Of a DNA stretch of 39,349 bases, positions 1-39,349 are shown piece by piece. The DNA is from an uncultured Pelagibacteraceae bacterium (lineage in GTDB: Bacteria; Pseudomonadota; Alphaproteobacteria; Pelagibacterales; Pelagibacteraceae). The translations under genes and the position numbers were made by a program. Under the pieces are notes generated by a model that was given only the letters and a program-made list of their open reading frames with translations, searched no databases and had not been told where the DNA came from. Every line of letters starts with the position of its first letter. Within the stretch, counting starts at the first letter, position 1. The stretch is from NCBI GenBank assembly GCA_902578525.1, contig CACHDJ010000009.1:1-39349 (forward strand), given 5' to 3'.

Positions 1-518
1 TTATTGGATATCTTGATCAAGGTGGAAAGGGAATTATTCAGGCATCTTTAGACTCTGGTGCATTTGATAAATTTATTTTGTCTGATGGTATGATCGGTCA
101 ATCTTTAGTTGATGCTTTCGGAAAAGATTTAAGTAAATCTTTTGGTTCAATGCCTGGATCAACTGGTAAAGGTGCTGGAGTATTTGCTAAAGTTGCGGGT
201 GCAGCTGGTATTGATAGCTCAGGACCTTACACTTCAGAGTCTTATGATGCTGCCGCTTTAATCGTTTTAGCAATACAAGCAGGTGGATCGGCTGATAGAG
301 CATCAATTGCAAAAAATGTAATGGATGTTGCTAATGGCCCTGGTACAAAGATTTATCCAGGTGAGCTTAAGAAAGGTTTAGATTTATTAGCTAAAGGTAA
401 AAAAGTTGATTACGAAGGTGCAACTGGAGTTACTTTTACTGATGTTGGTGAAGCTGAAGGATCTTTCTTAGAGCAAGAAGTTAAAGGCGGAAAATTTAAA
501 ACTAAAAAACAAAGATAA
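1..518 (+). CDS. ABC transporter substrate-binding protein, branched-chain amino acid type (C-terminal part, 5' truncated by window)
   Basis: The reading frame is open from base 3 to the TAA at 516-518, so this is the last ~171 residues of a larger protein whose start lies left of the window. The fragment has the C-terminal lobe pattern of LivJ/LivK-like (Peripla_BP_6) periplasmic binding proteins: a 'SDGM' strand turn, then 'YTSESYDAAALIVLAIQAGG', which matches the conserved helix after the ligand cleft. The tail is lysine-rich. The family binds branched-chain amino acids, amides or related small ligands in the periplasm and delivers them to LivHMGF permeases. A Liv permease/ATPase set lacking a binding protein lies just to the right on the opposite strand, so this is the obvious partner, though that is inference. 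A strong terminator follows 20 bases after the stop. A TTG at 78 could be misread as a start, but the family homology clearly extends upstream. Confidence 0.85.
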   Translation, partial: IGYLDQGGKGIIQASLDSGAFDKFILSDGMIGQSLVDAFGKDLSKSFGSMPGSTGKGAGVFAKVAGAAGIDSSGPYTSESYDAAALIVLAIQAGGSADRASIAKNVMDVANGPGTKIYPGELKKGLDLLAKGKKVDYEGATGVTFTDVGEAEGSFLEQEVKGGKFKTKKQR

Positions 519-537
519 TTATTATCTAACTTTATAA

Positions 538-570
538 AACCTCGGTAATTTTAATTACCGAGGTTTTTTT
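538..570 (+). terminator. Rho-independent terminator of the binding-protein gene
   Basis: A 12-bp perfect stem (arms 538-549 and 554-565) with a four-base loop is followed by a T run to 570. The right arm and loop also encode the last codons and the stop (551-553) of the convergent MFS gene. On the minus strand the bases after the stem are also fairly U-rich, so the hairpin may stop transcription in both directions. Confidence 0.9.
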
Positions 571-1723
571 GTTTAAAATCTGCTCTTAAAGTTGAAATAA
601 CAATAATTATCAAAAATATTATACAAATTAAATTCATTGTTTTCCAACTTGTTAAATTAATAAATACTCCTGCAGATAAACTTGCTATAGCTTGAACTGA
701 ATAAACAATAAGATCGTTAAACCCTTGCGCCTTGAACTTTTCTTCTTCCCTGTAAGATAAAACCAATAAACTAGTTCCTGATATAAATAAAAAATTCCAA
801 CCTAATCCCAAAAAAATAAGAGCAATTAAATAATTGAAAAAGGTTTGTTCAAACAAACTTAATAATATTGTTGTTAAAAATAATATAACTCCTGCATACA
901 TAATCTTACTATGACCAAATTTTTTGATTAAATTTCCTGTTATTAAAGATGGTAAAAACATAGATGCGATATGTAATTGAATTACAAAACCTGTTTTGGC
1001 CAAACTCATTTTTTCCATTACATGCATACTTATTGGTGTAGCTGTCATCAAAAAAGTCATTACTGCATAAGCAAATGCTGACGCTATTAAAGCTTGTAAA
1101 AACCTAGGTTGTGAAATTAGCTCAAAGTAACTTCTACTACTTTTTTTAATAAAATCATTTTTTTTATGACCATCTTTATAAAATATCAAAAAAATAGTTG
1201 ACGTAAGTGTCAAAGCAGCAAGAGCTACATATGAGCCAGCATATAAATGTTGTGGTATTATTTCTTTAGATACATTTGCTAAATTTGGCCCTATAAATGC
1301 AGATCCTATTCCTGCTAATAATATTATAGATATGGCCTTTGGCGCCATTTCTTTGTCAACTGTTTCAACTGCAGCAAATCTATATTGATGACTAAAAGCT
1401 ACTCCTGCTCCAATTAAAAAACATCCTAAATTGAATAATATAAAACTCTCAAAAATTATTGAGCAAGCTGCTATCAAAGATGCAACTGAAGTTCCTACAG
1501 ATGCAAAAATAAATCCTGATCTACGTCCTATTACACTCATTACTTTTGCTGCAAACATTGCAAAAATTGCGATTCCCACTATTGATAATGCCATTGGTAA
1601 AGTTGCTAAAGACTTGATGGGACTAAGTTGAGAACCAATAATTCCGCTTAAAAAAACTGTTACAGGAGCTGCTGTAAACGCAAAAATTTGACTTAAAATT
1701 AATAGCCAAAGATTTTTATTCAT
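551..1723 (-). CDS. MFS family transporter
   Basis: A 390-residue, highly hydrophobic protein with about 12 predicted membrane helices and a short polar central loop (about residues 185-200, 'YKDGHKKNDF') that separates two six-helix halves, as in the major facilitator superfamily. 'GRRSGF' near residue 67, between helices 2 and 3, is a shortened form of the family's motif A. The substrate cannot be read from sequence; drug/metabolite efflux or sugar/organic acid export are all possible. It is the last gene of the minus-strand operon that begins at 6438. Its ATG overlaps the stop of the upstream micro-ORF in a TAATG junction, so it is probably translationally coupled. Its final codons lie inside the shared terminator hairpin. 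Confidence 0.85.
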   Translation of the reverse strand: MNKNLWLLILSQIFAFTAAPVTVFLSGIIGSQLSPIKSLATLPMALSIVGIAIFAMFAAKVMSVIGRRSGFIFASVGTSVASLIAACSIIFESFILFNLGCFLIGAGVAFSHQYRFAAVETVDKEMAPKAISIILLAGIGSAFIGPNLANVSKEIIPQHLYAGSYVALAALTLTSTIFLIFYKDGHKKNDFIKKSSRSYFELISQPRFLQALIASAFAYAVMTFLMTATPISMHVMEKMSLAKTGFVIQLHIASMFLPSLITGNLIKKFGHSKIMYAGVILFLTTILLSLFEQTFFNYLIALIFLGLGWNFLFISGTSLLVLSYREEEKFKAQGFNDLIVYSVQAIASLSAGVFINLTSWKTMNLICIIFLIIIVISTLRADFKQKNLGN

Positions 1724-1791
1724 TAAAACATGTACTTATCTGCCATATACATGGCCCAAGCTATAGCGGCACCTAATATAATATATTTCAT
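1723..1791 (-). CDS. 22-residue hydrophobic micro-ORF between livM and the MFS gene
   Basis: ATG at 1791-1789 and TAA at 1725-1723 enclose 22 codons: residues 2-18 'KYIILGAAIAWAMYMAD' form one plausible membrane helix, ending KYMF. It starts four bases after the livM stop and its TAA shares an A with the ATG of the MFS gene (TAATG). It fits the operon's tight spacing better than untranslated spacer would, and leaves almost no unexplained bases between two long genes. I know of no named family. It could be a small membrane subunit or modulator of either transporter, or a coupling leader peptide for the MFS gene. The main doubt is its length: a 23-codon open frame can occur by chance, although the hydrophobic composition and exact fit argue against that. 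Confidence 0.5.
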   Translation of the reverse strand: MKYIILGAAIAWAMYMADKYMF

Positions 1792-1795
1792 AAGT

Positions 1796-3166
1796 TTACT
1801 TTATTTCTATTTTTTCTGGAAGTATACCTTTCGGTCGATATCTCATAATGAGTAATAGACCAATTCCCATCATTAAAAATCTAAAATAAGGAACACTTTC
1901 AATTAAATGAACTTTTAAAGCGTGTGTATCATCTAAACCTGCAGTTGTTAGATTTACTAAATATAATCCTATTGGCGCAGCTTCAATCCATAAGAACCAA
2001 ACTACAAAACCTCCAAGAATTGCACCAAAATTATTTCCACTTCCACCAACTATTACCATTACCCAAATTAAAAATGTATATCTCATTGGTCTATAGCTGC
2101 CTGGAGTAAATAGTCCATCTTGAGTAACTAACATTGCTCCTGCAATTCCAACTATTGCAGAACCTAAAACAAAAATTAGTAAATGCTGTTTCACAACATT
2201 TTTTCCCATTGCATTTGCTGCTTCCTCATTATCTCTAATTGCCCTCATCATCCTTCCCCATGGCGAATAAAGAGCTTTTTGAGTTAAGATTAAAAGAATA
2301 ATTACAACTATTAAAAATAGGCCTGAATAACAAAGTTTTACAAAAACTGACGATCCTTCAATTACAAATTGGTTAAGAGCAGCTTGTCTTTCAGCAAGAT
2401 CCGAAATTAGATTTAATTTACTAAAATTAAATTTTTCAACTAAATTAATGAACCAATCTGTTTGTTGTAAGTTTACCTCGTAAGGTGCAGGACGTTTTAA
2501 TCCAATTACATTTTTAACTCCTCTTGTCAGCCAATCTTCATGTTTAATAATTGCAATTACAATTTCAGATATTAATAAGGTTGCTATTGCTAAGTAATCT
2601 GCTCTTAAACCTAAGGCAACTTTACCTATAACAAATGCTAATCCACCAGCAAACAAAGCCCCTACTATCCAAGAGAATATAATTGGGAGACCAAGTCCAC
2701 CTAAAAAACCAGTTTTTGCTGGATCTACCTCTTCAATTGCCTCAATACCAGGTTCAGATACAAATCGTATTATGATAATTCCTAGGATGATTATTGTAGA
2801 AATGATATAAGTTCTTATTTTCGATTTTTCATATTTTTTTAAAACATACCTAACAGCCAACACCATTCCTATAATAAGAAAAAGACTAAATAAAATATTC
2901 CAACCACCTGCATTCCAGGCTTCTTGAACTGGATTAACAGAAATTAAAACTGCTGCCAAACCACCTAATGCTGTATATCCCATTATTCCAAAATTTATTA
3001 GGCCAGCATAGCCCCATTGAATATTTGCACCCATTGTCATGACAGCTGAAATCAAGCAAAGATTAAATATTGATAAAGCAATATTCCAGGATTGAAATAT
3101 TCCTACAAGGATAATTAACCCCATCATTATACTATAAGCCGCTATTACATTTAAATTTTTTCTCAC
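1796..3166 (-). CDS. livM: Branched-chain amino acid-type ABC transporter permease LivM (system A)
   Basis: A 456-residue inner-membrane permease. The diagnostic LivM segments are 'LRADYLAIATLLISEIVIAI' (about residues 188-207) and the cytoplasmic coupling loop 'RAIRDNEEAANAMG' (about 319-332), followed by 'VGGSGNNFGAILGG'. With LivH it forms the channel energised by LivG/LivF. The protein is longer than many LivM homologues: there is extra hydrophobic sequence at about residues 80-140 and a hydrophilic stretch at about 225-275. The start is GTG at 3166, overlapping the livH stop in a GTGA junction (four bases), which supports this start and translational coupling. The substrate is uncertain; Liv-family systems also move urea, amides and other amino acids. 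Confidence 0.92.
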   Translation of the reverse strand: MRKNLNVIAAYSIMMGLIILVGIFQSWNIALSIFNLCLISAVMTMGANIQWGYAGLINFGIMGYTALGGLAAVLISVNPVQEAWNAGGWNILFSLFLIIGMVLAVRYVLKKYEKSKIRTYIISTIIILGIIIIRFVSEPGIEAIEEVDPAKTGFLGGLGLPIIFSWIVGALFAGGLAFVIGKVALGLRADYLAIATLLISEIVIAIIKHEDWLTRGVKNVIGLKRPAPYEVNLQQTDWFINLVEKFNFSKLNLISDLAERQAALNQFVIEGSSVFVKLCYSGLFLIVVIILLILTQKALYSPWGRMMRAIRDNEEAANAMGKNVVKQHLLIFVLGSAIVGIAGAMLVTQDGLFTPGSYRPMRYTFLIWVMVIVGGSGNNFGAILGGFVVWFLWIEAAPIGLYLVNLTTAGLDDTHALKVHLIESVPYFRFLMMGIGLLLIMRYRPKGILPEKIEIK

Positions 3167-4173
3167 AAAACCTTTCCTTTAAATATTCCTGATGGTCGAT
3201 AGAGTAATACGATAACTAATATTGAAAACGACACAGCAAATTTATAATCAGTTGAAAGTAATTGAACTAAACCACCGGGTTCCATACTTTCAGGTAAAAC
3301 ATACATGAAAAATTTTCTATACGCATATGTTAAAAGTATTTCTGAAAAAGCAATTACATACCCTCCTAAAAATGCACCAAAAGGATTTCCTATACCCCCA
3401 ACAATTGCGGCAGCAAATATCGGAAGCATATTGTTAAAGTACGTAAAAGGCTTGAAACTTTTATCTAAACCATAAAGTGCTCCTCCAATAGTGGCCAAAA
3501 TCCCTGCTATAATCCAAGTGATCATAACTATTCTTTTTGGATCTATTCCAGAGAGTAATGCCAAATCTTCATTATCAGAATATGCTCTCATACTCTTTCC
3601 TGTTTTAGTTTTATTTAAAAACCAAAAAAGAGTAGATACTAGAATTAGGGTAACTAAAATTGTAATAACTTGAGTTGATTTAATTGCCAACCCCTCATTT
3701 AAACCTGTCATCTCTTTGAATTCGCCTGCTTTTATTAAAAACTTTTCACCATCAAAAAATCTTCTATCAGATGGACCTATTATTATTCTTACAACAGCCT
3801 GTGTTACAAACATAACACCAATACTAACCATGGCTAATTGAACTGGAGGACTTTTGTTTACTCTATAATATTTAAAAACAAATTTATCTATTAGAAGCAT
3901 ATAACCTATCATAAAAATTATTGCGAAAGGAATTGCTAATAATGCAGTTGGCAATACTCCAAGACTAATACCTACTGATTGAAAATACCAAGTAAACAAG
4001 ATGGTAAACATAGTTCCGAAAGACATCATGTCTCCTGTTGCGAAATTTGCAAATCTTAAAATTCCATAAATTAAAGTTACAAAAATTGCACCCAATGCCA
4101 ATTGAGAACCATATGCTAGAGCTGGAACAAAAATGTAATTTAATAATAGAATAATTGCATTTAAAAAATCCAT
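3163..4173 (-). CDS. livH: Branched-chain amino acid-type ABC transporter permease LivH (system A)
   Basis: A 336-residue membrane protein of the LivH permease family. It has the N-terminal 'GAIFVTLIYGILRFANFATG' helix that marks the family, the cytoplasmic coupling loop 'MRAYSDNEDLALLSGID' (about residues 195-211), and the late 'AAAIVGGIGNPFGAFLGGYV' segment. It partners LivM to form the heterodimeric channel. The gene follows livF with one intervening base and overlaps livM by four bases, so the order livG-livF-livH-livM is unbroken. The family assignment is secure; the transported ligand is not evident. Confidence 0.93.
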   Translation of the reverse strand: MDFLNAIILLLNYIFVPALAYGSQLALGAIFVTLIYGILRFANFATGDMMSFGTMFTILFTWYFQSVGISLGVLPTALLAIPFAIIFMIGYMLLIDKFVFKYYRVNKSPPVQLAMVSIGVMFVTQAVVRIIIGPSDRRFFDGEKFLIKAGEFKEMTGLNEGLAIKSTQVITILVTLILVSTLFWFLNKTKTGKSMRAYSDNEDLALLSGIDPKRIVMITWIIAGILATIGGALYGLDKSFKPFTYFNNMLPIFAAAIVGGIGNPFGAFLGGYVIAFSEILLTYAYRKFFMYVLPESMEPGGLVQLLSTDYKFAVSFSILVIVLLYRPSGIFKGKVL

Positions 4174-4174
4174 A

Positions 4175-4882
4175 CTAACCTCCTAAAAAAGAGCTTCTCA
4201 CTCTTGGATCATTTAACAATTCTTTTCCTGTCCCTGAATAACGATTTTCACCTGTAACTAAAACATAACCTCTATCGGAAATATTTAACGCTTGTTTTGC
4301 ATTTTGTTCAACCATCAAAATTGCGACATTGGTTCTTTTAACTTTAACTATATGATCAAATAATTCATCCATTACTATTGGTGAAACTCCTGCTGTTGGT
4401 TCATCTAACATTAAAACTGATGGTTTAATCATTAATGCTCTTCCAAGTGCAACTTGTTGTCTTTGTCCCCCTGATAATTCTCCAACTAATTGACTTCTTT
4501 TTTCTTTAAGTATTGGAAATAAGTCATAAATTTCATCAATGATTAACTTATAATCATTATCAATTAAAAAAGCTCCCATTTCTAAATTTTCTTCGACTGT
4601 CATGCCTGAAAAAACATTCCTATTTTGTGGTACAAATGAAATACCTTCTTTAACTCTGTCTTGAGGAGAAAGATTAGAAATATCTTTTCCATTCATAAGA
4701 ATAGTACCAGATTTTAAGTTCAATAAACCAAGCATAGCTTTCATTGCAGTTGATTTTCCAGCACCATTTGGTCCTAAAATTGAAACTATTTCCCCTCTAT
4801 CTACTTTGACAGAACAAGAATTAATAATATCAGGTCCTTTCCCATAACCTCCAGTCATGTTATTTCCCTCAAAAAATGACAT
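4175..4882 (-). CDS. livF: Liv-type ABC transporter ATP-binding protein LivF (system A)
   Basis: A 235-residue single-domain ABC ATPase. Walker A 'GPNGAGKST' lies near residue 38, the signature 'LSGGQRQQVALGRAL' near 137, Walker B 'VLMLDEPTAGVSP' near 156, and the H-loop position carries Gln in 'MVEQNAKQAL', which is typical for LivF. It drives import from the cytoplasmic face as a dimer with LivG. Its ATG overlaps the livG TAA by one base (TAATG). Length and motifs are normal for the family. Confidence 0.94.
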   Translation of the reverse strand: MSFFEGNNMTGGYGKGPDIINSCSVKVDRGEIVSILGPNGAGKSTAMKAMLGLLNLKSGTILMNGKDISNLSPQDRVKEGISFVPQNRNVFSGMTVEENLEMGAFLIDNDYKLIIDEIYDLFPILKEKRSQLVGELSGGQRQQVALGRALMIKPSVLMLDEPTAGVSPIVMDELFDHIVKVKRTNVAILMVEQNAKQALNISDRGYVLVTGENRYSGTGKELLNDPRVRSSFLGG

Positions 4883-5667
4883 TAATTATCCTTAAGTTTT
4901 GATCCTTTTCCCAAATAACTTTCTATTACTTTTTCATCTTTTTTTGCATCTTCAATTGAACCTTCAAATAAAACTGATCCCTCAGCCATAACAATTACTG
5001 GATCACATAATCTACCTATGAAATCCATATCATGTTCAATCATACAAAAGGTATAACCTTTTTCTTTATTTAACTTTTCTATAGCTGTTCCAAGATCTTT
5101 TAGTAAAGTTCTGTTAACGCCAGCACCTACCTCGTCCAATAAGACTAATTTTGCATTAACCATCATCGTACGACCTAATTCTAACAATTTTTTTTGACCT
5201 CCAGATAAATTACCGGCTTGCTCATTTTTTAAATGACTTAAATTAAGGAAATCAACCACTTCCATTGCTTTTTCCTTAATCTGACTCTCTTCTTTAGCAA
5301 CTAATGAGGGTTTTAATAAAGCATTCATCAATTTTTCACCAGATTGATTCCCTGGAACCATCATCAGATTTTCTAATACAGATAAATTTGAGAATTCGTG
5401 AGCAATTTGAAATGTTCTAAGCAAACCTTTTGAAAATAACTCATAAGATGGTACATCAGTAATCTCCTCGTTATTAAACAAAACTTTTCCTGATGAGGAT
5501 TTAAGATTTCCAGCTATTAAATTAAAAAGGGTCGTTTTACCTGAACCATTAGGACCAATAATACCTGTTATTGTACCTTTTTTTACTTTAAGAGAACAGT
5601 TAGAAACAGCAGCCAATCCTCCAAAATATTTTGAAAGATTATTAATTTCTAAAATGTTCTTTGACAT
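4882..5667 (-). CDS. livG: Liv-type ABC transporter ATP-binding protein LivG (system A)
   Basis: A 261-residue ABC ATPase of the LivG type. It has Walker A 'GPNGSGKTT' near residue 38, signature 'LSGGQKKLLELGRTM' near 154, Walker B 'KLVLLDEVGAGVN' near 174 and the H-loop His in 'CMIEHDMDFI'. The usual Pro after the catalytic Asp-Glu (DEP) is Val here, a mild oddity that leaves the catalytic Glu intact. It pairs with LivF. The start lies three bases after the stop of the reductase-like gene, which therefore leads this operon. Confidence 0.93.
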   Translation of the reverse strand: MSKNILEINNLSKYFGGLAAVSNCSLKVKKGTITGIIGPNGSGKTTLFNLIAGNLKSSSGKVLFNNEEITDVPSYELFSKGLLRTFQIAHEFSNLSVLENLMMVPGNQSGEKLMNALLKPSLVAKEESQIKEKAMEVVDFLNLSHLKNEQAGNLSGGQKKLLELGRTMMVNAKLVLLDEVGAGVNRTLLKDLGTAIEKLNKEKGYTFCMIEHDMDFIGRLCDPVIVMAEGSVLFEGSIEDAKKDEKVIESYLGKGSKLKDN

Positions 5668-5670
5668 TTT

Positions 5671-6438
5671 TTATTTTTTCAATCTTTTTAAAATATTATT
5701 AATAGATTTTTCTAAAGATTTATAATAACCAGCTTTTCTTAATTCGTTCACACCTTGCCAATTTAAACCGCCTGGGGTTTGTGACTCTGATACAAAATGT
5801 TTTAAATCTTTTTTAGAATTTACCACTGCTAGCTGAGCTAGGGCAGAGTAAAGAGAAGTTATATATTTTTGTGCCTGTAAACGTGCTAATCCCTTTTTTA
5901 CTAACCAATCAGATAGTATCCTTAACATTTCATAAAAAGATGCCATTGTACCTGAGGCTGCCCAAAAGTTTTGGGAAAGTTTTTCACTTTTGATCTCAAT
6001 AGTATCACCTATTTTATCGAAGAAAGATTTTACTTTTTTATTAGAAGGAAAAATAGCAACTGGTCCTTTACCCAATGCAATTGGAGGCATAGGAATAGCT
6101 CTAACAACATTAGTCTTTTTTTTTAAGATTTTTTTTAATTTAAGATAATTTATTGTAGATATAAAACTAATAACTGTTTGGTTTGATTTGAACTTTAATT
6201 GAGGTAATATTCTTTCTCCAACTTTTGGTAATACTCCAATAAATATCCAGTCTGATCTGTCAATTACCTCTTGATTTGATTTAGCAATATATATTTTCTT
6301 GAATTTCTTTTTTAAATTTCTAGATTTCTTTATATTTCTTGGTGATAAAGTTATTTTTTTAAAAGTTATTTTTGAATTACAAATGCCAGTAACAACATCT
6401 GAAGATATATTTCCAATTCCAATAAAACCTAATTTCAT
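5671..6438 (-). CDS. Divergent pyrroline-5-carboxylate reductase-like protein
   Basis: A 255-residue protein with the two-domain layout of the ProC family. Residues 1-10 'MKLGFIGIGN' form the dinucleotide-binding GxGxx turn, 'RAIPMPPIALGKGPVAIFPS' matches the conserved mid-region, and the C-terminal helical dimerisation domain contains 'SQTPGGLNWQGVNEL' in place of the usual SPGG(T/A)T. ProC enzymes reduce pyrroline-5-carboxylate to proline with NAD(P)H in the cytoplasm. Here the active-site Thr of that motif (Thr238 of human PYCR1, from memory) is Asn and the leading Ser is Thr, so the substrate may differ. It is the first gene of the livGFHM operon, with only three bases before livG, which links it to whatever that transporter imports. 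A paralogue acting on a related imino acid is the main alternative. Confidence 0.75.
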   Translation of the reverse strand: MKLGFIGIGNISSDVVTGICNSKITFKKITLSPRNIKKSRNLKKKFKKIYIAKSNQEVIDRSDWIFIGVLPKVGERILPQLKFKSNQTVISFISTINYLKLKKILKKKTNVVRAIPMPPIALGKGPVAIFPSNKKVKSFFDKIGDTIEIKSEKLSQNFWAASGTMASFYEMLRILSDWLVKKGLARLQAQKYITSLYSALAQLAVVNSKKDLKHFVSESQTPGGLNWQGVNELRKAGYYKSLEKSINNILKRLKK

Positions 6439-6446
6439 AGTTTAAT

Positions 6447-6452
6447 ACTATA
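6447..6452 (-). promoter_or_regulatory. Candidate -10 element for the reductase/livGFHM operon
   Basis: The minus strand reads TATAGT (5 of 6 to TATAAT), ending eight bases before the ATG at 6438. If used, the transcript would be nearly leaderless. I see no good -35 at the usual spacing, so this is weak. Confidence 0.25.
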
Positions 6453-6476
6453 TCAATAAAAATTAAATTATTAGGC

Positions 6477-6509
6477 AAAAAAAAAGCCCCCTTAAATAAG
6501 GGGGCTTTT
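6477..6509 (-). terminator. Rho-independent terminator of the outer-membrane protein gene
   Basis: Arms 6486-6493 and 6498-6505 (five C facing five G) pair perfectly, extended by A/T pairs from 6482-6485 with 6506-6509. On the minus strand a long U tract (6485 to 6477) follows. It lies about 30 bases past the stop of the beta-barrel gene and isolates it from the reductase/liv operon. Confidence 0.93.
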
Positions 6510-6537
6510 AAATTTTATTTATTTATTAATAGATAAT

Positions 6538-7206
6538 TTAGAATGATCTACCAACAGATAACTTACCAGTAACACCACTTACTCCACTTACTGATATCGT
6601 GTTATCACCAGAAGTTAATGATGCACCTTCAAAGTCCATATAATTACCTTCTAATCTGATAAATACTCCGTTATCTAATGTGTTATTGTAACCAACACCG
6701 AAAACAACTAGGTCCATGTTAGTGTTTCCGTAAGTAGCACCAGTTCCTAAATTTTCATTTGTGATTACATCAACTGTTCCAGCTCCAAGCTTAACGTATG
6801 CATTATCAGTAACATTCACAGCTACGTATGCATGCATTAATTCTTCGAAGTCAACTTGGATTTTGTTTTCAACAGACGTTGCAACTTCTTGATAAGCAGT
6901 TGTAATGTGTGTTCTTCTAACCTCAGTTGCTTCAGTCTCTAAAGACGCTGGTACATAATCAATACCTATAGCAAATCTATCGCCAAAGCTTTTTTCAATG
7001 AATAAAGAAGCAAAACTTGCACCCATGATTTCTGATCTTTGTCTTGTTTCATCAGCATCCGGAGCGCCGTTACCAGTTTGAACTTCTTTACCAGTTGCTG
7101 CAAACAAACCGGTTGCAGCCGATATACCTACGTTCACACCAAGTTCTGCAGAAGCTGTTGTGAAAGTAAATAAACTCAGGGCAATTCCTATGATTATTTT
7201 TTTCAT
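6538..7206 (-). CDS. Small outer-membrane beta-barrel protein
   Basis: A 222-residue protein with a clear Sec signal peptide (residues 1-20, 'MKKIIIGIALSLFTFTTASA', cut before ELG). After it come alternating polar/hydrophobic strands rich in Gly, Thr, Val and Asn, and the chain ends in 'GKLSVGRSF': a C-terminal Phe is the usual BAM recognition signal. The size fits an eight-stranded barrel. A good Shine-Dalgarno (AAAGGA, six bases before the ATG) and its own strong terminator suggest a monocistronic, well-expressed gene. The role (porin, adhesin or structural) cannot be read from sequence. A 204-base upstream region holds several inverted repeats. Confidence 0.82.
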   Translation of the reverse strand: MKKIIIGIALSLFTFTTASAELGVNVGISAATGLFAATGKEVQTGNGAPDADETRQRSEIMGASFASLFIEKSFGDRFAIGIDYVPASLETEATEVRRTHITTAYQEVATSVENKIQVDFEELMHAYVAVNVTDNAYVKLGAGTVDVITNENLGTGATYGNTNMDLVVFGVGYNNTLDNGVFIRLEGNYMDFEGASLTSGDNTISVSGVSGVTGKLSVGRSF

Positions 7207-7281
7207 ATCTCGTATCCTTTAATTTATTATTAATATTAATATTATTAACTTTACGATTTTTAGATTTAAACATATTTTAAG

Positions 7282-7301
7282 TAAACAGAAAACCCTGTTT
7301 A
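7282..7301. promoter_or_regulatory. Inverted repeat upstream of the outer-membrane protein gene
   Basis: TAAACAG (7282-7288) and CTGTTTA (7295-7301) are perfect 7-bp inverted arms with a six-base spacer, about 80 bases upstream of the start at 7206. The shape fits a dimeric repressor/activator site; a transcript hairpin is possible too. No regulator is identified. Confidence 0.35.
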
Positions 7302-7319
7302 TATTAAATAATTTACTAC

Positions 7320-7406
7320 TTGTTGCATATTTACAACAAAGAATCGTTGTAATTTAAGGCTAATTTAAATACAAATTTAAATGATCAAATCTACAACTTA
7401 AAGTTG
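7320..7406. promoter_or_regulatory. Cluster of TACAAC/GTTGTA half-sites upstream of the outer-membrane protein gene
   Basis: Within 90 bases are TTACAAC (7331-7337) facing GTTGTAA (7346-7352) across eight bases, an overlapping TTGTTG (7320-7325) facing CAACA, and a near-perfect palindrome CAACTT-A-AAGTTG (7394-7406) just after the glaH stop. Repeated half-sites of one type suggest cooperative binding by a regulator. Promoter elements themselves are not clear in this AT-rich stretch. Confidence 0.3.
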
Positions 7407-7410
7407 ATAC

Positions 7411-8316
7411 TCAGTTAAACCGCCCTCTAATCCTTAAAAGCTCACGACTCAGATTTAAATTTTCCTTAAATGCTCTTCGTCCATGAAGCCAGAAATGATT
7501 ATTTGCAACTATAGAATATCCGACAGGTAATTTTGTAATTATTTTATGTTTACTGCCCTCTAAAGCATCAGAAAGTTTTTGTAAAAATAGTCCTTGCTCC
7601 ATGTTCTGTGGTTCAGGAAATTGATCTATGTAAGATATTTGAGGCTTTCCTCTAACATCTGCTGAAAAAATTGGATGTTCTACTTTATAATTAACATTTT
7701 TACTTTTAGGAGATGACCACACAAAATTCCTTTTTCCTATTGGATCATTAAACAACTGATCGCAATATTCCCAATCATCTAAATGTAATATAGCAGTCTC
7801 TCCACCTTCGACATTTTTTTCTTCAATCTTTGTCATTAAAAGCCAATCAGTTACCTCTTTTACATAAGTGCCATCAGTATGAAGATCCATATTTGTATAG
7901 GCCTTCCTTAAATAAGAGTCACTTCTGTCCTCATGTTTTACATGGAATCTTGCGTAATATTTTCCAGACATAGAATCGTGGTTTGGGTTTCCTAAAAGAT
8001 GAGAAATTGCAGTTGATAGTTTAACTAAAAAAATATCATTTACATTTATATTTTGTTCTTTGGGGCCAATGATAAAACAACCTAGCTTTCTATCTTTAAT
8101 AATTTCATTCAATAAAATACCAAGTTTATTTTGACTTAAGTCATCTAAACTCTTTGCAATCGTGAATCTAGTAAAAGGTTTATATTCAATTGCAGTTAAA
8201 TCAAATTTTTTAAAAGGAAAAATTAATTTTTCTATAGTTTCATTTGTTATCTTTATGTCAATTATTCTAGAAGATAACTTATTAGGTGTAATTTCAAAGC
8301 CTGATATATTTTCCAT
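7411..8316 (-). CDS. glaH: Glutarate 2-hydroxylase (GlaH/CsiD family, Fe(II)/2-oxoglutarate dioxygenase)
   Basis: A 301-residue protein that aligns along its whole length with E. coli CsiD/GlaH as I recall it: 'SGKYYARFHVKHEDRSDSYL' against [20 protein letters not shown], 'DLHTDGTYVKEVTDW' against ELHNDGTYVEEITDY, 'LHLDDWE', 'YIDQF' and 'FWLHGR'. The iron ligands are visible as His146, Asp148 (HTD) and His278, and the C-terminal Arg-rich 'SRELLRIRGRF' supplies the 2-oxoglutarate-binding Arg. GlaH hydroxylates glutarate to L-2-hydroxyglutarate, using 2-oxoglutarate and O2, in lysine/glutarate breakdown. No L-2-hydroxyglutarate oxidase gene (lhgO) is in the window. It lies 41 bases after azlD and appears to be the last gene of the second Liv operon. 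Substrate drift within the family is possible. Confidence 0.87.
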   Translation of the reverse strand: MENISGFEITPNKLSSRIIDIKITNETIEKLIFPFKKFDLTAIEYKPFTRFTIAKSLDDLSQNKLGILLNEIIKDRKLGCFIIGPKEQNINVNDIFLVKLSTAISHLLGNPNHDSMSGKYYARFHVKHEDRSDSYLRKAYTNMDLHTDGTYVKEVTDWLLMTKIEEKNVEGGETAILHLDDWEYCDQLFNDPIGKRNFVWSSPKSKNVNYKVEHPIFSADVRGKPQISYIDQFPEPQNMEQGLFLQKLSDALEGSKHKIITKLPVGYSIVANNHFWLHGRRAFKENLNLSRELLRIRGRFN

Positions 8317-8357
8317 TTTTTAAATAACTTATATAATTATCATATATTTTAAAAGTA

Positions 8358-8681
8358 TTAAAAATAATTATTAATAATAGTCATCGAAATTGCAGAAAAA
8401 ACAGTAGGATAAACAAAATTTTTTTTAGTTATAAAAAAAATTCCTAAACTTAATAAGATAACTAATATTCGACTCAAATAACTAGCTTCCAATAAAGCAC
8501 CAACTGGAAAGACAATTGTTCTAGCAATAAGAGCTGCTAAAGTTGCATAAGCTAAACAATTAAACCATCTAAATATTTTTGAAGACTCCTTAATCCTTAC
8601 TGATGATAATACTCCTAAAAACCTAGATATATAAGTTGCTACAGAAGTTACAAGAATTGATAAAAGAATATTAACTGACAT
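8358..8681 (-). CDS. azlD: AzlD-family membrane protein (branched-chain amino acid exporter small subunit)
   Basis: About 107 residues with four hydrophobic helices; 'SRFLGVLSS' and 'LAYATLAALIARTIVFPVG' match the AzlD/BrnE small subunit. With AzlC it forms a two-component exporter of branched-chain or related amino acids. I place the start at the ATG at 8681: GGAG (8691-8688) lies six bases upstream, whereas the longer frame begins at a TTG that is itself part of that Shine-Dalgarno. With this start it overlaps azlC by 11 bases. Confidence 0.85.
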   Translation of the reverse strand: MSVNILLSILVTSVATYISRFLGVLSSVRIKESSKIFRWFNCLAYATLAALIARTIVFPVGALLEASYLSRILVILLSLGIFFITKKNFVYPTVFSAISMTIINNYF

Positions 8682-9375
8682 TTTTTTCTCCAACTAAATA
8701 AGCAACTGATCCTGCAACTAGTCCACCTAGCAAAATAGACCATTCAGGTGAAAAAAAATAAAAAATTGGACCTAAAATTGCTCCAAGTATAACAGACAAG
8801 GTTACTTGTATTGTTTTCATTGCACCTACCATCATGCATATAAAGTAAATTGGATTTAAAATTGCTAAACCCATTAACATATCTTTATTTAGATAATCAG
8901 ATAAATAAAAACCAATAATAGTTGAAATCACTGCAACACTCCAAGTTGCAGATCCAATACCTATCCAAAAATCTACTCTATTTTTCTTTTCAATTGTTTC
9001 ATAATTACTTTTCATTATTAACCAAGCCGAAACAGCAATAAAATGACATGATAGATAATATTTCCACTTTGGTTGGCTTTCATCCATCATCAATGGAAAT
9101 AAAGAAACTGCCATTGGATAAAGTCTTGCATTTACAAACCAAACAGCAATGAAGATGCTTAATAATGATGCTCCAATTAAAATTGACTCAGCCATAACTA
9201 AAGAGCCGGGTAATGCATAGATTAACATTGTTGAAAAAATACTTTCTTGAATATTAAATCCAATATTTTTAAGGAGCGCTCCAATAGCAATAAAACAACA
9301 TCCTAGAGCTATTGCTGGGCTATCAGGTTTTAAGATTGATTTGTATCCCTTAAAGAAAAACTCTTTGTTAATCAT
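8671..9375 (-). CDS. azlC: AzlC-family membrane protein (branched-chain amino acid exporter large subunit)
   Basis: A 234-residue inner-membrane protein. 'DSPAIALGCCFIAIGALLKN' near the N-terminus, 'FSTMLIYALPGSLVMAE' and 'FVNARLYPMAVSLFPLM' reproduce the AzlC/BrnF signature: a G/S-rich first helix, then the conserved N-A-R-L-Y-P stretch. The family exports branched-chain amino acids or analogues together with AzlD. The gene starts one base before the livF stop, as part of an importer operon, so an exporter-like pair is co-expressed with an ABC uptake system. Export of a product, overflow relief, or exchange are possible roles (inference). Confidence 0.88.
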   Translation of the reverse strand: MINKEFFFKGYKSILKPDSPAIALGCCFIAIGALLKNIGFNIQESIFSTMLIYALPGSLVMAESILIGASLLSIFIAVWFVNARLYPMAVSLFPLMMDESQPKWKYYLSCHFIAVSAWLIMKSNYETIEKKNRVDFWIGIGSATWSVAVISTIIGFYLSDYLNKDMLMGLAILNPIYFICMMVGAMKTIQVTLSVILGAILGPIFYFFSPEWSILLGGLVAGSVAYLVGEKNVS

Positions 9376-10161
9376 CTAGCCACCCAAAAACAGCCGACCA
9401 ACATCTGGATTATTTAAAAGATCATCTCCTTTGCCTGCTATAGCTGTTTGACCAGAAACCAAAACATAACCAATATCAGCAAACTCAAGACCTTTTTTTG
9501 CATTTTGCTCTACAAGAATAATTGTTTTTTTTTCGTTTTCTTGAAGATCTCTTAAAATTTCAAATACCATATCTATATATCTAGGTTCTAATCCAATTGA
9601 TGGTTCATCAACTAATAAAACTGAAGGCTTCATAACTAATGCTCTAGAGATTTCTAGTAATCTTCTTTCACCACCAGATAAAACTTTTGCTGGTTGATAT
9701 CTTCTATTTCCTAATCTTTCGTATTTTTGAAGAATTTTTTCAGCCTCTACATAAGCCTCTTCATTTTTATCTTTTATAAATCCACCCATTAATAAATTTT
9801 CTTCTACTGTCATATCTGGAAATACTGAATTATCCTGAAGTATATAAGCTATTCCAACAGATTTAAGTTTTTCAGCAGGAGAAAGATTGGTTATTTCTTT
9901 TCCATCAATTTCAATTTTTCCAGAAAAAATATTTGTAAATCCATAAATTGAATGAAGTATTGTAGACTTGCCTGCACCATTAGGACCAATCAAACACAAT
10001 GATTGAGCTTTGCTAACAAAAAGTTCAAAATTGTGTAGTATTTCCATTTTACCATAACCTGCATTAAGATTCTTGATAGTTAAATGAACGTCATTTGGAG
10101 ATAAGTTTTTTAAATCTTCTGCTACAGGGGCTTTGCCTAAAACTTCATATTGATTAGACAT
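9376..10161 (-). CDS. livF: Liv-type ABC transporter ATP-binding protein LivF (system B)
   Basis: A 261-residue ABC ATPase of the LivF type, with a ~25-residue N-terminal extension before the first strand. Walker A 'GPNGAGKST' is near residue 58, signature 'LSGGERRLLEISRAL' near 162, Walker B 'VLLVDEPSIGLEP' near 181, then 'LVEQNAKKGLEFAD'. Its ATG overlaps the livG stop by one base (TAATG), and azlC begins directly after its own stop. It energises the second Liv importer together with LivG. Confidence 0.93.
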   Translation of the reverse strand: MSNQYEVLGKAPVAEDLKNLSPNDVHLTIKNLNAGYGKMEILHNFELFVSKAQSLCLIGPNGAGKSTILHSIYGFTNIFSGKIEIDGKEITNLSPAEKLKSVGIAYILQDNSVFPDMTVEENLLMGGFIKDKNEEAYVEAEKILQKYERLGNRRYQPAKVLSGGERRLLEISRALVMKPSVLLVDEPSIGLEPRYIDMVFEILRDLQENEKKTIILVEQNAKKGLEFADIGYVLVSGQTAIAGKGDDLLNNPDVGRLFLGG

Positions 10162-10901
10162 TATTGAGCCCCCAGATATGCATCAATAACTCGCTTATCA
10201 TTTTTAATTTCATCTGGTGTACCATTTGCCAGCATTTTTCCGTGAGCTAAACAAAAAATATCTTCTGCTAATTGCATAATAACTTTCATATTATGTTCGA
10301 TCACTAAAAGTGTAATACCAAAATCTTGATTAACTTTAATCAGCCTATCAATAATCCCATTAATCAATGTTGGATTAATCCCTGCAGTAGGTTCATCTAA
10401 TAACAGCATTTCTGGTTCATTCATTAATGCCATAGCTAGTTCTAATAACTTTTGTTGGCCAAAAGATAAATCTCCAGCTCTTAATTTTCTTTTCTGGTAT
10501 AAACCAACAAAATTTAATAAATTTTCAGCTTTTTCTGTTAAATCTTTTGGAATCTTATTAAATATTGTTAATAAACTAGCATCACTACCTTTGTGACTAA
10601 TCAGCATATTTTCTACACAATTCAACTTTCCATAAATTCTTGTTTGTTGAAAAGTTCGTAGCAAACCAAGTTTTGCGATCACAGGTACTGGTAATTCAGA
10701 TACTTCTTTTCCATTAAATTTAATTGATCCATTATCTATTGGATAAGTACCTACGATAGAATTAAATAATGTAGTTTTACCAGAACCATTAGGTCCAATT
10801 AATCCTACAATTTTACCTTTCTCAACATTCATTGTTATATCAACATTTGCTTTAACCCCACCAAATGATTTACTTACATTGCTAACTTCCAAAATGCTCA
10901 T
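10161..10901 (-). CDS. livG: Liv-type ABC transporter ATP-binding protein LivG (system B)
   Basis: A 246-residue ABC ATPase. It carries Walker A 'GPNGSGKTT' near residue 36, the LivG-specific 'GLLRTFQQTRIY', signature 'LSFGQQKLLELAMAL' near 144 (Phe in place of the usual second Gly-side residue, common in LivG), Walker B 'MLLLDEPTAGINP' and the H-loop 'VIEHNMKVIM'. It overlaps livM by four bases (ATGA). It is normal in length and has the intact DEP motif that the system A copy lacks. Confidence 0.93.
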   Translation of the reverse strand: MSILEVSNVSKSFGGVKANVDITMNVEKGKIVGLIGPNGSGKTTLFNSIVGTYPIDNGSIKFNGKEVSELPVPVIAKLGLLRTFQQTRIYGKLNCVENMLISHKGSDASLLTIFNKIPKDLTEKAENLLNFVGLYQKRKLRAGDLSFGQQKLLELAMALMNEPEMLLLDEPTAGINPTLINGIIDRLIKVNQDFGITLLVIEHNMKVIMQLAEDIFCLAHGKMLANGTPDEIKNDKRVIDAYLGAQ

Positions 10902-11950
10902 TTTAATTCTACCTGTGCTTTTCGATCAGCTTCATCGACTACTTCCCCGAACCTTTCAGGGTATTTTTCTCTTAACCATCCCATTATTCCCTCTGGGAAA
11001 TAAATTACTATCACTACTATAAGAACTCCAAGTGCAACGTACTGCCAACCTAAAAAGAATGTCCAAAACCCTTCTTTGAAAATATGAAATACAGTTGCTC
11101 CAATAACTGGTCCCCATAAAGTTCCTTTGCCACCCAAGATTGCCATCAAGACCATGAATACTCCCATCTCTCTTCCATCAAATGCAACATCAGTGGAGTC
11201 TATATAGCCAACTAATCCACCCATAATTCCTCCAGCTAACCCACAAAAGAAAGCAGATATCATCCAGCCAATAATTTTATACTTCATAGTTTGAATTCCC
11301 ATCGCTTCTGCTTTGTCTTCATTATCTCTTATTGCATTTAAGATTAATTTAAATCTAGTTGCGTAAATTGATTTGACAGCAATAAAAGTTAAAACAACTG
11401 CCAAAAAGCTTAAGAAGTAAAAAAATTCACCTCTTGCTTCTAAACCACCAACATCAGGAAATGGTGGAGTTGTAAAACCTTGTCCAGCTCCAATAATTTC
11501 TATACCTCCAGAAATTTCTCCTGCAGCGACTCCTAAACCCAATGTACAAATTGCAAAGTAATGACCTCTTAATCCTAAAATTGAGTAACCAATTAGTCCA
11601 GCAACTATTGTGGGAACTACAGCTGCTACTACTAATCCAACTGCCATTCCTTGGAAAAATTGAACTGGTGTATGTACAAAAGTTTTTTCTCCACCACTCT
11701 CGGTCCATTCTGCTAAAGGAAAAAACATTCCAACTTGAACTGAAGCACAAAGATACATTCCAAGACCATAAAACAATATATTTCCAAAAGTGTTATAGCC
11801 CATTTCTCCACCTTGAATATTCCAAGTAAGAGCTAATACAATTAAGACACAAAGTATTGATAATTGAACTTTAAATGCAGGAAAAATAAATGGTGCTGTT
11901 ATTCCAAAAACTAATATTGCAGCATATAAAATAAAATTTTTATTTATCAT
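10898..11950 (-). CDS. livM: Branched-chain amino acid-type ABC transporter permease LivM (system B)
   Basis: A 350-residue permease with the family's 'LRGHYFAICTLGLGVAAGEI' segment (about residues 128-147), the coupling loop 'NAIRDNEDKAEAMGI' (about 211-225) and 'MAILGGKGTLWGPVIGA'. An N-terminal region with several helices and a charged C-terminal tail ('LREKYPERFGEV') complete it. The start overlaps the upstream tautomerase gene by four bases (ATGA), so translation of an enzyme and a permease is coupled here. The ligand cannot be told from the permease. Confidence 0.92.
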   Translation of the reverse strand: MINKNFILYAAILVFGITAPFIFPAFKVQLSILCVLIVLALTWNIQGGEMGYNTFGNILFYGLGMYLCASVQVGMFFPLAEWTESGGEKTFVHTPVQFFQGMAVGLVVAAVVPTIVAGLIGYSILGLRGHYFAICTLGLGVAAGEISGGIEIIGAGQGFTTPPFPDVGGLEARGEFFYFLSFLAVVLTFIAVKSIYATRFKLILNAIRDNEDKAEAMGIQTMKYKIIGWMISAFFCGLAGGIMGGLVGYIDSTDVAFDGREMGVFMVLMAILGGKGTLWGPVIGATVFHIFKEGFWTFFLGWQYVALGVLIVVIVIYFPEGIMGWLREKYPERFGEVVDEADRKAQVELK

Positions 11951-12387
11951 TTTTCCAATTTAGATAATTTTGATTTAAGTTTGGATGAGAGTCCAGAAAA
12001 CCATTGTTTTTCTTTTCCTGAATTTGGTAATACAGCACCATACTCAATCATTTGAGAAGGTGGAAGATCGTTGATGTAAACCCAAACTTGAGTTTCATCC
12101 AACTTAGAATTTTTAACTAATACATCTTTTAAATCAGAAATTAATTTATCTTTAACTTTTTTAGTTCTACCAGCTCTAATCTGACCTAATAAAAACATTG
12201 AAGCTTCTTTAACTTTTTTGCCACCCATAAAATGATTATTTTTTTTAGTTTTATTAAATATAACCTGGGCAAAATAAGTGTTAGCACCTGTTACTACATT
12301 ATGAACTTTAGTTATTCCCTCAGCTAATTTTTTTTGCTGTTTTGAGGTTAGATTAAAATTTGAATTTGTTACTGTATAAGTTGGCAT
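11947..12387 (-). CDS. cis-CaaD-like tautomerase superfamily enzyme
   Basis: A 146-residue protein that begins Met-Pro; removal of Met would expose the catalytic Pro1 of the tautomerase superfamily. Numbered from that Pro, the sequence carries His28, Arg70, Arg73, Tyr103 and Glu114, the complete catalytic set reported for cis-3-chloroacrylic acid dehalogenase (cis-CaaD) and its homologue Cg10062. Local matches include 'GQIRAGRTKKVKDKL' and 'VWVYINDLPPSQMIEYG', whose recalled cis-CaaD counterpart is VYFGEMPAQQMVEYG. Cis-CaaD hydrates and dehalogenates cis-3-chloroacrylate; Cg10062 has the same residues but acts poorly on that compound and hydrates propiolate, so true dehalogenation is not assured. 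The gene sits between livH (six bases away) and livM (four-base overlap) inside an importer operon, implying that the imported compound or a breakdown product is its substrate. The family is secure; the reaction is open. Confidence 0.82.
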   Translation of the reverse strand: MPTYTVTNSNFNLTSKQQKKLAEGITKVHNVVTGANTYFAQVIFNKTKKNNHFMGGKKVKEASMFLLGQIRAGRTKKVKDKLISDLKDVLVKNSKLDETQVWVYINDLPPSQMIEYGAVLPNSGKEKQWFSGLSSKLKSKLSKLEK

Positions 12388-12393
12388 ATTTTG

Positions 12394-13287
12394 TTATTTT
12401 AAATATTCTCTTTTTCTTGATAATTTAAATCTTCTATAAACTAAAATTAAAACTAATAGTAAGAATACCGCTCCAATTCTAAACTCTGTTCCTAAAATAT
12501 AATCAGCAAATTCCTCAAAAACTCCTAATCCCATACCTGATAATGCTACTCCAGGTAAATTTCCTAATCCTGCAACAATTACAATCATAAAAGACCTAAT
12601 TGTATAAGGTAATCCCATATAAGGATGAATTGTAAATGTTATAGATATTAGTGCACCAGCGACACCACAGAGAGCAGCATTAATACCAAATGTAGCTGCG
12701 TAAACTTTCTCTGTATCTACTCCTAGAATCTTTGCCGCTCTTGCATTCTGTGCAGTTGCTCTAATTGCACGACCAAGCTTAGATTTCTTCATATAAATCA
12801 CTAAACAAATCGCAAATAAAATACTAATGAATGCAGAAAATATTTTTGAATTTGGCAAAACTACTGCGCTATCAAATAAAAAAGTTGTTCCATAACCTGA
12901 ATTGGCTAGAACAACATCTGCACCAAATGCAAAATTCATTAGTTGCATAAAAAGAATACTTATTCCAAAAGTAGCAAGAATTGAGATAAATAAATCTCTA
13001 TCAACAACTTTATTGATTACTAATTTATAAAGTCCAACTCCAATAAAATACATTATAATTGGTGCAACAATTACACCCCAAGCAGGATGTATTCCATAAA
13101 GATACATAAAATAAGCAATGTATCCTCCAAGAATAACTAAATCACCTTGAGCAATATTTATGATATTCATGACTCCCCATTGCAAAGCCATACCATAAGC
13201 AATCAATGCAAATAAAATTCCTAAAAGTATGCCGTCCAAGCAAGCTTGAACGCTAATCATAGGATATTGGAAAACCATGAAATCCAT
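12394..13287 (-). CDS. livH: Branched-chain amino acid-type ABC transporter permease LivH (system B)
   Basis: A 297-residue permease of the LivH family. 'QWGVMNIINIAQGDLVILGG' (about residues 31-50) is the family's first conserved block, 'AIRATAQNARAAKILGVD' (about 175-192) the cytoplasmic coupling loop, and 'IVIVAGLGNLPGVALSG' the late conserved helix. The length is typical. It is the first permease gene after the binding protein, separated from it by a terminator-like hairpin, and is followed after six bases by the tautomerase gene. Confidence 0.93.
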   Translation of the reverse strand: MDFMVFQYPMISVQACLDGILLGILFALIAYGMALQWGVMNIINIAQGDLVILGGYIAYFMYLYGIHPAWGVIVAPIIMYFIGVGLYKLVINKVVDRDLFISILATFGISILFMQLMNFAFGADVVLANSGYGTTFLFDSAVVLPNSKIFSAFISILFAICLVIYMKKSKLGRAIRATAQNARAAKILGVDTEKVYAATFGINAALCGVAGALISITFTIHPYMGLPYTIRSFMIVIVAGLGNLPGVALSGMGLGVFEEFADYILGTEFRIGAVFLLLVLILVYRRFKLSRKREYLK

Positions 13288-13298
13288 AATTTGCCTTC

Positions 13299-13331
13299 AA
13301 AAAAAAATACCCCCTAGCGTTTAGGGGGTAT
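13299..13331 (-). terminator. Hairpin attenuator between the binding-protein gene and livH
   Basis: A 10-bp perfect stem (arms 13307-13316 and 13322-13331, with five C opposite five G) and a five-base loop are followed on the minus strand by a U run (13307 to 13299). It looks like a full intrinsic terminator. As the remaining transporter genes lie beyond it with only a short gap and no clear promoter, it probably lets only part of transcription through, giving more binding protein than permease. Confidence 0.85.
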
Positions 13332-13345
13332 TTATAGATTTGTTA

Positions 13346-14584
13346 TTATCTTTCAGACCACTTAGGAACTGGGTGAATCAACTTAGCCGAAGCCCACTTA
13401 AGTGGAGCTACAACTTTGTTTTCACATTTCCCTGCGCTATCACACATAACTTGGAAAAGTACCATAGGCTTGTCAACATTTTGACCACCCGGTGCGAACT
13501 TTATGTTTCCATAGAATGTTTGCATGTTAGTTGCTGCAAGAGCATCTCTTACTTTTTTTTGATCGAAAGAATTAGCTCTTTCAAAAGCATCTTTAAAAAC
13601 TAATAATGCTGCTGAAGACTCAGCTGCTTGGTACGGCGGATCATACCCAAACTCTTTTGTAAAGTCTGCCGCATAAGTCATACCATCTTTAAAGAAGTCA
13701 TCTTTATAAGTTAATGTTTTATGCCATTGTGAAGCACAAAGTGCATACTGAGAATTTTTACCATGTTGTTTTGATAATTTCGCAGCATCACAGTGCGTCA
13801 TCGCAAGCATCGGAACATCTACTTTCATTTCAGCAATTTGTCTAATTGCTGTTAATGCACCTTTTGTATGACCTGATACAACTAGAACATCTGGTTTCAT
13901 TTGTTTAACTTTTACTAATGTAGCAGCCATATCATTTAGCTCTTTTGGTAGTTTATCATCGATTATAATTTCAGATCCAGTTTCTTTCGCTGCATCTAAA
14001 ATACCTAATCTTACGTCTTGAGAAAAAGCATCTTGTTCAAATGCTTGAGCAATTCTAACGCCTTTACCACCATTTAATTCAACTGCTGTTCTGATAGCAA
14101 CATCTAGATATAAATTAGCTGGAGCTAGAACTGCAAATAGATATTTGTAACCTTTAGTAAACAAAGATCTAGAAGCACCATTTGCCTCAACCATTGGTAC
14201 ACCATATTTTTCTGTTACAGGAGCAATTGCTTTTGTTAATCCTGAACTGTATGGGCCAAGCATAAACTCAACACCATCTTGTGAGATTAATCTTTCTGCA
14301 AGCTGTGCTGCTCTTTTTGGGTTTGACTCATCATCATAATAAATGATTTCAAACTTATAAGTTTTTCCACCAACTTTAACTCCACCCATGCTATTAATTC
14401 TATCAACAGCCATGTTGTAGCCGTTTTGCGTATGAACACCATTAGATGAATACTTTCCAGTTAATGAAATAGCAGAACCTAAAATTATCTTATCACCAAC
14501 AACTTTTGCAAAAGATGTTACTGACGAAGATAAAAGTAGTGCTAATGCAGAAATAAAACTTAAAATTATTTTATTTATTTTCAT
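13346..14584 (-). CDS. ABC transporter substrate-binding protein, branched-chain amino acid/amide type (system B)
   Basis: A 412-residue periplasmic protein. Residues 1-26 form a signal peptide (Lys-rich start, hydrophobic core 'IILSFISALALLLSSS', cut near SFA-KV). The mature part is a Peripla_BP_6 protein: 'ILGSAISLTGKYSSNG' is the classic first strand and loop, then 'NPKRAAQLAERLISQDGVEF', 'MLGPYSSGLTKAIAPV' and 'YQAAESSAALLVFKDAF'. It would capture the ligand and pass it to the LivHM channel encoded downstream. The ligand is not clear from sequence; the family covers branched-chain amino acids, amides, urea and aromatic acids. It is the first gene of the composite operon, with AAGGGA several bases before the ATG and a plausible promoter 30-60 bases upstream. 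Confidence 0.92.
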   Translation of the reverse strand: MKINKIILSFISALALLLSSSVTSFAKVVGDKIILGSAISLTGKYSSNGVHTQNGYNMAVDRINSMGGVKVGGKTYKFEIIYYDDESNPKRAAQLAERLISQDGVEFMLGPYSSGLTKAIAPVTEKYGVPMVEANGASRSLFTKGYKYLFAVLAPANLYLDVAIRTAVELNGGKGVRIAQAFEQDAFSQDVRLGILDAAKETGSEIIIDDKLPKELNDMAATLVKVKQMKPDVLVVSGHTKGALTAIRQIAEMKVDVPMLAMTHCDAAKLSKQHGKNSQYALCASQWHKTLTYKDDFFKDGMTYAADFTKEFGYDPPYQAAESSAALLVFKDAFERANSFDQKKVRDALAATNMQTFYGNIKFAPGGQNVDKPMVLFQVMCDSAGKCENKVVAPLKWASAKLIHPVPKWSER

Positions 14585-14616
14585 TTTATTTCCCTTTTTT
14601 AATTAATTAAATGTTA

Positions 14617-14645
14617 ATTAAATAAAGAAAACCACACTTTTGCAA
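14617..14645 (-). promoter_or_regulatory. Candidate sigma-70 promoter of the system B Liv operon
   Basis: On the minus strand TTGCAA (14645-14640) and TTTAAT (14622-14617, 5 of 6) are separated by exactly 17 bases, giving a start about 25 bases before the ATG at 14584. The -35 matches only 4 of 6. The same TTGCAA occurs in the leuA candidate promoter. Confidence 0.4.
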
Positions 14646-14658
14646 GTGACAAAAAGTG
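14628..14658 (-). terminator. Weak terminator-like hairpin after the LysE-family gene
   Basis: Arms 14635-14641 and 14652-14658 form a perfect 7-bp stem with a ten-base loop, followed on the minus strand by a U-rich run with interruptions. It lies ten bases after the exporter stop and overlaps the -35 of the next promoter. Low GC in the stem makes termination inefficient at best. Confidence 0.45.
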
Positions 14659-14668
14659 CTGTAATCTT

Positions 14669-15286
14669 TTAATAATATTGTTGTGTAATAATAATTATTG
14701 AAGCAATTAAAACTAAAACACTCGCTGAGATTGTATTAATTGTTTTCGGGTTTGTTTTTATCCAACTAATTAATTTTTGAGCTAATAAAGCATAACCAAT
14801 CAAAGATAAAAAATCTAAAACAACATAAGTCGTAATTAAAATAAAGAATTGAACAACATAATTTGAATTAAAATCAATAAATTGTGGGAATATTAGCGGA
14901 AAAAACAACCAAGCCTTTGGGCTTGTTCCAGCAACTAAAAAACCATCTTTAAAAAAAGAAATAAAAGTTTTTGAGGTAATTATTTTTGAATTAATATCTT
15001 TGGGTGCAGATTTGTAAACGTCATAAGCTAAATAAAATAAGTAAAATACTCCAATCCATTTAAAAGTATTTAAAAAATTTGGATTGTCTGAAAAAAAGCT
15101 ACCTAAAACAAAAATTACCAAAGTTGCTTGAATAAAATTTGCTGTAATATCTCCTAATGCAGTCCAAAGACATTTTTGAACACCATAATTCATAGAATAT
15201 GAAACAATAACAATCCTAGGAGTGCCAGGTGTAATAAATAAAAAAATTATGATTTGTAAAAAAAGGATAAAATCTAGAGGGAGCAT
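14669..15286 (-). CDS. LysE/RhtB-family amino acid exporter
   Basis: A 205-residue membrane protein with about six helices. It starts with the family pattern 'FLFITPGTPRIVIVSYSMNY' (about residues 15-34, normally TPGP) and 'WTALGDITANFIQA', then 'AGTSPKAWLFFPLIFPQFI' (about 119-137), the second conserved block. The family exports basic amino acids, homoserine, threonine or related compounds. The Pro of TPGP is displaced by an inserted Thr (TPGTP). It is transcribed divergently from the DUF2805 gene, and a hairpin with eight U lies directly before its ATG, with no usable Shine-Dalgarno next to the start. The exported compound is not known. Confidence 0.87.
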   Translation of the reverse strand: MLPLDFILFLQIIIFLFITPGTPRIVIVSYSMNYGVQKCLWTALGDITANFIQATLVIFVLGSFFSDNPNFLNTFKWIGVFYLFYLAYDVYKSAPKDINSKIITSKTFISFFKDGFLVAGTSPKAWLFFPLIFPQFIDFNSNYVVQFFILITTYVVLDFLSLIGYALLAQKLISWIKTNPKTINTISASVLVLIASIIIITQQYY

Positions 15287-15287
15287 T

Positions 15288-15340
15288 AAAAAAAAGATAG
15301 TCCTTAAAAACCGGGAGCTAAAGATGGCTAAGAAGGACTA
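15288..15340 (-). promoter_or_regulatory. Candidate leader hairpin controlling the LysE-family gene
   Basis: TAGTCCTT (15298-15305) and AAGGACTA (15333-15340) pair perfectly over 8 bp around a 27-base loop rich in C and G for this genome. On the minus strand the stem is followed by two bases and then eight U (15295-15288), ending one base before the ATG at 15286. The descending arm contains AAGGA, which could serve as Shine-Dalgarno if freed. It resembles an attenuator or riboswitch expression platform; no known class is recognised. Confidence 0.45.
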
Positions 15341-15405
15341 CCTAAATTAATATACCAGATACAAAAAAAAATGCATTATTGATTTTTTTCAAATATAAGG
15401 AATTA

Positions 15406-15702
15406 ATGAAAAAAAAAGGTCACACCCCAATAACTCGAGTCAAAAATCCAGAGCCAAATATTGAAAGTCCAGATTGGGTCATCTGGGCAGCCTGGGCTGA
15501 TAGAATTACTTTTGAAGAGATAGAAGAAAAAACTGGAAACACTGAATCTCAAGTAATAAAAATAATGAGGAGATCTCTTAAACCATCTTCGTTTAGATTA
15601 TGGAGAAAAAGAGTAAATCAGAAAAGTATAAAACATAGAAAAAAATTTGAATATTCAAGAAAACAAATAGCTAGTAAAATTAAAAAAGGTGATTATCTAT
15701 AG
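15406..15702 (+). CDS. DUF2805 / TIGR03643 family protein
   Basis: About 98 residues, basic (pI high by inspection). The block 'WAAWADRITFEEIEEKTG' followed by 'IMRRSLKPSSFRLWRKRV' matches the uncharacterised DUF2805 family, whose members carry the (L/M)RR-LKPSSFR-WR-RV signature and look like small helix-turn-helix proteins. The function is unknown; DNA or RNA binding is plausible from the charge and fold pattern. The start is set at ATG 15406, with AAGGA four bases upstream; an in-frame TTG at 15379 lacks such a site. It precedes grxC by three bases, so the two are almost certainly cotranscribed. Confidence 0.8.
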   Translation: MKKKGHTPITRVKNPEPNIESPDWVIWAAWADRITFEEIEEKTGNTESQVIKIMRRSLKPSSFRLWRKRVNQKSIKHRKKFEYSRKQIASKIKKGDYL

Positions 15703-15705
15703 CTT

Positions 15706-15960
15706 ATGAAAAATATTACAATTTATACAGGTCCTATGTGTAATTTTTGTGAAGCAGCAAAAAGATTATTGACTAGAAACAACGCAACCTATAATGAAAT
15801 TGATATTTCAAAAATAGATGGTGCTATGGATGAAATGATTAAGAAAGCTAACGGAAAAAAAACAATACCACAAATTTTTTTTGATGATCAACACATTGGT
15901 GGTTATGATGAAGTTCGTGCCTTAGAAAAAGAAAATAAACTTCAAGATCTTTTAAAATAA
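15706..15960 (+). CDS. grxC: Glutaredoxin 3
   Basis: An 84-residue thioredoxin-fold protein. The redox motif is Cys12-Asn-Phe-Cys15 in 'YTGPMCNFCEAAKRLL'; the usual GrxC motif is CPYC, so both middle residues are changed. The glutathione-binding cis-Pro 'KTIPQIFFDD' and 'GGYDEVRALEKENKL' are intact. It reduces protein disulfides and mixed glutathione disulfides in the cytoplasm. It follows DUF2805 by three bases and converges on msrB with three bases between the stops, with no terminator hairpin visible between them. Confidence 0.93.
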   Translation: MKNITIYTGPMCNFCEAAKRLLTRNNATYNEIDISKIDGAMDEMIKKANGKKTIPQIFFDDQHIGGYDEVRALEKENKLQDLLK

Positions 15961-15963
15961 AAA

Positions 15964-16335
15964 CTATTCCTTAGGTTTAAAAACTAAACAAACTCCATTA
16001 TTACAATATCTTTTACCAGTTGGCAGAGGTCCATCTTCAAAAATATGGCCATGATGAGCATCACAATTCTTACAATGATATTCTGTACGCGCATAACCTA
16101 TCAAATGATCTGTTTTTGTTTCAAAAACATTTGGTAGTGACTCAAAAAAAGACGGCCAACCTGAACCACTTTCATATTTAGTAAAAGAATTAAATAACTT
16201 TATTCCACAATTGGCGCAATGATAACTACCTTCTCTCTTTTCATTATTTAAATCACTTGTACCTGGGAGTTCGGTTCCATCTTCAAACATTACTAATTTT
16301 TGTTCAGCTGTTAAATTAGGATTTTTTTTTGTCAT
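15964..16335 (-). CDS. msrB: Peptide-methionine (R)-S-oxide reductase MsrB
   Basis: A 123-residue single-domain MsrB. The structural zinc site is visible as Cys40/Cys43 (CANC) and Cys88/Cys91 (CKNC). The catalytic Cys111 lies in 'GKRYCNNGVCLVFKP', and 'SGSGWPSF' (about residues 56-63) and 'HHGHIFEDGP' carry the substrate-site Trp and His residues. It repairs methionine R-sulfoxide in proteins using thioredoxin-like donors. It starts four bases after the deacetylase gene stop, so it is the distal gene of the 20.3-16.0 kb minus-strand run. It faces grxC tail to tail, which places two redox-repair genes next to each other. Confidence 0.95.
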   Translation of the reverse strand: MTKKNPNLTAEQKLVMFEDGTELPGTSDLNNEKREGSYHCANCGIKLFNSFTKYESGSGWPSFFESLPNVFETKTDHLIGYARTEYHCKNCDAHHGHIFEDGPLPTGKRYCNNGVCLVFKPKE

Positions 16336-16339
16336 CTAT

Positions 16340-17233
16340 TTAAAATAATTTAGCACAAGATTGATGTAAAAATGAGTGTAATTCGACTAATTTATCAAAA
16401 TCTTTGTTATAACCACCGCCTAAAACACCACAAAGAGGAATTCCCTTTGAAAAAAAGTTTTCAGTAACAAGTTCATCTCTTTCTTTAATTCCTTCGTCAG
16501 AAATTTTTAATTTACCTAAGCGATCGTTATAATGAATATCAACACCAGCTATATAAAAAACATAATCAAAATTTTCCTCATTAAGCTCATTTAAATAAAA
16601 CTTAAGAGTTTTAAGGTATTGTTTGTCTTCTAAGTTATCCTCAAGTTCGACATCTAGATCACTTATTGATTTTTTAGCAGGATAATTTGATTTTGAGTGC
16701 ATGCTAAAAGTAAATACATTTCTATTATCTCTAAATATATCTGAATTTCCATTGCCCTGATGTACATCTAAATCAACAATTAAAATTCTACCAGCTAGTC
16801 CTCTATCAAGTAAATATTGAGCAGCTACCGCTACATCATTAAAAACGCAATAACCAGCACCCCCATCAAAATTTGCATGGTGACTCCCTCCGGCAGTATT
16901 GCAAGCAAGACCATAATTAATTGCAAGTTTTGATGCTAAAACAGTTCCTCCAGTAGCTACTAAGGATCTTTGAACGACACTATCAACTAGAGGAAAACCA
17001 ATTTTTTTTACACCATTTTTATCTAAAGTTTTATTCTTTATATCTTTGATATACCTCTCTGAGTGAGCTCTTTTTAAGGTCTCATCAGAACATGCATATG
17101 GTTTATGAAACTCTTTAACTATCTTTTGGTTTATTAAATATTTTGCAAGTTCACCAAATTTGTTAATTGGAAATTTATGATCATCACCAATTTTAGCAAA
17201 ATAATCTTTATGATTAATAACTGGTAAATCCAT
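16340..17233 (-). CDS. Histone-deacetylase-fold (class II type) deacetylase
   Basis: A 297-residue protein from the ATG at 17233, two bases after the upstream stop. A longer frame from 17272 would overlap the preceding gene by 37 bases and adds a non-homologous basic stretch, so I reject it. Catalytic features are the His118-His119 pair ('GGSHHANFDGGAGYCVFND'), zinc ligands Asp156 and His158 ('VDLDVHQGNGN') and Asp232 ('AGVDIHYND'), and the transition-state Tyr275 ('GGGYNKD'). Bacterial members deacetylate acetylpolyamines, acetoin-pathway proteins or other small acetylated amines. The neighbours (hydroxyacid dehydrogenase, EamA exporter, DadA-like oxidase) suggest a small-molecule substrate rather than a protein. 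The exact substrate is unknown. Confidence 0.87.
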   Translation of the reverse strand: MDLPVINHKDYFAKIGDDHKFPINKFGELAKYLINQKIVKEFHKPYACSDETLKRAHSERYIKDIKNKTLDKNGVKKIGFPLVDSVVQRSLVATGGTVLASKLAINYGLACNTAGGSHHANFDGGAGYCVFNDVAVAAQYLLDRGLAGRILIVDLDVHQGNGNSDIFRDNRNVFTFSMHSKSNYPAKKSISDLDVELEDNLEDKQYLKTLKFYLNELNEENFDYVFYIAGVDIHYNDRLGKLKISDEGIKERDELVTENFFSKGIPLCGVLGGGYNKDFDKLVELHSFLHQSCAKLF

Positions 17234-17235
17234 TT

Positions 17236-18186
17236 TTATTCGATAATACGAATAGGCTTTCCGTCTACACAAGCTTCTAAAGATTCGATCATTTGTGTAT
17301 AATAAATAGTATAATTTTCCGCAGTGACATATCCTATATGTGGAGTAAGTAATGCATTTGGTAAAAATCTAAGTTTATTATTTTCTGGTAATGGTTCTTT
17401 TTCATAAACATCAATTCCCGCACCAGCGATAACATTTGTAGATAAAGCAATAATCAAATCATCTTCATTTATAATCGGTCCTCTAGAAGTATTAATAATA
17501 AATGAAGTTTTTTTCATTTTATCCATTTCTTTTAGAGTAATACAATCTTTATATCTATCTCCACCTTGCACATGAATAGATAAAAAATCTGAGACTTTTA
17601 TTAAATCTTCTTTACTACAAGGCAGTACATTTAATTCTTTACAGGTGTCTAAGTTGAGATTTTCACTCCACGCCATAACCTGCATACCGAAAGCTTTTCC
17701 GATCTTCGCTACTTGTGATCCAACTTTTCCAAGACCAATTAAACCTAAAATTTTACCTTTTAACTCTACTCCAACGCTTGTTTGCCAGTACCCTTGGTAC
17801 ATATTGTCTATTTCCTCCTTAAGGTTTCTGGCCAATCCTAATATTAAGGCCCACGTTAATTCTGGAGTTGGATTAATATTACTTTCAGTACCACAAACTA
17901 TAATTTTCCTTTTTTTAGTTGCTTCTAAATCTATTGATTTATTTCTAGAGCCACTGGTAATGATAAATTTTAATTTACTAAGATTATCAATTAAATTTTT
18001 AGTCATTGGTGTTCTCTCTCGCATTAACAATAAAGCTTCAAAATCTACCAATTGTTCTAAAGCATCTGCTTCATCAATAAATGGCTCACTAAAAATTTTA
18101 AATTCATATTTTCCAGATAGCTTTTCTAAATCCACAAATTGTTGGGAAACATTTTGATAGTCATCTAAAATTGCAACTTTAAGCAT
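17236..18186 (-). CDS. D-isomer-specific 2-hydroxyacid dehydrogenase
   Basis: A 316-residue NAD-dependent dehydrogenase of the SerA/DdhA type. The Rossmann turn 'GLGKVG' (151-156) lies in 'KGKILGLIGLGKVGSQVAKI'. The catalytic triad is Arg235 ('INTSRGPIIN'), Glu264 ('DVYEKEPLP') and His283 ('LLTPHIGY'). It interconverts a D-2-hydroxy acid and a 2-oxo acid. The lack of a C-terminal ACT/regulatory domain argues against biosynthetic phosphoglycerate dehydrogenase. It overlaps the EamA gene by eight bases and precedes the deacetylase by two. With a DadA-like oxidoreductase in the same run, which would make 2-oxo acids from amino acids, it could reduce that product (inference). Confidence 0.9.
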   Translation of the reverse strand: MLKVAILDDYQNVSQQFVDLEKLSGKYEFKIFSEPFIDEADALEQLVDFEALLLMRERTPMTKNLIDNLSKLKFIITSGSRNKSIDLEATKKRKIIVCGTESNINPTPELTWALILGLARNLKEEIDNMYQGYWQTSVGVELKGKILGLIGLGKVGSQVAKIGKAFGMQVMAWSENLNLDTCKELNVLPCSKEDLIKVSDFLSIHVQGGDRYKDCITLKEMDKMKKTSFIINTSRGPIINEDDLIIALSTNVIAGAGIDVYEKEPLPENNKLRFLPNALLTPHIGYVTAENYTIYYTQMIESLEACVDGKPIRIIE

Positions 18187-19072
18187 TTTTAATTTCCCTA
18201 TTTGATAAAAATAAACCTAATATAATTAATACAGCTCCAATCAAGTGAAAAAGTTCAAACTGTTCATTAAAAAAAGTTATTGCCATGATAGTGCTAAATA
18301 AAGGGATTAAAGATAAAAAAATTCCTGCTCTATTTGCTCCAATAATAGAAACTGCCCCTGCCCAACAATAATAAGAACCAATACTTGGAAACAAAGCCAG
18401 AAAAATAAGTATATAAAACAAATTTATGTCAAACTTAATAAATTGTCCTTGTGAAAATTCGTAAATAAATTGCGGAAATATAAAAATTAAACCAAACGTA
18501 CACAAAACTTGGACAAGTGTTAACAGCGGTAAAGTAAACTTTTTTCTCTTTAAAAAAGCTGAATAAAGTCCCCAAGTGATCACTCCCCCAATCATTATCA
18601 AATCACCTTTATTAAAATTTAATGTATACAAGATATTTAAATCAAGTTTTGTGATAATTGATAAAATGCCAAAAACTGCAAGGAAAAGTCCAAGAATTTG
18701 AAACTTATTAGTCTTTTCAATCTTAAAAATAAAACATAAAAAAATTATTATAGCAGGAATAGCTGTATTAAATAAAGAAGCATTTATGACCTGCGTATGG
18801 ACGAGAGATAAATAAGTGAAAGAATTAAATAACCCTACACTTGTTAAAGCTAAAAAAAATAATAATGGCAAGTTATTTAAAATTACATTTTTATTTTTAA
18901 TTATTTCTTTAAAGGTAAAAGGCAATAATATTAACCATACGAGTGACCATCTATAAAATACTAATGACATAGGGGGAATATTTGTTAAAGAAGCAAGTTT
19001 TCCAACCATAAAATTTCCTGCCCAAAATAATGTTGCACATACCAGCATTATATAAGCTTTGGTATTTTGCAT
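18179..19072 (-). CDS. EamA/DMT-family transporter
   Basis: A 297-residue inner-membrane protein with ten hydrophobic helices in two five-helix repeats, the drug/metabolite transporter layout. The first repeat begins 'MLVCATLFWAGNFMVGKLAS' with 'LVFYRWSLVWLIL'; the second ends 'FFNEQFELFHLIGAVLIILG', the typical E-x-x-x-x-x-x-x-G-A-x-L-I-x-x-G. The family exports amino acids, purines and other metabolites. It lies three bases after the DadA-like gene and overlaps the hydroxyacid dehydrogenase by eight, so it belongs to the same transcription unit. Substrate unknown. Confidence 0.9.
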   Translation of the reverse strand: MQNTKAYIMLVCATLFWAGNFMVGKLASLTNIPPMSLVFYRWSLVWLILLPFTFKEIIKNKNVILNNLPLLFFLALTSVGLFNSFTYLSLVHTQVINASLFNTAIPAIIIFLCFIFKIEKTNKFQILGLFLAVFGILSIITKLDLNILYTLNFNKGDLIMIGGVITWGLYSAFLKRKKFTLPLLTLVQVLCTFGLIFIFPQFIYEFSQGQFIKFDINLFYILIFLALFPSIGSYYCWAGAVSIIGANRAGIFLSLIPLFSTIMAITFFNEQFELFHLIGAVLIILGLFLSNREIKNA

Positions 19073-19075
19073 GAA

Positions 19076-20314
19076 TTAGCTAAATCTTTTTGAACTATAT
19101 GGACTTAAATTTAAATTTGTATTTTCTTCAGCAATCATTCTAGACATAATCTTTCCAGAAATTGGTCCTAATGTCCATCCCAAATGGTGATGACCAAAAC
19201 AATAAAATACGTTTTTATAATTTTTTGAAGGACCGATTACTGGAAGAAAATCTGGTAATGTAGGTCTAAATCCAAGCCATTCATCCTCATGAGCTGGTAA
19301 ATCTTCTAACATGTAATTTGCATTTTTAATAAGATTTTTTATTCTAGATTTTGATATAGGATTTTCCAATCCACCAAATTCCACAGTTCCAACTACTCTT
19401 AAACCTTGTTCCATTGGAGTTATACCAAATCCCCTATTTGAAAATACAACTGGTCTTGATAAAAGATGATCATAATTTTTAAAATGGATATGATATCCCC
19501 TTTCAGTATCTAAAGGTATTTTTTCATCAAGTTTATCAGTAAGTTTTTTTGAAAATGCTCCACAAGCAATTATAATCTTATCAAATTTATATTCATTTTT
19601 TTCAGTCTTAAATATTGGTTTTTCATTTTCAAATTTTATATCTTCAACATTTGACTTTTCAAACTTTCCACCTTTTTTAATAAATAAATCAAAAAGTTTT
19701 TGAAGAATTTTTTTTGGATTTCTAGCATGTCTTGCATAAGGATAATAAACTCCTCCATGATAGAAAGGTTTTATGTTTGGCTCTAAATCATGGATTTCAT
19801 GTTTGTTAACTAGTTGCTGTTTTACACCTAGCTCATCTCTAATTTTAATTTCTAATTCTCTACTTTTTAAGTCTTTATCATTCCAAATATATAATATCCC
19901 TTTATTTTCAACTAGACCTTCCAAATCTATTTCATCAAACAATTCATCATAAGCTGGGAGAGCTAGATCTAAAATTTGATGCATATATTTTGCGGTATGC
20001 ATCATTTTATTTTTAGTCGTATTCATTATAAATTTGATAAACCAAGGTATCATTTTGGGGACATAGTTCCATTTAAGTGCTAAAGGTCCGGTAGAGCTTA
20101 ATAACATTGCTGGAACGTCAGCTAAAACGTCAGTTCTGTTTAAAGACAAAGATGCATAAGGTGAAAAATGTCCTGCATTCCCATAGGATGCAGCTGCACT
20201 ACCTGGTTCATCTCTATCGAAAATAGTTACATCAAAACCTTTTTTTTGAAGAAACAATCCATTCGAAATACCTTGGATGCCCGCACCTACGACACCTATT
20301 TTTAAATTATTCAT
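19076..20314 (-). CDS. DadA-like FAD-dependent D-amino acid dehydrogenase
   Basis: A 412-residue FAD enzyme of the DAO family. The ADP-binding turn is 'IGVVGAGIQGISNGLFLQKK' (residues 6-25); a YGNAGHFSPYA segment follows (about 64-74), as in DadA. 'GLRVVGTVEFGG' and the C-terminal 'GFRPTLPDFLPVIGPS' plus 'GHHHLGWTLGP' complete the DadA pattern, which usually reads GHGTLGWT. It would oxidise a D-amino acid or cyclic imino acid (for example hydroxyproline) to a 2-oxo or imino acid, passing electrons to quinone. It is first in the four-gene run ending at the deacetylase. I considered an L-2-hydroxyglutarate oxidase, which would fit glaH, but the DadA-specific C-terminus argues against it. Confidence 0.87.
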   Translation of the reverse strand: MNNLKIGVVGAGIQGISNGLFLQKKGFDVTIFDRDEPGSAAASYGNAGHFSPYASLSLNRTDVLADVPAMLLSSTGPLALKWNYVPKMIPWFIKFIMNTTKNKMMHTAKYMHQILDLALPAYDELFDEIDLEGLVENKGILYIWNDKDLKSRELEIKIRDELGVKQQLVNKHEIHDLEPNIKPFYHGGVYYPYARHARNPKKILQKLFDLFIKKGGKFEKSNVEDIKFENEKPIFKTEKNEYKFDKIIIACGAFSKKLTDKLDEKIPLDTERGYHIHFKNYDHLLSRPVVFSNRGFGITPMEQGLRVVGTVEFGGLENPISKSRIKNLIKNANYMLEDLPAHEDEWLGFRPTLPDFLPVIGPSKNYKNVFYCFGHHHLGWTLGPISGKIMSRMIAEENTNLNLSPYSSKRFS

Positions 20315-20363
20315 AAAAAAATATACAATTAATTTTTATAATAATTTAAGCGACAAATTATAC

Positions 20364-21491
20364 CTAAGCAATAGATTGCTGGCTATGAACTTTGGCACTC
20401 ATTACAACTCCAAAACCAATCATGGTTGCTAACATTGACGATCCTCCATAGGACAAAATTGGCAATGGTGATCCAACTATTGGCAGTAAACCTAAAACCA
20501 TACTCATATTAATTGTAATATAAACAAAAATAGCAGCAGCAAAACCATAACAAAATAATTTTGCAAAAAAACTTCTTGAAATTGCACCTATTGCTACTAT
20601 TCGATAAATAACTATTGCATAAATTATAAGAAGAAAAGTTGAGCCTACAAAACCAAACTCCTCTGAAAATAACGTAAAAATAAAATCTGTATGTTTTTCA
20701 GGTAAAAACTCTAAATAACTTTGAGTACCTTTTAAAAAACCTTTTCCAAAAATACCCCCCGAACCAACTGCAATTTTAGATTGAATAATCTGATATCCAG
20801 CCCCTAAAGGGTCTCTATCTGGGTTTAAAAATGTAAGCACTCTTAACTTTTGATAGGGCTTCAAAAACGAAATTATAAAAGGTAATGAAATTAAAAATCC
20901 TAAGATTGTATAAATAAAATATTTATGATTAATACCAGCAAACCATAAAACCACCACTCCACTAACAACTATAAGAAGTGCAGTTCCTAAATCAGGCTGA
21001 ACAATTACAAGACCCATTGGTATCAAAATAATAATTAGAGATGTTAAAATTGTATATATAGAATTGACATTTTCTATTTTCATTCTGTGAAAATATTTAG
21101 CTAAACATAAAATTATACAAATTTTCATTAATTCAGAAGGTTGTAAATTAATGAAATATAGATCCATCCATCTTTGAGAGCCAGATGACTTAATTCCAAA
21201 TAGATATGTCCAAACTAAAAGTCCAACTACTACAACATAAAAAAGGTACCCTATCGAAAACCAAAATTTTATATTGATGAATGAAATGACTACCATCATC
21301 AAAGTAAAAATAATCAATTTTATAAAATGACTTTTAGTATGGAATAAAATTTCACCTCCATCTGTAGAATACATTGTAGCAAGACTAATAAAGCCTAAAA
21401 GTAAAATACAAAACAAAAGCAAGTAATCAAAGTTTTTAAATTTTTGAAAAAAATCAAATTTATTACTTGTTAATCTTGTATGTTGATACAT
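20364..21491 (-). CDS. rodA: SEDS-family peptidoglycan polymerase RodA
   Basis: A 375-residue protein with about ten membrane helices. The SEDS block 'FGKGFLKGTQSYLEFLPEKH' then TDFIF contains the essential Asp, and 'GLLPIVGSPLPILSYGGSSM' is the family's C-terminal signature. RodA polymerises glycan strands during lateral wall growth, working with the PBP2 encoded directly upstream. The rodA ATG follows the mrdA TAG with no intervening base. It is the last gene of the leuA-mreBCD-mrdA-rodA run. Confidence 0.96.
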   Translation of the reverse strand: MYQHTRLTSNKFDFFQKFKNFDYLLLFCILLLGFISLATMYSTDGGEILFHTKSHFIKLIIFTLMMVVISFINIKFWFSIGYLFYVVVVGLLVWTYLFGIKSSGSQRWMDLYFINLQPSELMKICIILCLAKYFHRMKIENVNSIYTILTSLIIILIPMGLVIVQPDLGTALLIVVSGVVVLWFAGINHKYFIYTILGFLISLPFIISFLKPYQKLRVLTFLNPDRDPLGAGYQIIQSKIAVGSGGIFGKGFLKGTQSYLEFLPEKHTDFIFTLFSEEFGFVGSTFLLIIYAIVIYRIVAIGAISRSFFAKLFCYGFAAAIFVYITINMSMVLGLLPIVGSPLPILSYGGSSMLATMIGFGVVMSAKVHSQQSIA

Positions 21492-23372
21492 CTAAATCTC
21501 TAAATATTTTTTATTATTAATTGAGTCTCTTAATGACTGTCTATCAATTATCAATTTAAATAACTCTTTTGCCATAGGAGCTGCTGTAGTACTTCCATTT
21601 CCTCCATGTTCTACTAATATACTTAATGCATATCTTGGATTTTTATAAGGACCGAATGCAACATATAAAGCATGATCTCTTTCTTCATAAGGTATCTGAA
21701 ATGTTTTTAGATCCAGCTCTCTATCTTTTTTAGTAATTTTTTTAACTTGTGCTGTTCCTGTTTTTCCAGCAAACTGATATTTTGGATCATTAATTCTTGA
21801 ACGATAAGAAGTTCCCATTACTTCATTTGTTGAGGCAAACATAGCATCTTGAATGAGCTTAATATTTTTAGAATTTTTATATAATTGAGAGTATTTATCA
21901 TTGGGTTGATCTCTTAATTCTTTATCAGCAACTATCTGAGGATAAATTTTATATCCACCATTAGCAATTTGAGCTGTCATTAAGCATAATTGAACTGGCG
22001 TTGTTTGAATGTAACCCTGACCAATTCCTGTAATTATAGTTTCTCCCAACAACCATCCTGTACCCAATGCATTTTTTTTCCATTGAGTATTTGGGACTAA
22101 ACCTTTTTTTTCAATATTAAACAAATCTCCAAAAACTTCTTCTCCTAGACCAAATTTTTTAGCTGTTTCACTCAATCTATCTACTCCTAATTTACGGGCC
22201 ACTTCATAAAAATAAGTATCACAAGATTGTTTCATGGCATTTCTTAAACTCATAAATCCATGTCCTTCTTTTTTCCAACAATGATAAGTTTGACCGTATA
22301 ATTCTAGTGGATGTTTATGTCCTCTGCAATTAACAGTGAAGTTTTTATTAATGATTCCATTTTCCAAAGCTGATAATGCGACTATTGGCTTAATGGTTGA
22401 ACCTGGAGAGTAATTTCCTGATAAAGATTTATTTACTAAAGGTTTCATTGGATTATTTCTAATTAATTGCCATTCGTCTTGGCTAATGCCAAATACAAAT
22501 GCATTTGGATCAAACGATGGAGCAGATTGCATTGCTATAATTTGACCTGTAAATATATCCATGACACAAATCGAGCCGGCTTTATCTAATAATAATTGAT
22601 TTGCTAATTTTTGAACTTCAGTATCAATTGTGAGTTTAATCGTCTTTCCCTTATTGCCTTTTTGGAAGGCTAATTGATTAATCCTTCTCCCATAAGCATT
22701 CACTTCATATCGTTCAATTGAATTGTCTCCTATCAATTCATTTTCAAACGATTTCTCCAAGCCAATTTTTCCTACTTTTAACCCTTGAACAAATTTTTGC
22801 TCTAAAACTTCGTTCGTTAAAATATCTTTTTCGTTTGCTTGACTAACATAACCTAAAACATGGGTATAATTTTCTTTATACGGATAATTTCTAGAAATAG
22901 AAATAATAGGTTTTACACCATTAAGATCATATAATTGGTTGTTAATTTTAGAAAAATTTTGCCAACTTAAATTATCTGCAACAATAAGAGTTTCCCAAGG
23001 CTTAATCTCTTTTTTTTTCTTAATTATTTTTTGAAATTGTTTGTCTGAAAGATCTAGAATATTTTTTATCCTATTAATTGTATATTTAAAATTTTCAACT
23101 TGCTCTGGGATTACATGTAATTGATAAGCTTCATAATTTCCTGCAATTATATTTCCAAAGTAATCTAAAAATTCACCTCTTACTGGGGGAAGTTTCCACT
23201 CACGTATTCTATTCTTATCTGAAAGAGTTAAATATTTTTTATTTTCTTTGATTTGAAGAAAAAATAATCTACTTACAATACCACCTAAAATAACTATCTT
23301 AGCAGCTGCTAACATAAACATTCTACGATTCATAGAATTCAATCTTGTTACATTTTGACTTTGATCAATCAT
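21492..23372 (-). CDS. mrdA: Penicillin-binding protein 2 (peptidoglycan transpeptidase)
   Basis: A 626-residue class B PBP with one N-terminal membrane helix (about 18-38). The dimerisation/pedestal domain follows, with 'LPPVRGEFLDYFGNIIAGN' (61-79). The transpeptidase motifs are Ser325-Thr-Ile-Lys328 in 'YSPGSTIKP', Ser383-Cys-Asp385, and Lys537-Thr-Gly539. It cross-links peptidoglycan in the periplasm as the partner of RodA in cell elongation. SCD instead of SxN is usual for PBP2. Cys349/Cys365/His371 lie in the region that binds zinc in some PBP2 proteins. It overlaps mreD by eight bases. Confidence 0.96.
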   Translation of the reverse strand: MIDQSQNVTRLNSMNRRMFMLAAAKIVILGGIVSRLFFLQIKENKKYLTLSDKNRIREWKLPPVRGEFLDYFGNIIAGNYEAYQLHVIPEQVENFKYTINRIKNILDLSDKQFQKIIKKKKEIKPWETLIVADNLSWQNFSKINNQLYDLNGVKPIISISRNYPYKENYTHVLGYVSQANEKDILTNEVLEQKFVQGLKVGKIGLEKSFENELIGDNSIERYEVNAYGRRINQLAFQKGNKGKTIKLTIDTEVQKLANQLLLDKAGSICVMDIFTGQIIAMQSAPSFDPNAFVFGISQDEWQLIRNNPMKPLVNKSLSGNYSPGSTIKPIVALSALENGIINKNFTVNCRGHKHPLELYGQTYHCWKKEGHGFMSLRNAMKQSCDTYFYEVARKLGVDRLSETAKKFGLGEEVFGDLFNIEKKGLVPNTQWKKNALGTGWLLGETIITGIGQGYIQTTPVQLCLMTAQIANGGYKIYPQIVADKELRDQPNDKYSQLYKNSKNIKLIQDAMFASTNEVMGTSYRSRINDPKYQFAGKTGTAQVKKITKKDRELDLKTFQIPYEERDHALYVAFGPYKNPRYALSILVEHGGNGSTTAAPMAKELFKLIIDRQSLRDSINNKKYLEI

Positions 23373-23871
23373 TAATGGCCTTATGATAATAATTTAAAAA
23401 AATAGATATTGGGACATAAAATAAAAAAGTAAATAGATTATTTATTATATAAAATAAAATATTTAAATCGTAAGAAAAAAATAAAAATAATGTCGAATAG
23501 TTAATTGAATTAATAAAACTAATAACGAACAAAAAATAAAACCAATCTTTTATTAAGTGAGGTCTAATAGTTATGTTTCTGAGATAAGAGGCAAATATAC
23601 AAACTAAAATATAAGAAAGTGAACTCATGCCTAGAGGTAAACCAACAACTGTATCATTAATTAAACCGGCAAAGAAAACTAATAAGTAGTCAAATTTATT
23701 ATATTCTTTAAGTGCAAAATAAAAAATTAATATGAATGGAAAATTAAACGAGAAATAATCTATATCTAAATAATTAAGATCAAACTCATTTAAAACAGAT
23801 ATATATAAGATAATGAGTGGAAGCCACGTATATATTTTATAAAGGAAATTATTTTTTGCAAATTTAATCAT
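23365..23871 (-). CDS. mreD: Rod-shape-determining protein MreD
   Basis: A 168-residue, very hydrophobic protein with five or six helices and high Phe, Tyr and Asn content. 'AGLINDTVVGLPLGMSSLSY' (about residues 78-97) is the MreD family signature (G-x-x-x-D-x-x-x-G-x-x-x-G). It links MreC to the elongation complex in the inner membrane. It overlaps mreC and mrdA by eight bases each, which fixes both ends. Sequence conservation in this family is low, but the position between mreC and mrdA makes the call firm. Confidence 0.92.
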   Translation of the reverse strand: MIKFAKNNFLYKIYTWLPLIILYISVLNEFDLNYLDIDYFSFNFPFILIFYFALKEYNKFDYLLVFFAGLINDTVVGLPLGMSSLSYILVCIFASYLRNITIRPHLIKDWFYFLFVISFINSINYSTLFLFFSYDLNILFYIINNLFTFLFYVPISIFLNYYHKAIND

Positions 23872-25087
23872 TTACTCTCATGCCTCTATTGAGAATACAT
23901 TTTTTATACTCTGGTGTCCCAACTTTATAACCTTTTCTAAAAGATGTTCTCTGACACTTAGAACTATAAATTAAGTTCAATCTTAGAAATTCAAGTTCTT
24001 TTTTATCAGAAATATTTTGTTTAATCTTCTCTTCTTTAATACCTAATTCTTTTTGTAATTCAGAAATCTTATTGGTTAATTGATTGGACTTAGATTTTAA
24101 AGTTTGATTTTCCTCAATAAATTCTTGGTTAGTTTCATTTAAAATTTTGATTTGATCATTTAATAAATCCAACTTGATTTTCTCAGTATCCGATGCAGAG
24201 TTAATGATAGACTGTTCTTCTATTTGATTTGATTGATTGCCAGTTGATTTTTCTCCCTCAATTTCTACAAAAACGTATTTTAATTGTTCAAAATCACTAT
24301 AAAAATTAATATAAAAATTATTTCCAGTATTATTTACTCTTCCTACAGGGATACCACTTTTAAAAATTGAACCAGTGCCTGAAGTATAGGCTATACTTCG
24401 ATCTTGTATTTCATCAATTAAATTATCTTTTATATAGTTGATTTTTCCTGAATTGTCTCCATTACCAATAACAATCGCCTGGATATTACCTGGTGTAATT
24501 GAGATTGGAACACTAGAGTTAAAATCTGATAATAATAATACCCTTGAAGATTTGTAATTAAGCTCAATTACCCTACCAACTAAGTAATTTTTATCATAGA
24601 TGTTTGTGCCTATTTTTAATCCTTCTGAGCTACCTTTGTTAATTATTATAGTTTTTAAAAAAGGACTTTTGTGATCAACAATTACCTTTGCTAAAATTTT
24701 ATTTGATGAAAGAGTATAATCTTCTATCAAATTCTTTAATTCATTATTTTCGCTAATTATAATTTTGCTTGATACGTCTTTCGATTTTAAAATTTCTAAT
24801 TCTTTTTTATTATCTTTATATTCATTATAAAAGCTTGAATATTTTCTAATCTCTATAAAAGTATTTACTATCAAATTTTCTGGTATAGAAACAATAAAAG
24901 AAGATCTATACACCATTTCATTTAAAAAACTTTTTACTTTATTTATTGGAGTAAAATTAATCCCAGACAATACTACTATGAAGATAGATAAAAAAACTAA
25001 TGTTAATAATGAAAATTTCTGTTTAGTACTTTTTTTTAAAAAAGCAGATCTGATTGCTATAATAAAATCATCTCTACTTGATGCCAT
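23864..25087 (-). CDS. mreC: Rod-shape-determining protein MreC with coiled-coil, two-cysteine C-terminal extension
   Basis: A 407-residue protein: cytoplasmic tail, one membrane helix (about 26-43), a short coiled coil (about 85-122), then the periplasmic beta domains, with 'IINKGSSEGLKIGTNIYD' (about 148-165) and 'YLVGRVIELNYKSSRVLLLS' (168-187) as family hallmarks. The recognisable MreC domain ends near residue 280. Beyond it are a polar linker, a second strong coiled coil (about 301-370), and a tail with Cys378 and Cys397 in 'GYKVGTPEYKKC', which resembles a short motif of secreted alphaproteobacterial proteins (C...G-[FY]-x-x-GT-x-x-[FY]-x-x-C). The periplasmic location would allow a disulfide. 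It sits five bases after mreB and overlaps mreD. Confidence 0.93.
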   Translation of the reverse strand: MASSRDDFIIAIRSAFLKKSTKQKFSLLTLVFLSIFIVVLSGINFTPINKVKSFLNEMVYRSSFIVSIPENLIVNTFIEIRKYSSFYNEYKDNKKELEILKSKDVSSKIIISENNELKNLIEDYTLSSNKILAKVIVDHKSPFLKTIIINKGSSEGLKIGTNIYDKNYLVGRVIELNYKSSRVLLLSDFNSSVPISITPGNIQAIVIGNGDNSGKINYIKDNLIDEIQDRSIAYTSGTGSIFKSGIPVGRVNNTGNNFYINFYSDFEQLKYVFVEIEGEKSTGNQSNQIEEQSIINSASDTEKIKLDLLNDQIKILNETNQEFIEENQTLKSKSNQLTNKISELQKELGIKEEKIKQNISDKKELEFLRLNLIYSSKCQRTSFRKGYKVGTPEYKKCILNRGMRVND

Positions 25088-25092
25088 TATTT

Positions 25093-26127
<1,035 letters not shown>

Positions 26128-27714
26128 TTATATTCCTTTTACCTTTTCACTTTTTTGCTCAATAGGAACTTGTTCCATTGGAGCTGTTTTTTCTCTTTTA
26201 ATAATCATCTTATTTAATGCATTAATATATGCATTAGCAGAAGCAACTAATGTGTCTGTGTCAGCTGCCTGACCAACAGTAGTTTTACCATTTTCCTCAA
26301 TTTTAACACTAACTGTAGCTTGCGCATCTGTTCCCTCAGTAACTGCATGAACTTGATATAATTGTAAATTTACATCATGTGGATATAAAGTTTTTATACA
26401 TTTAAATATAGCATCTACTGGACCATCTCCAGTTTCTGAAGCTTCTTTTACATCTCCATAAACATCTAATGTCATTTCAGCTTTTTGTGGTTCTCCTGTA
26501 CCTGCAAAAACTTTCAATGATTTTAGATTGATTGCATTAACTTTATTATCAATAATTAAACTATCATCGATTAAAGCTATAATGTCTTCATCATAAACAT
26601 GTTTTTTTTTGTCTGCTAAAATTTTAAACTTAGCAAAAGCATTACTTACAACATCATCGGTAAGACCAGGATAACCTAAACTTACCAATTTATCTTTAAA
26701 AGCATGTCTTCCTGAATGTTTGCCCATCACTAAAGAAGTTTGTTTCACTCCAACACTTTCGGGAGTCATTATTTCATAAGTTTGTCTGTTTTTTAACATT
26801 CCGTCTTGATGAATGCCAGCTTCATGAGCAAAAGCGTTTTTCCCAACAATTGCTTTATTATATTGAACTGGGAATCCAGTTGCATTTGAAACAATTTTTG
26901 ATGCTTTACTTAAAAGTTTAGTATTTATTCCTGTTTCATATGGCATTAAATCTGGTCTAGTTTTTATAGCCATTACAATCTCTTCTAAAGCTGCATTACC
27001 AGCCCTTTCACCTAAACCGTTTATAGTACACTCAACTTGTCTAGCACCAGCTTGTACCCCAGCTAAAGAATTTGCGACTGCTAAACCTAAATCATTATGA
27101 CAATGAGTTGATAATATTGCTTTATCTATATTTGGTACTTTATTTAATAGGGTCTCAATAATAGTTGTAAACTCTGAAGGAATTGTATAACCAACAGTAT
27201 CTGGAATATTAATTGTTGTCGCTCCATTTTTAATAGCAAGTTCTACAGTTCTACACATGTAATCCATATCTGTTCTTGTTCCATCTTCACATGACCATTC
27301 AACATCATCAGTAAATTTTCTTGCATAAGTAACATGTTTACCAATTGACTCGTAAACATCCTCTGGTGACATATTGAGTTTGTGTTTCATGTGTAATGGA
27401 CTTGTTGAAATAAAAGTATGTATTCTAAATCTTGGAGCGTGTTTTAATGCTTCATAAGCTCTATCAATATCTTTAATTGAATGTCTTGAAAGTCCTGCAG
27501 GAATAGAGTTTTTTAAAATTTTACTTACTTCTGAAACAGCCTCAAAATCTCCTGGTGAAGCGATAGGAAATCCAGCTTCTATAATATCTATACCTAATTC
27601 ATCAAATACTCTAGCTATCTGAATTTTCTCTTCTAAACTCATAGAAGCACCTGGCGATTGCTCACCATCACGCATCGTTGTATCAAATATAATAACTCTA
27701 TCTTTTTTACTCAT
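26128..27714 (-). CDS. leuA: 2-isopropylmalate synthase
   Basis: A 528-residue enzyme. The TIM-barrel catalytic part has 'FDTTMRDGEQSPGASM' (about 10-25, with Asp16 as metal ligand), the metal-binding His pair in 'STHCHNDLGLAVANSLAG', and 'CTINGLGERAGNAALEE'. 'AGIHQDGMLKN' and 'SGRHAFKDKL' form the linker and communication helix. The C-terminal ~130 residues are the leucine-sensing regulatory domain ('VTEGTDAQATVSVKIEENG'). It condenses 2-oxoisovalerate and acetyl-CoA, the first committed leucine step, and uses the pathway intermediate made by ilvIHC upstream. It directly precedes mreB. A candidate promoter with an inverted repeat between -35 and -10 lies just upstream. Confidence 0.97.
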   Translation of the reverse strand: MSKKDRVIIFDTTMRDGEQSPGASMSLEEKIQIARVFDELGIDIIEAGFPIASPGDFEAVSEVSKILKNSIPAGLSRHSIKDIDRAYEALKHAPRFRIHTFISTSPLHMKHKLNMSPEDVYESIGKHVTYARKFTDDVEWSCEDGTRTDMDYMCRTVELAIKNGATTINIPDTVGYTIPSEFTTIIETLLNKVPNIDKAILSTHCHNDLGLAVANSLAGVQAGARQVECTINGLGERAGNAALEEIVMAIKTRPDLMPYETGINTKLLSKASKIVSNATGFPVQYNKAIVGKNAFAHEAGIHQDGMLKNRQTYEIMTPESVGVKQTSLVMGKHSGRHAFKDKLVSLGYPGLTDDVVSNAFAKFKILADKKKHVYDEDIIALIDDSLIIDNKVNAINLKSLKVFAGTGEPQKAEMTLDVYGDVKEASETGDGPVDAIFKCIKTLYPHDVNLQLYQVHAVTEGTDAQATVSVKIEENGKTTVGQAADTDTLVASANAYINALNKMIIKREKTAPMEQVPIEQKSEKVKGI

Positions 27715-27736
27715 GACTTAGTTTTTTTGAAAAACT

Positions 27737-27764
27737 ATAATACAATCTATAAGAGAGATTGCAA
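27737..27764 (-). promoter_or_regulatory. leuA: Candidate leuA promoter with inverted repeat in the spacer
   Basis: On the minus strand TTGCAA (27764-27759) and TATTAT (27742-27737, 5 of 6) are separated by 16 bases. A perfect inverted repeat CAATCT (27743-27748) / AGATTG (27756-27761) with a seven-base gap fills the spacer and touches both elements, a layout seen where a dimeric regulator controls the promoter. No regulator is identified. The start would be about 15 bases before the leuA ATG. Confidence 0.4.
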
Positions 27765-27816
27765 AATATTTAGTAAAATTTTAGTTATATAACGACCATT
27801 TCGGGTTCTATTAAAA

Positions 27817-29499
27817 TTAGTTATAAATAGACTCAATTTTGGGCATTAAATATAAAAGCTCCTTAGTATAATTGTGCTTAGGATTTACAAATAGATCCTC
27901 GGTATTTGAAACTTCACATAATTTCCCGTCTTTTAACACTCCAATTCTATCACACATTTGTCTAACCACAGGCAGATCATGGCTTATAAATAATATAGTT
28001 AAATTTAATTGTTCTTGAATATCCTTTAATAAATTTAATATTTGAGCCTGAATACTTACATCCAAAGCAGAAGTTGGTTCATCACAAACTAAAAGCCTCG
28101 GTTGAGTTGCCAAAGCTCTTGCAATAGATATCCTTTGTCTTTGTCCACCAGAAAACTCATGTGGATATCGATCTGCTGAATTTTGAGTAAGTTCTACTGA
28201 GTCTAATAAATCAAATATATAATTGTCTAAATCTTTTTTGCTTATTGATGGATTGTGAAGCTTTATAGGTTCAGAGATTATTTCTTTTACTTTTAATCTT
28301 CCATTTAATGATGAATAAGGATCTTGAAAAATCATTTGTATTTGTTTTCTAAATTTCATCATTTCTGAGTTATGTTTAATTTTTGTTATACAAATATTAT
28401 CAAAATAAATATCTCCTTCAGATGGTTTAAACAAATTTACTATCATTTTTGCGATTGTTGATTTACCACTTCCGCTTTCTCCAACTAATCCAAAAGACTC
28501 CCCTTCCCTTATATTAAATGAAACATCATTTACTGCCATTACAGAATTTTTTGTACTTTCTGTAAAAAAGTTATCATCAAAACTTTTACTTAGATTTTTT
28601 ATTTGAATTAAGTCTTGTTTAACAATACTTTTTTTTGTCCATCTATTTAGTATTTTTAAATTATTTTCTTTATTCTTTTTATTTTCTTTTTCAATAATTA
28701 CAAATCTAGATATTTTTCTATTTGTTGGTGGTACAGAGCTAACTAAGCTCTTTGTATACGTTTCTTTTGGTTTTGTTAAAATTTCTTTTGTTAATCCTAT
28801 CTCAACAACATTTCCATTCTTCATAACTGCTACTCTATTAGCAGTTTCAGCAATAACGCCCATATCATGGGTTATTAAGATTACTGCGAGATTTCTTTCT
28901 TTTGTTAATTTTTTTATCAAATCTAAAATTTGAGATTGTATAGATACATCTAATGCAGTAGTTGGTTCATCTGCGATTAAAAGTTCAGGTTCACAACACA
29001 AAGATAAAGAAATTACAACTCTTTGTCGCATCCCTCCTGAAAACTGATGAGGGTAATTATCAAATCTTTTTTCGGCATCTTTAATTCCGACCTCTTTTAA
29101 TAAACTGATTGCCTTTTTTTTTGCATCTTCTTTACTCAAATTAAGATGAGTTTGAATAGTCTCTATTAATTGATCTCCAATTGTAAGTATTGGATTAAGT
29201 GATGTTTGAGGATCTTGAAATATAAGACCTATTTTTTTACCACGGTACTTGATAATGCTATTAGAATTCTCATGAATGTTAAGATTACCTAACATTATTT
29301 TTCCACTTGAGACTGTGCCTGGCTCATCAATTAAATTAATTATTGCATTACCAACAGTGCTTTTTCCTGATCCAGATTCACCTACGAGCCCCAAAATTTC
29401 ACCCTTATTTACCTCGATATTCACATTTTTTGCTGCAAAAATAGTTTCTTTTCTCATTTTATAATCGACACTTAAATTTTTTATTTTTAAGAAGCTCAT
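27817..29499 (-). CDS. Peptide/nickel-type ABC transporter, fused double ATP-binding protein (Dpp D+F like)
   Basis: About 560 residues containing two complete ABC ATPases joined by a charged linker (about 260-300). Each half has 'GESGSGKST' as Walker A, signatures 'FSGGMRQRVVISLSL' and 'FSGGQRQRISIARAL', and Walker B motifs 'LLIADEPTTALDVS' and 'LLVCDEPTSALDVS'. Both carry the peptide-transporter C-terminal extension, and the second ends like OppF/DppF. It powers the permeases encoded upstream. The start is placed at ATG 29499, which overlaps the permease stop by four bases (ATGA); a longer frame from 29535 would overlap it by 40. Confidence 0.93.
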   Translation of the reverse strand: MSFLKIKNLSVDYKMRKETIFAAKNVNIEVNKGEILGLVGESGSGKSTVGNAIINLIDEPGTVSSGKIMLGNLNIHENSNSIIKYRGKKIGLIFQDPQTSLNPILTIGDQLIETIQTHLNLSKEDAKKKAISLLKEVGIKDAEKRFDNYPHQFSGGMRQRVVISLSLCCEPELLIADEPTTALDVSIQSQILDLIKKLTKERNLAVILITHDMGVIAETANRVAVMKNGNVVEIGLTKEILTKPKETYTKSLVSSVPPTNRKISRFVIIEKENKKNKENNLKILNRWTKKSIVKQDLIQIKNLSKSFDDNFFTESTKNSVMAVNDVSFNIREGESFGLVGESGSGKSTIAKMIVNLFKPSEGDIYFDNICITKIKHNSEMMKFRKQIQMIFQDPYSSLNGRLKVKEIISEPIKLHNPSISKKDLDNYIFDLLDSVELTQNSADRYPHEFSGGQRQRISIARALATQPRLLVCDEPTSALDVSIQAQILNLLKDIQEQLNLTILFISHDLPVVRQMCDRIGVLKDGKLCEVSNTEDLFVNPKHNYTKELLYLMPKIESIYN

Positions 29500-30434
29500 T
29501 TTTTTAATTTTGGATTTAGAGTATCCCTCATCCAATCTCCTAATAAATTAATTGAAAATGCTAAGGTCACTAAAAAAATAGCTGGAAAAAAAGTAATCCA
29601 CCACTCTCCTGAAAATAAAAAATCATTACCAAGTCTAATCAATGTTCCTAAAGATGGTGTAGTGGGTGGTACACCAACACCTAAAAAGCTTAATGTAGAC
29701 TCAGCTATAATTGCTAAAGCTAGACCAATGGTACCTATTACTAAAACTGGACGTAAAATATTCGGCAAAATATGTTTAAACATAATAATTAAATCTGAAA
29801 CTCCAATAATTGTCGATGCTGAAATATAATCTTTATTCTTCTCTACTAGAGTTGCTGCTCTAGATACTCTTGCAAATTGAGGCCATTCCGAAATTCCAAT
29901 AGCAAATATTAAAACATAAATTGCCATTTCATCATGCATTTCTCTAGTAATAAGTCCTCTTGCTATTCCATCAACCAAAAGTGCCATTAAAATGCTTGGG
30001 ACTGTTAATTGAACATCTGTAATTCTCATTACGAACATTTCATATTTACCTCCAAAGTAACCAGCTGTTAATCCTAAGCCTACACCTAATATAAGACTAA
30101 ATATGATTGCGGAAAATCCAACAATTAATGAAATCCTAGAACCGTAAAGAATTGTAGATAATAAATCTCTCCCTTGACCATCTGTTCCTAGAATAAATTT
30201 AGCTAGGCCCTCTTCAGCCCATGAAGGGGGAGTAAAAGCATCCATTAAAGACAAAGTGGAAGGATCAAAAGGATCATATGGAGTAACAAGTTCTACAAAA
30301 AATGAACAAAAAAATATAATAAATAATATTATTGAAGATATAATTGCAGTTGGAGATTTTATAAAACTATAATAGATATCACTATCTTTTATTCTGTTCC
30401 AAGTGTTTGGAATATTATTATCCACTCGCAACAT
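29496..30434 (-). CDS. Peptide-type ABC transporter permease (DppC-like)
   Basis: About 312 residues with an N-terminal helix after a short polar tail, then five helices with the binding-protein-dependent permease loop 'ISASTIIGVSDLIIMFKHIL' and PNILRPV. 'LGTDGQGRDLLSTILYGSRI' near residue 88 is the DppC/OppC hallmark. It forms the channel with the DppB-like protein. Start ambiguity: the Shine-Dalgarno AAAGGAG abuts the ATG at 30434, leaving no spacing, so the GTG at 30425 (nine bases from it) may be the true start. Either way it overlaps the upstream gene by 8-17 bases. Confidence 0.92.
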   Translation of the reverse strand: MLRVDNNIPNTWNRIKDSDIYYSFIKSPTAIISSIILFIIFFCSFFVELVTPYDPFDPSTLSLMDAFTPPSWAEEGLAKFILGTDGQGRDLLSTILYGSRISLIVGFSAIIFSLILGVGLGLTAGYFGGKYEMFVMRITDVQLTVPSILMALLVDGIARGLITREMHDEMAIYVLIFAIGISEWPQFARVSRAATLVEKNKDYISASTIIGVSDLIIMFKHILPNILRPVLVIGTIGLALAIIAESTLSFLGVGVPPTTPSLGTLIRLGNDFLFSGEWWITFFPAIFLVTLAFSINLLGDWMRDTLNPKLKK

Positions 30435-31401
30435 CTCCTTTAACTCTAATTCTAGGGTCTATAAAATAATACAGAATGTCAACTATGAAATTAATCATCA
30501 CAAAAACAAAAGCTATAAAAACCAAATAAGCAGACATAATAGGAATATCTACAAATTGAACAGCTTGAATAAATAAAAATCCCATTCCTGGCCATTGAAA
30601 AACAGTTTCAGTAATAATTGAAAATGCAATAAGTGTTCCAATATTTATTCCAGCAATTGTTATGACAGGAATTAAACCATTTTTTAATGCATGTTTATAT
30701 TTTATACTTTTTTCACTTATTCCTCTTGCTCGTGCAAACTTTATATAATCAGTCTGTAAAATCTCCATCATTTCTGCTCGTACAAGTCTAATTATATATG
30801 TCATTTGAAAAAGACTGAGAGTAACTGATGGAAGTATGATTGCTTTTAACCCTGAAATAGTTAAAAATCCAGTAGACCAAAATCCTATGTCAACTACCTC
30901 ACCTCTGCCAAAAGATGGTAAAATTCCTAAAATTACCGCAAAAAGATAAATGAATAAAATACCAATTACGAAAGTAGGTAATGAAACGCCTAATAATGAA
31001 ACTGCTAAAATTATATCACTTAAAAAACCCTTCCTATTAATACCTGTATAAACACCCAATAAAGTCCCAGAAATCAGAGCTATTAAAGCTGAAATCAAAA
31101 CCAGTTCAATGGTTGCGGGCAATCTTTCTACAATTAATTCCGAAACAGGTCTTTTCAATTGATAAGAAATTCCAAATTCTCCTTTTGAAGCATTAACTAC
31201 AAATCTAGAAAATTGAATATACATTGGATCAGTCAGTCCTAGAGTTTCTCTAAGCTCAGCTCTATCTTGATCTGAAGTTTCTTCACCAACCATATTATTA
31301 ATTGGATCACCCACAAAATTAAATAATGAAAAAGAAACAAAAGCAACAACCAGCATCACCATTGCTGATTGAAATAAGCGTTTCAAAAAATATTTTATCA
31401 A
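30418..31401 (-). CDS. Peptide-type ABC transporter permease (DppB-like)
   Basis: A 327-residue permease: 'MIKYFLKRLFQSAMVMLVVA' is the family's first helix, 'LRETLGLTDPMYIQFSRFV' the conserved periplasmic stretch, 'FGISYQLKRPVSELIVERLP' the next, and 'FARARGISEKSIKYKHALKN' the ATPase-coupling EAA loop. It forms the membrane channel with the DppC-like partner. The coding region begins about 55 bases after the binding-protein stop, past a hairpin. The substrate may be di/oligopeptides or other cargo of this family such as glutathione or opines. Confidence 0.93.
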   Translation of the reverse strand: MIKYFLKRLFQSAMVMLVVAFVSFSLFNFVGDPINNMVGEETSDQDRAELRETLGLTDPMYIQFSRFVVNASKGEFGISYQLKRPVSELIVERLPATIELVLISALIALISGTLLGVYTGINRKGFLSDIILAVSLLGVSLPTFVIGILFIYLFAVILGILPSFGRGEVVDIGFWSTGFLTISGLKAIILPSVTLSLFQMTYIIRLVRAEMMEILQTDYIKFARARGISEKSIKYKHALKNGLIPVITIAGINIGTLIAFSIITETVFQWPGMGFLFIQAVQFVDIPIMSAYLVFIAFVFVMINFIVDILYYFIDPRIRVKGDVASG

Positions 31402-31416
31402 TTTACGAAGAAAGTT

Positions 31417-31447
31417 TACAAGCCCTTTTATAAAAAAAGGGCTTGTA
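31417..31447 (-). terminator. Hairpin between the peptide-binding-protein gene and its permease
   Basis: A perfect 13-bp stem (arms 31417-31429 and 31435-31447, loop of five) lies ten bases after the stop of the binding protein. No good U tract follows on the minus strand, so partial termination or protection of the upstream mRNA 3' end is likelier than full termination. Either would raise binding protein over permease. Confidence 0.6.
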
Positions 31448-31456
31448 TAAATTAAT

Positions 31457-33007
31457 TTAGTTTACTTTAGAAAAACGGAATAATGGTTCATTATTCGGTC
31501 TTATAGGAACATCAATGTTTGATTTTGACGCCCAAGAAATTACTTGGTGATGTAAAGGTAAATAAGCAATATCATCCTTTACAATTTTCCAAGCTTTTGC
31601 AATAGCAGCGTTTCTTTTATCTAGATCAACCTCTCCTTCCATTACTCTTATTGCAGCATCTACATCTGCATTACTGAAGTTAACTTTATTCCAGCTAGCA
31701 TCAGTTTCATATAAATAATGAAATACATAGTGACTATCTAGAGTAGGAACACCCCAACCTAACATATAGAAATCACCTTGATTATCTTTAAGTTCTTTGA
31801 AGTGTTTACTTTTAGTTTGAGAAAATAAGTTTACATTAACACCTATTTTTCCTAACATTCCAACTACAGCTGTACAAATAGCTTCGTCATTCACGTATCT
31901 GTCATTTGGACATCTTAGTTCTACATCAAAACCATCTGGATATCCTGCATCTGCTAATAATTTTTTCGCAGCATTAACGTCGTAAGGTAATCTTTTATCA
32001 AGAGCCTTGGTGTAGCCTGTTACACCTGGAAAAGTTATAATTCCTGCTGGTTCACTTAGCCCTCTCATAACTTTTTTCTTGATAGCTTCAATATCAATTG
32101 CTTGGTAAAGAGCTTGCCTTACTTCTTTTTTCTTAAATGGATTGTCTCCTGTATTTCCAGATCTTAATTTATCTGCAGCTTGATCCATTCCAAGAAAGAT
32201 AGTACGCATCTGTGGAGTACTCTCCACTTTATGTCCTGTAGAAGCTTTTATTCTACCTAAATCTTGAACAGGGGCATCTGTAACTAGATCTATTTCGCCA
32301 GATAAAAGTGCAGCAACTCTAGTAGCTGCATTTTTTATTGGAAGTAATTGTATCTCAGTTATATTATGTTCAACATTTCCCCACCATTTACCATTCTTTT
32401 TGAAAACAGTTTTAGTATTTGGTTCTCTTAAAGTAATTTTAAATGGACCAGTCCCCATTGCATTAGTGGCAGAAAAAGTTTCTTGTCCTGCGTCCCAATT
32501 TTGTGGAGAAAGAGCAAAATTTTTAGCTGACCACTCTTTGGACATTATAAAAATATTTGATAATTGGTTCAAAAGAATTGGATTAGGTTTACTTGTTTTT
32601 ATTTGAACTGTGTATTTATCAATAGCCTTAACTCCTGAAATTGTACTTATATATTCTTTAAAATCTGAAGTTCTTTGCTTAGCTCTTAATATACTGAAAA
32701 CAACATCCTCTGACGTCATTGGTTGTCCGTTAGAGAATTTTACATCCTCTCTTAAAAAAAAGTACCAAGTATTTGGATCAACAGCTTTCCACTTTGTTGC
32801 TAATTGCGGTCCTATAGACATATCAAGACCTCTAGTCACTAAAGCTTCATAGATTTGTCTAGATACTTGAGTAGTTGGTCCTTCATTTTGTGCATGCGGA
32901 TCAAGTGTTAAACTATCTCCTTGCATTGACCATTTGATAGTTTTTGCTAATCCAGTATTTGGAGCAAAAATTATGAAAAAAGCCAATAAAATTTTAATAA
33001 ATTTCAT
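31457..33007 (-). CDS. Peptide-type ABC transporter substrate-binding protein (DppA-like)
   Basis: A 516-residue periplasmic protein of the SBP_bac_5 family. Residues 1-21 form the signal peptide ('KFIKILLAFFIIFAP', cut after GLA). 'IKWSMQGDSLTLDPHAQNEG' begins the mature part as in DppA/GsiB, then 'LATKWKAVDPNTWYFFLRED' and 'VKFSNGQPMTSEDVVFSILR' give the family signature, and 'ADAGYPDGFDVELRCPND' a later conserved block. It delivers its ligand to the permeases downstream. The Shine-Dalgarno is a full AGGAGG (33017-33012), strong for this genome, but is covered by an inverted repeat. The ligand is not determinable from sequence. Confidence 0.93.
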   Translation of the reverse strand: MKFIKILLAFFIIFAPNTGLAKTIKWSMQGDSLTLDPHAQNEGPTTQVSRQIYEALVTRGLDMSIGPQLATKWKAVDPNTWYFFLREDVKFSNGQPMTSEDVVFSILRAKQRTSDFKEYISTISGVKAIDKYTVQIKTSKPNPILLNQLSNIFIMSKEWSAKNFALSPQNWDAGQETFSATNAMGTGPFKITLREPNTKTVFKKNGKWWGNVEHNITEIQLLPIKNAATRVAALLSGEIDLVTDAPVQDLGRIKASTGHKVESTPQMRTIFLGMDQAADKLRSGNTGDNPFKKKEVRQALYQAIDIEAIKKKVMRGLSEPAGIITFPGVTGYTKALDKRLPYDVNAAKKLLADAGYPDGFDVELRCPNDRYVNDEAICTAVVGMLGKIGVNVNLFSQTKSKHFKELKDNQGDFYMLGWGVPTLDSHYVFHYLYETDASWNKVNFSNADVDAAIRVMEGEVDLDKRNAAIAKAWKIVKDDIAYLPLHHQVISWASKSNIDVPIRPNNEPLFRFSKVN

Positions 33008-33046
33008 TTCCCCTCCTAATTATTAATAAGAAAGTATAGGGGAAAT
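33006..33046 (-). promoter_or_regulatory. Inverted repeat that can sequester the start site of the peptide-binding protein gene
   Basis: ATTTCCCCT (33006-33014) and AGGGGAAAT (33038-33046) are perfect 9-bp inverted arms with a 23-base spacer. In the transcript the 3' arm takes up part of the AGGAGG Shine-Dalgarno and the first two bases of the ATG, so folding would block initiation. A TATACT at 33038-33033 could be a -10 for a transcript lacking the 5' arm, in which case the repeat would act only on read-through RNA from ilvC, or as a DNA operator. Confidence 0.55.
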
Positions 33047-33082
33047 ATTTTGAATTTTATAGTTAATTTTATTGAAGTAAAC

Positions 33083-34672
<1,590 letters not shown>

Positions 34673-34673
<1 letters not shown>

Positions 34674-36439
34674 TAGACTAAAGCTTTACCTTTACCTGTA
34701 ATTTTATTTTCCTTTTTATCATTAGGACCTAAAATCATTTGATTATGTGGTTTTCCTGATGGTATCATTGGGAAACAGTTTTCATTAGGGTCAACTTGGC
34801 AGTCAAATATTACTGGACCATCATGATCAAGCATTTCTTTTATTTTAACATCTAGTTCCTCAGGATTATTAGCTTTAATGCCTTTGCAACCATAAGCTTC
34901 AGCTAATTTTACAAAATCAGGTAATGCTTCAGAATAACTTTCTGAATAATTTTTTTCATGTAGTAATTCCTGCCATTGCCTAACCATTCCCATATACTGG
35001 TTATTCAAAACAAAAATTTTAATAGGTAAATTATACTGAACTGCAGTAGACATTTCTTGCATTGTCATCAAGACTGAAGCCTCACCAGCTATATCTATAA
35101 CAAGTTTATCTGGATGAGCAATTTGAACACCAACAGCTGCTGGAAGACCATACCCCATAGTCCCAAGTCCACCAGATGTCATCCATCTATTGGGTTTATT
35201 AAATTTATAGTGTTGTGCAGCCCACATCTGATGTTGACCAACTTCTGTCGTGATAAAAGTATCTTGGGTTTTTGTTAATTCATAAAGTCTTTGAACAGCA
35301 TATTGAGGTTTTATAGTTTTATCACTATTGATATAACCCAAAGAGTCTTTTGTTCTCCATTTTTGAATCTGTTCCCACCATTTTGAAATACTTTGTTTAT
35401 TAGAAAACTTAAAGCCATTTTGTTTTTTATTAATCTTTTTAATAGTACTTTTAAGAACCTCATTAACATCACCAACTATAGCTAAATCTACTTTTATAAT
35501 TTTGTTAATTGATGAAGGATCAATATCGATATGAACTTTTTTTGATTTAGGTGAAAATTCATCTATCTTTCCAGTTATTCTATCATCAAATCTTGCTCCT
35601 ATATTAATTAACAAATCACAATCATGCATTGCATTATTTGCTTCATAAGTTCCATGCATTCCAAGCATCCCTATAAATTGATTATCATCACCTGGAAAAG
35701 CTCCTAAACCTTGTAATGTAGATGTAATCGGAAAACCAATAAGTCTAACAAATTCTCTGAGTGTTTCACTAGCTTTTGGTCCAGAATTTATTACGCCTCC
35801 ACCAGTATAAATTACAGGTTTTTTTGCTTTAGAGATTAAATCAATTAATTTATCTAACTCATTTTGAGTAAATTTATTATGTAATTTATTTGCAATCTTA
35901 TTTTCTTTTTTTGGTTTTAAATAATTTGTTTTTGCGAATTGAACATCTTTAGGAATATCTACTAATACTGGGCCCGGTCTTCCAGTTGTTGCAACTTTAA
36001 AAGCTTCGTGCAAAACTTTTGTTAAATCTTTAACATCTTTAACTAACCAATTATGTTTTGTACATGGTCTAGTTATACCTGTAGTATCACATTCCTGAAA
36101 AGCATCTGTTCCTATTAAATGGGTTGGAACTTGTCCAGAAATACAAACTAAAGGAACAGAGTCCATATATGCATCTGTTAAAGCAGTAACAACATTAGTT
36201 GCTCCAGGTCCAGAAGTTACTAGTACTACTCCAGGTTTACCAGAGGATCTTGCGTATCCTTCTGCAGCATGTCCCGCTCCTTGTTCATGTCTTACTAGGA
36301 TATGTTTGATTGATGAATGATTTTTTAACTCATCATAAATAGGTAAAACTGCTCCACCAGGATAACCAAAAATAAATTCAACATCTTGATCTTCAAGACA
36401 CTTAAAAACAATTTCTGCACCTGAATATAATTTTGACAT
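34673..36439 (-). CDS. ilvI: Acetolactate synthase large (catalytic) subunit
   Basis: A 588-residue ThDP enzyme. Glu52 in 'RHEQGAGHAAEGYARSSGKP' is the cofactor-activating Glu; 'VLVTSGPGATNVVTALTDAY' and 'DIPKDVQ' follow; the central FAD-binding domain and the C-terminal ThDP domain ('GGLGTMGYGLPAAVGVQIA', 'LNNQYMGMVRQWQE') are complete. It condenses two pyruvates, or pyruvate and 2-oxobutyrate. At the ThDP metal motif (normally GDG/GDA...N) the sequence reads Gly452-Glu-Ala, with Glu where Asp usually binds Mg; this may be a lineage trait. It lies 53 bases after miaA, before ilvH and ilvC. Confidence 0.96.
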
Positions 36440-36492
36440 TCATTCAATCTAGCTGAAGTTGTACTGATTGGTCAAGTTTAACTGAAAATAAT

Positions 36493-37401
36493 TTAAATTT
36501 TTTTTAGAAAGATATTTAATCCTTTGTGATTAAGTTTTTTCCAACTAGTCATGTGTCCTCTAGCCCATGTCACTTGCCTTTTGGCATATTGCCTAGTCTT
36601 TATTGATATTTTTTCAATAGCCTCATCTTCTGTTATCTTATTTTCAATAAAATCTTGGATTTCAGCAAGACCTATTGCTTTTGAAATACTTTTGTTTTTT
36701 GGAATTCTAAGTCTTAAAAACTTTTTCACCTCTAAAACAGCTCCCATTTTTACCATTTGCTTCGTTCGTATATTAATTTTTTCAACTAGTTCAGATCTAG
36801 GACAATCTATAAATAATTTGATAAGATCTTTTTTTCTAAATTTAGATTTAGTTCTTTTATACCATTCAGTAATAGATTCTTTTGTAAATAATTTTACTTC
36901 ATAAGCTCTGACGGACCTTTGAACATCTGTAGGTTTTATATGATTAGCTATTAACGGATCTAGCTTTATAAGTTTTTTGTAAAATTTATTCTGTCCTATA
37001 GATTTTTGTAACAATCTAATCTTATTTCGAAATTTAGAGGGTATTGAAGAGATTTCAACTAAACCTTCTGTTAAAGCTTTGAAATATAATCCTGTTCCCC
37101 CAACTAAAATTGGAATTTTTTTTCTATTTTGAATTTCATTGATTTTTTTTATAACGATTTTAAGCCAATCTCCAGTGGAAAAATCTTTTTTAGAATTTTT
37201 AAAGCCATACAAATGATGTTTAATTTTTTTAAGCTCATTTTTTGAAGGTCTTGCAGTTAAAATTTTTAATTCTTTATATACTTGCATACTATCTGCATTG
37301 ATAATTTCTCCTTTAATTTTCTTTGCTAATTTAATTGCAAAATCTGACTTTCCTGATGCAGTGGGTCCAAATATTAAAATAATTTTGGATTTAAAATCCA
37401 T
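36493..37401 (-). CDS. miaA: tRNA dimethylallyltransferase
   Basis: A 302-residue enzyme. P-loop 'GPTASGKS' (12-19), 'INADSMQVYKEL' with the catalytic Asp, 'PILVGGTGLYFKALTEGLVE', 'DVQRSVRAYEV' and 'KTRQYAKRQVTWAR' are the MiaA hallmarks in order. It transfers a dimethylallyl group to A37 of tRNAs reading UNN codons, an important function in an AT-rich genome with many such codons. It sits three bases after the Do protease gene and 53 before ilvI, an arrangement familiar in alphaproteobacteria. Confidence 0.96.
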   Translation of the reverse strand: MDFKSKIILIFGPTASGKSDFAIKLAKKIKGEIINADSMQVYKELKILTARPSKNELKKIKHHLYGFKNSKKDFSTGDWLKIVIKKINEIQNRKKIPILVGGTGLYFKALTEGLVEISSIPSKFRNKIRLLQKSIGQNKFYKKLIKLDPLIANHIKPTDVQRSVRAYEVKLFTKESITEWYKRTKSKFRKKDLIKLFIDCPRSELVEKINIRTKQMVKMGAVLEVKKFLRLRIPKNKSISKAIGLAEIQDFIENKITEDEAIEKISIKTRQYAKRQVTWARGHMTSWKKLNHKGLNIFLKKI

Positions 37402-37404
37402 TAT

Positions 37405-38808
37405 TTATTTTAATTTAACCCCAATATATCTTCTTTGGTTTTGGCTATTATATATTACTAATAATATTGTTTTTTGATTTGTGTTTAAGACTTCTTTGAC
37501 AATTTGATCTAAATCATTTGCTGATTGTATCTTTTTCTTTTGGGCTTCAATTATAATACTATTTACCTCGATAGAATTTATTAGAGGACTGTTTTTATCT
37601 ATCTGGGTGATGACTAATCCTTTTGTTTGATTAGGAAGTTTTCTTTCCTTGATATCTTCATTATTTAACTTTCTGACTGTTATTTTTAAATTATTTACAG
37701 TGCTTTCTATTGGCGAAGATTTCTCTGTAACTTTAAAATCTTCAGAAGTTTCTAATCTTCCTAAAAGAACATTTTTAGTTAACTCTTTTTTATTTCTCCA
37801 AATCTTAACTTTAACATTTGTACCAACTTCTGTTTTTGCAACAATCGCTGGCAATTCTTTCATTTGATTAATTCTAACTCCGTTAAATTCTAAAATGATA
37901 TCTCCAGCTCTAATTCCTGCTTTTGCAGATGGACTATTTTCTGCGACACTTGCAACCAAAGCACCTCTTGGTTCATCTAGTTTTTCAACATCAGCAATCT
38001 CTTGGGTTACATCTTGTATTCTTACTCCTAACCAACCCCTTTTAGTTTCACCAAATTCTATTAATTGATCTATTACAATTTTTGCACTATTTGAAGGAAT
38101 AGAAAAACCTATACCAATTGATCCACTTCTTCCAAGAATGGCAGTGTTAATTCCAATAACATCTCCATTCATATCAAATAAAGGTCCACCAGAGTTACCT
38201 GAATTAATTGATGCATCTGTTTGGATATAATCTTCATATCTTGATAATCCAATTGATCTATTTCTTGCAGAAATAATTCCAGATGTAACAGTGCCTCCCA
38301 AACCAAATGGATTTCCTATTGCTATTACCCAATCACCTATTCGAGCTTTATCTGAGTCACCGAATGCAACAGGTATAAATTTTTCATTAGTATCTAACTG
38401 TAAAACTGCAATATCTGATAACGGGTCAGCTCCAATTATTTTTGCTTTAAACTCTTCATCTCCGTTTACTCTAACTATAATGTCCTCTGCATCTTGAATA
38501 ACATGGTTATTTGTAACAACTATACCTTTTTCATCTATAATGAAGCCTGAACCAAGTGCAGATGATTTTCTTTCTTGAGGAGTTCCAAACTCTTTGAACA
38601 TATCTTCAAATGGAGATCCTGGAGGAAATTGAAATGGAAAAGGGTTAGTATTTGTTACTACGGTCTGTGTGGTTGATATATTTACTACAGAAGGCATCAA
38701 TTTTTCAGCAAGATCTGCAAAAGATGCTGGAAGTGTTTTTGAATTTGATTGAATTGAGAAGCTTAAAGTTAAAAATAATGTAACTAATATAAATCTAATT
38801 TTATTCAT
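37405..38808 (-). CDS. Do-like periplasmic serine protease (DegP/DegQ/MucD family)
   Basis: A 467-residue protein with a signal peptide (about 1-23), trypsin-like domain and two PDZ domains. The catalytic triad is His102 ('VVTNNHVIQDA'), Asp132 ('DPLSDIAVLQLD') and Ser206 ('INSGNSGGPLFD'). PDZ1 starts at 'RGWLGVRIQDVTQEIAD' and PDZ2 covers the last ~100 residues. It degrades or chaperones misfolded envelope proteins. The N-terminal 'FPPGSPFEDMFKEFG' is the LA loop of the Do family. It follows DUF2065 by one base and is in a run with hflC, a common alphaproteobacterial envelope quality-control cluster. Confidence 0.95.
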   Translation of the reverse strand: MNKIRFILVTLFLTLSFSIQSNSKTLPASFADLAEKLMPSVVNISTTQTVVTNTNPFPFQFPPGSPFEDMFKEFGTPQERKSSALGSGFIIDEKGIVVTNNHVIQDAEDIIVRVNGDEEFKAKIIGADPLSDIAVLQLDTNEKFIPVAFGDSDKARIGDWVIAIGNPFGLGGTVTSGIISARNRSIGLSRYEDYIQTDASINSGNSGGPLFDMNGDVIGINTAILGRSGSIGIGFSIPSNSAKIVIDQLIEFGETKRGWLGVRIQDVTQEIADVEKLDEPRGALVASVAENSPSAKAGIRAGDIILEFNGVRINQMKELPAIVAKTEVGTNVKVKIWRNKKELTKNVLLGRLETSEDFKVTEKSSPIESTVNNLKITVRKLNNEDIKERKLPNQTKGLVITQIDKNSPLINSIEVNSIIIEAQKKKIQSANDLDQIVKEVLNTNQKTILLVIYNSQNQRRYIGVKLK

Positions 38809-38809
38809 A

Positions 38810-38995
38810 CTAACTCTTCATATAATAAATAATTATAAACCCTATAATAGCAAAGATTAGGCCTCCAGTTCTTAATCGACTATCTTCTAATAGATCTAAT
38901 TTTTTTAACATACTTTTCATTTTTGATGGAAATAAGGCATATAAAATACCCTCAATGAAAAGAAGTAGACCAAAAGCTATGATCAATTCTTTCAT
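38810..38995 (-). CDS. DUF2065 small membrane protein
   Basis: A 61-residue protein with two hydrophobic helices (about 4-18 and 45-58) around a basic segment. 'FIEGILYALFPSKMKSMLKK' and 'SRLRTGGLIFAIIGFIIIYY' match the DUF2065 family, which is typically encoded between hflC and the Do protease, as here. Function unknown; an inner-membrane helper of the HflKC/protease system is a guess from position. It is 11 bases after hflC and one before the protease gene. Confidence 0.9.
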   Translation of the reverse strand: MKELIIAFGLLLFIEGILYALFPSKMKSMLKKLDLLEDSRLRTGGLIFAIIGFIIIYYMKS

Positions 38996-39006
38996 AAATA
39001 AATTTA

Positions 39007-39349
39007 CTATTCTGTTTTGGGTTTTATATTTCCAAAAAATTTAAAAAATTCACTATCTGGAGATAAAATCAAAGATGTATCGCCACCAATTAAAGCATTT
39101 TCATATGCTTGCATTGCTCTATAAAATGCAAAAAATTCAGGATCTCTTCCAAACGCATCAGCAAAGATTTTATTTCTTTGGCCATCGCCTTCCCCTTTCA
39201 TAATCTCTGATTTTTTTTGGGCATCAGCCAGTATTACTGTTACTTCTTTATCTGCAGTTGAAGTAATAGTTACTGCCATCTCTGCACCTCTTGCTCTAAA
39301 TTCTTTTGCTTCTCTCTCCCTCTCAGTTTGCATTCTTCTGAAAATTGCA
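39007..39349 (-). CDS. hflC: HflC-like SPFH/prohibitin-family protein (C-terminal part, truncated by window)
   Basis: The frame is open to the right edge, so only the last ~114 residues are present. 'MQTEREREAKEFRARGAEMA' is the long SPFH helix, followed by 'ILADAQKKSEIMKGEGDGQR' with repeated A-x-A/E-G heptads and 'DPEFFAFYRAMQAYENAL', the HflC C-terminal pattern. HflK/HflC form a membrane assembly that encloses and modulates FtsH protease. DUF2065 and the Do protease downstream support HflC over HflK. Confidence 0.92.
   Translation of the reverse strand, partial: AIFRRMQTEREREAKEFRARGAEMAVTITSTADKEVTVILADAQKKSEIMKGEGDGQRNKIFADAFGRDPEFFAFYRAMQAYENALIGGDTSLILSPDSEFFKFFGNIKPKTE

Follow-up and report, generated by a model that had tools for sequence, protein, structure and literature searches.

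The junction between ilvC and a solute-binding protein gene

The window analysed here, a 39,349-bp stretch of DNA from an uncultured Pelagibacteraceae bacterium (contig CACHDJ010000009.1 of assembly GCA_902578525.1), carries on its minus strand a gene for an extracellular solute-binding protein (SBP) of the Opp/Dpp/Nik class, and the relatives of this locus all belong to the Pelagibacteraceae (SAR11). Upstream of the SBP gene lie ilvC, ilvH and ilvB-type genes; downstream of it come two genes for permeases and one for a fused double ATPase. The initial annotation called the product a peptide-binding protein. Its class is supported by the Pfam match given below, but the substrate assignment is not, as the protein falls under all NCBIfam equivalog cut-offs; 'peptide-binding' thus has to be read as the name of a class. 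The features of the junction are as follows.

31457..33007, minus strand: gene for the SBP_bac_5 extracellular solute-binding protein (Pfam PF00496, E 1.4e-82)
33006..33014, minus strand: 3' arm of the repeat, AGGGGAAAT, which takes in the end of the Shine-Dalgarno sequence (SD) and the first two bases, AT, of the start codon
33010..33017, minus strand: SD of the SBP gene, AGGAGGGG, conserved whether or not an upstream arm matches it
33024..33028, minus strand: predicted start of transcription, placed about 7 nt beyond the -10 box; the resulting leader of ~18 nt would lack the 5' arm
33033..33038, minus strand: TATACT, the putative -10 box of the SBP gene, based on the conservation of TATA[AC]TTT in leaders
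33038..33046, minus strand: 5' arm of the repeat (mRNA sense), ATTTCCCCT, within a conserved promoter-like block, TTATTTCAC[C/T]TATACTTT
33083..34105, minus strand: ilvC (ketol-acid reductoisomerase), on the same strand as the SBP gene and 75 bp upstream of it

The inverted repeat reported in the initial annotation is present as described. On the forward strand, ATTTCCCCT at 33006-33014 and AGGGGAAAT at 33038-33046 are perfect 9-mers separated by a spacer of 23 nt, and the 3' arm covers part of the SD and the start codon. Read along the minus strand, the ilvC stop codon is followed by the 5' arm, TATACT (33038-33033), an AT-rich spacer and AGGAGGGGAAATG. TATACT comes directly after the 5' arm and has one base in common with it. 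Most of AGGAGGGGAA lies inside the 3' arm, which covers AGGGG in AGGAGGGG as well as the AT that opens the start codon (ATG, 33007-33005).

Rarity and folding energy of the repeat

The repeat is moderately rare. We counted perfect inverted repeats no shorter than 9 bp, with four or more GC pairs and loops of up to 30 nt, using dinucleotide-shuffled windows as the control; 0.71 nine-mer seeds are expected per shuffled window, and the real window has five such places. The repeat at the start codon is the shortest of the five; the remaining four form longer hairpins, and some of these look like terminators. With base rates taken from SAR11 loci rather than from whole genomes, a 9-bp match with four GC pairs at a start codon occurred, among 174 SD-bearing ORF starts, only at the window locus and its orthologues. 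Overlap with a start codon is rarer than a repeat of this strength as such.

The 51-nt hairpin has an unexceptional predicted energy of -13.0 kcal/mol (z -1.7), which was equalled by 11 of 200 shuffles. Over a 106-nt stretch the window does fold exceptionally well (z -3.7), with an outer helix that draws on the coding sequence; this outer helix is not kept in the two closest relatives, whose arms are the same as those of the window (z only -1.3 and -2.1). As the stem lies downstream of ilvC on the same strand, it might be taken for a terminator or attenuator of that gene, a reading that we find scarcely credible given its 23-nt loop, the absence of a T-run after the 3' arm and its absence from the matches of the terminator scan.

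Conservation of the two arms

We compared 95 distinct leaders of the SBP gene, of which 36 are linked to ilvC and 59 come from genomes where the gene lies elsewhere. Perfect 9-bp arms were found in three of the 36 linked leaders, namely those of the window, L064 (98.6% SBP identity) and L065 (97%). AGGGGAA is present near the start in 30 of the 36 linked and 44 of the 59 unlinked leaders, and TTTCCCCT is restricted to the same three leaders, being found in none of the unlinked orthologues. On this distribution, the 3' arm is evidently the strong SD of the gene and travels with it.

The transporter gene itself has evidently changed neighbours among SAR11 genomes. In many of them (the L068-L128 series) the SBP gene lies ~60 bp behind a gene other than ilvC, presumably a class I glutamine-amidotransferase-like gene, and the leaders of this series carry a different conserved upstream block, CTTTAGTTTC...AAGCTAGATTTTT.

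The 5' arm falls in a block of its own. TTCAC[C/T]TATACTTT occurs in 32 of the 36 linked leaders, the usual form of the block outside the window being TTATTTCAC[C/T]TATACTTT, and TATA[AC]TTT, which is unpaired in the hairpin, occurs in all 36. In a 25-row alignment TATACTTT is among the invariant or nearly invariant columns, though it is unpaired, and several arm columns vary. The TTCCCCT of the window differs from the TTCACCT of its relatives by a single A-to-C difference, by which the block has become a perfect complement of the SD. Since the CCCC arms are common to three genomes, they are not a sequencing error. In L085 the upstream neighbour is divergent and 145 bp away, so that a read-through leader of this type does not exist, and TTATTTGACCTATACTTT is still found in the same position; this ties the block to the SBP gene rather than to read-through from ilvC. 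Because the block is conserved and also stands behind a divergent gene, we read TATACT as the -10 box of the SBP gene. The side remark in the initial annotation that TATACT in the spacer might yield a short transcript fares better than its proposal of a translational switch and is most likely the correct part: TATACT is the best-conserved stretch of the leader, and a transcript from the conserved TATA[AC]TTT would lack the 5' arm.

The arrangement resembles an ordinary housekeeping-type promoter with a short leader and a strong SD before a substrate-binding gene of an ABC transporter: the two have in common a -10-like TATACT in a constant position, some 25 nt ahead of the SD-ATG, which is kept where the upstream gene is divergent. 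It differs in that no -35 box is recognisable 16-18 nt upstream of TATACT in the aligned leaders.

The block might alternatively be one half of a DNA operator, with the repeat bound by a dimeric regulator. Its conservation across ilvC-linked leaders would suit such a role, but the two halves lie 32 bp apart from centre to centre, the right half is the SD, which is conserved even where the left half is missing, and in most relatives the left block has no symmetry with the right half. Nor is the block a genome-wide motif, as it is not enriched elsewhere in these genomes. We accordingly rate an operator as very improbable.

A regulon motif of the form TTTCAC[C/T]TATACTTT was considered and rejected, its one-mismatch matches in 59 genomes being no commoner than those of a reversed control pattern. 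Outside the SBP leaders, CACCTATACTTT..GAGG has seven matches, one in an unrelated place and six in one and the same coding region, which presumably encodes a consistent, TatC-like protein.

Pairing and covariation

The covariation that the initial annotation had proposed to look for between the arms is absent: in none of 263 cells were both sides of a pair altered, so that no change was compensatory, and RNAalifold returned 0 consensus pairs for the leaders. Duplex energies are -14.6 kcal/mol in the window and L064 and about -10 kcal/mol in the sister group. Pairing falls to between -3.6 and -5.9 kcal/mol in L007, L043, L048, L058, L063 and L132, all of which retain TATA[AC]TTT, and in L007, L043, L058 and L132 (about -4 kcal/mol) the loss is not repaired on the other side.

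In the sister group, the register is shifted, but the block again pairs with the start region (ATTATTTC/GAAATAAT), with fold z values down to -3.6; those of unlinked leaders are near 0. Pairing is therefore not limited to three genomes, although in the sister group, too, compensatory changes are absent. In the sister-group register 90.9% of the cells pair, against 54-66% in slid controls, but this high share arises because both arms are conserved, and arms shuffled among sequences score as well as the real pairing. A comparison of own with swapped arms gave P 0.013 over all rows; without the CCCC rows the energies were -8.1 versus -8.0 kcal/mol (P 0.24), and the signal is thus that of the window's clade itself. 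Between the -10 block and the SD, leaders of the sister group (L006, L042, L045, L053 and similar ones) also have an inner hairpin made up of A and T only, CTTTTTTAAA-TAAA-TTTAAAAAAG, which sits inside the helix that the block forms with the start region.

The main reading of the initial annotation, a translational switch in which a riboswitch, a thermometer or a protein-binding leader acts on the hairpin, fares poorly against these results. The 3' arm does contain the SD and the start codon, much as in the stems of known RNA thermometers and translational riboswitches, and the window leader folds better than shuffles over 106 nt. The conserved fold, aptamer and Rfam match that mark those systems are absent here, however. 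The leader is too short for an aptamer and reaches the gathering score of no Rfam family, and consensus fold and covariation are lacking from a set in which only three near-identical leaders, those of the window and two close relatives, have perfect arms. We judge a switch to be about as improbable as an operator. A search against a phage collection gave no match.

Read-through from ilvC

Another possibility is that RNA reading through from ilvC folds so as to hide the SD, whereas the short transcript of the gene itself, which lacks the 5' arm, is translated. The geometry is suitable, with a -10 box in the loop and the 5' arm upstream of the start. Across the linked set, with 30 nt of coding sequence included, predicted SD exposure is 0.19 in long and 0.79 in short transcripts; the linked leaders also rank low among shuffled upstream sequences (mean rank 0.12, with 19 of 36 at or below 5%), and the orthologues not behind ilvC have no such bias (mean rank 0.43).

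The signal comes, however, mainly from sister-group leaders, which are closely related and not independent, so that it counts as a lead rather than a finding. In the window's clade (L002, L064 and L065) the ranks are 0.25-0.7, with no effect beyond that of a shuffled upstream sequence. The read-through transcript of the window has a predicted SD exposure of 0.23, against 0.21-0.28 with shuffled upstream sequences, which suggests that nearly every upstream sequence would conceal this G-rich SD. With 45 nt of coding sequence, the short transcript of the window is predicted to be no more open than the long one (0.12 against 0.23); with 30 nt it is slightly more open (0.30). Compensatory changes are absent, and several relatives lose the pairing unrepaired. 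The suggestion that read-through from ilvC is silenced is not supported for the window's clade, where predicted exposure is no lower than with shuffled upstream sequences.

Taking both sides together, we consider this fold-back mechanism unlikely, and a weak read-through-silencing role, mainly in the sister group, possible on the folding predictions. Its general form, in which SAR11 cells with the SBP gene behind ilvC would hide the SD in the read-through leader, freely translate the mRNA from the promoter in the loop and so insulate the transporter from the branched-chain amino acid operon, appears slightly less likely again.

Fold-back inhibition of read-through transposase mRNA is established for IS10 and IS50. 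The likeness to the present case is that pairing of upstream RNA with the SD would require a transcript begun upstream, and that an internal promoter would lie between the arms. Here, in contrast, covariation is absent, perfect arms occur in one small lineage, no mobile element is involved and the mechanism is only predicted.

Other hairpins and structured RNAs in the window

A perfect 13-bp hairpin, TACAAGCCCTTTT/AAAAGGGCTTGTA, lies at 31417-31447 on the minus strand, between the SBP stop codon and the start of the first permease gene. It recurs in all 74 of 74 distinct SAR11 loci with 11-18 perfect bp, TTACAAGCCCTTT.../...AAAGGGCTTGTAA, and a variable loop. By this comparison it is evidently far better conserved than the repeat at the start codon, for which it serves as a yardstick in the same loci. 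Intercistronic hairpins in transporter operons raise the level of the binding protein over that of the permease, and the present one is probably a stabilising or partly terminating hairpin of this type.

The only RNA family to reach its gathering score in the whole window is rhtB (RF01814), at 15278-15360 on the minus strand, with 80.9 bits over the whole model. Further strong C-rich inverted repeats at 536-567, 6482-6509 and 13305-13333 are probably terminators.

A probable SBP promoter and a Shine-Dalgarno sequence that match

The repeat is probably a lineage-specific match of two separately conserved elements, in front of a gene that is most likely transcribed from its own promoter. The 3' arm would be a strong purine-rich SD and the 5' arm the pyrimidine-rich part of a promoter-like block, with TATACT as the -10 box of the SBP gene. 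The A-to-C change in the closest lineage of the window, together with its A/T flanks, would then have made the arms perfect. The main transcription start is placed near 33026, downstream of the 5' arm, and if the mRNA begins there, read-through RNA from ilvC is the only RNA in which the hairpin could form. The sequence, its pattern of conservation and the lack of covariation are observed; promoter activity and start site are inferred. The repeat is thus real, and its cause appears to be mostly ordinary: in one small SAR11 lineage a promoter block and an SD, each of them conserved, have become perfectly complementary.

We regard this as a useful negative result. At about 30% GC, a G-rich SD pairs with almost any pyrimidine-rich promoter sequence upstream, and comparison with relatives is therefore required before an inverted repeat that hides an SD can be regarded as a switch. 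If the insulation of the transporter from ilvC read-through were nevertheless true, it would show how the tightly packed, regulator-poor genomes of SAR11 keep adjacent operons apart.
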